In this document: positions 1 to 64,000 of the stretch, piece after piece
Numbering within the stretch: the first letter of the stretch is position 1
Layout: each line of letters begins with the position of its first letter
DNA from: Duganella zoogloeoides
Lineage (GTDB): Bacteria > Pseudomonadota > Gammaproteobacteria > Burkholderiales > Burkholderiaceae_D
DNA length: 64,000 nucleotides
Assembly (NCBI RefSeq): GCF_034479515.1
Contig: NZ_CP140152.1
Location: forward strand, 744,001 to 808,000
Reading direction: 5' to 3'
Translations under genes and position numbers: made by a program
The notes under the pieces: model-generated
What the model was told of the DNA's origin: nothing
The model's database searches: none
What the model saw: the letters and a program-made list of their open reading frames with translations, nothing else

Positions 1-194
1 GAGCCGATCTGCGCGAGCGGATCGGCGATATGGTAACGGGACAGGTCGCCGTTGTCGTCATCGACCTCGACCTTCTCGGCCTCGACATGCCAGTCGGTGC
101 TGGTCGCTTCTTCCGGAATGGCTTTTCCTTCCGGTACAGCCAGGTAGGTGTGCTTGCCTTCTGCTTCGTCTCGGTAATAAATATCTACACGCAT
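1..194 (-). CDS. Small conserved hypothetical protein (3' end outside window)
   Basis: The gene starts at an ATG at 194 (minus strand) preceded by a strong AGGAGGT ribosome-binding site, and runs off the left edge of the window. The visible 64 residues begin MRVDIYYRDEAEGKHTYL and are acidic and hydrophilic, with no signal peptide or membrane segment. It resembles a short conserved protein of unknown function (a DUF6139-like family, from memory) seen in Oxalobacteraceae, which is one reason for the taxonomic guess. No function can be assigned. It lies downstream of the glycosyltransferase genes on the same strand but has its own good ribosome-binding site and an 85-bp gap, so it may be separately transcribed. 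Confidence 0.6.
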   Translation of the reverse strand, partial: MRVDIYYRDEAEGKHTYLAVPEGKAIPEEATSTDWHVEAEKVEVDDDNGDLSRYHIADPLAQIG

Positions 195-279
195 GGGTGA
201 CCTCCTTGGGCGAAAAACCCATGGTAGCGGATTTTTCCTACCCGGCGCGTCCGCTTAAAGTCCAGGTGCAGTAAGGAAA

Positions 280-1368
280 TTATGCTTTCCCCAGTGCTCG
301 TACCCGCGCCTGGCGCTGCCACAGTTTGACCTTGCGGCTCAGCGTCTGCTTGAAGCGGAATACCAGGCTGTTGGCCAGTGCCTGCCGGACCTGGCGCGCG
401 GCGCGCAGGTCGTCGCGGCGGCTGGTCGAGCGCAGGCTGCCTTGTTCCATCTTGTCCAGCACGTTGTCGGGCGTGCCAAACAGCGTGGCCCGGTAAATCT
501 CTTTCAACTCGCGCCGTACCACGCGCCCGGTCGCCGCTGGCAACTGGTAGGAGTTTTTCACCGCACCGATATAAAAATAGCTGACCACGGCATCGAAGTG
601 GTCGCGCACGCCGGCGCTGACGCCGGCCTGCTCGAGCGCCGGCTTGGTCAGCCCCAGCGCGGCCGTAAAATCGCGGCAATAGTCGGCGCTGACCGACTTG
701 GTGATGCTGACCGGGTGCTGGCGATAGGCCAGCAACTGCTGCGGCAGGTAGTACAGCGAGCGGCAGCGCGCCAGCAGGCGCGGCGTGACGGCCACGTCCT
801 CGAACAGACGCTTGGTGGGATACAGCGGCTGCTCGAAGCTTGCATAAATTTCACGCCGGATCACGCGCGCCCACGCATACAGGTGGCGGTCGGCAAAGAA
901 CACGTCGAGAATGGTGTCGGCGTCGGTGATCAGCGTGTCGGGCGTATAGCCCATGTGCACGGCGCGGTTCTTGTCGGGCCGGTCGGGATGCCACATGGAA
1001 AAGTCCAGCGCGATCGTGTCGGGATGATGGCTGGCGATTACTGCGTCGAGCCGCGCCAGGATGCCTGGTTGCAGCAGGTCGTCGCTGTCGATGAACAGGA
1101 TGTAGTCGCCGCGCGCCTCCTGCAGACCCACGTTGCGCACTTGCGCCAGGCCCTGGTTGGCTTGCCGGATCAATCGCAGCGCGCATTGCGGGGTAGCGGC
1201 GGCGTGCGCCTGCACGCGGGCGGCGGTGTCGTCGCGCGAACCGTCGTCGATCACGATCAGTTCGTGGGCCGGCCCCATTTGCGGCACGATGTGGGCCAGG
1301 CATTCGTCGATGAAACCGGCAGCGTTATAGGCGGGAACGATGATGCTGATGGAAAACGGGGCGGACAT
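280..1368 (-). CDS. Family 2 glycosyltransferase
   Basis: This 362-residue cytoplasmic GT-A enzyme probably transfers a sugar from a nucleotide-sugar donor onto a surface polysaccharide or LPS core. The family-2 landmarks are clear: the N-terminal strand SIIVPAYN near residues 8-15, the nucleotide-binding DDGS at about 41-44, and the metal-binding DSD at about 94-96 within the stretch LFIDSDDLLQ. No transmembrane segment is visible. It is the third of three same-strand glycosyltransferase genes and begins 2 bp after the stop of the next one upstream, so co-transcription is likely. It closely resembles its neighbour at 1371-2471 in length and motif positions, which suggests tandem duplication. 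Donor and acceptor cannot be read from sequence. Confidence 0.9.
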   Translation of the reverse strand: MSAPFSISIIVPAYNAAGFIDECLAHIVPQMGPAHELIVIDDGSRDDTAARVQAHAAATPQCALRLIRQANQGLAQVRNVGLQEARGDYILFIDSDDLLQPGILARLDAVIASHHPDTIALDFSMWHPDRPDKNRAVHMGYTPDTLITDADTILDVFFADRHLYAWARVIRREIYASFEQPLYPTKRLFEDVAVTPRLLARCRSLYYLPQQLLAYRQHPVSITKSVSADYCRDFTAALGLTKPALEQAGVSAGVRDHFDAVVSYFYIGAVKNSYQLPAATGRVVRRELKEIYRATLFGTPDNVLDKMEQGSLRSTSRRDDLRAARQVRQALANSLVFRFKQTLSRKVKLWQRQARVRALGKA

Positions 1369-1370
1369 GG

Positions 1371-2471
1371 TCAGTTGGTTTTGCTAAGGCGTTGTTGCCT
1401 GGCCATTTGCCAGGTTTTGTAGGCGCGGTTGATGGTCTGGCGCCACTTGAACACGGTGCTGTCGGCCAGCGCCTGGCGCACCTGGCGCGCACAGCGGCGG
1501 CCGTTGCGCAGGGTGACCGACGCCAGCTGGCCGGCTTCCAGGTTGTGCAGCGTTTTCTCCACCGTGCCGAACAGGCTGCCAAGGTAAATCTTGCGCACTT
1601 CCGCGCGCACCTGGTCCGGCTGGGCGGACGCCGGCAACTGGAACGAGGTCTTGATGGCACACAGGTAGAACAGGGTCGCGGCGCCGTCGAACTCGGCGCG
1701 CATGGCCGCGCTGTCGGTCGCGCCGGCACTTTCCAGGTAAGGCCTGGCCGAGGCCAGCGCCAGCACGAAATCGGTACACCACTGCGGCGTGATCACGCGC
1801 GTGATGCTGACCGGGTGCTGGCGGTAATGCAGCAGCACCAGCGGCACGTACACCAGCGTGCGGCAGGCGGCCAGCAGGCGCGGCACGATGGCCATGTCCT
1901 CGAACAACCGGCCTGACGGAAACAGCGGCAGCCCCAGTTGCAGGTAGATGTCGCGCCGGATGATCTTGCACCACACATACATGTGGCGGTCGGCGAAATA
2001 CGTGGACAGGATCGCTTCGGGGCCTTCCAGCACCACGTTAGGCGGATAGCCCAGGTGGTGGTATTCGAGCGGCTTGGCGGTGCGGCCCGGGTACCAGATG
2101 CAGAAATCGGTGGCGATCACGTCCGGCGCATACTGGGCGATGGCGGCGTCGATACCGTCCAGCGCGCCCGGCTGCAACAGGTCGTCGCTATCGACAAACA
2201 GGATGTAGTCGCCGCGCGCCTGCGCCACGCCGTTGTTGCGGGCGTCGGCCACGCCGGCATTGGTCTGCTGCACGATACGCGCCGCGCATTGCGGCCACGC
2301 GGCAAACACACCGCGCGCGCGCTCGACGGTGGCATCGGTGGAGCCGTCGTCGATCAGCACCAGTTCGTGGCCGTCGCGCATTTGCGGCAGGATGCAGTCG
2401 AGCGTTTCAACGATAAAGTCCTGCACATTGTAGGCAGGCACCACGATGCTCAATCTGAGGGGGGCGTTCAT
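1371..2471 (-). CDS. Family 2 glycosyltransferase (paralogue of neighbour)
   Basis: A 366-residue GT-A glycosyltransferase. The N-terminal LSIVVPAYN, the DDGS at about 41-44 and the DSD at about 94-96 fall at the same positions as in the enzyme at 280-1368. The two share long stretches through the middle, including an EDMAIVPRLLAACR / EDVAVTPRLLARCR segment and a YRQHPVSIT segment. The gene overlaps the stop codon of the upstream glycosyltransferase by 4 bp (ATGA), a sign of translational coupling. The role is inferred to be surface glycan assembly, because the cluster also has an O-antigen-ligase-like protein. The sugar specificity is unknown. Confidence 0.9.
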   Translation of the reverse strand: MNAPLRLSIVVPAYNVQDFIVETLDCILPQMRDGHELVLIDDGSTDATVERARGVFAAWPQCAARIVQQTNAGVADARNNGVAQARGDYILFVDSDDLLQPGALDGIDAAIAQYAPDVIATDFCIWYPGRTAKPLEYHHLGYPPNVVLEGPEAILSTYFADRHMYVWCKIIRRDIYLQLGLPLFPSGRLFEDMAIVPRLLAACRTLVYVPLVLLHYRQHPVSITRVITPQWCTDFVLALASARPYLESAGATDSAAMRAEFDGAATLFYLCAIKTSFQLPASAQPDQVRAEVRKIYLGSLFGTVEKTLHNLEAGQLASVTLRNGRRCARQVRQALADSTVFKWRQTINRAYKTWQMARQQRLSKTN

Positions 2472-3283
2472 TGCGCCAGTCCCACCGTGGCGCGCACGGT
2501 TTTATCCAGCATGCGCGCTTCCACCCGGGCCTTGTTGCTGCTGGCCTGGTCGCGCACGGCTTCGCGGTGCCACAGGTGCAGCACTTCGGTGGCAAATGCG
2601 CCATCCTTGCGCAGGATGCCGGCGTTAAACAGGCGCAGCACGATATCGGCATCCTCGTGGCCCCAGCCGGTAAAACTTTCATCGAAACCATTGATGCGCT
2701 CGATGTCGCTGCGCCACGCCGCCATGTTGCAACCCTTGATGCGGCGCCAGGTAAAGCGGTTCGATGTGCGTTTGACGTCGGGAAAATGCCACCAAAGTTG
2801 TAACAATTTGTTCAGCCCGCCATTCAAACGCAGCTTCAACTGGCCCCACGGCGACAGCTGCAACGGGTGTATTGCGCCCGCCAGCACCTGCGCGGTCAGC
2901 GCTTCGCTGAGCAAAATGCGACTGCCGGTTACCATGCAGCCTGGCTCGGCCAACCGCCGATGCTGGCTTATAAAGCTGCTTTGCGGGATGCAGTCGCCGT
3001 CGAGGAAGATCAGATAGTCGCCTTTGGCTGCCGCGATACCGAGGTTGCGCACCCGCGCCAGCCGGAAGCCGATGTCCTCTTGCCAGATGTGCCGCAGCGG
3101 GACCGGCGAGCGCGCTTGCAGCTCCGCCACGCAGGCACGCGTGTTGTCGGTCGAGCCGTCATCGGCGACAATGAGCTCGAAATTTTTCTCGTCCTGGAGA
3201 AAGAATGCCTCGATGACTGCGCGCAGTGCATCCGGGCGATTGTAGGTCGCAATGACGACTGAAATAGTGATTGTTTGTTGCAT
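2468..3283 (-). CDS. Family 2 glycosyltransferase with galactosyltransferase-type C-terminus
   Basis: A 271-residue glycosyltransferase. The N-terminal half has ISVVIATYNRP, a DDGSTDN motif and a metal-binding DGD in the stretch IFLDGDCIP. The C-terminal half has GFDESFTGWGHEDADIVLRL, typical of the Glyco_transf_7C (galactosyltransferase C-terminal) domain. I chose the ATG at 3283; an ATG at 3340 in the same frame would overlap the divergent gene at 3332 and add a non-homologous N-terminus. It is the first gene of a three-gene minus-strand cluster and overlaps the next by 4 bp. Function in surface polysaccharide synthesis is inferred from the family and neighbours. Confidence 0.88.
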   Translation of the reverse strand: MQQTITISVVIATYNRPDALRAVIEAFFLQDEKNFELIVADDGSTDNTRACVAELQARSPVPLRHIWQEDIGFRLARVRNLGIAAAKGDYLIFLDGDCIPQSSFISQHRRLAEPGCMVTGSRILLSEALTAQVLAGAIHPLQLSPWGQLKLRLNGGLNKLLQLWWHFPDVKRTSNRFTWRRIKGCNMAAWRSDIERINGFDESFTGWGHEDADIVLRLFNAGILRKDGAFATEVLHLWHREAVRDQASSNKARVEARMLDKTVRATVGLAQ

Positions 3284-3331
3284 GAATGGAGGCGGGCAGG
3301 GTGATCTCTCGCGGAAAGAACCACAAGAAGA

Positions 3332-4582
3332 ATGATGCATAATACCTTATCGCAAAAGCCTGTCAGCACTGTCTTTTTCAACAGCCTGTTGTTTGCGCCA
3401 CCATTCCTGTTTTTGATCGCACGCGGCGGTACCGGCTTGTTCAGCCTGGTCTACTTGCTGGTGGCGATCGCCTGCTGGCGCGCCGTCCGTACTGTTGCCG
3501 CACCGCATATACGCGAGGTTGTACCGCTGCTGCTGGCCTTTGCTGTTCCCCTGTTGCTGGCCCTTGGATACTACGTATTCGATCCCGAGGTGCGGCTGCG
3601 CGACCTCGAGCGCCCGGTGCGTTCGCTGGCCGCTGCCGCTGCGCTGCTGGTGGTGCTGGTGTGGCGGCCATCGCGCCGCTTCCTGTGGTGGGGCCTGATC
3701 GCCGGCGCTGTCGCTGGCGCGGTGTTCATCAGCTACCAGCGCTGGGTACTGGGCATGGATCGCCCCGGCGGCTTGATCAACGCGATTACGTTCGGCGATA
3801 TTTCGTTGTGCATGGGCTTGATGTGCCTGGCGGCCTCGCGCGACTTCCACGGCCGCGCCGTGCTGTGGCCGGTGCTGGGCGCGCTGGCTGGCCTGGTCGG
3901 CTCGGTCGCTACCGGCACCCGTGGCGGCTGGGTGGCCGCAATCCTGGCGGTGATATTGCTGCTGCGTTATGGCAATGTGCTGGGTGGCCGCTACCGCAAG
4001 GGCGCAGCGCTGCTGGTGCCGGTACTGCTGGCGATGTCGTTCCTGGTGCCGCAAACCGGGGCGCGCGAGCGGGCCATGCAGGGCGTGGCCGATGTCGAGC
4101 AATATTTCGCAGGTGGTAACACGTTTACCAATATGGGTGTACGGCTCGAGCTGTGGCACACCGCCACCGAGCTGATCGCCGAGCACCCGTGGCTGGGCCG
4201 CAGCGTGGCGGCGGTGGACCGCGCCAAGCAGGCCATGGTGGCCCGCGGCGAGGCGCCGGCTTACATACTCGATCTCGATCACTTCCACAACGACGCGCTG
4301 CACGCCACCGTGTTCGGCGGCGTGGTCGGGCTGCTGGCCTGGGCCGGCACACTGCTGCTGCCGTTCCTGTTCTTCCGCCGTCAGTTGCACCGTGGCAGGG
4401 CACAGCGCCGCGATGTCACGGCGCCGGCGCTGGCCGGCATGTTGCTGGTGGTCTGCTACTTCGGCTTCGGCCTGACCGAAGTGATTTTCTGGACCATCCA
4501 CAGCAGCGTGTTTTATGCGCTGATGTTGTTCATGCTGGCCGGCCTGTGCCTGACCGCGCCGCGTCAGTCGGTGACCGGGTAG
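3332..4582 (+). CDS. O-antigen ligase / polymerase-like membrane protein
   Basis: A 416-residue protein with about ten hydrophobic segments and a long periplasmic loop (about residues 245-330, containing RLELWHTATELIAEHPWLGR and a conserved HFHND). This is the layout of the Wzy/WaaL O-antigen ligase superfamily, which joins glycan chains to lipid A core or polymerises repeat units at the periplasmic face of the inner membrane. The loop motif around the His-rich HFHND is the usual active-site region. The gene diverges from the glycosyltransferases with under 50 bp between starts, and its 3' end overlaps the convergent lipoprotein gene by 19 bp. Ligase and polymerase cannot be told apart by eye. 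Confidence 0.85.
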   Translation: MMHNTLSQKPVSTVFFNSLLFAPPFLFLIARGGTGLFSLVYLLVAIACWRAVRTVAAPHIREVVPLLLAFAVPLLLALGYYVFDPEVRLRDLERPVRSLAAAAALLVVLVWRPSRRFLWWGLIAGAVAGAVFISYQRWVLGMDRPGGLINAITFGDISLCMGLMCLAASRDFHGRAVLWPVLGALAGLVGSVATGTRGGWVAAILAVILLLRYGNVLGGRYRKGAALLVPVLLAMSFLVPQTGARERAMQGVADVEQYFAGGNTFTNMGVRLELWHTATELIAEHPWLGRSVAAVDRAKQAMVARGEAPAYILDLDHFHNDALHATVFGGVVGLLAWAGTLLLPFLFFRRQLHRGRAQRRDVTAPALAGMLLVVCYFGFGLTEVIFWTIHSSVFYALMLFMLAGLCLTAPRQSVTG

Positions 4583-6804
4583 GAGAAACTGCTCACCACG
4601 CCGCTTGGGGTGGTGACGGTGATGTTCAGGGCGCCGCTATTGATCGGATTAAGGCAACCGGTAGCATTCTGGACCGCGTCGCTCGCCAGTTGCACCCGGT
4701 AAATCCAACCACTCGAGTCCGGCTGTATGCTGTTGGCCACCACGACATCGGCAGCGGACAGCAAGATGCCATTGGACACGCTGAAGTTGATCCTGGTCCC
4801 GGCAGGCAGAGGGTTGCCCGGCAGGTCGAACAGCCAGTTGCTGTCGTTCGGATGCGCGGCCAGTCGGTTGGTGGCAAAAACGGTTGGATTGTTGTCGCGG
4901 ATGGCGAAACGGAATGTGCGGGTGTCATTGACGAATGGCGTGCCGCTGATGCACTGGCTCAACGCCAGCGTACCGATGGTGGGCGCGCCGCCGACGGCCT
5001 GGCCGATTAGTGTGACGTTGGCGGTACTGTTGGACAGCACCATTACCATTGATTGACGCAGATGCACGGTGTCGCCGCTGCCCACACCGGACGCCCGCAG
5101 CACGCCATTGTAGATGCCGTTGCCGGCCGCATCCCAGGCACCATTGCCGTTTGTATCGATAAATGACTCGCCGGACACCCTTGCTGCATTGCCTGTTGTG
5201 AAGGCGTCGTCGCTGCCGCTGGCGTTGGCGTCGGTGACGGCGCGGTCGTTGCGGAACGGGTCGCCCAAGTCAGTGAATGTTTCGCCAGCATCAAAGCGGT
5301 TGTTGCCGTTGGCATCGACAAAACTTTCTTCTCCCAGCGCATAGGCTAGCACCGTCACGCGGCCGTCGGCCGGACGCGGGCTGGCGGCGCAGAAGCGCAC
5401 CGTGCATTCGCCTGGGGTGCCCTTCTGCTTGATCACGGTACCGTCGGTGAGCGTGGTGGTGGTCTCGCCGGTCAGGCACGAAGCATCGACGGTGCCGCCT
5501 TCTGCCGTGAAGCTGACAGCGGTGCCGTCGGGCGCCGGATTGTGGAAGCGGTCGGCCAGGCGCGCGGCCAGCGTGGTGCCGTTCGGCGCCGGGCAGCCAT
5601 TGAATGAACCGCCCTCGACGTTGCGAATCACTGCGCTGAGCGAGAAGCTGGCCTGCTCCGGCACACCGGTCGATACCACCAACTGGTCGGAGACGGTACT
5701 GATGCCATTGCCTGGCAACGTGGCCGACACCCGCACCGGGGTGTTGATATTGCCCGAAGTGACCACTGTCGATACCGTGCCGTCGCTGCCGGTGGTGGCG
5801 CTGGCAGGGCTCACTGTCAAACCGCCGACGACGGTGTTGAGCGCGAAGTTGACGACCTGGCCGGCCAGCGGCTGGCCGACGGCGTTGAGCACCTTGAAGG
5901 TAACGGTGGCGGTTTCCTGGCGACCGGCGCCTCCGGTGCCCCGCAGCGCAATGTTTTGCGGCAGTGCCGACACGAACGTCAGTTGGCCTGCACTGGCGGC
6001 ATTCACCGTCAGGTTGGCGCTGCGGGTGACGGTGACGCCGCTGACCACTGCGGTGGCGGTGACGATGTCGGTGGTGCCGCAACCGAGGTCGGTGTACGAG
6101 CTGCTGGCCACGCCATTCACGGTGGTCACCGGCGTGATCAGGCGGGCCCTGCCGGCCGTCACGCACGGCGAACTGAACGCGACCGCCAGCGGTGGTGCAT
6201 ACGGCGTGGTGCCGCTCAAGACAGTCACTTGCACACCTGCGGTGCCGCCGGCTGCCAGGCTGGTGGGGGCGATCGACAAGGCGCCCAGCGTCACGGCCGA
6301 ATAATCGACCGTGTAGTTGACGCTGGCGGTAGCGGTCTTGCCGTCGACGCTGGCGCTGGCCGTGGCCGTGAACGCGCCAGCGGTGGTGCCCACCGGCAGA
6401 CCCACGCGCGCGGTGCCGGTGGCGTCGGTCACTGCCGTGCCGGCAGCTGGCACGAACACACCGGTGGCGTCGGTGGTGGTAAACGTTACCACCGTGTTGG
6501 CGACGGCCGCATTGGCGCCGTTGCGGAACACCGCCACCAGGTTGCCCGGGCGGTCGTTGCTGATGGTCGTGATGGGGGCGTTGGCGCTGTCGGTCAGTGC
6601 GACCGTCATGCGGGGCGCGGTGGCGCCGGTGCCGGTACCACAGCCGGGCAGGTTCGGATCGCGGCTGGGGTCGATCGTCACGCAGCCGCTGGCGCTGTTA
6701 CCACCGCCGCCGCCGCAGGCGGCCAGCAGCATCGCCAGGATGGCGGCCAGGAAGAGCTGGAGCAGGTGGCCGGTATGGTACCGGGTGGACGTGGTTCGGT
6801 TCAT
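4564..6804 (-). CDS. Large Ig-like (Big_1-type) lipoprotein at the end of the tad operon
   Basis: A 746-residue exported lipoprotein. It has an N-terminal hydrophobic segment and lipobox LLAACGGGGG, then three to four repeats of a bacterial Ig-like (Big_1/invasin-type) domain over about residues 60-400. A middle part carries two calcium-loop-like motifs (DANGNNRFDAGE, DTNGNGAWDAAG), and the C-terminal domain is probably beta-rich. The start at 6804 is set by an AGGAGT ribosome-binding site and the ATGA overlap with the stop of the TPR gene upstream, which implies translational coupling to the tad operon. An adhesin or pilus-associated surface protein is the reasonable inference; it is not a canonical Tad component. 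Its 3' end overlaps the convergent ligase gene. Confidence 0.82.
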   Translation of the reverse strand: MNRTTSTRYHTGHLLQLFLAAILAMLLAACGGGGGNSASGCVTIDPSRDPNLPGCGTGTGATAPRMTVALTDSANAPITTISNDRPGNLVAVFRNGANAAVANTVVTFTTTDATGVFVPAAGTAVTDATGTARVGLPVGTTAGAFTATASASVDGKTATASVNYTVDYSAVTLGALSIAPTSLAAGGTAGVQVTVLSGTTPYAPPLAVAFSSPCVTAGRARLITPVTTVNGVASSSYTDLGCGTTDIVTATAVVSGVTVTRSANLTVNAASAGQLTFVSALPQNIALRGTGGAGRQETATVTFKVLNAVGQPLAGQVVNFALNTVVGGLTVSPASATTGSDGTVSTVVTSGNINTPVRVSATLPGNGISTVSDQLVVSTGVPEQASFSLSAVIRNVEGGSFNGCPAPNGTTLAARLADRFHNPAPDGTAVSFTAEGGTVDASCLTGETTTTLTDGTVIKQKGTPGECTVRFCAASPRPADGRVTVLAYALGEESFVDANGNNRFDAGETFTDLGDPFRNDRAVTDANASGSDDAFTTGNAARVSGESFIDTNGNGAWDAAGNGIYNGVLRASGVGSGDTVHLRQSMVMVLSNSTANVTLIGQAVGGAPTIGTLALSQCISGTPFVNDTRTFRFAIRDNNPTVFATNRLAAHPNDSNWLFDLPGNPLPAGTRINFSVSNGILLSAADVVVANSIQPDSSGWIYRVQLASDAVQNATGCLNPINSGALNITVTTPSGVVSSFSYPVTD

Positions 6805-7811
6805 GGAGACTCCTGGTTGAAAGCTGTGACGGGGCGCTCTTGGCGCGCCAGCAAATTCGGATTGATGGTGTGCCGATCCTGGCCCAGCACCAGCCGCAAA
6901 GCGACCTGGCGCGGCAGGGTGGCGACCGGCACCAGTGTTGCCGGGCTGCCCAGCGCGGTACGCAGCGCGCTGGCGCGTTGTTGCTGGCCAGGCACATACT
7001 CGATCACCGTGCGCGCCTGGGTGTACCCGCGCTGGTTGCCAAGCACAGAACTGGCGGCGGCAAAACCGCGTTGGCGCAGCATGTCGCGCATTCTGGCGGC
7101 GCCGCTCGGCATACCGTTGCCGTTGACGATATGCAGGCACTCGGGCGCGCTGGCGTCGCTATCGGTTGCCGATGCGATGGACACTGCGGCAACGGTGGCC
7201 GCAGCCTGCAGACGCAATTCATTGGGCCCCATGCGCACCAGCGACAACTGCGGCGTTGGCGCGGTCGTCAAGGCGAACGGCTGCAGCGTCATCGTCGGCG
7301 CAGCCACTGGCACGACGGCAGCGGTATCGAGCTTGCCGCCGCCCAGCAGCGAAAGATTGGCGCGCGCGGGACCGTAGTCCGGGTCCAGCGCCAGTGCGGC
7401 CCGCAGCGTGGCGGCTGCTTGTGCATGCTGGCCCTGCAAATATTGAAGATAGCCGAGATTGCCGAGCGCCTGGGCGCTGTACGGAAAATCCCTGGTCAGC
7501 TTTTGCAGCAATGCTGCCGCTTCGTCCAGGCGGCCCTGCTTTGCCAGCAGTACCGCGCGGGCGTTGCGGGCGTCGAGCTGGTCCGGGTCCAGCGCCAGCG
7601 AGCGGGCGTAGGCGGCATCGGCGCGCGCCAGGTCACCCTGCTGCTCGTAGGCGCGGCCCAGCCGGTAGGCGTAGCCGGGCTGGTTGCCGTCGCCGTCACT
7701 GATGCGCAGCAGCGGCGCCGTGGCCAGCGCTGGCGCCGGCTTGGGCGCGGTGCCGCACGCCGGCAGCAGGCCGGCGGCGCACAGGGCGAGACAGATCGCG
7801 TGAGATCGCAT
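6801..7811 (-). CDS. tadD: TadD-like TPR lipoprotein with LytR C-terminal domain
   Basis: A 336-residue lipoprotein. It has a signal peptide with lipobox LLPACG near residue 19, then three to four tetratricopeptide repeats (about residues 45-150, for example YRLGRAYEQQGDLARADAAY and LGNLGYLQYLQGQHAQAAATL). The C-terminal third reads as a LytR_C domain (IVNGNGMPSGAARMRDMLRQ followed by VIEYVPGQ). TadD-type TPR lipoproteins help assemble the Flp pilus secretin in the outer membrane. The LytR_C fusion suggests contact with the cell wall. The gene starts 11 bp after tadC and overlaps the Ig-like gene by 4 bp. The TPR part is certain; the LytR_C call is by motif only. Confidence 0.8.
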   Translation of the reverse strand: MRSHAICLALCAAGLLPACGTAPKPAPALATAPLLRISDGDGNQPGYAYRLGRAYEQQGDLARADAAYARSLALDPDQLDARNARAVLLAKQGRLDEAAALLQKLTRDFPYSAQALGNLGYLQYLQGQHAQAAATLRAALALDPDYGPARANLSLLGGGKLDTAAVVPVAAPTMTLQPFALTTAPTPQLSLVRMGPNELRLQAAATVAAVSIASATDSDASAPECLHIVNGNGMPSGAARMRDMLRQRGFAAASSVLGNQRGYTQARTVIEYVPGQQQRASALRTALGSPATLVPVATLPRQVALRLVLGQDRHTINPNLLARQERPVTAFNQESP

Positions 7812-7822
7812 GCAGGTTCCGG

Positions 7823-8752
7823 TTAAAGGTTGGCCGCGCCCAGGCCCTGGTACAGCTGCAGGAGCGCAGGGCCCAGCAACACCACCAGCAAGCTGGGGAA
7901 GATGAAGAAAATCAGCGGGAACAGCAGCTTCAGGGCGATCTTGGCGGCCTGCTCCTCGGCGCGCTGGCGGCGCTTGGTGCGCAGCAGTTCCGACTGCACC
8001 CGCAGCGAATCGGCCACGCTGGTACCGAAGCGGTCGGCCTGGATCAGCATCGTCACCAAGGCATCGACATCGTCCACGCCGGTGCGCAGCGACAGGTTGC
8101 GCAGCGCCTTTTCCTTGGCGCTGCCGGCGCGCAGTTCCAGCGTGACCAGTTGCAGTTCCTCGGCCAGGATCACGCTTTTCAGGCCTATCTCCTGCGCCAC
8201 CCGCGCCAGCGCCGCGTCCATCGCCAGGCCCGCTTCCACGCACACCGTCATCAGGTCCAGCGCATCGGGAAAACTTTCGAAAATGTCGCGCTGGCGGCGC
8301 TTGATCACTTCGTTCAGCACCAGGCCCGGCACGTAGTAGCCGATGGCGGCGGCCACCAGCAGGTAGCTGAGCTTGGTCATGCCCTCGGCCTGGCTGCCGG
8401 TGCTGCTCAGGTACAGGAACACCAGCAGCGGCAGCAGCAAGGCCAGCCCGGTCTTGGCGGCGTAAAACAGGCCCGGCGCGGCCGGCGTGCGCCAGCCGGC
8501 GTTGATGAAGCGGCGGCGCACGGCCGAGGTTTCCCAGCCTTCGGCCGGCACCGACAGCTTGGCCAGCGGCGAGGCCAGGTTGACCAGCTGTTGCAGCCAG
8601 CGGCCACGGTCGAAGCGCGACTCGGGCTGCTCGGACAGGGCGTCGAGCCGGTCACGCACGGCGGTGTTGGTAAACAGGCGCGCGGCCACCAGCGCGGCGC
8701 CAAACACGCCGATGAAGATCACGACCAAAAAAATCAGTTGAATCGGTGTCAT
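7823..8752 (-). CDS. tadC: TadC inner-membrane platform protein of the Flp pilus
   Basis: A 309-residue type II secretion F (GspF) family membrane protein. It has an N-terminal membrane anchor, two hydrophobic segments in the middle (LLLPLLVFLYL and LVAAAIGYYVPGLVLN), the cytoplasmic T2SSF domain with FPDALDLMTVCVEAGLAMDAAL, and a C-terminal hydrophobic pair ending LFPLIFFIFPSLLVVLLGPA. With TadB it forms the platform that the TadA ATPase acts on to polymerise pilin. It follows tadB with a 4-bp gap, which is the standard gene order. Confidence 0.93.
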   Translation of the reverse strand: MTPIQLIFLVVIFIGVFGAALVAARLFTNTAVRDRLDALSEQPESRFDRGRWLQQLVNLASPLAKLSVPAEGWETSAVRRRFINAGWRTPAAPGLFYAAKTGLALLLPLLVFLYLSSTGSQAEGMTKLSYLLVAAAIGYYVPGLVLNEVIKRRQRDIFESFPDALDLMTVCVEAGLAMDAALARVAQEIGLKSVILAEELQLVTLELRAGSAKEKALRNLSLRTGVDDVDALVTMLIQADRFGTSVADSLRVQSELLRTKRRQRAEEQAAKIALKLLFPLIFFIFPSLLVVLLGPALLQLYQGLGAANL

Positions 8753-8756
8753 GGGG

Positions 8757-9731
8757 TCAGATCCTGATTTTGGTGATCTTGCGGATCACCAGGAAGCCGA
8801 GCAGCATCATGCCTGCCGCACCCATCAGCAGGCGCTGGCCCTGAGGATCGACAAACAGGATGGTGAGGAATTCGCGGTTCAGCACGAACATGATGCCGCC
8901 CACGCCGAACGGCAGCAGACCCAGCACCCAGGCCGACATCTTGCCCTCGGCCGACATCACGCGCACTTGCGCCAAGAGGCGCAGGCGGTCGCGGATGATG
9001 GCGCTGATCGACGCCAGCAGCTCGGTCAGATTGCCGCCGGTCTCGCGCTGGATCAGCACCGCCACCACGAAGTAGCGCAGGTCGGCGCTGGGCACGCGCT
9101 GCGCCATGCCCATCAGCGCGTCCGGCATGCTGATGCCGAAATTGACTTCGTCGAACACGGCGCGAAATTCCATCGACAGCGGCATCGGCATTTCGTCGGC
9201 CACCATCTTCAGCGCGGTGGGAAATGCGTGGCCGGCCTTCATGGCGCGGCTCATCATGTCGAGCGCTTCGGGCAGCAGCAGTTCGATGCGGGTGATGCGG
9301 CGCTTCTTGGCGCGGTTGAGCTCCCACCACGGCAGGCAGGCGGCGCACAGGCCCAGCACCAGCGCGCCGCTGAACGGCAGGCGCAGCACCAGCCCCAGCA
9401 CCACGCCGCACACCGCCGCGATGGCGATGATGGCAAGCAGGCGCGCGGCAGTCCAGCTGCGGCCCGATTGCAGCAGCACCTGGTCGAGCAGCAGGATGCC
9501 GGGGATGTGCAGCAGCAGGCGGTGGGTGTCGGGATCGCGGCTGAGCATGCGGTCCTTGGTGATCGAGACGGCCAGCTCCGCGCCGTCGTCGCCGATGGCG
9601 TTGCGCAGGCGCCGCGCCACGCGCTTGGCCTGCTCGCCCTTGACGTTGTGCACGCTGCTGTAGATGCCCCACACCAGCAGCGCCACGGCGCCGAACACGC
9701 ACAAGCCGAAAACGATCAAACGGTAATCCAT
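8757..9731 (-). CDS. tadB: TadB inner-membrane platform protein of the Flp pilus
   Basis: A 324-residue GspF-family protein. It has an N-terminal membrane segment, two adjacent hydrophobic segments at about residues 95-135, the T2SSF domain with LLLPEALDMMSRAMKAGHAF and VLIQRETGGNLTELL, and a C-terminal pair of membrane segments. It pairs with TadC as the assembly platform in the inner membrane. It lies 8 bp after tadA and 4 bp before tadC. Length and order match other Burkholderiales tad loci. Confidence 0.93.
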   Translation of the reverse strand: MDYRLIVFGLCVFGAVALLVWGIYSSVHNVKGEQAKRVARRLRNAIGDDGAELAVSITKDRMLSRDPDTHRLLLHIPGILLLDQVLLQSGRSWTAARLLAIIAIAAVCGVVLGLVLRLPFSGALVLGLCAACLPWWELNRAKKRRITRIELLLPEALDMMSRAMKAGHAFPTALKMVADEMPMPLSMEFRAVFDEVNFGISMPDALMGMAQRVPSADLRYFVVAVLIQRETGGNLTELLASISAIIRDRLRLLAQVRVMSAEGKMSAWVLGLLPFGVGGIMFVLNREFLTILFVDPQGQRLLMGAAGMMLLGFLVIRKITKIRI

Positions 9732-9739
9732 GCTGGCCC

Positions 9740-11083
9740 TCAGCTCGGCTCGAACACGGTGTTCGACACCGTGACGCCGAAATTGCGCAGGCGGTCGATG
9801 AAGCGCGGCCGGATGCCGCTCGGGCTGTGGTGGCCGTGCACGGTGCCGTCGTCGCCGAGGCCGGTCTGCTTGTAGCTGAAGATCTCCTGCATGGTGATCA
9901 TCTCGCCCTCCATGCCGGTCACTTCCTGGATCGACATCACCTTGCGCTTGCCGTCGGGCAGGCGCGAGACCTGTACCACCACGCCCACGGCAGAACTGAT
10001 CTGCTGGCGCATGGCCTTGGTGGGCAGGTTGGCGGCGGCCATGCTGATCATGTTTTCCAGCCGCGTGAGGGCGTCGCGCGGGGTGTTGGCGTGGATGGTC
10101 GCCATCGAGCCTTCGTGGCCGGTGTTCATCGCGCCCAGCATGTCGAGCGCTTCGGCGCCGCGCACCTCGCCCAGGATGATGCGGTCGGGGCGCATGCGCA
10201 GCGCATTGCGCACCAGCGCGCGCTGCGTCACTTCGCCCTTGCCCTCGATATTCGGCGGCCGGGTTTCCAGCCGCACCACGTGCGGCTGCTGCAGTTGCAG
10301 CTCGGCCGCGTCTTCCACCGTGACGATACGCTCGGTCTGGCCGATGAAGCCGGAGATCACGTTGAGCATGGTGGTCTTGCCCGAACCGGTACCGCCCGAG
10401 ATCAGGATGTTGACCTTGGCGCGGCCCAAACCCTGCAGTACTTCCGCCATGTCGGCCGTCATCGAGCCGTAGGCCACCAGGTCGGCCAGGCGCAGCGGGT
10501 CGGCCGAAAAGCGCCGGATCGAGACGATCGGGCCGTCGATCGCCAGCGGCGGAATGATGGCGTTCACGCGCGAACCGTCGGGCAGGCGCGCATCGACCAT
10601 CGGGCTCGATTCGTCGATGCGGCGGCCCACGCGCGAGACGATCTTGTCGATGATCTTCATCAGGTGGGCGCTGTCGGTGAAGGTGACGTCGGTCAGCTCG
10701 AGCTTGCCGCGCCGCTCGACATAGATCTGGCGGTGGGTGTTGACCAGGATGTCGGACACGGTGGGGTCTTCCAGCAGCGGCTCGAGCGGACCAAAGCCGA
10801 GCATCTCGTTCTGGATGTCGCGGGTGAGATTCTTGCGCTCGGCATCGTTGATGACGACCGATTCTTCTTCCAGCAGCCGCTCGACCAGCGTGCGCAGTTC
10901 GAGCTTGATCTGGTCCTGCGACAGGCGCTGGATGCTTTCCAGGTCCACCCGGTCGAGCAGGGTCTGGTGCAGGCGGTGCTTGAGGTCCTGGTAGGCGCGG
11001 TTGTCGATGCCGGTCACGCGCTGGGCCACCACGCGGGTGGTGCCGGTCTCAAGCCGCTCGCGCAGAGAAATAGGGGTATTCAT
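9740..11083 (-). CDS. tadA: TadA/CpaF secretion ATPase
   Basis: A 447-residue hexameric secretion ATPase of the VirB11/GspE superfamily that powers Flp pilus assembly and sits on the TadB/TadC platform at the inner membrane. The Walker A motif GGTGSGKTT lies at residues 230-238. An Asp box follows in the [21 protein letters not shown] region, the Walker B region contains [12 protein letters not shown], and a His box is present ([12 protein letters not shown]). The ATG at 11083 has a GGAG ribosome-binding site 6 nt upstream. All catalytic elements look intact, so the enzyme is predicted to be active. Confidence 0.95.
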
Positions 11084-11092
11084 GGTGGCTCC

Positions 11093-12262
11093 TTAATCCT
11101 TGCGGCCGCGCAGCTTGTCGATCCAGCTGACCGGTTTGACGGCGGCCGCTTCGCCACTGAGGCTGCGCGCGAATTCGTCGAGCGCGCGGCTCAACGGGCT
11201 GGTGGGCGCCAGCTTCATCACCGGCACGCCCTGGTTGACCGAGGCGGCGGCAGCGTCGTAGTGGTTCGGGATGGTCTGCATCTGGTCGGTGTCGAATGCC
11301 GCCTCCAGGTCTTTCAAACGGATTTCGCCGCCCTTGTCGTGGCGGTTGACGATCAGCTGGATTTTTTCTTTCGAATATTCGAGCGAACGGAACACCGTCA
11401 GCAGGCGCTTGCTGTCGCGGATGTACGGCAAGGTCGTTTGCAGGATCGGGAAAATCAGGTCGGCGTGGTCGAGCGCGCGGATGGTCACCGCGTCCAGGCT
11501 GCGGCCCACGTCAAGGATGATGAAGTCGTACTGCTGGCGCGCCAGCTTGAGGATGGCGTCGATATGGTCGGGCTTGACGTCGCTGGTATGGGCCGGGTCG
11601 GACGGCGCGGCCAGCACGCCGTAGTTGGGCAGAATGCTCAGCATGCTCGAGGCCAGGAACGACGGGTCGAGCCGGTGGATCTGGCTGGCCACGTCCGACA
11701 GCGTGGCCAGCGGCTTGTGGTCGGAGACGAACAGCGAGGCATCGCCAAATTGCAAGTTCATGTCGATCAGCGCCACGCGCTTGGCGCCGCTGGCCGCGAG
11801 CGCATAACCGAGGTTGGTGGCGAGAAAAGTCGCGCCGCTGCCGCCCTTGCACGAGATGAATGCCAGTACCTTGCCGCTGGCGTGGTGGCGCCGGCCCAGC
11901 TTTTCGGCAATGCGGTCGAGCACCGGGTACAGCGTGGCGGACGTGACCGGGGCAGGCAGCACTTCGCGCACGCCGGCGCGCATTGCCTGCAGCAGAAAAT
12001 CGGACGAACTCTCGCTGGTGAGCGCAATGAAAGCCATGGTCGGATGCAGGCCGCTCAGGCGCTCGACCTGGATCAGGTCGCCGTCAGCAACGGACGGCTG
12101 GTCGATGATCAGCACGTCGGGCAACTGCTCGTCGGCCATGCCGGCCAGCCGGATCAGGCCGCCCGACAGCAAGTCCACCTCGTCGCCGGTCGGGCGTGCG
12201 CGCAGCAGGCGGCCCAGGTCCAGCAGGTGGCGTTCATCCTTGGAAATGACGGCGATTTTCAA
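11093..12262 (-). CDS. tadZ: TadZ/CpaE pilus localisation ATPase
   Basis: A 389-residue protein with an N-terminal receiver-like domain (residues 1-120; LIIDQPS at the phosphoacceptor position) and a C-terminal ParA/MinD-type P-loop domain. The P-loop reads KGGSGAT at residues 139-145. It keeps the signature lysine but has alanine where the second Walker lysine would be, as is common in TadZ proteins, which position the Tad machine at a pole or focus. The start is a TTG codon with AAGGA 6 nt upstream; no in-frame ATG fits the conserved N-terminus. It sits between the small lipoprotein and tadA. Confidence 0.9.
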   Translation of the reverse strand: MKIAVISKDERHLLDLGRLLRARPTGDEVDLLSGGLIRLAGMADEQLPDVLIIDQPSVADGDLIQVERLSGLHPTMAFIALTSESSSDFLLQAMRAGVREVLPAPVTSATLYPVLDRIAEKLGRRHHASGKVLAFISCKGGSGATFLATNLGYALAASGAKRVALIDMNLQFGDASLFVSDHKPLATLSDVASQIHRLDPSFLASSMLSILPNYGVLAAPSDPAHTSDVKPDHIDAILKLARQQYDFIILDVGRSLDAVTIRALDHADLIFPILQTTLPYIRDSKRLLTVFRSLEYSKEKIQLIVNRHDKGGEIRLKDLEAAFDTDQMQTIPNHYDAAAASVNQGVPVMKLAPTSPLSRALDEFARSLSGEAAAVKPVSWIDKLRGRKD

Positions 12263-12282
12263 TGGGTGTCCTTGGCGGTGGT

Positions 12283-12564
12283 TCAGCGCGTACCCGAGCT
12301 GGTGCCCGAGCCCGTGGTCAGCGAACTGCCCTGGGCTTCCGGCGCGCGGAACGATTTCTGATAGTTTTCATACACGGACTCGGCAGCCTTGCCGTCCATG
12401 CCATTGACGGGCGAGCGGTTGGCGCCGGCCTGCGGGTTCAGCGTTTGCTGCGCCAGCGCCTGCTGCACGCTGGCGCCGAACTGGCGGTCCAGCCGTGGCG
12501 ACAGCGAGCAGCCACTGAGCACCAGCGTGGTCACCAGGGCGGCGGATAGAAATATGCGGGCCAT
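12283..12564 (-). CDS. Small lipoprotein of the tad operon
   Basis: A 93-residue exported protein with a signal peptide and lipobox LVLSGCS (Cys 19), followed by a short hydrophilic, Gln/Ser-rich tail. It lies between rcpA and tadZ with 8-bp and 20-bp gaps, the position often held by RcpB/TadD/CpaD-type small lipoproteins that assist the secretin. The sequence is too short and too divergent to name. A pilotin-like or secretin-stabilising role is inferred from position only. Confidence 0.75.
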   Translation of the reverse strand: MARIFLSAALVTTLVLSGCSLSPRLDRQFGASVQQALAQQTLNPQAGANRSPVNGMDGKAAESVYENYQKSFRAPEAQGSSLTTGSGTSSGTR

Positions 12565-12572
12565 GCGGTCTC

Positions 12573-14255
12573 CTATTTGACGTCGAAGCCGGTGGCGGTG
12601 GGTGTCGCTTCGGCTGGCGCTGGTGCCGCTGCCGGTGCTGGTGTCGATGCTGGCGCCGGCGCGCGGCCTTCCATCTTGCCCATGCCGAAGAAGTCGAAAC
12701 GGTTCGGCGGCACGTAGTCGTCGGTCGGCAGCTTGGGGTTGGGCGCCAGCGGCCGCGCCAGGTGCGGCGTGACGATGAACACCAGCTCGGTGCGGTCGCT
12801 CTGGAAATCGCTGCTGCGAAACAGCGCGCCCAGGATCGGAATTTCACCGAGGCCCGGGAAGGCCTTGATGCTGGTGGTGACGTTGTTCTTGATCAGGCCG
12901 CCGATGGCAAAACTCTGGCCATCGTACAACTGCACCGTGGTGCTGGCGCGGCGCGTGGTAAAGGCCGGCAGGATGGCGGTGGCGGTGCTGCCGGTGGCGC
13001 TGATGCCGATGCCTTCGCGGTTGATCTCGGAGACTTCGGGCGCCACGCGCAGGTTGATGCGGCCGCCTTCGAGCACGGTGGGGGTGAACTTGACGGCCAC
13101 GCCGTATTCCTTTTCTTCGAGCGTCACGCGCGACGAGCCGCCGGTGCCGTCCTGCGCCACCGGGATATAGATTTTGCCGCCAGCGAGGAAGCTGGCCTCC
13201 TGGCCGCTGATCGCCATCACGGTCGGCTCGGCCAGGATCTTGACCAGGCCGTCGCGCTTCTGGGCGTCAAGCGTGGCGAAGTTGCCGTTCTTGCCGTTGA
13301 ACGCATCGAGCTTGCTGGCATTCCCGGTAAGCAGATTCGACAGCAGGCTGTAGGTCCAGTTGCCGGCGGTGCCGGCCACGCCGATGCTCGCGCCCAGCTG
13401 GTCCACCAGGCTTTTCGACACTTCGGCAATTTTCACTTCCAGCATCACCTGCTGCGGTGCGGCCACCGACAGCATGTTGACCACGCGGCTGGCGGCGCTG
13501 CCCACGGCGGTGCCGCCCGTCAGCAGGCTGGCGCCGGAATCGACCGCAGTCAAGGGTGCGCCTGCGCTGCCGGGACCGCCATTACCAGCGGCACCGGCGG
13601 TAGCGGCCGCACCTGCGCCAGATTGCGCCGGCGCCTGGCTCATGGCGCCGCGCGCGCCGCGCTGCAGGTAGGCGGTCGCAACCGCCACCACCTGGCCGGC
13701 GCGGATGGTGTCGGCCACGCTGCCCGACAGGATCAGGGCGTTGCCGGACACGGTGACCACGATATCGCGCTCGGTGGGGAACAGGGCGGCGAACTGCTGG
13801 CGCAGCGGCGCGGCATCGATGCCCACGCTGATGTCGATGATGGTGGCCTGGTTGGCCTTGTTCCACAGGATCAGGTTGGTGGTGCCGGTGGCCTTGCCCA
13901 GCATATAGACTTCGCTGGGATTGATCAGGATGACGTCGGCCACGCGCGCATCGCCCACCGCCAGCCGCGCCGCCGGATAGGGCAGGTGCATCAGGGTGGA
14001 CTTGCCTTCTGCCAGGTCGATCTGCTGCGCCATCTGCACACTGCTGGCGTTGCCGGCCGCCGTGCCGGGCAGGCCCGACGGCGTGGTGGCGATGGCAGCG
14101 GTGGCCGCAGTGGCGGCCGGCGCGGTGGCCGGCTTGGCCTTGCCCTGCGCGTGCACTACCGGCGCCGAGACGGCCAGGGTTGCCAGCGCGGCCAGCACGG
14201 CCAGTGTCGTCAGTCCGGCGGGTGCCGCCTTGGCAGTCATGCGAAATACGGTCAT
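12573..14255 (-). CDS. rcpA: RcpA/CpaC outer-membrane secretin of the Flp pilus
   Basis: A 560-residue secretin with a signal peptide. It has a pilus-type N-terminal domain (LPYPAARLAVGDARVADV), a BON-like segment (VTVSGNALILSGSVADT), a Gly/Ala-rich linker (about residues 220-255) and a C-terminal secretin domain (VMLEVKIAEVSKSLVDQLG, then VEFVPTVLEG-type strands ending ELVFIVTPHLARP). It forms the outer-membrane pore for the pilus. Two ATG codons lie close together; I prefer 14255 because an AAGGA motif lies 8 nt upstream, whereas the ATG at 14264 sits on top of that motif. It follows rcpC with a 44-bp gap. The last 50 residues are Pro/Ala-rich and of unclear role. Confidence 0.92.
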   Translation of the reverse strand: MTVFRMTAKAAPAGLTTLAVLAALATLAVSAPVVHAQGKAKPATAPAATAATAAIATTPSGLPGTAAGNASSVQMAQQIDLAEGKSTLMHLPYPAARLAVGDARVADVILINPSEVYMLGKATGTTNLILWNKANQATIIDISVGIDAAPLRQQFAALFPTERDIVVTVSGNALILSGSVADTIRAGQVVAVATAYLQRGARGAMSQAPAQSGAGAAATAGAAGNGGPGSAGAPLTAVDSGASLLTGGTAVGSAASRVVNMLSVAAPQQVMLEVKIAEVSKSLVDQLGASIGVAGTAGNWTYSLLSNLLTGNASKLDAFNGKNGNFATLDAQKRDGLVKILAEPTVMAISGQEASFLAGGKIYIPVAQDGTGGSSRVTLEEKEYGVAVKFTPTVLEGGRINLRVAPEVSEINREGIGISATGSTATAILPAFTTRRASTTVQLYDGQSFAIGGLIKNNVTTSIKAFPGLGEIPILGALFRSSDFQSDRTELVFIVTPHLARPLAPNPKLPTDDYVPPNRFDFFGMGKMEGRAPAPASTPAPAAAPAPAEATPTATGFDVK

Positions 14256-14299
14256 CGATGGCATCCTTGTGCGTGGTAAAACAAAGCGAAGCGGGGACA

Positions 14300-15199
14300 T
14301 CAGAATTGCTGGGTGCTGCGGTCGAGGCCCTTGATCACTTCGACCTTGTCGCCGTGCGGCACGGCCGGGCGCGGCGCCGGCGCTGGTGCCGCTGCCGGTG
14401 CCGGTGCAGCGGCCGCCGCCTTGGCAACCGACTGCTGCGGCTGCGGACGATTGCGGCCCAGCAGCGCGGCGCGTGCGCCGTCGGGGTCGAGCAGGCTGTC
14501 CTTGGTGGCGCCGGCGGTATCGGCGGTCTTGGGATCGATCTGGTTGCGCAGCACCAGCGACAGCGTGCCCACGCTGCGCGCCAGGTCGAGCTTTTCCACC
14601 TGGTCCGGCGTCAGTTCCAGCGTGACGGCGTTGACCACTTTCGGCTTGGTGTCGTCGCGGTTCGATTCCTGCGCCACGGCCAGCACCAGGATCCGTTCGA
14701 GCACGATCTTGGAGATCGCCTGTTCGCGCGCACGGTCGTTGCCGAAGTCGCCGCGCGCTTCTTCCTGGGTGTTGACCAGGATGTCGACAAAATTGCCGGG
14801 CAGGGCAAAGCCTGCCACGCCCACTACGTCGTTGACGCGCACCGTCATGGCGCGCTTGCCTTGCGCCACCACGGCCGACAGGCCGCCGGTGGTGCCGGCC
14901 GGCGCCAGCTTGCTTTCCATGATGGGTTCGCCATGTTCGATGGCGGTGCGCGAGACGCGGTTGTCGAGCTGCTTGATGTCGGTGATCGCGCCCGGCGGCA
15001 TGGCGTTGCTGGGCCACTCGATCAGGTTGAGCATCTCGGGCGTGATGCGCGCGCCCATCGGAATATCGACCAGCGCCACTGCCACCTTCTTGTTGCCGGC
15101 CGCACCCTGGTCATTGATCCAGTGCGCCGCCACTACCACCGCCACCAGCGCCAACACCAGCGCGACTGCGATCATCACCAGGGCCCGTGTATTTCTCAT
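14300..15199 (-). CDS. rcpC: RcpC/CpaB Flp pilus assembly protein
   Basis: A 299-residue exported protein. One N-terminal hydrophobic segment (LVMIAVALVLALVAVVVAA) precedes a SAF-type domain with VDIPMGARITPEML, typical of CpaB/RcpC, and a beta-clip region follows (AMTVRVNDVVGVAGFALPGNF). The C-terminus is Pro/Ala-rich. CpaB proteins are periplasmic partners of the secretin and may bind peptidoglycan. The start overlaps the stop of the AAA+ ATPase gene (ATGA), so the two are translationally coupled. Confidence 0.92.
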   Translation of the reverse strand: MRNTRALVMIAVALVLALVAVVVAAHWINDQGAAGNKKVAVALVDIPMGARITPEMLNLIEWPSNAMPPGAITDIKQLDNRVSRTAIEHGEPIMESKLAPAGTTGGLSAVVAQGKRAMTVRVNDVVGVAGFALPGNFVDILVNTQEEARGDFGNDRAREQAISKIVLERILVLAVAQESNRDDTKPKVVNAVTLELTPDQVEKLDLARSVGTLSLVLRNQIDPKTADTAGATKDSLLDPDGARAALLGRNRPQPQQSVAKAAAAAPAPAAAPAPAPRPAVPHGDKVEVIKGLDRSTQQF

Positions 15200-16737
15200 G
15201 AGTTTGCTTTCATCGGATTGAGTGCCGCGCCGCCGTCACGGCGCTCCCGGTCGGCATCGCCGCCGGTACTGTGGTGGTGCTGGGCTGCTGCCATGCGGCG
15301 CACGCCGGCGCCAGCGAAATAGTTATGCCAGGCCCAGTCGAGCGCGGCGCGCGTCATCACTGCCGGCGCCGCCTCGTAGCGGGCCAGGTCCAGCAGTTGC
15401 CGGATCAAATCGCGGGGATAGCATGCGAGCAGCGGCACATCTTCGCGGCGGTGTTTTTCCTGCAGCAGGTAGTGGTAGGCATCGGGCTCGAAGTTGAGAC
15501 CCGCTTGCTGACAGACTTGACGGAAAATGCGTTCATATTCAGCCTCTGTTTGCGGCGGCACTTCGATCTTGTAACCGAGGCGGCGCAGGAAAGCGCCATC
15601 GGACAAGCGCTCGGGTAAGAAGTTCGATGAGAATACCACGACTACATCAAACGGAACCTCGAAAACGTGGCCTGTATGCAACGATAAATAGTCGATTCCG
15701 CGATCCATCGGCACGATCCAGCGGTTCATCAGTTCCAGCGGCGAACAGCGCTGGCGCCCGAGGTCGTCGATGATGAAGATGCCGTTGTTGGCTTTCAAAT
15801 GGGGAGGCGCCTGGTACAGGCGCGTGTTCGGGTCGAAGCGCAGGTCGAGCATCTCCAGCGTCAGTTCGCCGCCGGTCAGCGTGGCCGGGCGCTGCACGCC
15901 GCGCACCCAGCGCAGGTCGATGCTGCGCAGCTTGTCGATGCTGTCGTGGCCGGCGCTGTCCGGCGCTGCCGCCTCGACCTGGTTGCTGGCGCGGTGCTGG
16001 ACCGGATCGTAGAACGGCACCACTTCGCCGTCGATCATGATGGCGTAGGGCAGGGCGATGTCGCCGTGCAGCAGGCCGCGCAGGCGTTCGGCCAGGTAGG
16101 TCTTGCCGCTGCCGGCCAGGCCGTGAATGAAAATCGCGCGGCCCGAGTTCATCGCAGCACCGAGCTGGTCGAGCACTTGCTGGTTGACCACGATGTCGTT
16201 GAATTCGCGCGTGACATCGGCGCGCGTGACGTGCAGGTCGGCCACGCTTTGCAGCGCCACCTGGCGCCGGTAGTCGGCCAGGGTCACGGGCGCCGGACCG
16301 GCGTAGGCATTGCGCGCCATGCACTGGCGCGCGCGCTCGTGACCGAGCTCGGTCAGGTGGTAGGCCAGGTCGGCATCGGTGCCGCTGCCGCCGCGGCGCG
16401 TGACTTCGCACAGCTTTTCCGTGCGCATGAACGCGATCAGCGGATCGATCACACCGACGGCCAGTTTCAGGTGGCTGGCCAGTTCCGGCAGCTTGAGCTG
16501 GCCGCGCTGGGCCAGCACCTTGAGCAGCAGCTCGACCAGGAACAGGAACGGCAAACCGGTATCTTCCACCGTGCGCGGCGCGCGCATGAAGGCGGGAGCC
16601 GTCGTCGATGCAGTAGCGGTGGCAGCGGACGCCGTGTTAGCGGACGCCGTGTCAGCGGTCAAGGTGGCCATGCCGGCAGCAGCCGCAGGTGCGCCATGCA
16701 CAGCCGGCACGGGGGCGAAGGGCGCAGGCAGGTTCAC
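15196..16737 (-). CDS. AAA+ ATPase encoded inside the tad operon
   Basis: A 513-residue cytoplasmic ATPase. The N-terminal 70 residues are Ala/Thr/Pro-rich. A winged-helix-like segment follows (LKVLAQRGQLKLPELASHL), and then a P-loop module with Walker A GLAGSGKT, Walker B GIFIIDDLGRQ and a sensor-1-type VVVVFSSN. I placed the start at the GTG at 16737 because it overlaps the prepilin peptidase stop codon as GTGA; an internal ATG near 16671 is possible. This is not one of the canonical Tad proteins (TadA and TadZ are present separately), although such an ATPase is recalled from other Oxalobacteraceae tad loci. Substrate and role are unknown; a chaperone or regulatory function is a guess. Confidence 0.8.
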   Translation of the reverse strand: MNLPAPFAPVPAVHGAPAAAAGMATLTADTASANTASAATATASTTAPAFMRAPRTVEDTGLPFLFLVELLLKVLAQRGQLKLPELASHLKLAVGVIDPLIAFMRTEKLCEVTRRGGSGTDADLAYHLTELGHERARQCMARNAYAGPAPVTLADYRRQVALQSVADLHVTRADVTREFNDIVVNQQVLDQLGAAMNSGRAIFIHGLAGSGKTYLAERLRGLLHGDIALPYAIMIDGEVVPFYDPVQHRASNQVEAAAPDSAGHDSIDKLRSIDLRWVRGVQRPATLTGGELTLEMLDLRFDPNTRLYQAPPHLKANNGIFIIDDLGRQRCSPLELMNRWIVPMDRGIDYLSLHTGHVFEVPFDVVVVFSSNFLPERLSDGAFLRRLGYKIEVPPQTEAEYERIFRQVCQQAGLNFEPDAYHYLLQEKHRREDVPLLACYPRDLIRQLLDLARYEAAPAVMTRAALDWAWHNYFAGAGVRRMAAAQHHHSTGGDADRERRDGGAALNPMKANS

Positions 16738-17309
16738 GCGAACAGGCTCTTGGCGTTGAGCGCAGCGTACACCAGGTAAGGCGCGGCGCCGGCGGCGATG
16801 GCGATGGCATACGGCAGCTTGCCGCTGGGTGCGGCCGGTGCTTCGATCGCGGCCGACTGGCCGTTGAGGGCGCCGAACACGCTGTGCGTGACCAGGTGCA
16901 TGGAATTGCCGAGCATGCGCTTGAGCGTGCCAAGATACATCGACACCACCAGCGCCAGCACGCCGCCGGCCAGCAAGGTGCAGGCGGCGATGCCGATCAC
17001 GGCGCCGGGGCCGACAAAGGCGCCGATCATGGCCAGCAGCTTGACGTCGCCGGCGCCGAGCGCGCGCAGTGCATACATGGGCAGCAGCAGGGCCAGGCCG
17101 GTACCGAAACCGGCCAGCGACCACAGCAGGCCGATGCTGCCGAACGGCGCGACGAACAGGCCATCACCGGCAGGCAGCACCAGCTGCAAGGCAAAAGCGA
17201 GGACCAGGCCCACGAGGACGAGCTGGTTGGGAATGCGGCGGCTGCGCACGTCCTGCCAGACGGCGCCAGCGAGCAACAGCGACAACACGATGAAGGGTAA
17301 CCATTTCAT
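16734..17309 (-). CDS. tadV: TadV/CpaA prepilin peptidase
   Basis: A 191-residue inner-membrane aspartic protease of the A24 family that removes the leader of the Flp pilins and TadE-like pseudopilins. It has about five to six membrane segments, an early catalytic Asp in WQDVRSRRIPN and a second in the GAGDVKLLAMIG motif. It is shorter than type IV prepilin peptidases because it lacks the methyltransferase domain, as expected for TadV. The start at 17309 (MKWLPF) fits the first membrane segment; the frame is open upstream but that extension is not conserved-looking. It lies downstream of the terminator-like hairpin that follows the pilin genes. Confidence 0.92.
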   Translation of the reverse strand: MKWLPFIVLSLLLAGAVWQDVRSRRIPNQLVLVGLVLAFALQLVLPAGDGLFVAPFGSIGLLWSLAGFGTGLALLLPMYALRALGAGDVKLLAMIGAFVGPGAVIGIAACTLLAGGVLALVVSMYLGTLKRMLGNSMHLVTHSVFGALNGQSAAIEAPAAPSGKLPYAIAIAAGAAPYLVYAALNAKSLFA

Positions 17310-17334
17310 GGCCAGATCTCGTCTCGTTGGGGAA

Positions 17335-17374
17335 TAAAAAAATGCCCGGCCGGTGTGAACCGTACCGGACATTC
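17335..17374 (-). terminator. Terminator-like hairpin between flp pilins and tadV
   Basis: Read on the minus strand, an imperfect GC-rich inverted repeat (arms rich in CCGG, flanked by AATG/CATT) is followed by seven T residues (plus-strand A run at 17336-17342). It lies between the second-transcribed pilin gene and tadV. Such a partial terminator would let the pilin transcripts accumulate above the assembly genes. It is inferred from structure only. Confidence 0.6.
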
Positions 17375-17390
17375 CTGGTGAAGCAGCTAC

Positions 17391-17552
17391 TTAGGCGGTG
17401 GCGGTAACGACTTTGCCGAACAGCGTCTGGATCTGGGTGCCCAGGGTTTTGACGGCGGTCAGGCCAACCACGGCGACCAGTGCGGCGATCATGGCGTATT
17501 CGATAGCGGTCACACCGGATTCGTCGGCGATGAAGTTTTTGATGGCGTTCAT
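17391..17552 (-). CDS. flp: Flp family major pilin (copy 1, promoter-distal)
   Basis: A 53-residue Flp/Fap pilin. The leader MNAIKNFIADESG is cut by TadV after Gly13. The mature protein starts VTAIEYAMIAALVAVV, with the conserved Glu at +5 and Tyr at +6 followed by the hydrophobic assembly helix. An AAGGA ribosome-binding site lies upstream of the ATG. It differs from the second pilin by one residue (Ala versus Asn at position 9, within the leader), so the mature pilins are identical. Several synonymous differences show that the duplication is not brand new. Confidence 0.95.
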   Translation of the reverse strand: MNAIKNFIADESGVTAIEYAMIAALVAVVGLTAVKTLGTQIQTLFGKVVTATA

Positions 17553-17617
17553 GATGTTTTCCTTGAAAAGTTATTCGTTAAGTAAATTGCGGTAATGCGT
17601 GTACGGTACGGCGGCGA

Positions 17618-17779
17618 TCAGGCGGTGGCGGTAACAACTTTGCCGAACAGCGTCTGGATCTGGGTGCCCAGGGTTTTCACTGCGGTCAGGCCGACGACGG
17701 CGACCAGTGCGGCGATCATGGCGTATTCGATAGCGGTGACACCGGATTCGTCGTTGATGAAGTTTTTGATGGCGTTCAT
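17618..17779 (-). CDS. flp: Flp family major pilin (copy 2, promoter-proximal)
   Basis: A 53-residue Flp pilin with leader MNAIKNFINDESG and the same 40-residue mature sequence as the neighbouring copy, including the G|VTAIEY cleavage site and Glu at +5. It is the first gene of the minus-strand tad operon, 65 bp upstream of copy 1, and ends in TGA where copy 1 ends in TAA. AAGGA lies just upstream of the ATG. It makes the structural subunit of the adhesive Flp pilus. Confidence 0.95.
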   Translation of the reverse strand: MNAIKNFINDESGVTAIEYAMIAALVAVVGLTAVKTLGTQIQTLFGKVVTATA

Positions 17780-18019
17780 GTTGGTTTCCTTGAGTGGGTT
17801 AATGTTGCCTGCCCTTGTGGGCTTCAGCTACTTAACAACACCTGAGCTGATGGAATGAATTATAGAGACGCGCCTTTCCCGCCACATCGGACAATGCTCC
17901 TGAAATGACTGTGACAAAGCGGTGGATCTGGCCGTGACATTTGTCATTGCCAGAAGTGATACGGGGGCGTGACGACCGGGGAGCGGGTGATTGGCAGGGG
18001 GCGGGGAGCGCCTACCCCG
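17780..18019 (-). promoter_or_regulatory. Likely promoter and regulatory region of the pilin/tad operon
   Basis: This 240-bp gene-free stretch separates the response regulator gene from the first pilin. On the minus strand a perfect TATAAT lies at 17864-17859, about 80 bp before the pilin ATG, but no good -35 box sits at 16-18 bp. Upstream of it is a short palindrome, TGACA-TT-TGTCA, at 17935-17946, and a second TGACA-containing stretch near 17911. A strong -10 with a weak -35 fits an activator-dependent promoter; the adjacent LuxR-type regulator is the obvious candidate. This is inference. Confidence 0.4.
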
Positions 18020-18694
18020 TTATCCGAGGCGGTTCTTGGTGGCGTAGACATAGAGCTCGAGCCGGTTGGCGACGTCGAGCTTCTGGTAAATCGAGGTGAG
18101 GTAGTTGCGCAGCGTGGGTTCGGCGATGAACAGCTGTTGCGCCAGGTCCTTGTTGGCGGCGCCGTTGCTGTGCACGACGGCCTGGACGATCTTGCGCTCC
18201 TTGAGCGTGAGCGAGGCGATTTTCTCCGCTTCGAGATTGCGGTAGTCGGCGGCAGCCGGGTTGATGAACGCGCCCAGCATGGCCGACATCATGGTTTGCG
18301 ACATCCACATCTCGCCCCCGTGGACCTTGCGCACGGCCGCCAGCACCACTTCGGCGTCGGCATCCTTGCCCACCACGCCGCGCGCACCGAGACGCATGGC
18401 CTGGCCCAGCAGCGCCTCGTCGCGGTTGCCGGACAGGATGATCACGCGCGCGGCGCGCCCGGTCAGCAGGTCGGGCAGGATCTCGAGCGAGCTGCGGCCG
18501 CCCAGGTCGAGGTCGAGCAGCACGATGTCGGGACGCGTGCGTGCCGCCTCGACCAGGGCCTGGTCGGGATCGGCGGCGGTGGCCACCAGCTCCATCTCGG
18601 GCGCGGTGCCTTCGATCAGCTTGCGCAAACCCCAGAGCAGGGTAGCGTGGTCATCGACCAGCATCACGCGGATCGGTACGGGGGGACTACTCAC
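18020..18694 (-). CDS. NarL/LuxR-type response regulator
   Basis: A 224-residue two-component regulator. The receiver domain spans residues 1-125, with the acidic pair in MLVDDH and the phosphoacceptor Asp in IVLLDLDLGG. The LuxR-type helix-turn-helix is at the C-terminus (LTLKERKIVQAVV, then NKDLAQQLFIAEPTLRNYLT). The GTG start at 18694 has an AAGGA motif upstream and lies 13 bp after the kinase stop codon; no closer ATG fits the conserved start of the receiver. It is probably phosphorylated by the kinase encoded just upstream and probably controls the tad genes on both sides. Confidence 0.9.
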   Translation of the reverse strand: MSSPPVPIRVMLVDDHATLLWGLRKLIEGTAPEMELVATAADPDQALVEAARTRPDIVLLDLDLGGRSSLEILPDLLTGRAARVIILSGNRDEALLGQAMRLGARGVVGKDADAEVVLAAVRKVHGGEMWMSQTMMSAMLGAFINPAAADYRNLEAEKIASLTLKERKIVQAVVHSNGAANKDLAQQLFIAEPTLRNYLTSIYQKLDVANRLELYVYATKNRLG

Positions 18695-18707
18695 GGTGGT
18701 TCCTTTC

Positions 18708-20390
18708 TCACAACGGAATGCTGACCCGGACCCGGGTGCTGCCGTCCGGATGCGTGATCTCGACCCCGCCACCGAGTGCAGCGGCCCGCTCGGCGATGGA
18801 ACCGGGCAGGAATTCACCGGGCGTTCCGTCCGGGTTTTCATTGTCGAGATCGATCTGCAGACAACGGTTTACGGTCGCTAGTGTAACCGCACCGACCCGC
18901 GCACGCGTGTGCTTGCGGATATTGCTCATCCCCTCGTTAACAATCTGGAACACTTCCGCCGCCAGGCGGTCGCTGATATCGACCTCGGGCACGACGCGCA
19001 ATTCAATTTCCAGTCCGTAAAACTCCTGGATCTGGCGCGCCTGGCGACGCAGCGCCGTCATCAGCTCCGGCTCGCCGCTGCCATTATCCTTGCGCACGTT
19101 GCGGGCAAAGTTGCGCATGTCGCCGATCACTTCGCCGCTCATGGCGATCAGCTTGTCGAGGTCGTCCAGCAGCGGATTGTCGGGCGCGGCGCCGTGGCGC
19201 ATCGCGGACAGCGCGTGGCGCAGGCCGATATACGGCTGGATGGTGGTGTCGTGCAGGTCGCGGGCGATTTTCTGGCGCTCGCGGAAGGCCGCTTCCGACG
19301 CCATGCTGTCGAGCAGGGCGATATTTTCGATCACTGGAAACGCCTGGCCCACCACCTGCGCCAGGAAACTGGCATCGCTGCGTTTGAAGCGGCGCCCGGC
19401 CGAGACCACGAAGATGCGGCCCGCCCCCCGGCGCAGCGGCAGCGGCGCGCTGATGAAGGCGCACGCATCGAACAGGTCGGCCAGCTGCTCGCAGGGCGCC
19501 GTATCGATCGGCTCCCAGCGGCCGTCGGTCTGGCGCGCACGGGCCTCGCCGCTCCACGGCAGGCGCGCATCGAGCGGCTGGTTGTACAGTATCTTGTGGC
19601 CGGGCGGAAAACCGAGCAGCGGCGCGGCCGCCGCGTTCGACATGCGCGAGACGGTGGCGGCGCGTCCCGCATATTGCGCGCTGACGGAGCGCAGCAGCCA
19701 GTTGGCATCGTCGTCCTCGCGCATCAGCAGGATGCAGGTGCTGGCCTGGTAGAAGGCCCGGGTTTCCTCCAGCAGCGAGGTCAGCGTTTGCGCCACGCCG
19801 AAGCGCGGGTTGAACATCCGGCTCACGTGGCGCAGCAAGCCCAGCCTGCGGCGCTGGACGATGCCCATCTCGCCCCAGTAGGCGATCATGTAGCCGAGCA
19901 CCAGCACGAAGGTGATGCGCAGCAGCAGGTGGGCCGGGTCGGCATCCGGGTTGACGATGAGCGCGGCGGCGGCCAGCACGGCGGCGGAGGCCAGCGAAAT
20001 CCGCGCGCCTTCCTCGAAGCCCCACTGGAACGACGTGGTCAGGATCACGAAAAAGAAGAATGGCACAAAGAAGCTGTTGTTGCCGCCGCTGAAGTACACC
20101 ATCAGCCCATACCAGCCCAGGTCCAGCCAGTACACCGTCTTGCCGTGCCAGAAAGGATTGCGGTGCAGGCGCGCGGCCAGGTACAGCACCGCGCTGTGGA
20201 TCGCGTACGCGAGGAAAATGACAGTGCCGAGCCCGGACCTGAAGTCGAGGTCGGCGGGAGCGATGTACAGCGTCAGCAAAGCCGAGATCGCCAACACCAG
20301 GCGCATGCCGAACACCATGGTCGCGCTGGTGGCGTCCGCGGTCGGATCTGCCACGCTGGGGCCTGTCGCTGGCTTGCTAATTGTTGCCAC
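18708..20390 (-). CDS. NarX-like membrane sensor histidine kinase
   Basis: A 560-residue HisKA_3-type kinase. Five to six membrane segments cover about residues 25-170 (including the phenylalanine-rich FFVPFFFFVIL). A GAF-like sensor region follows at about 190-360, then the dimerisation/phosphoacceptor box ERQKIARDLHDTT and a HATPase_c domain with the N-box NEGMSNIRKH. The D-x-G-x-G box is not obvious: the corresponding stretch reads LDNENPDGTPGEF. The GTG start at 20390 is chosen because of GGAGA 5 nt upstream; an ATG at 20507 would add an unlikely leader. It is cotranscribed with the response regulator. The stimulus is unknown. Confidence 0.88.
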   Translation of the reverse strand: MATISKPATGPSVADPTADATSATMVFGMRLVLAISALLTLYIAPADLDFRSGLGTVIFLAYAIHSAVLYLAARLHRNPFWHGKTVYWLDLGWYGLMVYFSGGNNSFFVPFFFFVILTTSFQWGFEEGARISLASAAVLAAAALIVNPDADPAHLLLRITFVLVLGYMIAYWGEMGIVQRRRLGLLRHVSRMFNPRFGVAQTLTSLLEETRAFYQASTCILLMREDDDANWLLRSVSAQYAGRAATVSRMSNAAAAPLLGFPPGHKILYNQPLDARLPWSGEARARQTDGRWEPIDTAPCEQLADLFDACAFISAPLPLRRGAGRIFVVSAGRRFKRSDASFLAQVVGQAFPVIENIALLDSMASEAAFRERQKIARDLHDTTIQPYIGLRHALSAMRHGAAPDNPLLDDLDKLIAMSGEVIGDMRNFARNVRKDNGSGEPELMTALRRQARQIQEFYGLEIELRVVPEVDISDRLAAEVFQIVNEGMSNIRKHTRARVGAVTLATVNRCLQIDLDNENPDGTPGEFLPGSIAERAAALGGGVEITHPDGSTRVRVSIPL

Positions 20391-20707
20391 CGTGTCTCCG
20401 GGCTGTGAAAGAGTGTTGCATTGTACAAAAAAAATCCGCGACTTCAATAAGCTAAGCTGTTGTTTATTCAGGCATATTATCAGCTTGAAAACGTCAAGCG
20501 ACCACAAGGTGCGGTATCGTCATGACCAGAGGTTACTCCGATAATTCCGCAACAAAAACATTAAATTACTATCTGAAATATTTTGACCGGGCTACAATGC
20601 GGGCATCGGCACCCTCAATCCGTCGTCGATATCCCGGGCCGCCCAAGCGACAGCGCCACAGCAAGACCCTGCAACCGCCCCGGTTGCTTTCTCACCCAGA
20701 AGATGAC
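20391..20707. promoter_or_regulatory. Divergent intergenic region between the sensor kinase and tadE operons
   Basis: This 317-bp stretch has no convincing gene and is AT-rich in its left half. On the plus strand a TACAAT (20593-20598) could be a -10 box, though the -35 is poor. A perfect 7-bp hairpin with a 3-base loop (20671-20687) followed by TTTCT lies 20 nt before the tadE start codon. A 24-bp run near 20420 is dominated by A. Nothing else stands out. Confidence 0.45.
20671..20690 (+). terminator. Terminator-like hairpin in the tadE leader
   Basis: GCAACCG (20671-20677), loop CCC and CGGTTGC (20681-20687) form a perfect 7-bp stem, followed by TTT. It sits between a possible promoter near 20593 and the tadE start at 20708. 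It could attenuate transcription of the operon or mask translation initiation. Inference from structure only. Confidence 0.45.
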
Positions 20708-21229
20708 ATGACAGTTTTTCGTTCGACAGACCGATCGCGCCAGGGCGTGCCTGCGCGCATGCGACACCGCGAGGGCGGCGCCACCGTGGTGGAAATGGCA
20801 TTGGTGATGCCGGTCTTCCTGTTGCTGCTGATCGGCGTGATCGAATTGAGCCTGATGTTTTTCGCCAACCTCACCATGCAATACGCGGTGCGCGAGGGGG
20901 GCCGCTACGCGATTACCGGCCTGTCCGACGCCGATCCCAATGTCTCCAACCAACAACGCTATCAAGCCATCCTGGCGCGCATGAAAACCAGCTCGGTCGG
21001 CATGTATGCCAAGGTGGCGCCGGTGATCACCACCAATAACGTCACCTACACCGACAGCAGCTCGTATAACGCCGCCATGTTCGGCCAGGCCGGCGACATC
21101 CTGGTGATCAAGCTCGACTGTGCATGGCCGCTGGCCACGCCCTTGCTCAAGCCGTTCTTCAAGGACGGCAAGTACAGGTTCACGGTGGCGGTCACCATGC
21201 TCAACGAAAACTATGCGGGGGTGAACTGA
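20708..21229 (+). CDS. tadE: TadE-like pseudopilin
   Basis: A 173-residue TadE-family minor pilin. A short basic leader precedes the motif GGATVVEMALVMPVFLLLL: a Gly-containing prepilin cleavage site, Glu at +5 and a hydrophobic helix. TadV probably cleaves it, and the protein joins or primes the Flp pilus in the inner membrane/periplasm. I took the ATG at 20708 as the start; the upstream frame is open but contains the leader hairpin. Its stop overlaps the next gene by 1 bp (TGATG). Confidence 0.9.
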   Translation: MTVFRSTDRSRQGVPARMRHREGGATVVEMALVMPVFLLLLIGVIELSLMFFANLTMQYAVREGGRYAITGLSDADPNVSNQQRYQAILARMKTSSVGMYAKVAPVITTNNVTYTDSSSYNAAMFGQAGDILVIKLDCAWPLATPLLKPFFKDGKYRFTVAVTMLNENYAGVN

Positions 21230-21855
21230 TGCAGCCGATAGTCAAAAGCGGCCGCCAGCGCGGCATTGCCGCCATCGAATTCGCGCTGCTGCTGCCATTA
21301 CTGGTGTTCCTGGTGATGGCGGTGACCGACTTCGCCCGTGGCCTGCAAGCGAGCTCGGTGCTGATCAACCTGAGCCGCGAGGCCGCCAACCTGGCCGCGC
21401 GCAGCAAGCTGCAACTGACCGACAACAGCCAGGCCATCATGCGCGCGGTGGCGGCCTCGGCGCCGCCGCTGGACATGAATGCGCGCGGCATGCTCTACAT
21501 CACTAAGCTGATGGGCTACAAGGACAGTTCCGGCGCCATCACCACGGTGGTGCTGGAACAATACCGCTGGGACGACAGCGTCAACCGGCTCGGTTTCCGC
21601 GTGAGCGGCTATGCGCCGCCCAGCCGCTTGTGGAACTGCGCCAGCTGGAACACGACCACCGGCGCCTGCAGCAACATCGCCACCGGCGCCAATGCGCCGC
21701 GCATCTCGCTCATGAGCGGCCAGCTGTTCGAGGGTGAAATCATTTACGCGGCCGAGAGCTTTTACAAATTCAATGTGTTGTTCGGCAATGTATCGCTGGG
21801 CCCCCTGACCGTGCCGAGTTTCGGCACCAATCTTTATTCGATGACGGTGTTCTGA
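21229..21855 (+). CDS. Second TadE-like pseudopilin (TadF position)
   Basis: A 208-residue protein with the TadE-type start RGIAAIEFALLLPLLVFLVM: a prepilin-like cleavage motif, Glu and one hydrophobic helix. A periplasmic domain with two cysteines in the NCASWNTTTGACSN region follows; these could form a disulphide. It occupies the place of TadF in the tadE-tadF-tadG order, overlaps tadE by 1 bp and precedes tadG by 1 bp. A minor pilin role is inferred. Confidence 0.85.
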   Translation: MQPIVKSGRQRGIAAIEFALLLPLLVFLVMAVTDFARGLQASSVLINLSREAANLAARSKLQLTDNSQAIMRAVAASAPPLDMNARGMLYITKLMGYKDSSGAITTVVLEQYRWDDSVNRLGFRVSGYAPPSRLWNCASWNTTTGACSNIATGANAPRISLMSGQLFEGEIIYAAESFYKFNVLFGNVSLGPLTVPSFGTNLYSMTVF

Positions 21856-21856
21856 T

Positions 21857-23251
21857 ATGGTCTCCAAACGTTCCAGGCAAACAGGCAGCGTGGTGGTCAT
21901 GATGGCCCTGTCGATGGCGGTGCTGGTCGCTGCGGTGGGCCTGGTGGTCGATACCGGCGTCACCTACATGGTGCGCGACAAGCTCAACGCCGCCACCGAT
22001 GCCGCCAGCCTGGCGGCCGCACGCGCCGTCTCGCAGGGCAAGGACGAAGCCACCCAGCGCGCCAATGCGCAGGCGGCAGCGATCCGCTTCTTCAATGCCA
22101 ACTACCCGACCAACTACATGGGTTCCACGGCCAGGCTCAACGCGCCGAGCGTGGTGTTCAACAACGGCATGGTGACGGTGTCGGTCAGCGCCAGCGCGAC
22201 GCTGCCGATCTCGTTCCTGGGCTTGCTGGGCGTGTCGCCGCTGACACCTGCCGTGGCCTCGCAGGCGGTGCGCAAGGACCTCGACATGGCCGTGGTGCTC
22301 GATACCTCGGGTTCGCTGTACTACCAGGGCAGCAACGTGATCGCCTCGGCCAAGACCTTCCTCAACCAGTTCAACGCCGACCAGGACCGCGTGGGGCTGA
22401 TCCATTTTTCATACGGCGCGGTGGTCGATGATCCGATCCGGCCGGTGGCGCGCGGTTTCGACCGCACCTCGATGATCAAGCACATCAACGACTTCGACTT
22501 CAGCGGCTCGACCGCGTCGCCGGAAGGCATGTACTGGGCGCGCCAGCAGCTCAACAGCGTGCCCACGTCCAACAACAACCGCTCCAACCTGCGCGTGATC
22601 GTGTTCTTCTCGGACGGCGCGCCGAACTCGTTCGCCAGCTACCTGACCTGGAAAACCCCGAGCGACTGCACCAAGGCCGGCGTGATCACCACCGACGACG
22701 ACAGTTCCGGCACCCCGGGCGGCCTGTACCGCACCGACGTGCAGGCCAGCGTGCTGACCGACCAGCGCTGCAACCCGAATTACGCCTACGGCTACGACCG
22801 CTACGGCCGCTACTACTACGACATCGACGACAAGGCCAGCGCCTTGCCCGACTGGTACAACGGCCACAACCCGGAAAGCAAGCCTAACGATCCCAACCTG
22901 CGCGAGTTTGCGGTCGTCACCGACTCGCCGCGCAAGGTCACCAATGCGGTCACCTTCACCAACGTCAACCGCGCCGCCCGCAACCTGGTCGAGGCGATGG
23001 CGAAAAAGTCGCAGGACGAGGGGATATACGTGTTTACGCTGGGACTCGGTTCGGCACTCAAGTCGGGCACCGGCGTCGACGGCGAAAAGGGCGAGGACAC
23101 TCTCAAATGCATGGCCAATTCGACCGACGCCCCGGCGCGCTGCTTCAACGCGGCCAAGCCCGTCGGTCTGTACTGTTATGCGGCTACCACCAGTGACCTG
23201 ACGCCTTGTTTTTCCAAGTTGGCATCCGCCATCATGCGTATTTCGCGGTAG
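21857..23251 (+). CDS. tadG: TadG-like protein with von Willebrand factor A domain
   Basis: A 464-residue pilus-associated protein. It has an N-terminal TadG-type membrane segment (MMALSMAVLVAAVGLVVDTG), then a VWA domain starting near residue 140 with the metal-ion-dependent adhesion motif DTSGS and a later VIVFFSDGAPN. The region near residues 300-325 is rich in Tyr/Asp, and cysteine pairs near the C-terminus suggest disulphides. TadG proteins anchor the Tad machine and may contact surfaces through the VWA domain. It is the third gene of the plus-strand tadEFG set. Its TAG stop lies within the left arm of the palindromic element at 23249. Confidence 0.9.
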   Translation: MVSKRSRQTGSVVVMMALSMAVLVAAVGLVVDTGVTYMVRDKLNAATDAASLAAARAVSQGKDEATQRANAQAAAIRFFNANYPTNYMGSTARLNAPSVVFNNGMVTVSVSASATLPISFLGLLGVSPLTPAVASQAVRKDLDMAVVLDTSGSLYYQGSNVIASAKTFLNQFNADQDRVGLIHFSYGAVVDDPIRPVARGFDRTSMIKHINDFDFSGSTASPEGMYWARQQLNSVPTSNNNRSNLRVIVFFSDGAPNSFASYLTWKTPSDCTKAGVITTDDDSSGTPGGLYRTDVQASVLTDQRCNPNYAYGYDRYGRYYYDIDDKASALPDWYNGHNPESKPNDPNLREFAVVTDSPRKVTNAVTFTNVNRAARNLVEAMAKKSQDEGIYVFTLGLGSALKSGTGVDGEKGEDTLKCMANSTDAPARCFNAAKPVGLYCYAATTSDLTPCFSKLASAIMRISR

Positions 23252-23348
23252 CGCTGATAAAGCCTCCATCGCGGCGTTGCAGCGCCTCGCCGTACTGGCG
23301 TACTGTCTTCGTCGCTGCGCCTTGCGCTGAAGGCTTTCTCAGGCGCTA
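23249..23348. repeat. 100-bp palindromic repeat element (REP/MITE-like)
   Basis: The ends are an 18-bp imperfect inverted repeat: TAGCGC-TGATAAAGCCT at the left and its near complement AGGCTTTCTCAGGCGCTA at the right. The interior is also largely self-complementary around a GTACTGGCGTAC centre. The left arm includes the tadG stop codon. It could fold into a long hairpin ending the tadG and 23364-24128 transcripts. It has the look of a dispersed palindromic repeat; copy number in the genome cannot be seen here and no second copy was noticed in this window. Confidence 0.6.
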
Positions 23349-23363
23349 CCGAATTGCAGCTGG

Positions 23364-24128
23364 TCAGCGGGTGGCGCTGGCGACTGGCGGGGTCGCCAGC
23401 GGGGCCGGTTCTGCCGGTGCGGCCGGTGGCATCGGTGTGGCGGGTGCGGCTGGCTTGTGGCCGTACGATACCAGCTCCCAGCCGTCGCGGTTGATGGTGC
23501 GGCCCTGCCAGTCGGTGTCGCGGTAGTCGAGCTTGACGAAGTTGTTGAGCTCGGGGACGAACCACACGGTCTCCACCAGGTTGCCGTTGCCGCTGTTGGG
23601 GCCGGTGTCCTTGCCGCGATACTCGGCTTCCACGATTACCTTGAGCGCGTGGAACTCGCCGGCCGGCACGCGCACTTTTTCCCAGTCCACCACCTTGCCC
23701 TTGATGGCGTAGCGCCACTGTTTGCCGAGCTTGGTGTTGTCGGCCACGGCCTCGCTGTTCCATTCCTTGCCCGGCGTGAGCGGGAAGGCGTAGCGCGCGA
23801 ACGACGGTGCGAAGTGCATGCTGCCGCGGTCGATCGGGTTCATGTCGGCGCTGAACAGTTGCTTGCCGATGGGGGCGTTACCGCCGGGGCGGTGGATGTC
23901 CACGTGCACGCCGGTGCTGTCGATGGCCGACACTTCGAGGCGGCTGATATTGCCTTTGACGCCGTTGCGGGCGTCGGTGTACTGGTAGGTCCAGTTGTCG
24001 CCGATGGCGGGACTGGGGGCGGGGGCGGGCGGGGGCTGCTCGGCGGCCAGGGCGGACGCGCCGGTGAAGATCAGGGAAAGACTGAGCGCCAGGGGCGTCC
24101 AGCGGCGGGCAAGTCGAGTTTGGTACAT
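23364..24128 (-). CDS. Exported protein of unknown function
   Basis: A 254-residue protein with a clear signal peptide (LALSLSLIFTGASALAAE). The body is mostly beta-strand-like, with NWTYQYTD near residue 45 and a segment VDWEKVRVPAGEFHALKVIVE that resembles the conserved core of DUF3108-like periplasmic proteins. The last 35 residues are Pro/Ala-rich. It is convergent with tadG, with the palindromic element between them, and divergent from the lipoprotein gene at 24367. No catalytic residues stand out, and no function can be assigned. Confidence 0.8.
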   Translation of the reverse strand: MYQTRLARRWTPLALSLSLIFTGASALAAEQPPPAPAPSPAIGDNWTYQYTDARNGVKGNISRLEVSAIDSTGVHVDIHRPGGNAPIGKQLFSADMNPIDRGSMHFAPSFARYAFPLTPGKEWNSEAVADNTKLGKQWRYAIKGKVVDWEKVRVPAGEFHALKVIVEAEYRGKDTGPNSGNGNLVETVWFVPELNNFVKLDYRDTDWQGRTINRDGWELVSYGHKPAAPATPMPPAAPAEPAPLATPPVASATR

Positions 24129-24366
24129 TTCGTCTCCTTCTCGTTATATTTGCGACATCAACACTATCACAACGATTTTTGCGTGTACGACTTCCGTTCA
24201 AATAGTCCCGTCTTTGTTGCGTAAACCTTGATTGCAAGCTGAAATGGCCGGCAACGGGCTCGGCAAAAAAACTTCAAAAAGTTTGTCCACTTTTGGCGCA
24301 TGCCAGCGAATAGGAAAAACACCGCCTGTGCCGCGGACAAACGTTGAATTTTTCGAGGAGCTTTCC
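24129..24366. other. Divergent intergenic region
   Basis: This 238-bp AT-richer stretch holds the 5' regions of the two divergent exported-protein genes at 23364-24128 and 24367-25302. A GAGGAG ribosome-binding site ends it at the right. No convincing operator, hairpin or small gene was seen. Confidence 0.4.
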
Positions 24367-25302
24367 ATGCCTGTCATCCCCCACCTGTCGTCCGCCCGCG
24401 TTACCACCCTGGCCACCCTGTCGCTGTGCCTGGCCCTGTCGGCCTGCGGCGGGGGCGGCGATGCCGATGCCGGCGCCGTCGCCGACAATCCGCAAATCCC
24501 GCCGGTCACTCAGCCGGTAACGCCTCCCGTGACCACGCCGACGACACCACCCACCGCCAGCGAACAGGACCTGGCCGGCTTTACTGCCGCCTGGATGTCG
24601 TACCAGATGCTCGCTTCCGTCAACATGCTGCAAATGGCTGCCGGCGGTACCGGCAGTTGCGGCCTGGGCGGCACGGTGGCGTACGACGCCGTTGCCGGCA
24701 CCAGCACCCTCGACCAGTGCCATACGCGCGCCTTCCCGTACCAGGTGTACAGCGGCCGCAACAGCATTTCACAGCTGGTGAGCAACGCCGATCGGAGCCA
24801 GGTGTCGGCCGCGATCCGGTCGCCATCGGTGCGGGTGGTCAGCGCCGACACCGGCACGCTCGAATACACGATCACCGACGGCGAGATCACCGGCGACGTG
24901 GTGAGCAGCGAGAGCGGCGACCGCTTCTCCTTTACCGCCACCGGGCTGCGTATCCGTGCCGGCCAGTCCAGCGACTACACCATCAGCAATGCCGGTTCCA
25001 CCAGCACCACGGTGGTGTTCCGCAATGGTCAGCCCGAGCGCACCAGCAACAACCTGGTGTACACCGTCAGCAACGGCACCAGCACCTGGCAAGTCACCGT
25101 CATGAGCCCGATGCACGAAGCGGGCGCCGACCGTCCCGACCAGGGTCACCTGATGATCGTGCGCCTGGGCGCCTTGCAGGCGCTGAACGCCACTTTCGCG
25201 AACAACAGCATCACGCTCTCCGGCGGTGAAACCGGCACGACCCGGCCGCTGGCATGGAGCGATGCCAGCCTGCAGGCGGCACTGGCCGCAGCCCGCAAAT
25301 AA
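24367..25302 (+). CDS. Lipoprotein of unknown function
   Basis: A 311-residue lipoprotein with a signal peptide and lipobox LALSACGGGG, then a Thr/Pro-rich linker (residues 40-65) and a compact domain. The domain has two cysteines (GSCGLGG, DQCHTR) that could pair, followed by Ser/Thr-rich beta-strand repeats. The start at 24367 is fixed by a GAGGAG ribosome-binding site 6 nt upstream; the frame is open further up but lacks a signal peptide there. Probably in the outer membrane. No family recognised. Confidence 0.82.
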   Translation: MPVIPHLSSARVTTLATLSLCLALSACGGGGDADAGAVADNPQIPPVTQPVTPPVTTPTTPPTASEQDLAGFTAAWMSYQMLASVNMLQMAAGGTGSCGLGGTVAYDAVAGTSTLDQCHTRAFPYQVYSGRNSISQLVSNADRSQVSAAIRSPSVRVVSADTGTLEYTITDGEITGDVVSSESGDRFSFTATGLRIRAGQSSDYTISNAGSTSTTVVFRNGQPERTSNNLVYTVSNGTSTWQVTVMSPMHEAGADRPDQGHLMIVRLGALQALNATFANNSITLSGGETGTTRPLAWSDASLQAALAAARK

Positions 25303-25405
25303 GAGGGCCATGCGCCATCATAAAAATTTCCGCATGGAATGTTAATGTTGTCAAAAATGCGGTAGCATGGCCGGCTCCCGGTTACGGCCATGCGGCCCCT
25401 AGTTC

Positions 25406-26059
25406 ATGAATCAGCACGACGACGATCTGGCGCTGCTGCTGCGCAGTTTCTGGCAGCCCGAGGGCAGTGCGCAGCAACAGCGCCAGGCGCAGCAACGGTT
25501 GTACCAGCGCCTGCAAGGCAAGCTCGAAGCGCTGGCGCTGCACGTCGTCAACTACAACGAGGAGCTGGCCGCGCGCGCGGTGCAGGAAGCCTGGATCAAG
25601 ATCTTTCGCAGTGCCTCGACCTACGACAGCAGCAAGGCCGGCGTCGTCACCTGGGCCAAGCTGATCACCTCGCAGTGCGCGATCGACCAGTTGCGCCAGG
25701 ACTACCGCGAGCGCTGGATGGCGCCGTGGCCGGACGAACCGCCGCCCGATACCGCGTGCGAACTGCCGCTGCCCGACGAGCAGGCCGACAGCGCCGCTTT
25801 GCGGCGCGTGCTGGCGCGGTGCATCGACGAGCTGCCCGAGCGCGACGGGCCCAATTTCCGGCTGGCGATGCAGCTGTGCCTGGACGAGGACCTGAGCCAT
25901 GCACAGATGACCGAGATCCTGGCGGCGCAGGCGCCGCCCGGCGAACAGATCAACCTCGAACGGGTGCGCGGCTGGATCCGGCGCGGCAAGCAGAAACTCG
26001 ACGACTGCGTGCGCGCACGTCTGCAACCTGGCAAGAAGGGCGGCAACCATGCAGGATGA
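25406..26059 (+). CDS. ECF-like sigma-70 family sigma factor (module A)
   Basis: A 217-residue RNA polymerase sigma factor. Region 2 covers about residues 45-95 (VVNYNEELAARAVQEAWIKIF, then AKLITSQCAIDQLRQDYRERW). Region 4 lies at the C-terminus, with DEDLSHAQMTEILAAQ and ERVRGWIRRGKQKL acting as the -35 recognition helix. It overlaps the downstream membrane-protein gene by 11 bp, the usual sigma/anti-sigma arrangement. A second sigma/membrane pair of the same design lies at 34599-35811. The targets are unknown; the neighbouring envelope genes are the obvious candidates. Confidence 0.85.
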   Translation: MNQHDDDLALLLRSFWQPEGSAQQQRQAQQRLYQRLQGKLEALALHVVNYNEELAARAVQEAWIKIFRSASTYDSSKAGVVTWAKLITSQCAIDQLRQDYRERWMAPWPDEPPPDTACELPLPDEQADSAALRRVLARCIDELPERDGPNFRLAMQLCLDEDLSHAQMTEILAAQAPPGEQINLERVRGWIRRGKQKLDDCVRARLQPGKKGGNHAG

Positions 26060-26831
26060 CCAACAACAGTTCGACGCCTTGTGCTTTCTGCACGCATGCG
26101 GCAAGACCGACCAGGCCGAGGCGGCGTGGATGGACGCCATGATGGCCCGCCATCCGCACTGGCGCGCGCGCTTCGACCAGGAGCGCCTGCTGGTGACGGA
26201 AGCGCGCGCTGCGGAATCCGAGCGGCAACGGGCATCGCCGCCGCTGGTGTCGTTCGAGCAGGTGCTGGCGGCGCTGGCTGACGGCGAGGCATCCGCGCCG
26301 CAGCAAACCACACTACGGCAGGCCGCATCGCAGCCTGCCGTGTCATCGACAGCGCAGCCGTTAGCGCCACCGGCAACGCAGTCAGCAACCCAGCCGGCAA
26401 CGCAGCAGGCGTCGGCAGGACTGCTGGCGCTCCTGCAAGCATGGTGGCGCCGTCCGCTGCCGGGCGGCCTGGCCTATGGCGTGATGGCGGTGCTGGTGGC
26501 CGGGGTATCGGTGCAGAGCTGGCGGCTGGCGCAGGTGGGAGCGCCGGACGTGGAGGCCGCGCGCTATCGCGGGCAGGCGGGGGCGACCGCTGGCGCCGCT
26601 GCAACGGCGCAACTGAAGGTCGTGTTCGACGACCGCGCCAGCGCCGGCACGATACGGCTGGCGTTGCACCGGCTGGGCTTGAATATCGTCCACGGTCCCG
26701 ATGCCCAAGGCGCTTACCTGCTGTCGGCAGGGCAGGGCGACGCGGTGCAGGCCGCGCGGCAGTTGCAGGCCGCCGGCCTGGTACTCGATGCCTTGCCGCT
26801 GCCGGCGAGCCAGGCGCAGACCCGGCAATAG
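26049..26831 (+). CDS. Putative anti-sigma factor, single-pass membrane protein (module A)
   Basis: A 260-residue protein. The N-terminal cytoplasmic helical region (residues 1-85, DALCFLHACGKTDQAEAAW) is followed by a low-complexity Ala/Thr/Gln/Pro linker (90-130), one membrane helix (GLAYGVMAVLVAGVSVQSW) and a small periplasmic domain (LKVVFDDRASAGTIRLALHRL). The membrane-to-C-terminus half matches the protein at 35185-35811 in plan and in several motifs (RYRG/SYRG, LKVVF/LKLVV, IVHGP/IVWGP). Overlap with the sigma gene indicates that it controls that sigma factor. A zinc-binding anti-sigma motif is not seen. Confidence 0.75.
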   Translation: MQDDQQQFDALCFLHACGKTDQAEAAWMDAMMARHPHWRARFDQERLLVTEARAAESERQRASPPLVSFEQVLAALADGEASAPQQTTLRQAASQPAVSSTAQPLAPPATQSATQPATQQASAGLLALLQAWWRRPLPGGLAYGVMAVLVAGVSVQSWRLAQVGAPDVEAARYRGQAGATAGAAATAQLKVVFDDRASAGTIRLALHRLGLNIVHGPDAQGAYLLSAGQGDAVQAARQLQAAGLVLDALPLPASQAQTRQ

Positions 26832-26987
26832 CTATGGCATTCGTTGCCGCAGCCGCGACCGCAGTCTGCGGGGCAGTAACCGTGGCAGCTGTCCGCGCCA
26901 CGGCATCGCGGCCGTGGTCCGCATTCGCTACCGCCATCGTCACCGCATCCGTGGCTGCGGCCACCGTGACAGTCGCGCGTCAGCGCA
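26832..26987. other. Low-complexity GC-rich spacer, possible degenerate small gene
   Basis: This stretch separates the module A membrane protein from the convergent exported protein. On the plus strand a 60-codon frame from 26834 encodes an Ala/Val-rich peptide but has no ribosome-binding site and weaker third-position GC than the neighbours. On the minus strand one frame is strikingly Cys/Gly/His-rich (ten or more Cys in about 50 codons) but has no ATG, GTG or TTG start after the upstream stop. I do not call a gene in either strand. Confidence 0.3.
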
Positions 26988-27794
26988 TCAAGGCGTCATT
27001 TCGCCGGCCAAAATGATGGCGCTGTTGGTGTGATCGACCAGCAGCAGGCCGATCACGCGCGCCGGCAGCACGCCCGAGGCCAGCGTCGGTTCCATGAAGC
27101 CGCCGTATTTCATCTTGGCGTTATCGACAACGCGGAAGCGGCCGTCGTTTTGCATCAGGAAGTAAAACCCGGCCTGCTTGTTGAGCAACTGGCGCTTGAT
27201 GTGTTCGGCCTGCTGCATGTCGTCGATGGCCAGGAACTGGAACGCCTTGTTCTGGTTGTTCCAGTTGGTGGCCGACACGCAGGCGCTGAGCCGGGTGTGG
27301 CGGAATTCGTCGTAGGCGCCGGCGCAGTGGTAGCTGTCGGGCGACTTCGGCTTGGTCACCATCATGTTCAGCGACAGCGGGAATCGGCGCCGCTGGAAGT
27401 CGTATTCGCCCAGCTTGGCCTGCAACGGCACCAAATAGCCCTTGGCGTTGCGCAGCGCTTCCATGCGTCCGTTCAGGTACGGCTCGAACTGTTGCAGCAG
27501 GGCGTGAACGCGGAACTCGTTGATATCCTCGAGATCGGGCTGCAACTTGCGCAGGTCGGGCGGCAGGTTCTCGCGGCCTATGCTGAGCAGGAACTTGGTG
27601 TTATAGGGCTTGCCGGTATGGACCGGGTACAGCAGCGGCGTGGTGATCTTGTTGAGGGCGACATAGCCCTCCGGTTCCAGTTGCATCACGTTCTGCACAT
27701 CGGGCAGGGCGCCAGCGTGTACCGGTCCCGCAATGATGGCGGCCAGTAGCGCGGCGGCCCGCAGCAGCGGGCGCATGGAGTTATTTGTTCGCAT
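26988..27794 (-). CDS. Exported protein of unknown function (last gene of envelope operon)
   Basis: A 268-residue protein with a signal peptide (LLRAAALLAAIIAGPVHA). The mature part is mixed alpha/beta, with YHCAGAYDEFRHTRLSACVS containing two Cys that may pair. No membrane helix follows, and a periplasmic location is likely. The ATG at 27794 has AGGA 9 nt upstream and lies inside the end of the preceding membrane-protein gene (14-bp overlap), indicating coupling. It is the seventh gene of the minus-strand operon that begins at 34374. Family not recognised. Confidence 0.78.
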   Translation of the reverse strand: MRTNNSMRPLLRAAALLAAIIAGPVHAGALPDVQNVMQLEPEGYVALNKITTPLLYPVHTGKPYNTKFLLSIGRENLPPDLRKLQPDLEDINEFRVHALLQQFEPYLNGRMEALRNAKGYLVPLQAKLGEYDFQRRRFPLSLNMMVTKPKSPDSYHCAGAYDEFRHTRLSACVSATNWNNQNKAFQFLAIDDMQQAEHIKRQLLNKQAGFYFLMQNDGRFRVVDNAKMKYGGFMEPTLASGVLPARVIGLLLVDHTNSAIILAGEMTP

Positions 27795-29439
27795 CGGATT
27801 TTCCTGTCTTTTGATGGCTTTCGTAGCCGAATTCGTAGCCGCCCAGCAGGTTCAGGCGTATCGCCTCGAACAAGGGGTAGGCCGGTACCTGGGCGTGGAT
27901 CACGGCGCGGGTGAAGTACATGGCGGTGCGGCCTTGCCAGTTGGGTTCGGTTGCACCGAGACCGGCGCCGCGCTGTTCGAAATAATCGTACAGCGGCTGG
28001 CGCGTGATGGCGCTGGTGGGAATGAAGTGGAACACCGCCAGCAGCAACAGCGCCAGTGCCGGCACGCACACACCCTTGACGAAACCGCTCATGAATCCCC
28101 ATGCAGCGATCAGCTGGATGACGAACAGCGTCAGCTTGACCAGGTGGATCAGCGCGCCGACGATGGAAAAGCCCAGCGCGATCGGCGGCACGGCCAGCGC
28201 GCGCAGGCTTTCACGGCCCAGGTCGCTGTTCTTGCCGCCGTCGGCAAAGGTGGCCACCGGCGCCGTGTATTGCGGCAGGGTGGCGCGCACATCGTCATCA
28301 AGCACGCGCTGGTACACCGTGCGGTTGAAGAAGTGCGGCGCCTGCGCCTGCGGCGGCAGCTCGACCGGCAGCGTGAAACTGCTGTTCTTGTAGTGCAGAC
28401 TCTTGCGCCACTTGGCCTGCACCACGGGATGGCTGAAAAAGGCGCCCATGCCCAGTCCCGGCGGCAGGCTATTGCCATCGAGATGCTTGGCCACGCCCTC
28501 GCGGAAGCGCTTGTCCGACTCGCTGCGCACCGATAGGCCCACCGCGCGTTCGAAGCCGGCACGGTCGCCCGGGTCCCAGTCCTTGGCGACATTGACGCCG
28601 CGCTTGCGCACGTCCTTGCGGATATCGGACCAGTAGGCGGGCGGCACGTTGTCGGGATCGACGCCGCGCTTGCGCAGGCGCGCCAGGTAATCGGTCCAGG
28701 CCTTGTCCTGGCGCGCACCGATGCCGCCCAGGCTGTCCTGGTACGCGTTCGATGCCGAGACATAGTGATCGTTGTAGGTCTCGATCAGGGCTTCGCGCGA
28801 CGTCAGAAAATGGTTGTAGCTGGCGCTCTCGCCACCGTGCAGCTGGTCGGCCATGGCGCGCAGGATCAGCGGCTTTTGCGCCTGCAGTACCTGGTCGAGT
28901 TCGTGCGTGGACAGCGCCAGCAGCGGGAACACGGCCAGGAAGCTCTTGCCGTCGGGCGCGCGCAGTTGCTCGGGCGTGAGCGGCAGTTCGTCGAGCAGCA
29001 CCTTGTTGCTCACCAAGGCGCCTTGCAAGGCCACCAGGTTGGTCGCCAGGAAGCGCTGTTCGGCGCTGGAGCGCTCGACGATGCCGTCCACCAGCTTCTG
29101 TTCGCCGCGATACACCACGGTGGCGACGACAATGGTCAGCACCAGCAGCGCCAGCGCGGTGAGCAAGTAATTCCAGCGCTTGTGGGCGGCCCGCTTGAGC
29201 ACCCACGGCCAGAACATCAGCGCCAGTGCAATCCCGGACAGGCTGCGGCCGATTTCCTCGATGGCTTCGACCGCCTCGTGGTCGGGCATGCCGCCCACCA
29301 CGTCGAGCAGGCGCGAGTTGAAGCCGCACTCCACCAGCAGATAGACGCCGGTGACCAGCGCCATGATCCAGACCCACGGCGCGCGCGGCTGCGGGCCGAA
29401 CAACGCAAAACGCCGGCTTGGCGCATCGGTCTTGGTCAT
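27781..29439 (-). CDS. Large multi-pass membrane protein of unknown function
   Basis: A 552-residue protein. It has three hydrophobic segments in the first 120 residues (VWIMALVTGVYLLVECG, ALALMFWPWVL, LLTALALLVLTIVVATVVY), a long hydrophilic domain (about 125-400) that is probably periplasmic, and two to three membrane segments at 400-490 (ALGFSIVGALIHLVKLTLFV and CVPALALLLLAVFHFI). It starts with an ATGA overlap after the upstream lipoprotein gene and overlaps the next gene downstream. No family or catalytic motif was recognised. Its place in an operon of lipoproteins and zinc-ribbon proteins suggests an envelope complex. Confidence 0.8.
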   Translation of the reverse strand: MTKTDAPSRRFALFGPQPRAPWVWIMALVTGVYLLVECGFNSRLLDVVGGMPDHEAVEAIEEIGRSLSGIALALMFWPWVLKRAAHKRWNYLLTALALLVLTIVVATVVYRGEQKLVDGIVERSSAEQRFLATNLVALQGALVSNKVLLDELPLTPEQLRAPDGKSFLAVFPLLALSTHELDQVLQAQKPLILRAMADQLHGGESASYNHFLTSREALIETYNDHYVSASNAYQDSLGGIGARQDKAWTDYLARLRKRGVDPDNVPPAYWSDIRKDVRKRGVNVAKDWDPGDRAGFERAVGLSVRSESDKRFREGVAKHLDGNSLPPGLGMGAFFSHPVVQAKWRKSLHYKNSSFTLPVELPPQAQAPHFFNRTVYQRVLDDDVRATLPQYTAPVATFADGGKNSDLGRESLRALAVPPIALGFSIVGALIHLVKLTLFVIQLIAAWGFMSGFVKGVCVPALALLLLAVFHFIPTSAITRQPLYDYFEQRGAGLGATEPNWQGRTAMYFTRAVIHAQVPAYPLFEAIRLNLLGGYEFGYESHQKTGKSDANK

Positions 29440-30404
29440 TGCGTGGCGCCTTCGCCGTTACTGTTGCGCAAAATGATGCGGGTGGGCGGCACTACCGTGG
29501 CGCTGCTGGCGTCCGGCAGGCGCGCATAGCTGCCGCTGTCCACGCGTTTGAGCGTGCCAGCCGGGGCGCTGGCGCGCGGCGCTGGCGTCGAGGCAGCACG
29601 GGCCGGTGCCGGTCCCTGCGCAGGCGACGATGCCGAGGCGGCGCTGTCGCGTGGCGCGGTGCTGCTGGTACCGGCGCCGGAGCCGGCGCGGCTGGCGGCG
29701 CCATCGGCCGTTTCAAAGCGCATGCCTGCTGCCGGCCTGGTGTTCGCCGCCGGTCCGGTCGCACCTGTCGTGGCGGCGCCAGGCGCAGCGGCGCCCGACG
29801 CCGAGTCGCCGCGCTGGAAGCCGCCCTCGATGGCGCCAGCACCGTTGCGCGGCAGGTTGGCGGTGGCGTTGTCGCTGCCCGGTGCGCGCGGCAGCGGTCC
29901 GCTCACCAGCTGGCCGTTCGACCAGGCCCAGGCCACCGGGTTGGGGACCGACTGCTGCTGCGCCACCCAGCTCTGGGCGTCGGCGCTGAAGGACAGCGGC
30001 ATGCTGCAGCGGCCGGCGATATCGTTGATGTTCCACATGCCGACTTCATAGCCGCTCAGCTGGTACAGCCGGTAGGCGTAGGGGCAGTGGGCAGTCGGCA
30101 CGTGGACCAGGATCAGGTCGTGCGCGGGAAACCGTACCGCATCGCCGATGCGCACCGTGGACAACTGGCCCAGGTCAATCAGTTTCATGCGGTCGTAGAG
30201 TTTGATTTGCACCTGGTTCTGCTGGGTGCGGCGCAGCACGCCACGCGCCGTGCCCAGCTGGAATTCCTGCAGCGTGGAGGCGGTCAGCTCGTCGACGTCG
30301 ATGCCGAATTTGAAGTTGTTGCCCTGGCGGTTGACCGCACAGGCGCTGAGCAGCAGCGCGGCAACGACAGGAAGCGCGTACAGCGCGCGGTAGGACTTGA
30401 GCAT
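29436..30404 (-). CDS. Lipoprotein with long Ala/Pro/Ser-rich tail
   Basis: A 322-residue lipoprotein with signal peptide and lipobox LLLSACAV. A folded N-terminal domain (residues 20-165) carries two Cys (AHCPYAYRLYQLSGYEVG and IAGRCSMPL). The next 120 residues are low complexity (Ala/Gly/Pro/Ser/Thr), which may span the periplasm or cell wall, and a short conserved-looking end reads PTRIILRNSNGEG. The start at MLKSYR (30404) gives the signal peptide; the open frame upstream lacks one. It is coupled by ATGA to the large membrane-protein gene. Confidence 0.78.
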   Translation of the reverse strand: MLKSYRALYALPVVAALLLSACAVNRQGNNFKFGIDVDELTASTLQEFQLGTARGVLRRTQQNQVQIKLYDRMKLIDLGQLSTVRIGDAVRFPAHDLILVHVPTAHCPYAYRLYQLSGYEVGMWNINDIAGRCSMPLSFSADAQSWVAQQQSVPNPVAWAWSNGQLVSGPLPRAPGSDNATANLPRNGAGAIEGGFQRGDSASGAAAPGAATTGATGPAANTRPAAGMRFETADGAASRAGSGAGTSSTAPRDSAASASSPAQGPAPARAASTPAPRASAPAGTLKRVDSGSYARLPDASSATVVPPTRIILRNSNGEGATQ

Positions 30405-30477
30405 AGGTAGAACCAGTAACGTGGTGGGCGCCGCCGGCTCCCCGCGCATGCAGCAGGGGGCCGGCGGCTGGCGGAGT

Positions 30478-31236
30478 TTAGATCTCGGCGAGCAGTTCGT
30501 TGCTTGGGCTATACAGGCGCACTTTCATCACCTGCAGCTTGACGCGCCGGTTGCTCGGGTCGGCATCTTGCGCAAAACCGTAGACTTCCATGCGCAGCTG
30601 GGCGTACTTGCTCAGGTAACCTTCGATGGCGCGGGCCTTGGTTTCGTCCGGCACCGGCAGGTTGGCGAAGTCGGTGGCGTTGCTCTGGCCCAGCGTGTAC
30701 TGGCTGTTGTCGTGGAAGTAGGTATAGCGGTCGTTGCTGGTCATGTCCTTGATGGTGAAGGTCTTCTTCTCGAAATTATAACGTTCCAGCAACGCGCCGT
30801 CGCGGCTTTCGAGGATGACGTAGCGGCCGGCCTTGGCGCGTTCGATTTCCTGGTCGATGCGCGGTTGCAGCGCTTTCAGGATGTCCTTGCGCTGGAAGCC
30901 GTCGCTGGTGCGGCTGTACTCGGCCGAGTAAATCTGCGCCACGTCTTCGTATGGCACCGGCAGGCTCGACATGCCGTAGTAGAGGAACATCACCTGGTGG
31001 CCGCTGTCGATCTTGCGGTAGCTGGTCAGCGGGGTGGCCTTGTCGCCCTGCGGCAGGGTGCTGGCCACGGCCTGTTGCACCGCTTTCGGATTTTGCAGGT
31101 CTTGCAGGCTGGGCTTTGGCGCCGCGGCGTCGGCTGCCGGGGCGGCGGTGTCGGCCGGTTTGCTGCAGGCGGCCAGGTCGGCCAGCAGGGCGGTGTTGCA
31201 GAGGATCAGGGTAGCGTTGCGAAGCATGCGGTTCAT
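30478..31236 (-). CDS. Lipoprotein of unknown function
   Basis: A 252-residue lipoprotein: signal peptide with the lipobox-like sequence DLAACSK (Cys 24), an Ala/Pro-rich linker, then a single domain of about 200 residues. The domain mixes helices (RKDILKALQPRIDQEIERAK) with strands (GRYVILESRDGALLERYNFEKKTF). AAGGA lies upstream of the ATG. It is in the middle of the seven-gene minus-strand operon, 48 bp downstream of the zinc-ribbon membrane protein. No family recognised; envelope role inferred from its anchor and neighbours. Confidence 0.78.
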   Translation of the reverse strand: MNRMLRNATLILCNTALLADLAACSKPADTAAPAADAAAPKPSLQDLQNPKAVQQAVASTLPQGDKATPLTSYRKIDSGHQVMFLYYGMSSLPVPYEDVAQIYSAEYSRTSDGFQRKDILKALQPRIDQEIERAKAGRYVILESRDGALLERYNFEKKTFTIKDMTSNDRYTYFHDNSQYTLGQSNATDFANLPVPDETKARAIEGYLSKYAQLRMEVYGFAQDADPSNRRVKLQVMKVRLYSPSNELLAEI

Positions 31237-31284
31237 GAGGGTTCCTTGAGGTGAAAGGTCAAATAAATGTTGTGGTCGTGTCGA

Positions 31285-32286
31285 TCAGCGTGCGGCCAGA
31301 ACTTTCTGGATGCCGCGCCAGGCCAGGTACAGCGCCACGATCAGGGCGATGTAGCTGCCGTAGCCGACCGAAAAGGCGGCCAGCGCCTGTTTCATCATGG
31401 CGCCGGCAAAGTCGCCCATCTGGCTGCCGCCGAAGCCACGCATGCTTTCGCTGGCGGCGCTGGTCAGGTTGCGGATTTTCAGGTAAATGCCCAGCCCGGT
31501 CAGCACCAGGAAGGCCAGCGGCGCGAACAGGCCGAACGCCGCACGCTTGTCGGCCACGAACACGTGGGCCAGCGGGGCAATCATGGCGACCACGCACAGG
31601 AAGCCGTACAGGCCGCTGCTACCGCTACCGCCTTGCATCATGCCTTCGAGGCTGGAACTGACATTGGCCAGGCGCAGCAGGTCGAACATCGTCAGGTTTT
31701 GCACGATGCTGGCGCTGATGTTGATCGACACGGCCGGCAGCCAGATCCAGGCGATGGCCAGCAGGGCGACTGCGATCAGCAGCGGTTTGCCGACCTGGTC
31801 CACGCGCACCATCAGTTTCGGCAGATACTCGTCCTTCAGGTCGTTCATGCCGTCCTTCATCTTGTCCAGTTTTTCCTTGGCCAGCACCGACTCCGGCACC
31901 GGCGTTACCGCCAGTACCTGGCCGCTTGCGTCGAGCGCGACATCGACGTGGGTGTTGACCGTCGGCGCGCTGGTCGGGCTGCGCCAATGCTGTTCGAGCG
32001 TGAACGTCAACTGGCGGCTGTCCACGACCACCAGGCCGGGGCCGGCGTTGGTGTCGCGCAGGATCACGCCGCGCGCGTTGGCGGCTGCGGCTGCTTGCGA
32101 TGGTGCCGGGGCCGGGGCAGGGGCCGGAGCTGGCGTCGGCAGCGGGATGACCGGCGCGGCGGCGCTGGTCAGATCGGGCGTCACGGCAGCGGCGGTTTTC
32201 AGCGGCGTGCCGCAATCTTCGCAAAAGCGCGATTCGGGAGCGGCGGATTTACCGCAGGCACCGCAAAAGACTGGAACAGCAGACAT
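31285..32286 (-). CDS. Zinc-ribbon multi-pass membrane protein
   Basis: A 333-residue protein. The N-terminal zinc ribbon has two CxxC pairs (CGACGKSAAPESRFCEDCG, residues about 8-26). A Pro/Ala-rich linker and a cytoplasmic-looking domain follow (residues 75-160), then four membrane segments in the C-terminal half (such as LLIAVALLAIAWIWLPAV and YIALIVALYLAWRGI). Two ATGs lie 6 bp apart; the second (32286) is preferred because AGGAG is 7 nt before it and only 1 nt before the first. It shares the zinc-ribbon design with the operon's first gene. Function unknown. Confidence 0.78.
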   Translation of the reverse strand: MSAVPVFCGACGKSAAPESRFCEDCGTPLKTAAAVTPDLTSAAAPVIPLPTPAPAPAPAPAPSQAAAAANARGVILRDTNAGPGLVVVDSRQLTFTLEQHWRSPTSAPTVNTHVDVALDASGQVLAVTPVPESVLAKEKLDKMKDGMNDLKDEYLPKLMVRVDQVGKPLLIAVALLAIAWIWLPAVSINISASIVQNLTMFDLLRLANVSSSLEGMMQGGSGSSGLYGFLCVVAMIAPLAHVFVADKRAAFGLFAPLAFLVLTGLGIYLKIRNLTSAASESMRGFGGSQMGDFAGAMMKQALAAFSVGYGSYIALIVALYLAWRGIQKVLAAR

Positions 32287-32332
32287 GGACATACTCCTCG
32301 TTTTGAATTTCCTGGATGGAAGTTGGGTTTGT

Positions 32333-33049
32333 TCAGCGGGACGCCAGCGCCACGATGGCGCCGTCGCGTGGCAGCAGTGCGACCTTGCCGCCTCTGAAGA
32401 CTTGCAGCGCGCCTTCGTTGGTGCTGGCCATGGCGCCGTTCAGGTACAACTGGGTGCGCAGCTTGTACACGCCTTCGGGCGCGCCTTCCGGCAGGCGCAG
32501 CGTGAAGCTGTTGTCGAACTCGCCGCTACCGCCCTTGTCGTTGACGATTTTTTCGCCGCGCTTGAATTCTTCGCCGTCCGGACCGTAGGCGATCAGCACC
32601 TCTTTCACTTCACGCACCGGCTCGCCGGTGCCGGACACGGCGCGGATCGTCGATTGCACCTTGATCGGTTCCATGGTCCGGGCCACGCCCTGCGGCGTGA
32701 CGGCGGTGGTGTAGGCGACGATCTTGGCTTTCGGCGGCAAGGCGTTGCGGTTGGCGGTGCGGTAAGTCTTTTCCACGTCGGCGGACGAGCTGGTCTGGCG
32801 GCTGGCCACTTCGACCACGGCGCACGCAGCCAGGCCCACGGCTGCGCCCTTGAGCGCGCCTTTTTTGCCGCCGAGCAGGCCGCCCAGCACGGCGCCGCCG
32901 AGCGCCATCGAACCGCAGCGGATGGCGGTGGTGTTGTTGTCGGAGGTTGGCTGGTTACCGCCGCCAGGACCGCCGGGACCGTTGGGCGCGGCGCAACCGG
33001 TCAGCGCGGCAATCAGGCAGGCGCTGGCGGCAAGGGTAGTTTTTTTCAT
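32333..33049 (-). CDS. Lipoprotein with glycine-zipper-like segment
   Basis: A 238-residue lipoprotein with lipobox IAALTGCAA, a Gly/Pro-rich linker and a glycine-zipper-like hydrophobic stretch (GGAVLGGLLGGKKGALKGAAVGLAAC, residues about 50-75, quoted here in overview as glycine at every third or fourth position). A domain with beta-strand character (residues 100-238; VKEVLIAYGPDGEEF, EGVYKLRTQLYLNG) follows. The AAAGG ribosome-binding site is good. It is second in the seven-gene operon, 17 bp after the PE-rich zinc-ribbon gene. Glycine zippers usually insert in or pack against membranes. Family not recognised. Confidence 0.78.
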   Translation of the reverse strand: MKKTTLAASACLIAALTGCAAPNGPGGPGGGNQPTSDNNTTAIRCGSMALGGAVLGGLLGGKKGALKGAAVGLAACAVVEVASRQTSSSADVEKTYRTANRNALPPKAKIVAYTTAVTPQGVARTMEPIKVQSTIRAVSGTGEPVREVKEVLIAYGPDGEEFKRGEKIVNDKGGSGEFDNSFTLRLPEGAPEGVYKLRTQLYLNGAMASTNEGALQVFRGGKVALLPRDGAIVALASR

Positions 33050-33066
33050 GGTGTGACCTTTCGCGA

Positions 33067-34374
33067 TTATTCGATGGAACTGCCGGATTTCAATGCTTCG
33101 GATTGCTTGGTCTTGGCTTTGGCCAGCGTGGCCTTGGCGGCGCCGCTGGCGGGATCGAGATCGAGCGCGGCTTCGGCGGTGGCGATGGCCTTGTCGAACT
33201 GGCGCAGCGCGATGAAGTTTTCAGCTTTGTCGAGCATGGCGCTGATCTTGCCGCTGAGCGGGTTGCTTGCCGGCGCCGCCGGTGCGCGGTCCACGCGCGG
33301 GGCTGCGACCGGTGGCGTGGCTTTGGGGCTGGCTGGTACCGCCTTTGGTGCCGGTGCTGTTGCGGGCGCTGGTGCTGCGGTAGGTGCTTGCGTTGCTGCC
33401 GGGGCCGGGGCGGGAGACTTTGCCGGGGTACGAGCCGTAGCCGGAACCGGAGCAGGAGCAGGAGCAGGAGCAGGTGCAGGTGCAGGTGCAGGTGCCTCGG
33501 GCGCGATCGCTGCTGGCGCTGTATCGACCACCGGCGTTGCCGGTGCTTCGGATGCCGGTGCTCCAGCCCCCGGTTTGCCGGCCGCCGGAGCGCCGGCCGC
33601 CGGAGCGCCGGCAGCCGGTTCGCCGGCCGCCTCTGTCAGCGGCGCTGGTACCGGCGCTGCGGATTTGGACGACTGCCAGAAGTAGGCGCCACCGCCGGCA
33701 AGCGCAACGACCGCAGTTGCGGCAGCGGCGATCAGCGCCCACTTGCGGGCCGGCGGCTCGGTTGAGACAGGCGCAGACCGCGGCGGCGATGATGGCGGCG
33801 CTTCGGGCGTGGCGATCGTCGATGCCGGGACAAGGACCGGATCAGGCAGTGGCTCAGGTTGCGCCAGCGTTTCCGGTTCGGTCGCCGGTTCCGGCACAGG
33901 CACAGGCCCGGTTGCCGGGGCCGGAGCAGCTTCCTCCACCGGAGTCGTCAATACTTCAGGCTCGGACAAGAGCGTTGGCACCGGCTCTGGTACCGGCGCA
34001 GGAACCGGTTCAGGCTCAGCCACTGGTTCATGCTCGACAACCGGCGCAGGCTCACGCTCAGCGACGAGCTCAGGAACCTGTACTGGCTCAGGCAGAGGTT
34101 CAATCACAGGAACGGATTCCAGTACCGGCTCAGGCACCGGATCAGTCACCGCCACCGCCTCGGGAACCGGCTCGGACAAAGGTGCCGCCACCGCTACTGC
34201 GGCTGGAAGCGCAGCCGGTTTGCCGCAATTGCGGCAGAATTTGGCCGCAGGAGCCAGTGGCGCACCGCACTCGCACCGGGTGCTGCTCGAAGCTGGCGTC
34301 AGACCGGTGCCGCACCCTTTGCAAAATTTCGCATGTGCAGCATTAATGGTCTGGCAATTCGTGCAAATCGTCAT
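33067..34374 (-). CDS. Double zinc-ribbon protein with Pro-Glu repeats and a membrane helix
   Basis: A 435-residue protein. Two tandem zinc ribbons fill the first 55 residues (CTNCQTINAAHAKFCKGCG and CECGAPLAPAAKFCRNCG). A long acidic Glu-Pro-Val repeat region (about 65-200) is followed by one membrane helix (WALIAAAATAVVALAGGGAYFW) and then an Ala/Pro-rich region (230-370). A TPR-like helical end reads FDKAIATAEAALDLDPASG. The topology suggests ribbons in the cytoplasm and the TPR end in the periplasm. It is the first gene of the seven-gene minus-strand operon, divergent from the module B sigma factor. The repeats make other-frame readings long but meaningless. Confidence 0.8.
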   Translation of the reverse strand: MTICTNCQTINAAHAKFCKGCGTGLTPASSSTRCECGAPLAPAAKFCRNCGKPAALPAAVAVAAPLSEPVPEAVAVTDPVPEPVLESVPVIEPLPEPVQVPELVAEREPAPVVEHEPVAEPEPVPAPVPEPVPTLLSEPEVLTTPVEEAAPAPATGPVPVPEPATEPETLAQPEPLPDPVLVPASTIATPEAPPSSPPRSAPVSTEPPARKWALIAAAATAVVALAGGGAYFWQSSKSAAPVPAPLTEAAGEPAAGAPAAGAPAAGKPGAGAPASEAPATPVVDTAPAAIAPEAPAPAPAPAPAPAPAPVPATARTPAKSPAPAPAATQAPTAAPAPATAPAPKAVPASPKATPPVAAPRVDRAPAAPASNPLSGKISAMLDKAENFIALRQFDKAIATAEAALDLDPASGAAKATLAKAKTKQSEALKSGSSIE

Positions 34375-34598
34375 TTGATTACCATTCCCTAAAGAAATTG
34401 TATAAAATACACCTGAATCTTACAAGTAACATTTCCCAATTGCAAATAATAATATTGTGAAGTGGAAAATATGCCGCGTAGCAGCGTAAAATTTTGAGGC
34501 TCGTTTTTTGGCGTCCTTTCCAGCTCTATCGCAGCGGTTCCGGATTCGGTTCACATTATTTTTCGCAATTTTTTCAGCCGTTTTGAACACGCCTCTTT
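34375..34598. promoter_or_regulatory. Divergent regulatory region between envelope operon and sigma module B
   Basis: A 224-bp stretch that is clearly AT-richer than its surroundings, with several A and T runs (for example near 34385-34460 and a TTTTTTGG at 34505). It must contain the promoters of the seven-gene minus-strand operon and of the sigma/anti-sigma/caspase operon. I could not identify a convincing -35/-10 pair or an ECF-type GGAAC box by eye. Confidence 0.5.
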
Positions 34599-35192
34599 AT
34601 GCATAATCTGCCGCGCGCGGAAGTCAGAAATTTATTGAACCGGATCGCCAACCGCGACGATCAAGCATCGAGAAGGCTGTACAGCGTGTATCAGCCGCAA
34701 TTGTTTGCCTATGTGCGCTACCGGGTCTGGAGCGACATGAGCGCGGAGGAAATCACGATGGATAGTCTTTTTATCGCCTTTGGCAAGCCAGCCGCCTACA
34801 ACGGCCTGTCGGAGTTTTCCACCTGGCTGTGCGGTATCGCCAACAACCGCATCCGGCAATGGCGGCGCGACATGGCCACCGAACTGGAAACGGAAGAACT
34901 GACCGCCGCGATCGCCGACAAACACGGCAACCTCGACTGGAACGTGCTGACCGGGATCGAGCAGGACGAAGCCACACAGGCGATCCTGCTGTGCATCGAC
35001 AAGCTGCCCGCCAGCCAGCGCGAAGCGATCTACCGTACCGCCGTGGAAGAGGAGGGACTGGCCGAGGCCAGCCGCGACATGGAAGTGCCGGAAGGCACGC
35101 TCAAGTCGCGCCTGTTCCACGCGCGCCAGCGTATCCGCGACTGCCTGGCCCGGGCCTTCGGCCCCGACTACCTGGGAGGCAACCGTGGCTGA
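34599..35192 (+). CDS. ECF-like sigma-70 family sigma factor (module B)
   Basis: A 197-residue sigma factor. Region 2 is at about residues 25-90 (ASRRLYSVYQPQLFAYVRYRV, then FSTWLCGIANNRIRQWRRDM). Region 4 is at about 130-190 (LPASQREAIYRTAVEEEGLAEASRDM and PEGTLKSRLFHARQRIRDCL), with the usual helix-turn-helix. It is the first gene of a coupled operon with a membrane protein (8-bp overlap) and an exported caspase-like protease. The divergent operon of lipoproteins and zinc-ribbon proteins is a plausible target. The ribosome-binding site is weak. Confidence 0.9.
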   Translation: MHNLPRAEVRNLLNRIANRDDQASRRLYSVYQPQLFAYVRYRVWSDMSAEEITMDSLFIAFGKPAAYNGLSEFSTWLCGIANNRIRQWRRDMATELETEELTAAIADKHGNLDWNVLTGIEQDEATQAILLCIDKLPASQREAIYRTAVEEEGLAEASRDMEVPEGTLKSRLFHARQRIRDCLARAFGPDYLGGNRG

Positions 35193-35811
35193 CTACACCG
35201 ACGACGACCGCCTGCGCCTGCGCGAGCTGCTGCCGTTTTACCTGAACCGCACGCTCGATCCGGCCATGCAGCAGGAAGTGGAGGCATGGCTGGCGCATGA
35301 CGCCAACGGCCGCCAGGAACTGCAATTCCTGCAGGCCGTGACGACTGCCGCGCGCCAGCGCGTGGCCGAACGCGCACCGCTGGCCGGCTACGAGGCGCTG
35401 GCCGCGCGACTGGAGGCCAGCCGGCCACCGGCGCCAGCCTGGTGGCAGCGCTGGTGGCAGGGACTGGCTGCCGCGCGCTGGGCGCCGGTCGGCGCGCTGG
35501 GGGTGGCGCTGATCGCGGTGCAAATGGGCTGGAACGTCTATCGCCTCGACCAGCAAACGCCCACGGTCAGCTATCGCGGCACGGCCGCGCAGCCGGCGCG
35601 GGCAGCCGACCTCAAGCTGGTGGTGCGGCGCGACGCCCGCTTTGCCGACCTGGCCGAACTGCTGGTGCAAAACCGCTGCCACATCGTGTGGGGACCGTCG
35701 GTATCGGGAGAATTGTGGATCGCCCTCGACGAGCCGGGCAGCGCCGAACCGGTGCGGGCCCGCCTGGCCGCCTCGCCGCTGGTGGAAGACGTGCTGCTGG
35801 TGCGCCGATGA
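35185..35811 (+). CDS. Putative anti-sigma factor, single-pass membrane protein (module B)
   Basis: A 208-residue protein starting at a GTG (35185) with GGGAGG 5 nt upstream. The N-terminal 75 residues look like an anti-sigma fold (LRELLPFYLNRTLDPAMQQEVEAWL). A Trp-rich segment, one membrane helix (ARWAPVGALGVALIAVQMG) and a periplasmic domain (LKLVVRRDARFADLAELLVQ) follow. It matches the protein at 26049-26831 in plan and C-terminal motifs. It overlaps both the sigma gene and, by ATGA, the caspase gene, so all three are coupled. Anti-sigma function is inferred from context. Confidence 0.8.
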   Translation: MADYTDDDRLRLRELLPFYLNRTLDPAMQQEVEAWLAHDANGRQELQFLQAVTTAARQRVAERAPLAGYEALAARLEASRPPAPAWWQRWWQGLAAARWAPVGALGVALIAVQMGWNVYRLDQQTPTVSYRGTAAQPARAADLKLVVRRDARFADLAELLVQNRCHIVWGPSVSGELWIALDEPGSAEPVRARLAASPLVEDVLLVRR

Positions 35812-37193
35812 GACCTCGGCGCCGCACCTTGCTGGCGCTGCTGGTGGCAGCCGCGTGGCCAGGCTTGCCTGTCGCGCGCGCCGCCGAACCGGTATCGGCC
35901 CCGCCCGAACGGCAGGCGCTGGTGATCGGCAACGGCGCCTACAACAACGGCTTGCTGCCCAACACCCGTGCCGACGCCGACCTGATCGCCGGCGCCTTGC
36001 GCCGCGCCGGCTTTCGCGTGACGGTGGCCAAGGACCTGGGCCGCAGCGCCCTGTACGACACGGTGCGCCAGTTCGCCACCGGCCTGACGGCCGGCGCCAC
36101 GGCGGTGGTGTACTACGCCGGCCACGGCATGCAGATCAATGGCGTCAATTACCTGATCCCGACCGATATGTCGCCCACCAGCGAAGCCGGGGTGGCGCTC
36201 AAGGCGTATCCGCTGTCGGCCCTGCACGAACGGCTGGCGCTGGCGCCGTCGGCGGTCAACATGGTGATCCTCGACGCCTGCCGCAACAACCCGTTCCAGC
36301 CGATGCCGGCCGTGCGCATGCGCGCCATCGGCAACCTCGGCCTGGGACCGGCGGTGGCGCCGCGCGGCACCCTGGTGGCCTATTCGACCGCGCCGGGCCA
36401 ATTGGCCGAGGATGGCACCGGCCGCAAGAACAGCATCTATACCGAAACGCTGGCCGGCCTGATCGGCCAGCCGGGACTGCCGGTAACCGAACTGTTCCGC
36501 ACCCTGGCCGACCAGGTACGGCGGCGCACGCTGGAAGACCAGCAGCCGTGGGTGGAATCATCGCTGGTGGGCGACGCCTATTTCCGGCCGCCGCCGGGGC
36601 TGCGCTATGGCGCGCCGATGGCGCCGGACAAGACCGGCGCCGTTGCCGGTGCAGCAAAGCCGGCGGGCCGCTACCGTTCCGGCGACAAGCCAGGTGCATT
36701 GGGCAGCGAAGGCGATGCGGCCTGGTACCGCCACCTCGACGAGCGCGGTTGGACCGAGCTCGACTGGCAACTGCAGCAACGCGTCGGCCAGTCCGGCGCC
36801 GGGGAAGTGGCCGAACTCAAGCGCCGCGCCGCCAGGGGCAACGTGGTGGCCATGACCACCCTCGGACGCATCGAGCAGGCCTGCCAGGGCGGGGCCGGAC
36901 GCGCCGCCTGCAGCAAGCGCGCACGCCAGTGGTTCCAGCAAGCGGCCACGCTGGGTTTCCCGGTGGCGCAAAACGAGTTGGGCGAGATGTACTACGAAGG
37001 CCGCGAAGTACCGAAAGACCTGGCGGCCGCGCGCCGCTGGCTGACCCAGGCAGCGCAGGCCAACTACCCGCGCGCCCGCATCAACCTGGCCCAGCTCGAC
37101 ATGATGCAAAGCCGCTCGCCGGAGGCGGTGCGCAACCTGCTCGACACGCTGATGAAAAGCAACCAGTCGATGATGGCGCCGCCGGGACGCTGA
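35808..37193 (+). CDS. Exported caspase-like (C14) protease with Sel1-type repeats
   Basis: A 461-residue protein. It has an N-terminal signal peptide with a twin-arginine-like start (MRPRRRTLLALL), then a caspase/metacaspase p20-like domain (about residues 34-260). The catalytic His is at about 106 in YYAGHG and the Cys at about 158 in LDACRNNPF. A linker and two to three Sel1/TPR-like repeats occupy the C-terminal 130 residues (AARQWFQQAATLGFPVAQNEL-type and AARRWLTQAAQANYPRARINL-type units). Both catalytic residues are present. Its location is predicted to be the periplasm. It is coupled by ATGA to the anti-sigma gene, which suggests that it acts in or is controlled by the same signalling circuit. 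Confidence 0.88.
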   Translation: MRPRRRTLLALLVAAAWPGLPVARAAEPVSAPPERQALVIGNGAYNNGLLPNTRADADLIAGALRRAGFRVTVAKDLGRSALYDTVRQFATGLTAGATAVVYYAGHGMQINGVNYLIPTDMSPTSEAGVALKAYPLSALHERLALAPSAVNMVILDACRNNPFQPMPAVRMRAIGNLGLGPAVAPRGTLVAYSTAPGQLAEDGTGRKNSIYTETLAGLIGQPGLPVTELFRTLADQVRRRTLEDQQPWVESSLVGDAYFRPPPGLRYGAPMAPDKTGAVAGAAKPAGRYRSGDKPGALGSEGDAAWYRHLDERGWTELDWQLQQRVGQSGAGEVAELKRRAARGNVVAMTTLGRIEQACQGGAGRAACSKRARQWFQQAATLGFPVAQNELGEMYYEGREVPKDLAAARRWLTQAAQANYPRARINLAQLDMMQSRSPEAVRNLLDTLMKSNQSMMAPPGR

Positions 37194-37221
37194 TGCCCCG
37201 GCGGAGACCATGCTCAGCAAA

Positions 37222-37243
37222 CGCTGCCGAAACGTCGGCAGCG
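37222..37243. terminator. Hairpin between convergent genes
   Basis: CGCTGCCGA, loop AACG, TCGGCAGCG: a perfect 9-bp stem between the 3' ends of the caspase gene (plus) and the lipoprotein gene (minus). There is no T run on either side. It could act as a bidirectional transcript end or as a 3' stabiliser. Confidence 0.55.
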
Positions 37244-37253
37244 CTATCGCGCG

Positions 37254-38882
37254 TTACTTGACCAGCGTCTTCTTGTAGGCGATCGAATAGGTCAGCTTGC
37301 CGGTCGGCGTGACCAGGTCGTCCAGCGCCTTGGTGTCGAGCTTGCCTGACCAACCCAGCGACGCGGCCGTATTGCCACCGCTGACCACGTCGGTCGCCTG
37401 CAACGCCACCATCGCCTGCGAGGCCTTGAGGATGGCCGACGAGTAGCTGGCGCTGCTGGTCAGATCGTAGCCGGCCAGGTCGATCTTGCTGCGCAGCCAG
37501 TCGCCCCAGTAAAACTCGAGGAACTCGGTGCTGGCCTCGGGCACGATGTAGCCGGCGTCGCGGGTGAAATACACCAGCGCGCGGTACGGGTCGTTCGCCA
37601 GCGACGCCAGGCCGATTTGCTGCGGCAGCTGGCCGGTGACGATGGCGCGGTTGGCGCCGTCCTTGAGCCACACTTTTTTGCTCGACTTCATCTGGGCCCA
37701 GAAATCGACTTCGTTCAGCTTGCTCAAATTGTCGGTCAGCTTGACCCACACTTTCAACTTGTGATTGACGCCGCCATCGGCATCCCAGAACGCGCTGAAG
37801 GTATGGTGGCCGTCGGTCAGGTACAGCTTGCCGCCGGGGCCCACGACCACGGTTTTCATATCGCCCGGCTTGGTGCCCACCGGCGACTTGCACGCGAACG
37901 TGGCGGGTGGCTTGATCAGCGTGGCGCCGGTGACATTGGCGGTCTTGGTCACCACGTCGTCCTGGCCGTTGGCCTCGCATAGTTCGGCAAACTTCTTCGG
38001 CTTGTTGGTCTTGTCCATGATCAGATCTTCGGCGCTATAACGGCCGAGCTTGTAATAGATCTGGTCGTAGCCGACTGCCGGTTGAGTAGGCAGCAATTCG
38101 TCCAGCGCCACTTCGATGAATACCGGCGCAGCGGTCGTGCCGGGCACCATCGCCATCAGTTGCTGCTGGCGCGCGGTCGGGGTGGCAGGCGCGGTCAACA
38201 GCGCCGTGCCGGTGGCACGCGGCACGCTGCCGCCGGTGCTCTGCGCCAGGATGGCGCCGCTGGTGTTGACGATGTCGATATCGGTACCGCTGACCTTGAC
38301 CGCCAGCTGGTCGAGCAGCTTGTCGGCGGCATCGGTACTGCTGCCGGGCACCAGCGGGCCGTTGACGAAATCGTAGGTGGCAGACACACCCATGGCGCGC
38401 ATGGCATCGGCCAGCGCGGTGGACAGCTGGGTTTGCGCGGTGGCGATTTTTGTCCCATCGACGGCTGCCAGCTGGCTGGCGCTGGTGGTAGCCGGCGTGG
38501 CGCCGAGCAGTTGCATGGCCAGCACCGACGTCAGCGGAGTGACATTGACGGCGGTCTCCTTGACTGTGACCGCGTACTGGGCGCTGCCCGAGGTCGGCGT
38601 GACCGTCAACAGGAACGGCGCGGCAGCGCTGGCCGGCAGTTTCAGCACCAGCTTGCCGTTGGCGTCCGTGGTGCCGGTACCCACCGTGGACTTGGCGGCA
38701 TCCTGCACCGTGACGGCGGCGCCAGCCATGGCCTTGCCGGTGGCGGCCACCACGGTCATGGCGCGTACCGGCGTGGTGTCGAGGTTCGCATCGCCACCGC
38801 CGCAGGCGGCCAGCAGCAGTGGCAGGGTGAGCAGCAAAGGCAGGCGTGGAAAACCGGTAGGGCGCTGGCGCGTCGAGTGCAT
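37254..38882 (-). CDS. Lipoprotein with ParB-like nuclease-fold domain
   Basis: A 542-residue lipoprotein with lipobox LLLAACGGG, an Ig-like/carboxypeptidase-regulatory-like domain (about 30-110; KAMAGAAVTVQDAAKS) and a middle region. The C-terminal domain resembles the ParBc_2 family (YDQIYYKLGRYSAEDLI, then LYLTDGHHTFSAFW with a DGHH motif). ParB/sulfiredoxin-fold domains are normally cytoplasmic, so a secreted lipid-anchored one is unusual. The start at 38882 has GGAG 6 nt upstream and gives a good signal peptide. It is the last gene before the genomic island. The catalytic role is unknown. Confidence 0.78.
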   Translation of the reverse strand: MHSTRQRPTGFPRLPLLLTLPLLLAACGGGDANLDTTPVRAMTVVAATGKAMAGAAVTVQDAAKSTVGTGTTDANGKLVLKLPASAAAPFLLTVTPTSGSAQYAVTVKETAVNVTPLTSVLAMQLLGATPATTSASQLAAVDGTKIATAQTQLSTALADAMRAMGVSATYDFVNGPLVPGSSTDAADKLLDQLAVKVSGTDIDIVNTSGAILAQSTGGSVPRATGTALLTAPATPTARQQQLMAMVPGTTAAPVFIEVALDELLPTQPAVGYDQIYYKLGRYSAEDLIMDKTNKPKKFAELCEANGQDDVVTKTANVTGATLIKPPATFACKSPVGTKPGDMKTVVVGPGGKLYLTDGHHTFSAFWDADGGVNHKLKVWVKLTDNLSKLNEVDFWAQMKSSKKVWLKDGANRAIVTGQLPQQIGLASLANDPYRALVYFTRDAGYIVPEASTEFLEFYWGDWLRSKIDLAGYDLTSSASYSSAILKASQAMVALQATDVVSGGNTAASLGWSGKLDTKALDDLVTPTGKLTYSIAYKKTLVK

Positions 38883-39144
38883 GGGAGCTCCGTTGGGAAA
38901 ACGCGTGAGCATACCGGGGGAATGTGACGGCTTTGTTACCGGTGGAGCGGGGTAACTGCCGTGTTACATCAAAATAATGTCGTAGCGTTTTTTGATGGTC
39001 TACTGCAATCTATTGGCGTCCAAAATCGATGCTAACCATTTGATTTTTATAGGTTTATTGTCTAGTGTAGTACATTGACGTCCCGTGCAGTCGCAACTAT
39101 TATGTGTAGCTACGTGTGTAGCTAATGACATAAAAGGTGCATCG
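38883..39144. other. Chromosome/island junction region with direct repeats
   Basis: This 262-bp gene-free stretch is where base composition shifts from the GC-rich chromosome to the AT-richer island, at about 38,940-39,000. Just before the integrase start are two copies of TGTGTAGCTA (39103-39112 and 39115-39124), spaced 12 bp apart and possibly a recombinase-arm or regulator site. No tRNA gene is seen, so the usual tRNA attachment site is absent here; the other end of the element is outside the window, so att sites cannot be paired. Confidence 0.45.
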
Positions 39145-40440
39145 ATGGCAGGTAAGACTAGTTTGGCGGAAGGATTGCAACCCCTTCAATTGCAGCATTG
39201 GATCAGAGCAGTGAAAAGCGGCGGTTGTCCCTCGGTTACAGATCCTGAGACGGGCATCACGCGGGAATTGCCTCTACCTTTAGCGCGTTCGGACGGAGGC
39301 GGCCTTACGTTTACCTTGTCCAGCACTGGGACCGCTAGTTGGATTTTAAGGTACCGGACTGCTGGCAGGGCGAAAGAACTCACCATCGGAAACTTTCCTG
39401 ACATCGGGTTGGCTGATGCCCGAAAGATTGCCCGCGAGAAGCGCTCGGAGATCGACAAGTCTGGTGACCCCGCGATTGACAAGCGACGGGTGAAGGCCTT
39501 GGCACTAAAGGCTTGGACGGTGCGCGAGTTGATCGACGATTATCGTGACAAAATCATGAGCGGTTTAGGAGCCAGTACTCAAAAAGGCTACGGGCGCAAC
39601 CTAGGTCGCATTCAGTCCAGGTTAGGTTCGTATATGGTGACGCAGGTGTCCGCGCTGGATATCGTAGAGTTGATCGAGTCCGTCGGCGCGCCGTGGGTTG
39701 AGTCCCGCACGTTGCTTACCACAGCTCGAATGCTGTTCCGACATGCAGCTGGCCGTAAGCTTGTAGCGACTAATCCGTGCATTGGCATTGAGCTCAGCGC
39801 ACTGATGGGAAAACGGCCAGCAACGAAGCGGCGTCTGATGCTGAATCGCGATGAACTGCTGCTGTTGATGGGGGCAGACATGAATCGTGAAAATGCCTTA
39901 GCCGTTCGCGTGCTACTTGCTACAGCCGTGCGTTCTGGAGAACTGCGGATGGCGAAATGGTCGCATTTTGATTTCAAGCGTGACATCTGGAGCATTCCCG
40001 AATCGAAAACGGGCCCGGGAATTCAGATCCCGCTCACTGAGCCGGTGAAGATTTGGCTAGATGAGATGAAAAAGCTTGCGCGAGATTCTGCATTTGTCCT
40101 GCCGGCTCGCGGTGACTACAAGAACGCTTCCTCAACAGGTGATAGGCCGATTAATCCGAATACTATTGGATCGGCTATTGAATTTTGGCTCACGGAGCAC
40201 ACACCTAACGTACGACGGTTCACGCCACACGATCTGCGTTCGACCGCAAAAAGTCAGATGCGTGCTTTAGGCGTTGCGCGGGACATCACAGAAATGTGCC
40301 TGAATCACAAGTTACCTGGGATTGAGGGCATCTATGACGTGCACAACTATTTTGAGGAGCGTAGACAAGCGCTTTTGGTCTGGTCCAACTTTTTGCTTAG
40401 TGTTGAGCGAGAGTCCATAGCGCAACAGAAGAAAAAATAG
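39145..40440 (+). CDS. Tyrosine recombinase (integrase) at the island edge
   Basis: A 431-residue site-specific recombinase of the P4-type integrase group. The N-terminal DUF4102/Arm-like domain (residues 30-125; STGTASWILRYRTAGRAKELTIG) is followed by a core-binding domain and the catalytic domain. Catalytic residues visible are the Arg in TAVRSGELRM, HDLRSTA (H-x-x-R) and the C-terminal Tyr in YDVHNYFEER. It is followed by a rho-independent terminator and stands at the point where GC content drops. It probably mobilised the island. The start at 39145 has AAGGTG upstream. Confidence 0.92.
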   Translation: MAGKTSLAEGLQPLQLQHWIRAVKSGGCPSVTDPETGITRELPLPLARSDGGGLTFTLSSTGTASWILRYRTAGRAKELTIGNFPDIGLADARKIAREKRSEIDKSGDPAIDKRRVKALALKAWTVRELIDDYRDKIMSGLGASTQKGYGRNLGRIQSRLGSYMVTQVSALDIVELIESVGAPWVESRTLLTTARMLFRHAAGRKLVATNPCIGIELSALMGKRPATKRRLMLNRDELLLLMGADMNRENALAVRVLLATAVRSGELRMAKWSHFDFKRDIWSIPESKTGPGIQIPLTEPVKIWLDEMKKLARDSAFVLPARGDYKNASSTGDRPINPNTIGSAIEFWLTEHTPNVRRFTPHDLRSTAKSQMRALGVARDITEMCLNHKLPGIEGIYDVHNYFEERRQALLVWSNFLLSVERESIAQQKKK

Positions 40441-40485
40441 AAACCGATTTCCCCGCTTTGTGGCGCGTTAAAACAGTAGCGGTAT

Positions 40486-40509
40486 GCGCTGATACCGGTC
40501 AGCGCTTTT
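40486..40509 (+). terminator. Rho-independent terminator of the integrase gene
   Basis: GCGCTGA, loop TACCGG, TCAGCGC followed by TTTT: a perfect 7-bp stem 45 bp downstream of the integrase stop codon. Confidence 0.7.
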
Positions 40510-40855
40510 AACGGCTTCTCTGGCCGTTTAAGTGGCTTCTCTGGCATCGTGGTTTGCCGATCACACTGAGTTCGGCTTCGGACGTGCGATTCTGCGGCTC
40601 TAATGGCTGTTTACCACAAAGTTATTTCGTTGTCAAAATACCTACATTTCATGTTAAAATGTTAGTGCAACGCTCGTTCGAGTCAGCATCACACCATGCT
40701 GGCAGAGTTTGCTCATCGCGACATCGCCTACGCCGAACCCAGCCCTTGTAATCGAAGTGCTCGGTATCTGCAACTTCACACCCGACCATCACATTATCTT
40801 GTAGCCGATTCAGGCAGGTACTGTCGCGCCCATTCATTTTCCATTGGAGTATTTC
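40510..40855. other. Gene-free stretch of the island
   Basis: About 345 bp without a convincing gene. It begins with two copies of GGCTTCTCTGG (near 40514 and 40531). A possible promoter on the plus strand is TTGTCA (40630-40635) with TTAAAA (40654-40659), 18 bp apart, pointing to the gene at 40856. Two short open frames (40554-40751 and 40696-40914) lack ribosome-binding sites and overlap this leader, so I reject them. Confidence 0.4.
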
Positions 40856-41365
40856 ATGACTACGATCCCAACCATCGTTACATCCACTGCGGCTGGATTT
40901 CAGCCTGCATTTAAACCTGTTATCACGCAGGACCGCCACGCTTGCGCGCTGGCCTCTATCGCCATCATTGCATCCGCCACACTTGCCGACGTGTTTGCAA
41001 AGGCTGAAGAACTCGGTATGCCAGCAACTGGTCCATACAACCATGTGCTGGATGGCGATTTCTTGGCAGCTCTACTCGCAAACTTTGGCTGGACTGCAAC
41101 TATATGGAAGGAATGCACGAAGGTCTCAACGCTGCCAGATCTGTCAATCGCGATGGTTGACTACGATGCCGACTGGGAAATAGGTCGCCACGTTGTAGTC
41201 CACCGGGCGAAAGCCAGTCACGATGCGAAGATGGTCACGTACGCCATCGATCCGACGGCCGAGAAGCCTGCACTGCATGTCAGGACAGACTTAGAGGCTT
41301 TGGCGCCAACGTGGTACATCGGCGTTCATCCCATGGGTAAAACAGGTGTAGGTTCTAAGAAATAA
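40856..41365 (+). CDS. Papain-like (C39-like) cysteine peptidase homologue
   Basis: A 169-residue soluble protein without a signal peptide. The residues fit a papain-fold triad: Gln25 and Cys30 in TQDRHACALASIA, His112 in EIGRHVVVHRA and Asp132 in YAIDP, in the order and spacing of peptidase C39-like proteins. The ATG at 40856 has GGAG 6 nt upstream. It stands alone between the island integrase and a divergently placed XRE regulator. Such single-domain C39-like proteins occur in mobile elements. The substrate is unknown and activity is unproven; a leader-peptide or toxin-processing role is only a guess. Confidence 0.6.
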   Translation: MTTIPTIVTSTAAGFQPAFKPVITQDRHACALASIAIIASATLADVFAKAEELGMPATGPYNHVLDGDFLAALLANFGWTATIWKECTKVSTLPDLSIAMVDYDADWEIGRHVVVHRAKASHDAKMVTYAIDPTAEKPALHVRTDLEALAPTWYIGVHPMGKTGVGSKK

Positions 41366-41459
41366 CATAAGAATTAGTAGCAGCGAGGGAAGGTCGAACT
41401 TTGCCTACGCTGCTGCGAAATCAGACCCCGGGATCTGCGGTGGCATTTTCGTGCTGCGG

Positions 41460-41795
41460 CTAACGTAGGCGCGACTTAGGCGGCTTGGGAGCATCAGGTT
41501 TTGCCTGGTTGGATCGTCGTTGCAAGGCATCAGGTTCGAGTGACACGTCAACTGATGCGAACAGATCCGCTAGCGTAATTCCGAGGGCATGGCAAAGGGT
41601 TGCAAGCGTCAACACCGATGGGTTACCTACTCCTCGTTCAATCTGAGAGATGTAGGTCCGATCAACCTCCGCTTCAAACCCAAGTGCTTCCTGGGATTTG
41701 TCTTTCACATGTCGGTGCGCCTTTAAGCTTTTTCCAAGAGCAATTCCTACCTTGTTCGGTACGTCCCCTTTTACATTGGTATTGGTCGCTCTCAT
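41460..41795 (-). CDS. XRE-family transcriptional regulator
   Basis: A 111-residue DNA-binding protein. The Cro/C1-type helix-turn-helix covers residues about 18-75, with the recognition-helix region VDRTYISQIERGVGNPS and the following TLATLCHALGITLADLF. The N-terminus and C-terminus (PKPPKSRLR) are basic tails. It diverges from the LemA gene; the 141-bp gap holds an imperfect inverted repeat that may be its operator. It probably regulates itself and neighbouring island genes. Confidence 0.9.
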   Translation of the reverse strand: MRATNTNVKGDVPNKVGIALGKSLKAHRHVKDKSQEALGFEAEVDRTYISQIERGVGNPSVLTLATLCHALGITLADLFASVDVSLEPDALQRRSNQAKPDAPKPPKSRLR

Positions 41796-41936
41796 AAAGT
41801 GATCATGAGGAAAAAGAGACCAACAATCGACGGCTTATAAACTACAGATAATTGTTGTGTATACTCATCATAAATGAGAATGTATACCCTGAGAAACTTT
41901 TTATCTTGGCTAAACATCACGGAAGGTTACAGAAAC
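41796..41936. promoter_or_regulatory. Divergent promoter region with imperfect inverted repeat
   Basis: At about 41855-41890 the sequence has GTATACTCAT and ATGAGAATGTATAC, the arms of an imperfect palindrome around CATAA. The left arm contains a TATACT that could be a -10 box for the LemA gene. This would be a natural site for the adjacent XRE repressor. Inference. Confidence 0.4.
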
Positions 41937-42452
41937 ATGAGTACGGAACAGTTGTACATGCTGCTTGCAGGCATCGTGATCATTGGTCTATCGACTTTGT
42001 ATGTAGGTATCTACAACAGCATTCAGCGACTGATCAACGTAATTCCCGAGGTCGCCTCGAACATTACGGTGTTGGCTCAGAAGCGAAAAGACCTTATCTC
42101 AAAACTGCTCAGCATCGTCGACTCCTACGGTCTGCACGAAAGCGGCATCGCTACACGTGTAGCAGCTGAGTTTTCCGGAAGCCAAATGAGTGGCGGGGGC
42201 GCTACAAGTGTTGTCGCGCGCTTGGCATCGCTGCGCATGGCCTTTCCGGAGCTCAAGGCAAATGGTCTCTACAGCAGTTTGATGGATGAACTTGCGAACG
42301 TCGAAACTCAGATTGCCGACCGGCGTGAGCGGTACAACTCGACGGTGCGTGCCTACAACACGATGCTCGCGCAGTTCCCCAACAACATCTTGCTGAAGCC
42401 GCTGTCGCTGCGGCCGAAGCAGTTCCTAACTGACCAAGAACTCTCATCCTAG
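41937..42452 (+). CDS. LemA family protein
   Basis: A 171-residue membrane protein. It has an N-terminal hydrophobic helix (YMLLAGIVIIGLSTLYVGIY) and a coiled helical body with the LemA-like region VIPEVASNITVLAQKRKDLI and a late YNSTVRAYNTMLAQFP. LemA proteins are four-helix inner-membrane proteins of unclear biochemical role. The start at 41937 is preferred over the upstream ATGs because it opens the hydrophobic helix and follows GGAAGG. The next gene, 18 bp downstream, is a zinc-ribbon membrane protein, and the two probably form an operon. Confidence 0.82.
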   Translation: MSTEQLYMLLAGIVIIGLSTLYVGIYNSIQRLINVIPEVASNITVLAQKRKDLISKLLSIVDSYGLHESGIATRVAAEFSGSQMSGGGATSVVARLASLRMAFPELKANGLYSSLMDELANVETQIADRRERYNSTVRAYNTMLAQFPNNILLKPLSLRPKQFLTDQELSS

Positions 42453-42470
42453 AACAACTCGGAGAATCCG

Positions 42471-43286
42471 ATGAAATTAAAATACCTCGTGCGCCAGTCA
42501 TCAATTGCCGCACTTCTCACAGCGTCTTTGTCAGCTCATGCACAAATCCAGCTTTCATGCGAGATGGATTGGAGCGCCCTATCTGCTCTCGACATGGCTG
42601 AGCCAGATCGCCTAATATCAGGCATCCGCGCAGGTGATTGGACCAAGGAACACGTAGATCAAATGCTGCAAGCGGAGGAAGAGTGTGCACGATCAAGCAA
42701 CGCGCCGGAAACACTCAGGGAGGCAAGATGGATCAGCATCCAAACGCAGCAGTATCCGAATGCGCTCAGAAGCTTACAGGCTAGGGACCAAAGGATAGAG
42801 CGCGAGAAAGCCGAAATACTCAAGGCCGACAATTCCGCTCAATCAGACGGCGCGAGTACTCCACCAATCCCTCAGGCGCAGTCAGACGTGCCGAAGCATC
42901 AGCTGTCGCCTCAGCCAACGCTAACGGTGGCGGATGCGGTTAAAGACTCCGACCTGGCGTCGAAACGAAACCTCTGGATCGCTTTGGCCGCAGTGGGATG
43001 CGTAGCCGGGCTCGCGATCTGGAACAAGTTTGTCCGGAACCGGTGCCCTAGCTGCAGTTCGACCAGCTACTCCCGGATAGATGAGACGGAGCTAGATCGC
43101 TGGAGAGGAACGAAGCAAGTCTCTGAGCGAAACAGTCGCGGCACAAACACCCGGCATGTGCAATCTACCTTCGTTCAACTGCAATTCACGTACAGGTGCA
43201 ACCATTGCCAGAACGAATGGGTAAAACTCAGGAAAGAGGAGTTGGGCACATCCTCAAAAATAGAACGATTCTTCGCCGGCTTCTGA
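42471..43286 (+). CDS. Membrane protein with C-terminal zinc ribbon
   Basis: A 271-residue protein. A signal peptide (SSIAALLTASLSAHAQ) is followed by a helical, probably periplasmic, region (residues 25-155, rich in Glu/Gln/Arg). One membrane helix comes next (LWIALAAVGCVAGLAIW), and then a cytoplasmic zinc ribbon with CPSC near residue 189 and CNHC near residue 240. The gene follows lemA by 18 bp. No family was recognised, but LemA partners often include membrane proteins. Codon use matches the AT-richer island rather than the chromosome. Confidence 0.75.
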   Translation: MKLKYLVRQSSIAALLTASLSAHAQIQLSCEMDWSALSALDMAEPDRLISGIRAGDWTKEHVDQMLQAEEECARSSNAPETLREARWISIQTQQYPNALRSLQARDQRIEREKAEILKADNSAQSDGASTPPIPQAQSDVPKHQLSPQPTLTVADAVKDSDLASKRNLWIALAAVGCVAGLAIWNKFVRNRCPSCSSTSYSRIDETELDRWRGTKQVSERNSRGTNTRHVQSTFVQLQFTYRCNHCQNEWVKLRKEELGTSSKIERFFAGF

Positions 43287-43517
43287 AGACAGTCCCCACT
43301 TAGCTTCCCCCGTACTTTAAAGGTTGGCCAGTCGGCTTCCTGTCGACCCGGCCCACTGTCTCAACGCGCCACATAGCAAGTGGCGCGTGATCTCTGCCAC
43401 GCAGAGTTCAAAAGTCGTACCTCTCGTTAATCTCCCTCACATAGCAAATTCCCGCCGTTTCGGCCCTCTGGCTTGTTGCCAGCAGGTCCGCGTTCGGCGT
43501 TAACCCAAAGAGTAATC
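43287..43517. other. Intergenic stretch with a perfect hairpin
   Basis: About 230 bp without a gene. CGCGCCAC (43365-43372), loop ATAGCAA, GTGGCGCG (43380-43387) is a perfect 8-bp stem without a T run, and a smaller CTGGC/GCCAG hairpin lies near 43470. GC-rich hairpins of this kind are common before plasmid/ICE-type small genes. The role is unknown. Confidence 0.45.
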
Positions 43518-43844
43518 ATGGAAAAAAATATACAAAGCGGAAAACAGTTGTCCGCAAAAACCCAACTCAGTACTACGCCGCTATTTCCGCTTGGCGCACT
43601 GGTGGCCACACCCGGCGCGCTTGACCTATTGGATCGAAACGGGGCCAATGCCACTGTGTACCTGTCGCGTCACCAGCACGGTGACTTCGGAACGCTGTGT
43701 CCAGACGATGCGCAAGAGAATATGACTGCGATCAAATACCGGTTTCGTGTCATATCGGCATACGACGTCGGTACCGAGCGGCTGTGGGTCATAACCGAGG
43801 CAGACCGGTCTTCGACGACGCTACTGCTGCCATCGGAGTACTGA
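43518..43844 (+). CDS. Small plasmid/ICE-type conserved protein
   Basis: A 108-residue soluble protein with the pattern LVATPGALDLLDRNGANATVYL, a Gly-rich centre around HGDFGTLCPDDAQEN and the end WVITEADRSSTTLLLPSEY. The pattern is familiar from plasmids and integrative elements of Burkholderiales and Pseudomonas; the function of the family is not known to me. The ATG at 43518 lies downstream of a hairpin-rich leader. The next gene starts 2 bp after its stop, which suggests an operon. Confidence 0.75.
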   Translation: MEKNIQSGKQLSAKTQLSTTPLFPLGALVATPGALDLLDRNGANATVYLSRHQHGDFGTLCPDDAQENMTAIKYRFRVISAYDVGTERLWVITEADRSSTTLLLPSEY

Positions 43845-43846
43845 GC

Positions 43847-44257
43847 ATGGATACGCTGCCACCTACTGGTGAGGTCGATAACTCTGCACCCGACAGTTCC
43901 GCATTTTCCTTCTTCAACTTGGTGCTATTGATGCCACATCTAGCGCTCACGTCCAAATCGGAGATTGACTACGCCGGCTCCGATCCAGCCCTGTTAGTGC
44001 AGCTTGCGGATGCCGCAGACGCCGTGCTTTTGATTACTCACATGGGCTCGTCTGCTATCGGCCGTCTGTTAGCGCAAGCGGGGATCGAGCCACTTAGCGA
44101 CGCAGCGGTAGCTGACTCCATTGAAGCGCTGGGATGGCTGGTGGCGGAGCTCAACGACATGGCCGGCGCGGTTCATAGGATATCGGCGGCGTGCAGACGG
44201 CACACCTACGATTACGCGCCGGATGCCATCACGACCATTTCCCTCGCCCGGCCATAA
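43847..44257 (+). CDS. Small hypothetical protein
   Basis: A 136-residue acidic, mainly helical protein. Several Ala/Leu/Asp-rich helices are visible (DPALLVQLADAADAVLLITHMG, seen here as 22 residues in overview, and AVADSIEALGWLVAELND). No signal peptide or motif was found. It begins 2 bp after the preceding plasmid-type gene and is followed by a rho-independent terminator, so the two form a transcriptional unit. Function unknown; by context it belongs to the mobile element. Confidence 0.7.
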   Translation: MDTLPPTGEVDNSAPDSSAFSFFNLVLLMPHLALTSKSEIDYAGSDPALLVQLADAADAVLLITHMGSSAIGRLLAQAGIEPLSDAAVADSIEALGWLVAELNDMAGAVHRISAACRRHTYDYAPDAITTISLARP

Positions 44258-44278
44258 GAATCTATCTCCATACCAACT

Positions 44279-44302
44279 CGGCGGCCCAGTGCCGCCGTTT
44301 TT
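44279..44302 (+). terminator. Rho-independent terminator
   Basis: CGGCGGC, loop CCAGT, GCCGCCG followed by TTTTT: a perfect 7-bp stem 21 bp after the stop of the small hypothetical gene. It separates that unit from the second recombinase gene. Confidence 0.75.
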
Positions 44303-44349
44303 ACGTTTGGCCTATCGATGCCGCATCGTCGGCACCAACGAAAGCAATC

Positions 44350-45327
44350 ATGAAGACACTAAAAAAACCTTCCACGCACTTGCCCCGAGTTTTGAACGTC
44401 AAGACGCCACTTAAATCGTCGCAGGCTGCGTCGTCAGCGCTTGTGGCTAGCTACTCGTCGGCGGCACAGTCGAGCGCCACTACTCGGGCATATGCGACGG
44501 ACATCCAGCATTTCCTGCGGCATGGCGGCACGATCCCCGCAACAGCAGTTATGGTGGCCGAATACCTGGCCAGCTTTGCAGACAGTCTTGCTGTTGCTAC
44601 ACTTGAGCGCAGGCTGATTGCGATCCACAGGGCACATACAGACCTTGCCCTTCAATCCCCCGCGATGGATCACATTGTCAAGCGAACCATGCAAGGTATC
44701 CGGCGCACGCTGGGCACAGCACAGCGGCGTGTAAGAGCCTTAGTGAAAGACGATTTGCTGGAGATGATGTTTTACTTAGACCAGCAGATGCCAATGAGGG
44801 CAGCACGTGACAAGGCCCTATTACTGATCGGTTTTGCAGGGGCGTTCCGTCGATCCGAACTGGTGGCATTGCGCTGCGAAGATATGACCATATGCGAAAA
44901 TGGTTTGGAGTTGTTGATCCGTCGTTCCAAGACTGACCAGGAAGGTGCAGGACGAACCGTGTTTATCCCATACGCACAGGGAAGTCGTTGCCCCGTGAAG
45001 GCGTTGAATTACTGGTTAGAGTTAGCTGGAATTGAAGTGGGTCCGCTGTTTAGGCCAGTGAGCCGATATGACCAGATTGTGGGACGAAAATCACTCACTC
45101 CGCAGTCCGTAAACTTGGTGGTCAAGGCCGCAGTCCGAGCGATGGCCGGCGAGGATGCTGCGAAAATGGTAGCAGGGCATTCATTGCGCGCAGGATATTG
45201 TACTGAGGCAACCATTTCCGGACTTCAACCTTACCAGATTCGGGAGCAGACGGGACATAGATCGGATGTCACCTTGGCTCGTTATATCCGACCGGTTGCA
45301 AAGCGCAAAATTCCCAGCTTGCTGTAA
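44350..45327 (+). CDS. Second tyrosine recombinase
   Basis: A 325-residue phage-type integrase. It has an N-terminal SAM-like core-binding domain (residues 45-130) and a catalytic domain with the Arg in GFAGAFRRSELVALRCED, H-x-x-R in AGHSLRAGY, a later His in EQTGHRSDVTLARYI and the Tyr in the same segment (ARYIRP). The ATG at 44350 is the first that fits. It lacks the DUF4102 arm domain of the first integrase, so the two belong to different groups. Its position just before the type I R-M genes suggests that it moved the defence block, nested in the larger island. Confidence 0.9.
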   Translation: MKTLKKPSTHLPRVLNVKTPLKSSQAASSALVASYSSAAQSSATTRAYATDIQHFLRHGGTIPATAVMVAEYLASFADSLAVATLERRLIAIHRAHTDLALQSPAMDHIVKRTMQGIRRTLGTAQRRVRALVKDDLLEMMFYLDQQMPMRAARDKALLLIGFAGAFRRSELVALRCEDMTICENGLELLIRRSKTDQEGAGRTVFIPYAQGSRCPVKALNYWLELAGIEVGPLFRPVSRYDQIVGRKSLTPQSVNLVVKAAVRAMAGEDAAKMVAGHSLRAGYCTEATISGLQPYQIREQTGHRSDVTLARYIRPVAKRKIPSLL

Positions 45328-45522
45328 CGTTGTATCAAGCAGGGGGCTAGTATGCCCTCGAATGTCTCCTTTCGTGTGGCAGCTATTCGGTCATATATAT
45401 TTTTGCCGAGATGAAAAATCTCTTATTATGTAGGCCTCAAGTACAAAATCCAATGAATGGGGGGCTGGCACGGTTTTCGTACAATAACAGGCGGGAATGC
45501 CACGAAAGCCGACCACGTGTGG

Positions 45523-48500
45523 ATGCAAAATATTAAATCGCTGAACTTTGAGCCTTTGCGGACCGAGTATCCAGAGCTTGCCAATATGGGAGGCTATGCG
45601 GAGCATTATGCGCACACGGACCCAGAGAGTGCGCTGGTCAAGCTCCGCAGTTTTGCTGAGCGGCTAGTTGATCGCCTCTATATCAAGTTGAAGCTCGAAC
45701 GAGTGGCGCAGTCCAGCTTCGTGGACCTATTGCACAACGCCAATTTTCAGACTATTGCTCAGCCTCTGGTGCTCGACAAGTTGCATTTGTTACGGCGTCT
45801 AGGCAATCGTGGCGCCCACGGGGAAGGCGTCGAGGCCTCGGATGCGGTTCGTTGCGTACAAGAAGCTTGGCAACTCGCCCGCTGGCTGCATGTGACATTC
45901 CTCGGCGGCAAAGTCGAGGACTTCGCGATATTTAAGCAGCCTCCGGCTGAAGGCATCAATAGCAAGGCAGAGTTTAAACGCAAGGCCAAAGCTTTAGCTG
46001 AGGAGAATAGCCTCAAGGAGGTGCGCCTTAAAATTGCGCTACAGGAACTCGCCGAACTGAGGGCTGCCGACCGGGCGTCAACGCCCGCTGCGTCGGCTTT
46101 TACGCCTTCATCGGCCCAAGCTTTGGCACAGGCTGTCCAGTCCTCGGCGGCAACCGCTAATCAGCTTCGTTTTACAGAAGACAATACGCGTAAGTGGTTG
46201 ATCGACCGCGACCTGCGCATGGCAGGGTGGGATGTACCCAGAGACACCGCCAGCAATCATTCAGTTGGCCAAGAAGTCGAGGTACTGCATCAACCCACCA
46301 CGACGGGCAAAGGTTACTGCGATTATGTTTTGTGGGATGATAATGGCCAACCACTAGCTGTTGTCGAGGCAAAGAAGACATTGGTCGATGCTCGCGCTGG
46401 ACAGGAGCAGGCCAAGCAGTACGCCGACGCGTTGGAGAAACAACACGGCCAGCGGCCTATTATTTTCTTCACCAATGGGCATGATATCTGGGTCTGGGAC
46501 GATGTTGCCGGCTATCCTCCGCGCACGGTTTATGGTTTCTATTCCAAAGACACGCTGCAGTACCGCGTCGCCTTCCAGCGGCGCGAGAAGCTCGATTTGT
46601 TGAAGGACGTCAGGCCCGACGCCAACATCGCTGGCTACCTGCACCAGACTGAAAGCATCACCCGTGTCGCCGAGCGATTCACGCAACGCCACCGCCGAGC
46701 CCTGGTTGTGCAAGCTACGGGCACTGGTAAGACGCGCGTTGCCATCTCCCTGGCCAAGCTGCTGATCGATGCGCGCTGGGTAAAGCGCGTACTTTTTCTT
46801 TGTGATCGCAAGGAACTGCGCAAGCAGGCCAAAAACGCCTTCAATGACTTCGTTCGTGAGCCGATCTACGTCATCGGCCAGGCCAACGATGTGGGCAAGA
46901 TGAATGCACGCATCTACATCGGCATCTACCAAGGGCTGATCAATGACTACGAGTCCTTCGACGTCGGCTTTTTCGACCTTATCATTGCCGATGAGTCGCA
47001 TCGTTCGATCTACAACCTCTACGGGGACCTCTTCAAATATTTTGACGCCCTCCAGGTCGGACTGACCGCCACGCCGGTGGAGATGGTCAGCCGCAGTACC
47101 TGCCAGCTCTTTGGGTGCGACTACAAGCTTCCCACTGCTAACTACCCGCTGGACCAGGCCATCGCCGATCGAAAGCTGGTGCCTTTCCGGGTGGTCGCTC
47201 ACACAACTAAGTTCCTGCGTGATGGAATCAAGGCAGCGCACCTGACGAATGAGCAGATTGCGCAATTGGAAGATCAAGGCATCGATCCCAATACCCTGGA
47301 CTTTGACGCCAAGGAGATTGATCACGCCGTCTTCAACAAAGACACCAATCGCGTCATCCTTCGCAATCTGATGGATGCCGGCATTCGCGATGTTGATGGC
47401 CAGCTTCCCGGCAAGACCATCGTCTTCGCGCGCAATATTGACCATGCTCGCCTGTTGGCCAAGCTCTTTGATGAAATGTACCCGCAATTCGCCGGCAGGT
47501 TCTGCCGCGTGATTCATTCCAAAGAGCCGCGCGCTGAAGAGCTGATCGACCAATTCAAGGAGCCCAACGGCGAGCTGCGCATTGCCGTCTCGGTGGACAT
47601 GTTGGACACCGGCATCGATGTACCCGAGGTGGTCAACCTTGTCTTCGCCAAGCCGGTCAAGAGCAAGGTGAAGTTCTGGCAGATGATCGGCCGCGGCACG
47701 CGTCTATGCAAAGATCTTTTCGGTCATGGCGTAGACAAAAGCGAGTTCCTGATCTTCGACCACTGGGATAATTTCGCCTTCCACGACCTGAATGCCGAAG
47801 AGGTCGAACCCACGGTTCCAAAGCCACTAACGCAGCGTCGCTACGAGGCCCGCATCGAGCTCGCGGGCCTGGCGCTGGCGCGCTCCGATATCCCGGCCTT
47901 TGATGTTCTAGCGCTGCAGATCCAGCACGACGCTGTCGCGCTGCCTGATGGCAGCATCGCTGTTCGCGAAAACTGGCAAGCCGTGAGTCAAGCGCGCGAC
48001 CACAAACTGGTACATCAGTTCGCGCCCATTACCCGCCAACTGCTGACTGACACCATTGCGCCGTTGATGAGTGCGTTGGATGTGCGCGGTCAGGGCGATG
48101 CACTACGCTGGGACCTGCTGCTTTCTAGGGCCGAAGCCGCCGCCATCGCAGACCCTGACCAGACCAGTGCTCACCGAGAAGCTATCATGGAATGGGTCGG
48201 CCGCCTGCCCCCGCACCTCAACCCAGTGCGTGCCAAGGCCAAAGAGCTGCAAGTCCTGCGCACCGATGCCTTCTGGCGAGCCCCCAGTTTCGCCCAGCTT
48301 GATCATATGCGCGCCGCTTTGCGCGACATCATGGAATTAGCCGATCGCCCGGCGTTACCTGCACCCATGCCTAAACCCCATTTGGACATCCGCGAGGATG
48401 AAGCCGAATACCAGATTCATGTACGCCCGAGCAAGATTAAATCAGTCGATTTCAGCATCTACCGTAAAGCCGTACAGTTTGCTCTAGAGCCGCTGTTCGA

Positions 48501-48942
48501 AACCGACCCGGTCTTGCTCAAGTTAAGACGTGGCGAGCGCATAACGTCTGATGAACTAGACAAGCTCAACAGTCTGCTGCACACCAGCAACCCCGATGTC
48601 GATCTTTCCATCCTGCGTGAGTTTTACCCCGACACCTCCATACAACTGACGCAAATCCTGCGCGGCATCGTTGGCCTGGATCACGCGGCCGTGGATGTGC
48701 ACTTCTCGACCTTCGCGCAAGCTCATGCACTCAACAGCCAGCAGTTGCGCTTCCTCGCTCTGCTGAAGGACCACATCCGCCAGTTTGGCGCCATTACAGT
48801 TGGGCAATTGTTCGATGCACCCTTCAATACCGTCCACGCTGAAGGCTTGGGTGGCGTTTTCCCTAACCCCCTGCAGCTTGATGAAGTGGTGCGCCTAGTA
48901 CGTGCCTTCGGAGAGCCGTTGCAGCACCCAGCTGCAGAGTAA
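45523..48942 (+). CDS. hsdR: Type I restriction enzyme R subunit
   Basis: A 1139-residue motor and nuclease subunit. The N-terminal DUF4145-like region (residues 20-150) is followed by the restriction nuclease core with the D...ExK motif ([20 protein letters not shown]). The SF2 helicase has Walker A ATGTGKTR and a DESH box ([11 protein letters not shown]), then motif VI near [15 protein letters not shown]. The C-terminus fits the EcoEI_R_C type. It cleaves unmodified DNA far from the site after ATP-driven translocation, in complex with HsdM and HsdS. The start could be 45457 or 45523; neither has a good ribosome-binding site. The catalytic residues look intact. Confidence 0.92.
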
Positions 48943-48971
48943 AACTACAGTAAACAGGAAAAAGCACGCAT

Positions 48972-50513
48972 ATGATCACTGGCGCATTAAGAAGCCGCAT
49001 CGACAGCCTCTGGACCGATTTCTGGACCGGGGGCATCACCAATCCGCTCACCGTCATCGAGCAGATCACCTTCCTGATGTATAGCCGCTTGCTGGACATG
49101 CAAGAGCGCACTCAAGAGAAGCGCGACGCCGTTACCGGCAAACGCGAAGCCAGTCTGTTCGGCGATGTGGACAAAGACTGCCGCTGGGAAACTTGGCGCC
49201 ACTATAACGGCCCCGAAATGCTGCCCCATGTGCGTGACCATGTCTTTCCGCATTTCCGCCGCCTTGCCGAGCGTAGCAGTGGTGAAGGTAGCCACTTCGC
49301 TGCCTTCATGAAAGACGCGCAGCTGATGATTCAAAAGGAATCGCTGCTGGTGAAGGCAGTCAACGCTGTGCATGAACTACCGCTAGAAAAAGGTGACACC
49401 AAAGGTGACCTCTACGAATACCTGCTCAGCAAGCTCACTACCGCCGGCATCAACGGCCAGTTCCGCACGCCCCGTCACATCATCCGAATGATCGTCGAGC
49501 TGATGCAGCCTCGGCCCACCGATCGCATCTGCGACCCGTCCTGCGGCACCGCCGGCTTCTTAATCGAGTCCTATGACTACCTCTTGCGCCACCACAGCAG
49601 TGCAGCCGGCACGCATAAGGAAGTTATAGACGGTGAAGAACACATTAGCTACAGCGGCGACCTGCTCGGTGAGCACCGCGCACATGTAGACACTGATATG
49701 TTTCACGCCTACGACTTCGACGCAACAATGCTGCGCATCGCCACCATGAACTTGGTAATGCATGGCGTGAAGCAGCCCGATGTGCATTATCAGGACACGC
49801 TTAGCCAGAGCTTTGAAGAGCGCCACCCCAGGGGCTCTAAGAATGCTTTCGATCTCATTCTCGCTAACCCACCGTTCAAGGGCAGCTTGGACGAGCAAGA
49901 CGTCGCCCCCGACATCCTGCGCACCGTCAAGACCAAGAAAACTGAGCTGCTTTTTATCGGCCTGATCCTGCGTATGCTCAAAGTAGGCGGCCGCAGCGCT
50001 ACCATCGTGCCAGACGGCGTGCTCTTTGGCTCTAGCAAGGCTCATGTGCAGTTGCGTCAGCATTTGATCGAGAACAATCAGCTCGAAGCCGTGATCTCGT
50101 TGCCCTCGGGCGTGTTTAAGCCCTATGCGGGTGTATCCACCGCCATCATCCTCTTTGCCAAGGGCGGCAAGACGGAGAACGTGTTCTTCTACGACGTGCA
50201 GTCGGATGGCTTTACGCTGGATGACAAGCGGACCAAGATTGGCGACGGCAACGGCGACAGGCTGGATGTGCGGACCAAGTACTTGCAATGGTGCGAAGGT
50301 CAGGGCGATTTCAGTGATCGCAAGGCAAAGGCGTTTGAAGTTTCGGCGGATACCATTCGGGCGCAGGGCTATGATCTATCTATTAACCGGTACAAGCAGC
50401 GGCCTCATACCGAACAAGAACATGCAACTCCCCAGGATATCTTACTTGCGCTGCAGAAACTCGAGGTATCCATTCAAACTGAGCTCGATAGCCTCCAGGA
50501 GTTGTTAGGATGA
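48972..50513 (+). CDS. hsdM: Type I DNA methyltransferase M subunit
   Basis: A 513-residue N6-adenine methyltransferase subunit. The HsdM N-terminal helical domain (residues 1-130) is followed by an AdoMet-binding motif, [11 protein letters not shown], and the catalytic motif NPPF in [11 protein letters not shown]. It methylates the recognition sequence in the M2S1 complex. It follows hsdR by 29 bp and overlaps hsdS by ATGA. The enzyme itself looks intact, but its specificity subunit is broken by an insertion element. Confidence 0.95.
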
Positions 50514-50970
50514 TGTCAGCCCAAAGCAAGCTGGGCGACTATGTTCTTCCAATTAAGAATGTCAATCCAGTTACCTTGTTTGGCGACTCGGACTTCACAT
50601 ATGTGGACATTGCTTCGATCGACAGAGAACTGCGGGCTATAACTAGCCCTCAGACAGTTCCAGCTATTGAAGCTCCGAGCCGAGCAAAGCAAGTAACGGC
50701 AGAGAATGATGTCCTCATTTCGACTGTTCGGCCAAACCTCAATACAGTTGCCATGGTTCCGAAAGAACATGTTGGCGCGATCGCATCTACAGGCTTTTGC
50801 TTGCTGCGCCCCGTGCCAGGCAAGCTAGACGCACGTTTCCTCTTTCATTGGATTTCTTCCGAAACGACTGTCAGCCAACTAGTTGCACTTGCTACAGGTG
50901 CTACTTATCCCGCAGTTTCAGAAAAGATAATCAAGTCGCTTCCGTTTGAACCGCCTTCTTTTTTTGAGCA

Positions 50971-50979
50971 GCGACGTAT
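50971..50979. repeat. Target site duplication, left copy
   Basis: GCGACGTAT directly before the left end of the IS. The same 9 bp recur at 52372-52380. Confidence 0.9.
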
Positions 50980-52371
50980 GATGGTGCCCCACGACGTGGT
51001 GTATGAAGACTTCGCCAGAGATGGCGTTTAGGAAGGCCGCGAGAAGGTGGTCATTGTGATTCTTGAGGTAATGTTGGGTTTACGAAGACCTTAACAAAAC
51101 CACTTTGAGGAACCACAATGACCGACACCACTATCGCATTATCTGAGCTTGCCGAAAAGGGGGCAGATGCAGATTTCATCCGCCAGACGCTGCAGCACGC
51201 TCTGCAGCGACTCATGGAAATGGACGTCGAGGCGCTTTGCCAGGCAGCTTACGGCGAGCGCAGCGACGAACGTATCAACAGCCGCAACGGTTATCGGGAC
51301 CGCGGCTACGAAACCCGGGCCGGCAAAGTCGACTTAAAGATTCCAAAGCTCCGTACAGGCAGCTATTTCCCCGGATTTCTCGAGCCGCGCAGGACGGCCG
51401 AGAAGGCTCTCACGGCAGTGATCCAGGAAGCCTATATTCAGGGAATCTCGACCCGCTCGGTCGATGACCTGGTCAAAGCCATGGGCATGACCGGGGTCTC
51501 GAAAAGTCAGGTATCACGGCTATGCGAGGAGATCGATGAGCGCGTGCAGACCTTCTTGAATCGACCGATCGAAGGCGATTGGCCTTATCTCTGGATCGAC
51601 GCCACCTATGTGAAATCACGCCAGGCCGGCCGTGTGGTCTCGGTGGCCGTGATAATCGCTGTAGCAGTCAATACCGATGGCGTGCGCGAAATTCTCGGAG
51701 TAGCGACCGGCCCTTCGGAAGCGGAGCCGTTCTGGACCGACTTCCTGCGCGGTCTGACCCGCCGTGGTCTGCGTGGGGTGAAACTGGTGATCTCCGATGC
51801 GCATGAAGGCCTCAAAGCGGCAGCGAGCAAAGTGCTCAAAACGAGCTGGCAGCGCTGCCGGGTCCATTTCATCCGTAACGCGCTGGCCCATGCCGGTAAA
51901 GGTCAGCGGCAAGCCGTGCTCGCCATGATCAATACCATCTTCGTGCAGGACACTGCGGAGGCGGCCAGCGTGCAATGGCGCAGCGTCGCCGATCAGCTAC
52001 GGCCAAAGTTCCCCAGGCTCGCTGCCATGATGGACGATGCTGAACATGAAGTGCTGACATTTATGACGTTCCCAAAAGCGCATCGGACGCAGATCCACAG
52101 TACCAATCCGCTTGAGCGGCTCAATGCCGAGGTCAAACGAAGGACCAACGTCATCGGCATTTTTCCCAACGATGGCGCCATCATCCGCCTAGTAGGCGCC
52201 ATGATGCTCGAGCAAAACGACGAGTGGTCATTACAGCGCCGTTACATGCAGCTTGAAGGATTGCAGTCCTTGAGCGACAATCAGCCTGCACGGCTATCCG
52301 CTGTGATTAACTGATCGGGAACCCAGCCCCTCGAGAATTACTTCTCATACACCACTTCTGGGGACACCATC
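50980..52371 (+). mobile_element. IS256-family insertion sequence in hsdS
   Basis: A 1392-bp insertion sequence. The terminal inverted repeats are 27 bp (50980-51006 and 52345-52371), matching at 23 of 27 positions; both begin GATGGTG and end GTGGTGTATGA. They are bordered by a 9-bp target duplication (50971-50979 and 52372-52380). One transposase gene is carried. The intact ends, duplication and open frame point to a recent insertion of a still functional element. The IS name was not identified. Confidence 0.93.
51118..52314 (+). CDS. IS256-family (mutator-type) transposase
   Basis: A 398-residue DDE transposase. The N-terminal region includes [17 protein letters not shown]. The catalytic core has the first Asp in [12 protein letters not shown], the second in [11 protein letters not shown] and the Glu in [16 protein letters not shown], matching the mutator/IS256 pattern, including the helical insertion with the C/D(2)H-like region [10 protein letters not shown]. 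The length is typical (about 400). An AGGAACC stretch precedes the ATG. The protein appears intact, so it can probably move the element. Confidence 0.95.
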
Positions 52372-52380
52372 GCGACGTAT
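52372..52380. repeat. Target site duplication, right copy
   Basis: GCGACGTAT directly after the right end of the IS, identical to 50971-50979. Confidence 0.9.
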
Positions 52381-53111
52381 TGCGGCCATCTTAGACAAGG
52401 CCGACAATTTGCGACGTAAACGGCAAGAATCTATCCGTCTCGCCGACGATTTCCTTCGGGCTGTTTTCATCGACATGTTTGGTGATCCAGTCACGAATCC
52501 CAAAGGGTGGCAGGTGCAACAATTAGCTGACCTCGGCTCTTTAGACCGAGGAGTTTCAAAACACCGGCCGAGGAATGACCCGTCATTGTTGGGCGGCAGC
52601 CATCCGCTTATTCAAACAGGTGAAGTGGCCAATTGTGATGGCTATATCCGAAGCTATACCAGCACCTACTCTGACAAAGGATTGCTTCAGAGTAAATTGT
52701 GGCCTGCTGGAACCCTGTGCATCACCATCGCTGCAAACATTGCTAAGACGGGAATTCTGCTCTTCCCTGCATGCTTCCCAGATAGCATTGTCGGCTTTGC
52801 CGCACCAACACATGCCACTGTTGAGTACGTCCGATTCTGGTTGTCATTTCTCCAAAAGACCTTGGAGGCTAATGCTCCCGAATCGGCACAGAAGAATATC
52901 AATCTTGCGATCCTGCGCAACCTTCGAGTTCCCGTCCCGCCGATTGACTTGGTCCGCAGATTTGCCGCTATCGTTTCGGCGACCGAGTCCATTCGGATTG
53001 CGCAACGGAAGTCAATTCAAGATAGCCTGGCTCTGTCGGCATCACTTCAGCATGAATTGCTCGCGTAGCTAGACATTATGTTCACATTCCATTAACCGAT
53101 AAATCCCTTCT

Positions 53112-54752
53112 ATGACTTCACTTATAAAGTCCATCTCGCTCAAGAACTTCAAAGGTTTCTCTGACGAAGTCCGCATCGAGTTGCGCCCACTCACCTTACT
53201 GTTCGGTGCCAACAGTGCAGGTAAGAGCAGTGTGTTGCAGGCCCTTCATTACGTGCGAGAGATCCTGGAACGGCAGAACATCAATGCCGATCGTACGCTT
53301 CAGGGCGGCGAAGCGATAGACCTTGGCGGATTCCAAAACCTTGTTAACGGTCGTGACTCGCAGAAGCAGATCGAGATTGCCGTCGCAATGGAACTTGGCA
53401 CGAATTCCATTCCTGACCTGGTGCCTGATGCTTTCGAAGATTGGCAAACTAATGACGAAGACGTATGGTGGATGTACCAGACTCTCCAGAATATCCGTAG
53501 TGCAGTGAAGACCGTTGCCATCCGTCTTCGGGTCGGATGGAATGCGCAGCGTGAATTGCCTGTGGTGCAGGGCTACGAGATTGATGCAAACGGCGAGTGG
53601 TGTCTCAAGATTACAGCGAGCGCTGACGGACGTGATGCGCAGATGCGTATCAACCATGCAAATCCTATATTCATGGTGGATGGTCCGGACGGAGATCAAC
53701 TTCTATCTTTGCTTAACGACTTCGTAAACCCTGAGGACTTGGGACAGCAAGACAGCGGCGGCTCTGAGCCGAAAGATACAAAGGGTTCTCCAGGCAAGGT
53801 TTCGGTCCTCCCGTCCGTATTCGATATGGTGAGCGAGGCAGGTATGGAGCGGCCGGGGGACGGTTTACGAGCCTGGCTCACTGGGTTCCGCGGCGCCCTG
53901 CCGAGGCTGGATCAATTGCTGTACATCCCAGCCCCTGGCGCGAGGGGGGCGCATAATGTCTACATGGTACGAGAGTTCACGGCGTTCCTTTCCTGGCTAA
54001 CAGTGGGCCCAGCCCTCCTGTTGCGCGACCAATTGCGCCAAATGCGCTACATCGGCCCAATGCGTCGCATTCCGCCGCGCGGCTTCGAGGTGTCGCTCAC
54101 GAAGAGTGATTCGGCATGGTCCGACGGGATGGCAGGCTGGGAGACGTTGACGACCTGCAGCAAGGATTTGGTGGAACGCGTGAGCGATTGGATGCAGTCC
54201 TACGATAAGCTCGGCACGGGTTACGCGGTCGAACGCAAGACGTATCAAGAATTTGATCCCAGTCACCTTGTGCCTCAGCCTATCGGACCGATCCGTAAAC
54301 GTGCACAGTTAGTGAATGATGCAGGCCTCGTGCTACACCCACAGGACGTAGGTGTTGGTATCTCTCAGGTCCTTCCCGTGGTTGTGGCCGCTCAGGACGG
54401 CTCAGCTAGCGTGGTGTGTATTGAGCAGCCGGAATTGCACATTCACCCGGCCGTTCAGGTCGGTCTGGGGGACCTATTCATCGACGGCGCTGTGAACCAA
54501 GGGCTGTCGTTTCTAATCGAGACGCACAGCGAGCATCTGATTCTGCGCCTACTCCGCCGCATCCGCGAAGGAGTTGAAGCTGGAGGCAAGGTTATTGATC
54601 AGCCTCTATCGCCAGCCATGATAGGTGTCTACTACCTAAGCAAGCGGAACGGGGCCGTGAAAATCGACGAAATTCCAGTAACCACGGACGGCGATTTCGC
54701 CAAGCCTTGGCCTCAAGGATTCTTCGACGAACGTGGCGCGGAGCTCTTTTGA
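53112..54752 (+). CDS. SMC/OLD-type AAA ATPase (DUF3696-like), defence candidate
   Basis: A 546-residue ATPase of the AAA_15/AAA_21 group. The Walker A motif GANSAGKSS is near residues 32-40. A long insertion occupies about 80-400, and a C-terminal ABC-type signature is seen as VGISQVLPVVVAA. Walker B is CIEQPELHIHP, followed by an H-loop-like ETHSEHLILRLLRRI. A DUF3696-like end (PLSPAMIGVYYLSK) is likely. It has no recognisable nuclease domain of its own. It starts 43 bp after hsdS and overlaps the next gene by 1 bp (TGATG). ATPases of this type sense phage events in several defence systems; the exact system is not certain here. Confidence 0.8.
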   Translation: MTSLIKSISLKNFKGFSDEVRIELRPLTLLFGANSAGKSSVLQALHYVREILERQNINADRTLQGGEAIDLGGFQNLVNGRDSQKQIEIAVAMELGTNSIPDLVPDAFEDWQTNDEDVWWMYQTLQNIRSAVKTVAIRLRVGWNAQRELPVVQGYEIDANGEWCLKITASADGRDAQMRINHANPIFMVDGPDGDQLLSLLNDFVNPEDLGQQDSGGSEPKDTKGSPGKVSVLPSVFDMVSEAGMERPGDGLRAWLTGFRGALPRLDQLLYIPAPGARGAHNVYMVREFTAFLSWLTVGPALLLRDQLRQMRYIGPMRRIPPRGFEVSLTKSDSAWSDGMAGWETLTTCSKDLVERVSDWMQSYDKLGTGYAVERKTYQEFDPSHLVPQPIGPIRKRAQLVNDAGLVLHPQDVGVGISQVLPVVVAAQDGSASVVCIEQPELHIHPAVQVGLGDLFIDGAVNQGLSFLIETHSEHLILRLLRRIREGVEAGGKVIDQPLSPAMIGVYYLSKRNGAVKIDEIPVTTDGDFAKPWPQGFFDERGAELF

Positions 54753-55612
54753 TGTTCAAGGAAATCGCTATAGACCCGGCTGCGGTCGCTGCTTCTTACC
54801 TTCAGTTTAACCACATTATCGATCGGTTTGGCGTTCCAGAAGGACGACTGATCGCTGCGTTCCCAAGCAAGTGGAAGCGCCTCGTTTATGAAGCTGCGAG
54901 CGCTCAATTGAAAGGACACTTGGATCTCAAACGGATTGAAGAACGGCTCCGTATTCTGCCGGCAACTGCCTTCCTAGCCCGAGAACGACCAGGGCAAGGA
55001 TGTGCAGAGGATTGGGTAAGGGCTGCAATTGATGAACATCGTCGTCTGCCATTCGAAGCAGTTATCTCCGCTGCAGCGGTAGGTGAGGCGGGATTTCTGC
55101 AACCTGATGACGTTTCGACTGAACATCCGAGTTTTGTGACAAACCGACAGTGGCACGTAAAACGGGACGCCGTTTTGATGGCGAACTGTTGTGGGCCAGT
55201 TTTGTCCAGTTCGCTCCACGTCAAGCTCATCGATCCGCACTTCGACGCTCGCGCACCGCGCTTTAAGCGCCCTTTTTTAGAATTCATACGGCGGGCGCGG
55301 CCAGGCACGACCATCGACATTTTCCGCGGTGATCACATGGATCGAGTCTACTTCGTGACAGGCATCGAGCGGGTACTCAATGAATGGAAACCTTCGGACA
55401 TTGTTATACGCCTATTCCTGCGGCCACAGGGTTCGATGCACAACCGCTTCATTATGAGCAGCGCAGGAGGTGTTTCGTTTCATATTGGCCTGGACGATGA
55501 CGCCACCGGCGAACGGCCTGAAGATATCGTGACGATCCTGCAGGCGGACGTCTGGTCACGTGAATGGAACGCATACTCAGGTAACGACTTTGTAAAGCAG
55601 TTGAATCTCTAG
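54752..55612 (+). CDS. PLD-like protein, partner of the ATPase
   Basis: A 286-residue soluble protein of uncertain family. The N-terminal half is helical. The C-terminal half contains SLHVKLIDPHFD (about 154-165) and MHNRFIMSSAGG followed by SFHIGLDDD (about 229-250). These resemble phospholipase-D-type motifs in which H-x-K is varied to H-x-R (HNRF) with downstream G-L-D. A nuclease role is therefore possible, but the fold is not proven. Translation is coupled to the ATPase gene by TGATG, and the GHKL gene follows 21 bp later, so the three form one unit. Confidence 0.55.
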   Translation: MFKEIAIDPAAVAASYLQFNHIIDRFGVPEGRLIAAFPSKWKRLVYEAASAQLKGHLDLKRIEERLRILPATAFLARERPGQGCAEDWVRAAIDEHRRLPFEAVISAAAVGEAGFLQPDDVSTEHPSFVTNRQWHVKRDAVLMANCCGPVLSSSLHVKLIDPHFDARAPRFKRPFLEFIRRARPGTTIDIFRGDHMDRVYFVTGIERVLNEWKPSDIVIRLFLRPQGSMHNRFIMSSAGGVSFHIGLDDDATGERPEDIVTILQADVWSREWNAYSGNDFVKQLNL

Positions 55613-55633
55613 ATAAAGTGGGGAGTTGAAGGA

Positions 55634-57388
55634 ATGGGAGCAAAGACTGCACGTTTCCAAGTCGATTCTCGGTTAGCTCGCTTGCTGAGCCAAGAATACC
55701 CGTCTACTGAAAAGGCGCTCAAGGAGTTAGTCGACAACGCGTGGGATGCGGACGCCGAGAACGTCCACATCTCGCTTCCAGCACCGATGACTGATGCGCC
55801 CATTGTCATCTCAGACGACGGCTCCGGCATGACACGGGCAGAGCTTGAATCGCACTACTTGGCTATCGCGAGGGACCGGCGCGACCATCGTGGTGAACGA
55901 ACAGCTGGTAAGCAACGGTTGGTCAAGGGCCGAAAGGGCATCGGTAAGTTTGCCGGGCTGATGGCTGCCGCCGAGATGACGCTCGAGACCCGAGCGCGAG
56001 GAATGCTCAGTCGCTTTACGCTGCGTATGAAGGATCTTGCTGGTGTCGAGGATATTGAGCACCTGCCGATCCAAGTCGACACCGAGCTTTGCGACCCTGA
56101 ATCGCACGGCACTACTATCACCTTGCACTCACTCCATGGTGAATTAGCGTTCCCAGACACTGCGAGAATGCGGCAGGTTTTGATCTTCGAATATGGACGC
56201 GCAATGGAGTTTGCGGTCTACGTCGATAAGAAGTTGCTGGGTGTCGACGATGTTGTCGGCACTTTCGCCAAGCAGACGCTGGCCGTCCCCGGCGTCGGCC
56301 CCGTTGAGCTCAGATTTGCAATTGCCGAAGAGCGGTCGGCACAACGGCAGGCTGGAATCGTCTTGCGCGTGGATGGCAAAGTCGTGGGTAAGCCATCATT
56401 CTTCGGGCTCGATGAGCGCGAGGACTTTCCGCAAAAGTTGAAGACCAAGCTATACGGCGAAATCGAAGCCGACGGCCTGCGTGACCATGTAACCGCAGGC
56501 TGGGATAGCGTGATCGAGAACAGCAGCCTCTTGTTGGCTATCACCGAGCAAGTCCAGCCCATATTAATCGCGGCTTTCAAAGAGCGATACAGCCGAGAAA
56601 TTCAATTAGCACAAGCGCGTCTCAGTAGATCCATCAAAGACCGGCTTTCTGCCATGCCCGAGCATCGGCGCGAGTTCGCAGATAAAGCAGTGCGGCGTGT
56701 ACTAGAGCGTTTTTACGGCGACGAACCCAGCAAGCTGGAGCAATACGTTCACGTTTTGCTCGACGCGATTGAGCACGCCGAGTACGGTGCGGTTTTGTCC
56801 CACATCCATGACGCATCTCAAAAAGATGTGGTGGCTATCTCGGCGGCGCTGGACGAGTTTGGTATGGCCGACATGGCCATGCTGGTCAGTCAGGCCAAAG
56901 CGCGCATGCAGTTCCTCGACGAGCTTGAAGCGCTCGCAAGGAATTCAGAAACGCGGGAGGTCGAGATGCACAAAGCCATCGAGCATAACCTGTGGATTTT
57001 GGGGCAGACTCTCACTTTCTTCCGCTCGAACCAGACGCTGAGGCGCACGGTGGAGGAGGCGCTGGGCCGCAAGTATGACGGCGCCAAGGCTTCAGAGCGC
57101 CCCGACTTGTTGCTGAACGAGGATCTAAATGGAACGTGTCTACTGATAGAGTTCAAGCGCCCATCGCATACTTTGAACCATGGTGACTATATCCAGGCCA
57201 TCAGCTATCGACATGAGCTGTCTAAGCACATGACCAAGCCCATTCGGGTGCTGCTGATTGGAGGACGAAGGTCCTTGGACTTTCCGCACGGACAGCGTGA
57301 AGCTGAGGTTGAAGCATTGACTTTTTTCGATGTCATTGCGTCGGCACGGCGAGCCATCGATTGGCAACTTTCGGTCAGCCAATTTTGA
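55634..57388 (+). CDS. GHKL (Hsp90/MORC-type) ATPase with C-terminal nuclease-like motif
   Basis: A 584-residue protein. The GHKL ATP-binding fold is at the N-terminus: the N-box ELVDNAWDAD at about 31-40, DDGSGM at about 61-66 and GIGKF at about 102-106. A long helical middle (residues 300-470) follows. The C-terminal 95 residues carry RPDLLLNEDL and LLIEFKRP, that is Asp491, Glu506 and Lys508, fitting a D...ExK nuclease site. It is the last gene of the plus-strand module, with GGGAG upstream of the ATG. Such MORC-like ATPase-nuclease fusions occur in defence loci. Whether the nuclease is active is unknown. Confidence 0.78.
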   Translation: MGAKTARFQVDSRLARLLSQEYPSTEKALKELVDNAWDADAENVHISLPAPMTDAPIVISDDGSGMTRAELESHYLAIARDRRDHRGERTAGKQRLVKGRKGIGKFAGLMAAAEMTLETRARGMLSRFTLRMKDLAGVEDIEHLPIQVDTELCDPESHGTTITLHSLHGELAFPDTARMRQVLIFEYGRAMEFAVYVDKKLLGVDDVVGTFAKQTLAVPGVGPVELRFAIAEERSAQRQAGIVLRVDGKVVGKPSFFGLDEREDFPQKLKTKLYGEIEADGLRDHVTAGWDSVIENSSLLLAITEQVQPILIAAFKERYSREIQLAQARLSRSIKDRLSAMPEHRREFADKAVRRVLERFYGDEPSKLEQYVHVLLDAIEHAEYGAVLSHIHDASQKDVVAISAALDEFGMADMAMLVSQAKARMQFLDELEALARNSETREVEMHKAIEHNLWILGQTLTFFRSNQTLRRTVEEALGRKYDGAKASERPDLLLNEDLNGTCLLIEFKRPSHTLNHGDYIQAISYRHELSKHMTKPIRVLLIGGRRSLDFPHGQREAEVEALTFFDVIASARRAIDWQLSVSQF

Positions 57389-57672
57389 TGAATTCTGAAA
57401 TCGATGATGGCCTGGGCCGGAGCCCCGCAACCTCGGACGGGCAGGAAAAATTCGTCCGTTAACAGGCCGTTATGTTGGTTTTCATTACCCATGCGTTGCC
57501 GCTCTTCATATCAAAAATTGTTGCTCATCCTTCAAAGCGGATAATAATGCTAACATTTGTTATTTAATATAATGATAGTGATACGCCACCATTATCGATA
57601 GTTAGTTGCAAAGTGCCATTTTGGAATTTACCAACCCTTCATTCGACCAAGCAGCTCCCGGCTTGAAGGCAG
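57389..57672. other. Intergenic region between the two convergent defence modules
   Basis: A 284-bp gene-free stretch, very AT-rich at 57520-57610. It contains a CGGACG/CGTCCG hairpin (57434-57458) of uncertain use and TATAAT- and GATAAT-like boxes that point into the opposite gene. No open frame of interest was found; a regulatory RNA cannot be excluded. Confidence 0.4.
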
Positions 57673-58602
57673 CTAGCTTTTCTTGAGTGGCAGAATAGCG
57701 CGGAGACGCCTGACGAAACCGAGAGTGTCATTTTGAATCGCTTCTCTGACATATAATTCGAGCGTCGGTATGGACCGTCTAAGGCCATTTTTTCTGAATT
57801 CATATTTAGGATCATCGCTGGTAGGAAAGAAAAGATTTTCTATTTGCGGATCAATCGAGATCACTCTATCTACCTTAGGCAGGTCTTTGAGCTCATCGTC
57901 TTGGTCTAGGTTGCCGTCAGTATCTAGTATTAGGATGCGTTTGCAATCTGGCAGCTTTGGCAGCGTGCTTGCTAAATGGATCGCATTGAGCTTACCTCCT
58001 GCCGTTACTACTATCCAGTTCTCGACGTCTAGCTCTCGCATGAATGCACCGATTATGTCAGCGTCTGTCGCCCCTTCAACATAGATCTCGACATTATGAT
58101 GACTCGCTTCTTGCTCACTAATGGAATCTTGCGTTCTCAGAGGGGCGTAAATTAGCCCATACAAAGAAGCAAACATGAGTTTGTTGCGAAGGACCACTTT
58201 CCAGCCGACTAGCTCTGCCTGCTCGACATCTGCAGCGTCACACAGAATGACGTTCAATTCCTTACCGAGAGAAAGTGCATCACTGCATTCCTCCGAATAG
58301 CCTGACCAGGATATGAAAAAACCGCAGGTTCCGCTGAACTTGCCATCTACCTTACCGCGAAAACCATAGACCTCGGAAACAGGTAATGGTTTTGCATGCC
58401 ACTTTGCCTCAACCAAATACCAGCGCCCATCAAAGTAAATTCCCCCGTCGATTTGTTCGCCCGGCTTTTTGAATGGACGTTTAGTCTGCAGGTCCTCTGC
58501 CTCAAAAGCATCGTAGAGATACCTCTCAAAGTCGTAACCGCGCTGTCGCTTTTGCTCTGCTGTGAGATGTGTTGCAGGATCTTTTAGTTCGTTAAGTGTC
58601 AT
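57673..58602 (-). CDS. Mrr-like restriction nuclease fused to a TOPRIM domain
   Basis: A 309-residue protein with two catalytic-looking halves. The N-terminal domain has QIDGGIYF and YLVEAKW, so Asp52, Glu66 and Lys68 fit the D...ExK site of Mrr-type endonucleases. The C-terminal domain (about 170-250) starts VEIYVEGATDADII (Glu176-Gly177) and has ILILDTDGN (Asp227 and Asp229), the E...DxD signature of TOPRIM domains as in OLD nucleases. It is the last of four minus-strand genes following an OLD-type ATPase, a UvrD-like helicase and a Cys/His-rich protein. The combination is unusual; a DNA-cleaving role is inferred. Confidence 0.72.
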   Translation of the reverse strand: MTLNELKDPATHLTAEQKRQRGYDFERYLYDAFEAEDLQTKRPFKKPGEQIDGGIYFDGRWYLVEAKWHAKPLPVSEVYGFRGKVDGKFSGTCGFFISWSGYSEECSDALSLGKELNVILCDAADVEQAELVGWKVVLRNKLMFASLYGLIYAPLRTQDSISEQEASHHNVEIYVEGATDADIIGAFMRELDVENWIVVTAGGKLNAIHLASTLPKLPDCKRILILDTDGNLDQDDELKDLPKVDRVISIDPQIENLFFPTSDDPKYEFRKNGLRRSIPTLELYVREAIQNDTLGFVRRLRAILPLKKS

Positions 58603-58653
58603 ATAGGTGTATTAGGACTGAAGTGGATAACAGGCGCTGTAGCAGAAGCGTGA

Positions 58654-59787
58654 TCACTCAACCGGCATAGGGGGTGCACCGAGCTTGGCCCGCAGTTGCT
58701 GCTCAATCGCTACTCGTTCCGCTTTAAGATCGACGTACTCCGCAACTTGGACGCCGAATTCTTGGATCGCTTTCAAGGCTTGCCAAGTACGAAAATCATG
58801 GAATGGGTTAAGCCCCATTACGTTTCCAAGCTCTTGATTGGAAGAGCCTGCAGCACCCACAATTTTCATAAAGTCCGCGCGGGCAAAATCTTGATTCCAA
58901 TCGCGGACGTACATCAGAAGTGCAGCCAGCGCAAGAACGCTCGAAACATTGATGACCTTGTTTGACGTCGTTAACTTTAGGGGTTTATAGTTTATCGCGA
59001 TGAATCGGGCCAGTTCGCAAGTCTTTTCATACTCCTCCTCAAGCATTGATGGATCAAAAGCGGACCGGCCCTGAAAGCGGCGAGCAAGAGTGCCCATGCG
59101 ACTGTACTCAAGAAAGAAAGGATTGGGTTTCTTGTGAAAGGCTTCCGAAAATGCCCTGTATTCGGGATGCCTCAAAAGCTGTTCTCTAGCTACAGCAGCC
59201 CGCCAGCTGAATTTAGGACTCGCAACTATCCCAAGAGTCAGCTCGACTTCTTTACCAGGTTTAGAGTAAAACTTTTCCCGATAAAGAGAATGCATCCACT
59301 TGGGAAAGCGCGGGTCGAGCGTAACGAGAAACATCGACTGAACCTTCTTGTTGAAGAACCACTCTCTCATGTCTCGAATCGACTTGTGGCTGAATAGCGC
59401 CAATTCGATACCCGTGCCAACGAGCTCTCGCACTGCCTTTGTAATTGGCGAGTTCGAATCCGAAAATGCAACCAGATTCTCGGGCACAGTATTGGCCTTT
59501 TCTGTACTGCCAAAATCGCAATGATCCCGATGTTTAGGGTTGTTGAAGCGGAAGCAGGGTTGACGCAAGGGATTCTTGCTAGCGGTTGAATATGCCGCCT
59601 TAACCAGTTCAGCACCCGTTACGAAGCAACATGGGCATTGGAGGTCCTGCCGTATAAATGCGCGCCATGTCTCTGGAATGGCCTCCGCAGCCGAAACACA
59701 TTCGCCGAACAGAGTTGAGAGGCGCTTCAGAACCTGTTCAACGTCTTCTTCTTTTTCCGACGATATTGAATACGCAGTTAATGGCAT
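58654..59787 (-). CDS. Cys/His-rich protein of the OLD-UvrD operon
   Basis: A 377-residue soluble protein. Near the N-terminus a cluster of metal ligands is seen: Cys51, Cys53, Cys54 (CPCCFVTG), then Cys78, His86, His89 and Cys90 (KHRDHCDF). This looks like a zinc-binding module. The rest is alpha/beta and helical, with no motif I recognise. It lies 24 bp downstream of the helicase gene and 51 bp upstream of the Mrr-TOPRIM gene, in the same direction, so it is likely cotranscribed. Function unknown; a DNA-end or substrate-recognition partner is a guess. Confidence 0.7.
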   Translation of the reverse strand: MPLTAYSISSEKEEDVEQVLKRLSTLFGECVSAAEAIPETWRAFIRQDLQCPCCFVTGAELVKAAYSTASKNPLRQPCFRFNNPKHRDHCDFGSTEKANTVPENLVAFSDSNSPITKAVRELVGTGIELALFSHKSIRDMREWFFNKKVQSMFLVTLDPRFPKWMHSLYREKFYSKPGKEVELTLGIVASPKFSWRAAVAREQLLRHPEYRAFSEAFHKKPNPFFLEYSRMGTLARRFQGRSAFDPSMLEEEYEKTCELARFIAINYKPLKLTTSNKVINVSSVLALAALLMYVRDWNQDFARADFMKIVGAAGSSNQELGNVMGLNPFHDFRTWQALKAIQEFGVQVAEYVDLKAERVAIEQQLRAKLGAPPMPVE

Positions 59788-59811
59788 GATTTTCCCTGTG
59801 GCAAAAGAAAG

Positions 59812-61746
59812 TTAGCTCCACCTAGAAGTTCCAGAAGATTCACTTAAAGACAGAGTCGCTTCAAGAAAGGCGTCGTCTACAATACTTTCTGGTGCAAAAA
59901 GTTCAGAGCGCTCGACGCAAGCCTTCGCTACCGCGATATTGTGGACGAACATAACAACAGCGAGGTCGCGTGTGGCACGTGAGCAGCAGACATAAAAGAG
60001 GCGTCTAGTGCGGTCAATTACGTTGTCCAGACCAGCCGCAATGTTTTCATCATCTGTATCTGACAGAGGCGCTATGCCGAAGTATTTTTCGTAGGAGAAC
60101 AGCCGTTGACCTTGGCCTTCCGCATCATCGATTATGACTAGCACCCGCTCGAACTCTGCCCCCTTCACGCCTTGCTGGGTGGCATATGGCGAAAGATCTT
60201 CCAGGTAGTGATGGTAGGCGCCCAATTCCCCGATACGACAGTTTAGAAATGCCGTTACTGCTGGGACCTCAGGGTCATCATCGGCAGCGAGGGTCGCAGG
60301 ATCAGCCTCCAAATATTTGGTCCATGATTCGTCGAGCAGCATTAACCCATTACGCGAAGCAAAGAGGAGCACATCTAGGAATGTCACATCACCCGACAGT
60401 ACGAGGCGGGCAATTTCCTCTGTGGAGGTTTGCAGTGCCCTGAAAATATCGGGAGCGTTGCCACCCGCCAGTCCAGCCGAACTCAACTGGTGGCATTCAG
60501 CACGCAGTAAGCTCATCACCTCGAAGCCCTGATTATTCCTTACCGCGTTTGCCAAAGGTAGCAAGTAGGCTAGGAAAGGCTTTAGTGGCCATGAAGTGCC
60601 GTCCTTAAGTCCTTCCTTGATGCTGGAGGGGGCTCTGTCGTTTAACGCTGCGTACAAGTTGGGAAAGCCGAGTCGAGTTGCGGCCATGCGATGCACGACC
60701 ACCAGTGCTCGGACGTCTGCTGCGCGATCTCCGCTCTCCCAACGCTCGTCATGGTTGGTCAGTCGCATCCATTTCCGAACCTTTGCAATCTTCGCTGAGC
60801 GGTCCTCGTCGACAGCAAGTAGGAAAATTCTCGCCGAACCTTCTAATGGAACCTGAACTCCATCGACGGACATCATCCGACCACGAGTCTGCACCAGTCC
60901 ATCACCTAATTGGCGCACTGCGTTCACGACGCCAAGCACGCGCTGCGGGCATCTGAAGTTCTCCGGTTTCGTAATCCTTCGCCAATCATCGGGCGCATCA
61001 ATCACGCCGGCACCATCCGCGTATATTTTCTGCATCGGGTCGCCAAAAAATCCTAGCGAGAATTCGACCGAGGTGGTCTCGGCTATGCCGCGCAAAGCGG
61101 CGACGATTTCCGGCCGGGTATCTTGACTCTCGTCGACGAACAGCACGGGGTAGCGACTTGCGATAATGTCGCGTAGCAGCTGGCTTTGGTCGATTAGCTT
61201 AACTGCTGCGGCAATGACGTCAGAGTGACCAAGAACACCACGTCCGAAGTCGCTGCCCGCACCATACTTGAAGTGTGTTTGGTCTTCTATAGTCTGAAGA
61301 TGGCTCTGATAGCGGGCGATCTCTGCGAGTAGTTGAACGCGCGTGGCCGCACGAGTCCTAGGCTTGTCGTGATGTTCTTGTGCTTCGGCGATTTTTTCAT
61401 GGATGCGTGCTATTACCCAGATTTTCAAGTCGCTTTGAAAAGGTCGCACTACCGACCACAAGAAACTGTGAATCGTCGATACGTGAAATAGCGGATCGTT
61501 CCCTACATCGCCCCAAATTTCATTGACTGCGACTTCCGTATAGGTGATACAGGCGATCCGCTGGCCGTGCGTCTTGAGTTCTTTTCTTCGCGTTTGTCCT
61601 AAATGGTCGAGTGCCTTCACAAGAGAGGTAGTCTTTCCTGAACCAGCACCAGCAACCATCACGAAGCTATGTGGGGGACGCTCGTCCAGACAGGCGCGCA
61701 GATCCAGATCTGCCTGCGTATCAGGCTGTCCGATACGCCGAGTCAT
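59812..61746 (-). CDS. UvrD-like superfamily 1 helicase, partner of OLD nuclease (Gabija-like)
   Basis: A 644-residue SF1A helicase. Walker A GAGSGKTT lies at about 33-40, motif Ia near ACITYTEVAVNE, motif II is LFVDESQDT, and motif III near GFFGDPMQKIYAD. The C-terminal motifs include KGAEFERVLVI and LFYVCCSRATRDL. It overlaps the upstream OLD-type gene by 4 bp (ATGA), so the two are coupled, as GajA/GajB are in Gabija and in other class 2 OLD pairs. It is somewhat longer than a typical GajB. DNA unwinding or end-sensing is inferred from the family. Confidence 0.85.
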   Translation of the reverse strand: MTRRIGQPDTQADLDLRACLDERPPHSFVMVAGAGSGKTTSLVKALDHLGQTRRKELKTHGQRIACITYTEVAVNEIWGDVGNDPLFHVSTIHSFLWSVVRPFQSDLKIWVIARIHEKIAEAQEHHDKPRTRAATRVQLLAEIARYQSHLQTIEDQTHFKYGAGSDFGRGVLGHSDVIAAAVKLIDQSQLLRDIIASRYPVLFVDESQDTRPEIVAALRGIAETTSVEFSLGFFGDPMQKIYADGAGVIDAPDDWRRITKPENFRCPQRVLGVVNAVRQLGDGLVQTRGRMMSVDGVQVPLEGSARIFLLAVDEDRSAKIAKVRKWMRLTNHDERWESGDRAADVRALVVVHRMAATRLGFPNLYAALNDRAPSSIKEGLKDGTSWPLKPFLAYLLPLANAVRNNQGFEVMSLLRAECHQLSSAGLAGGNAPDIFRALQTSTEEIARLVLSGDVTFLDVLLFASRNGLMLLDESWTKYLEADPATLAADDDPEVPAVTAFLNCRIGELGAYHHYLEDLSPYATQQGVKGAEFERVLVIIDDAEGQGQRLFSYEKYFGIAPLSDTDDENIAAGLDNVIDRTRRLFYVCCSRATRDLAVVMFVHNIAVAKACVERSELFAPESIVDDAFLEATLSLSESSGTSRWS

Positions 61747-64000
61747 GCTGCGGCATCCACATCGCCGGCGGCGACCTCTAAAGCGATAGGCGGTGAGGGT
61801 GCTACTTGTGCCTCAAGCCATACCAGACCCTCAGAGATGTAGCTCGGCACTTTCCATGCAGCGGGATCGTGGGCCAGCAACGCTAGCGCAAAGTCAGTTT
61901 TATGGAAATTCGCATTCTTGACCTTACGATACAGGCTCTCTGCGACTCCCTCGATGTTCAGCCGGTTGCACCCCTTGACGCGCAAACCAAGGTCTTTGCG
62001 GTCGGCATCCTGGCACCACGCCAAGTTTTCCAATGCAAAGGCTTCCTCTAAAGTTCTGCCGGTCCTGTTCTCTGTTGTCTCTTGCCAAGTCACCTCGATC
62101 GGTGTTTGGTAAGAGACGCGGACGAGTGCGTCACCGCCTTCAGCCCTCGGTTGGGTACGCTGATCGATAGTCGCAGCGAGCAAGTTGGCAATAGTGTGGC
62201 ACCCTGGAAGCCATTTGATCAGCGTTTGATTCGACGTGAGAGCTCCTACTTCATGGACCATGCAAGCCTTGCGCCCACGTCGAACCGACTCGGCCTCTTC
62301 GGCTTCTTCTGTTGCGTTGGGAGCCGCGTTGGCGTAATCGTCATCGGCTGGCACCTCGTGTGGTAGCTGAGGAGCATCCGCACTTGGAGGAAACACGCTA
62401 TCGATATCGGTCACAATCAGGGAAGTTAGGCCTAGAAAGTCGATAAGGCCTTTGAATCTATGGCCGAATGCGCCGCCGATCTCAAGAATGCTAAGGTATG
62501 TCGACTGCAGTTGCGGCGCAGCTTTTGCGATCATCTGAGGCATCAGAATCCGCTCAACATTTCCTTCCACCAGAATGGCCGCATCGGCAAAGAATATGTC
62601 GCAATGCGTTAGCCTTAGGTAGCGCTCAAGGAAGTCTCTGGTGCGGTCAGCAGGATCGCCCGGATCGTTGGCTATCTCGTAAAAGGCCGCCATACTGAGG
62701 ACTTGAGACCGCTGCACGCCAGCATCAGCAGCGCGGCGGAAATACCGAATGGGCCGAAAGCCCCGCTCGAAGAGCACGTGCGGTGAATGTGTCGAAACAA
62801 CCAACTGACTCGTGCAGTACGGGGCATCTTCCTTTGGCACTGCGAGTATATCCAGTACCTTCCGAATGAAGACCTGCTGTAGCTGAGCGTGCAGGTGTGC
62901 CTCCGGCTCCTCAATAAAGATCAGATGCAGAGGCGGACGGTTTTCCTCGATGTCCAACCATCTAGCATGAACGTCAAGCAGTTCGACGACCATATAGATC
63001 AGATTCTTGAAGCCAAGGCCGTTGTACCGATCCGGCAAGGTGGCTGTATTAACAGCTCTACCCGATGCCCCCACAGCGTAGTGGACACGAGCACCTTCAT
63101 GACTGCTGAGGATCGTTGCGGGATTCAGCGCGGTCTTGATAAGAAGTCGAGGATTGTTGACGCCTGGATAGCCAAGGTGGGCAAGTCGTTCCAGCGTGGG
63201 TCCAAAGACTCGCTCCAAGTGATCGTTGAGCAACGTCTCGGACTGATACAGCGCACGTTGGGCTTCATGGTCCTCACCGCTCTTTTCAAGGTTTCGCTCG
63301 TAGAAACGACTCAAGCAACGGGATAGGTCTTCGGATCTGGCCCCTCCATTGGAATCGGACAGATGACGTTGGGCATGCAGACAGTCTACCTTCACTAGGC
63401 TGGCCAAGATGTCTTTACCACTGCGCCCTTTGTCTGGCATCAAGCGCAGAGGAGTGTAGCCTTCAGCGGAATTGAGATTGTCGTCGAACTGCGCACGGTC
63501 AAGAACGTAATAGCGTAACTCGAAATCTCGCCAAAGGCGATCGCCTGTAGCATCTGAAAGGAAGTCGCAAAGCGTGCGAGGTTGCGGGTCGTACCCAACT
63601 TCGTTCCCAGCAGGTGCCGCAGCAGGTTCTTGAGCTTGTCCTACAGGTTGCGCATTAGCGAGCCTGGCGCTCGCTCGCGTCTCTTGGAAGCTGGCTCTTA
63701 AAGCTGGCGCATCTAATGCGACGAGTTCCACTCGAACTCCAACTTGGCTGCCGTGCCACGCTAAGTTCGGTAACAGGTCAACAACCCGGTGAAGATCGGC
63801 TGCTTGGACGCCAAACCAAATATCGATGGAAATGGTTGGCAATTCGACGCCGTCGACTCCCTCACCAAATGCATTAATGGCATCCCAGCACTCGGAGCTG
63901 AAGTCATGAAGTGAGAATCGACTCCGAGAGGCGGCAGTGAACAATTGCAGGGCATGTGCCGCTGAAGTCTTGCCGCTATTGTTGGCTCCCACGAAGATGG
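61743..64000 (-). CDS. OLD-family ATPase/TOPRIM nuclease (5' end outside window)
   Basis: At least 752 residues are visible; the frame is open to the end of the window, so the start lies beyond it. The visible N-terminus has the P-loop IFVGANNSGKTSAAHAL. Further on come LIFIEEPEAHLHAQLQ (Walker B region) and VVSTHSPHVLF (H-loop). The C-terminal half has a TOPRIM-like domain with AILVEGNVERILMP (Glu-Gly) and LIVTDIDSV (D-x-D). This is the order of OLD endonucleases. The protein is coupled to a UvrD-like helicase, which defines class 2 OLD/Gabija-like pairs. It probably cuts DNA under phage attack. A GTG at 63992 is not the true start, because the P-loop strand lies upstream of it. Confidence 0.88.
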   Translation of the reverse strand, partial: IFVGANNSGKTSAAHALQLFTAASRSRFSLHDFSSECWDAINAFGEGVDGVELPTISIDIWFGVQAADLHRVVDLLPNLAWHGSQVGVRVELVALDAPALRASFQETRASARLANAQPVGQAQEPAAAPAGNEVGYDPQPRTLCDFLSDATGDRLWRDFELRYYVLDRAQFDDNLNSAEGYTPLRLMPDKGRSGKDILASLVKVDCLHAQRHLSDSNGGARSEDLSRCLSRFYERNLEKSGEDHEAQRALYQSETLLNDHLERVFGPTLERLAHLGYPGVNNPRLLIKTALNPATILSSHEGARVHYAVGASGRAVNTATLPDRYNGLGFKNLIYMVVELLDVHARWLDIEENRPPLHLIFIEEPEAHLHAQLQQVFIRKVLDILAVPKEDAPYCTSQLVVSTHSPHVLFERGFRPIRYFRRAADAGVQRSQVLSMAAFYEIANDPGDPADRTRDFLERYLRLTHCDIFFADAAILVEGNVERILMPQMIAKAAPQLQSTYLSILEIGGAFGHRFKGLIDFLGLTSLIVTDIDSVFPPSADAPQLPHEVPADDDYANAAPNATEEAEEAESVRRGRKACMVHEVGALTSNQTLIKWLPGCHTIANLLAATIDQRTQPRAEGGDALVRVSYQTPIEVTWQETTENRTGRTLEEAFALENLAWCQDADRKDLGLRVKGCNRLNIEGVAESLYRKVKNANFHKTDFALALLAHDPAAWKVPSYISEGLVWLEAQVAPSPPIALEVAAGDVDAAA

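Follow-up and report, generated by a model that had tools for sequence, protein, structure and literature searches.

The right-hand end of the window, by which we mean the whole 64,000-nucleotide stretch of Duganella zoogloeoides DNA analysed here, raises the question whether four closely packed genes form one extended Gabija defence system or a two-gene Gabija with other genes standing behind it. By ORF calling, the genes make up a minus-strand run from 57673 to past the window's right end. The preliminary description had reported four minus-strand genes, the first two overlapping by ATGA and the others set off by 24 and 51 bp, and the coordinates confirm this layout:

61743..64000, minus strand, start beyond the window: GajA (gene 1), class 2 OLD nuclease, 777 aa; assigned by PADLOC, Pfam and motifs
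59812..61746, minus strand: GajB (gene 2), UvrD/Rep-like helicase, 644 aa; assigned by PADLOC, Pfam and motifs
59788..59811, minus strand: GajB/G3 gap, 24 bp, with an AGGGA ribosome-site-like stretch (by eye)
58654..59787, minus strand: G3 (gene 3), uncharacterised family phrog_12525, 377 aa; assigned by profile match
58603..58653, minus strand: G3/G4 gap, 51 bp
57673..58602, minus strand: G4 (gene 4), Mrr-type PD-(D/E)XK nuclease plus OLD-like TOPRIM, 309 aa; assigned by Pfam and fold

The ATG of GajA lies at window coordinate 64076 (L002:8077), 76 bp outside the window, and yields the complete 777 aa protein. The GajA/GajB junction reads GCATGACTC, with the ATGA overlap at 61743-61746. Three terminator-like sites were found, none of them in the 24-bp or the 51-bp gap, while the 8 promoter-like sites correspond to chance level (6.5 +/- 2.6 in shuffles). 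Given the tight packing, the plausible ribosome site of G3 and gaps free of terminator-like sites, it is plausible that the four genes share a single transcript. The G+C content drops along the run (0.548, 0.535, 0.496 and 0.471), which is a weak hint that the genes may have separate origins.

The first two genes were readily identified. GajA matched PADLOC model PDLC00095 (E 6e-257) and GajB matched PDLC00143 (E 6e-236), both over nearly the full length, and the Pfam domains were AAA_15 (110.9 bits) and OLD-like_TOPRIM (58.1 bits) in the former and UvrD-helicase (60.9 bits) in the latter. The motifs are intact in GajA (GANNSGKT at 30, LIFIEEPE at 385, LVEG at 502 and TDID at 556) as well as in GajB (GAGSGKT at 33, VDESQD at 204 and VCCSRA at 586). 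Gene 1 therefore has the ABC ATPase and the TOPRIM domain with its E and DxD residues by which a GajA is recognised, its active site being equated with that of BcGajA (E379, D432 and D434 in the part of PMC10781630 consulted) through motifs rather than a one-to-one alignment, and gene 2 is the adjacent UvrD/PcrA/Rep-like helicase expected of a GajB. In sequence, both lie far from their solved Bacillus cereus counterparts, with phmmer matches at E 1.5e-7 for GajA and 4.8e-10 for GajB (against 8sm3_B). Judged by sequence, genes 1 and 2 belong to Gabija, and the OLD ATPase plus TOPRIM and the UvrD protein proposed for them in the preliminary description were rightly recognised. Its statement that Gabija is known as this pair only also agrees with portions of PMC10781630 and PMC10568477, where Gabija is described as a two-gene pair of class 2 OLD type.

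G3 is less familiar. It matches phrog_12525 over residues 1-367 (E 1.5e-60), a near-full-length profile match, and four of its residues (C51xxC54...H86xxxC90, that is C51, C54, H86 and C90) are invariant across 71 aligned sequences. This Cys/His set resembles a zinc site and the residues are putative metal ligands, in keeping with the earlier view of gene 3 as metal-ligand-rich. The AF2 model (pLDDT 88) had no fold relative at E 0.001 in a structure comparison, and the sequence gave neither a PADLOC or NCBIfam match at E 0.1 nor a Pfam hit that passed its cut-off. The protein has a pI of 8.8, and its homologues were found in 260 plasmid records and 4 phage records.

G4 is a fusion of an Mrr-type PD-(D/E)XK nuclease (residues ~1-145) and an OLD-like TOPRIM domain (~160-306). 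Mrr_cat was the sole Pfam family above cut-off (30.1 bits against a cut-off of 21, from residue 21 on); the TOPRIM half matched PF24395 below cut-off and is backed by fold comparison. In the AF2 model (pLDDT 91), the N-terminal half aligns structurally to AF1548, FokI, AspBHI and MspJI, and the C-terminal half to TsOLD, BpOLD, PARIS and GajA. The motifs are GEQIDGG at 48, EAKWH at 65, VEGATD at 175 and DTDG at 227, and D52, E65, K67, E176, D180, D227 and D229 are invariant in 20 sequences, so that the D...ExK signature of Mrr_cat and the E and DxD of an OLD-type TOPRIM fold are both present. Mrr-type restriction endonucleases carry an N-terminal Mrr_N reading domain. Pfam detected no such domain in G4, nor the ATPase domain that a true OLD protein needs, and none of the PADLOC families matched at E 0.1. 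The preliminary description had taken gene 4 for a nuclease with a second TOPRIM, and Mrr_cat and the fold comparison agree. A full-length relative of 344 aa (L124) lies 97 bp downstream of a gene matching Ppl (PDLC02208, 5e-154). Elsewhere, as at L124, G4 relatives would stand behind other ATPase-type defence genes. The 16 closest relatives came from a protein search that required shared 5-residue words.

Whether these four proteins form one system depends on how they are distributed. The preliminary description held G3 and G4 to be part of the Gabija system, and the reading at stake is a single four-protein machine with two TOPRIM nucleases and a helicase, in which G3 would be a DNA-binding adaptor and G4 an additional nuclease, both recruited by GajAB. 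The tight packing of the genes speaks for it, as do the recurrence of G3 beside GajAB in separate alphaproteobacterial lineages, the resemblance of the G4 TOPRIM to that of OLD and GajA and a different Mrr-bearing protein that adjoins another GajA/GajB-like pair (L086). The surveys pointed the other way. From the side of G3, we took 38 loci of the genome collection found by a two-motif scan, with flanks fetched up to 10 kb; 4 of the matches cover fewer than 160 residues (L035, L038, L039 and L040), and contig ends truncate a number of the loci (L006, for example, at 4.9 kb). GajB occurred within the fetched flanks at 6 of the 38 loci (L014, L015, L017, L018, L022 and L029), and no GajB match was found in the other 32, some of which are cut by contig ends. 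Anywhere in the 38 genomes, GajB was found in 9 at 1e-15 and near full length in 8 (E 2.9e-71 or better), leaving 30 without it at the latter threshold. No full-length G4 was found in any of the 38, and one genome had a match to the Mrr part.

From the side of the pair, a UvrD-type match was present in 82 of the 294 sampled genomes of the window's family and reached E 2.5e-58 or better in 13, the window's own included. Eleven of the 12 others with a close GajB were inspected (G415 excepted): GajA adjoined GajB in all, and neither G3 nor G4 was seen at any of the 11, L076 showing 1.4 kb downstream only. G3 was not found in the 293 other family genomes, and neither it nor a full-length G4 turned up in 398 other genomes of the order. 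In the family of Brucella endophytica (G695; 199 genomes), 6 genomes had GajB, with G3 next door in 2 (L018 and L103) and none at the other 4 loci (L104-L107, L107 showing ~440 bp downstream only). The GajB loci of two genomes whose G3 lies elsewhere (L108 and L109) also lack an adjacent G3. Since few candidates were scored per genome in all these samples (family, order, Brucella endophytica family and that of L124) and the window was the only positive control, absence from them is not proof; a further protein search required shared 5-residue words and scored the best 7999 candidates. Among plasmids, at least one record, NC_012853, has the order GajA-GajB-G3, a lower bound because only listed matches were compared (20 of 260 and 40 of 263 G3 records, 30 of 118 and 60 of 104 GajB records), and seven other plasmid GajB loci (L114-L117 and L128-L130) had no G3.

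Among the genomes examined, the set GajA-GajB-G3-G4 was thus seen nowhere beyond the window. G3 occurs largely without the pair, and the pair stands as two genes in all the family loci inspected, both against the claim of the preliminary description. Of the follow-up it proposed, the defence HMM search recovered GajA and GajB but left G3 and G4 without a family, and G3 recurred, as an optional neighbour, next to GajAB in separate lineages of the alphaproteobacteria, whereas the four-gene set did not recur. We therefore consider the four-protein machine unlikely; a four-gene Gabija system is not supported.

The same adjacency could mean that G3 is an optional, Gabija-specific modulator, for instance of range or self-protection, with G4 unrelated. 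In 6 of the 8 genomes with G3 and a near-full-length GajB, the two genes lie within 10 kb of each other. Genes scattered at random over genomes several megabases in size would be linked far less often, but for genes of islands such scattering is not the right null. Including the Brucella endophytica family and one further locus, G3 stands near GajAB at L014, L015, L017, L018, L022, L029, L103 and L089, in three arrangements: codirectional and directly behind GajB (L022 and L089), convergent, or with other genes between. These arrangements suggest repeated meetings. However, the six linked genomes are all alphaproteobacteria, and L014, L015, L017 and L018 have an integrase family in common with L016 and L020, where G3 has no adjacent GajAB, so that a shared island can explain the adjacency.

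Comparison of the DNA blocks is also unfavourable to a fixed partnership. In L015, GajAB is convergent with G3 at a distance of 35 bp. The plasmid loci L114, L128 and L129 carry GajAB DNA 91.6-92.3% identical to that of L015 (the L129 copy is broken), and the match runs from about the GajA start to the GajB end and not over G3. What L014 and L017 have in common with L015 falls into two distinct blocks, GajAB (91%) and G3 (83%). The contrast between L015 and the three plasmid loci is the clearest evidence for modularity. In a GajB tree of 33 rows, which leaves out L110 (from the same genome as L029), the 9 rows with G3 near need 6 changes of label, at least 4 of them forced by well-supported branches; in a G3 tree of 41 rows, restricted to sequences above 300 aa and accompanied by a program warning of long branches, the 8 rows with GajAB near need 5. 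Several changes of label mean that G3 and GajAB met or parted several times, with the proviso that the rows of both trees were partly picked via G3. On the other side, the label is more clustered than in most shuffles, as few changes arising in 16 of 500 for the GajB tree and 5 of 500 for the G3 tree; related near-copies would produce such clustering.

The neighbourhood of G3 is that of a defence island. With GajAB left out, 66 neighbouring proteins matched 160 PADLOC models at 1e-10, compared to 5 for 66 control ORFs, counts that refer to models (several are possible per protein, and mad3 matched both sets). The neighbours were hand-picked from 119 candidates (ORFs of at least 250 aa within 3 kb of G3), near-duplicates and some others being left out as well, and the controls were drawn at random from 104 ORFs on 16 of 20 stretches elsewhere in the same genomes. 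Among 25 listed matches were Zorya ZorA, a CBASS cyclase, E1-E2 plus effector, DRT, PDC-S02 and ShosA. G3 therefore looks like a general defence-island gene, which would explain its frequent nearness to Gabija; a stand-alone role in defence or competition fits, and a functional preference for Gabija remains compatible. Taking together the close GajAB copies without G3, the many G3 genomes without GajB and these varied neighbours, we regard a modulator specific to Gabija as quite improbable. The adjacency in alphaproteobacteria is recurrent and optional, and G3 may be a facultative partner of GajAB or simply a neighbour within the island.

The 51-bp gap and common strand of G3 and G4 could also be read as the mark of a pair of their own, landed behind GajAB by chance. 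In view of the codirectional genes that follow G3 at other loci, which have no significant similarity to G4, and of the lack of a full-length G4 in the G3 genomes, we judge this to be extremely unlikely.

We thus favour, with a probability of roughly three in four, the reading that the locus is a two-gene Gabija in a defence island, followed by two independently distributed genes that probably share its transcript, with GajAB, G3 and G4 presumably acting separately. The arrangement has the look of individual defence genes piled up at one place, more than of a novel machine with four parts. By analogy with characterised Gabija, GajAB would most likely work by itself, attacking linear invader DNA left unprotected by the host repair complex; in PMC12407980, the target of Gabija is described as linear DNA that lacks protection by RecBCD. 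G4 is most likely a metal-dependent DNA nuclease in its own right, with one Mrr/MspJI-like PD-(D/E)XK active site and one OLD-like TOPRIM active site, and would here add an independent or GajAB-assisted cut. Because of its Cys/His set, its pI and its island and plasmid locations, G3 is most likely a basic, zinc-binding, nucleic-acid-binding protein, serving as a lone defence or element-competition gene. Both may help against the same invaders as GajAB. A more speculative version, which we hold to be somewhat unlikely, is that G3 represents an unrecognised stand-alone anti-invader family that has a zinc site, lacks a recognised fold relative, travels with conjugative plasmids, phage-plasmids and integrative islands and has repeatedly docked onto Gabija, and that GajAB here gains range or cutting strength from G3 and G4.

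The titles and abstract openings of openly licensed PMC papers on Gabija with extra genes, phrog_12525 and Mrr-TOPRIM fusions describe no Gabija accessory operon. The present analysis speaks against taking the locus as evidence for a four-component Gabija. The locus does contain two protein types that matched no PADLOC 2.0.0 model, phrog_12525 (G3) and Mrr-TOPRIM (G4), which occur in defence islands (G3 also on plasmids) and bear on how defence genes get stacked. G3 is the interesting loose end of the locus. If it proved to be a Gabija modulator, it would bear on how Gabija discriminates self from non-self DNA, a matter called unknown in a portion of PMC12407980 before a RecBCD-based answer is proposed there.

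Set against known systems, the G4 relative of L124 stands behind a Ppl-type ATPase defence gene, whereas the G4 of the window stands behind GajAB and G3, with no Ppl among the window neighbours compared with PADLOC. G4 differs from Mrr/MspJI-type PD-(D/E)XK nucleases in having a fused TOPRIM instead of a further reading domain, of which Pfam showed none, and from OLD proteins in having no ATPase domain in the same protein. G3 shares its match to the phage protein family phrog_12525 with SSU5_107 of phage SSU5 and an IncX1 plasmid protein, but is here chromosomal and directly behind GajB. As for the pair itself, GajA and GajB are longer than the Bacillus cereus proteins and distant from them, and two additional genes follow; in the order GajA to GajB, in the combination of ATPase, TOPRIM nuclease and helicase, and in its intact motifs, it is like Gabija.

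The G+C content is about 0.65 before roughly 39 kb of the window and mostly 0.50-0.57 thereafter. An integrase-like gene at 39085 stands at the start of the low-G+C stretch and a ribonuclease-G-like gene near its end (L002:18072 in the extended stretch around the window's own locus, or ~74070 in window coordinates), both recognised by eye. The segment from 39085 to ~74070, roughly 35 kb long, is therefore likely to be an integrative defence island.

At 45457-53068 (+), we observed what is, by the look of its genes (judged by eye), a type I restriction-modification locus, whose specificity gene seems to be interrupted by an IS256-family transposase gene:

50510-51031, putative left-hand piece of the specificity gene, judged by eye only
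51118-52314, IS256-family transposase gene
52409-53068, right-hand piece of the specificity gene, matching Methylase_S and PADLOC Specificity_I

A tight three-gene run (53112-57388, +) is convergent to the Gabija genes, and may be an unlisted defence operon:

first, +, AAA_15 ATPase of 546 aa, top PADLOC match NsnB (4e-47)
second, +, 301-aa protein with no family
third, +, GHKL protein of 584 aa (Pfam HATPase_c_3)

The C-terminal part of the GHKL protein weakly matches the Shedu SduA_C domain, under the Pfam cut-off.

Homologues of the uncharacterised 377-aa gene 3 product also occur on IncX1 plasmids and in phage SSU5. In the IncX1 plasmids L041, L113 and L151, the homologue has dqlB on one side and hha/H-NS genes on the other; it faces an Abi-family gene in L113 and a NACHT gene in the other two. 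This site may be a slot in which IncX1 plasmids carry varying defence genes. In phage SSU5, small accessory genes surround the homologue SSU5_107, and a DNA methyltransferase gene lies ~5 kb upstream.

At another locus, L086, an Mrr gene again adjoins a Gabija-type pair, in a run of five codirectional genes (L086:5121-10753):

first, 366-aa gene with a weak PADLOC match (PDC-M05A)
second, 299-aa unknown
third, 305-aa protein with an Mrr domain in its C-terminal half
fourth, short GajA-like protein, 522 aa
fifth, short GajB-like protein, 344 aa
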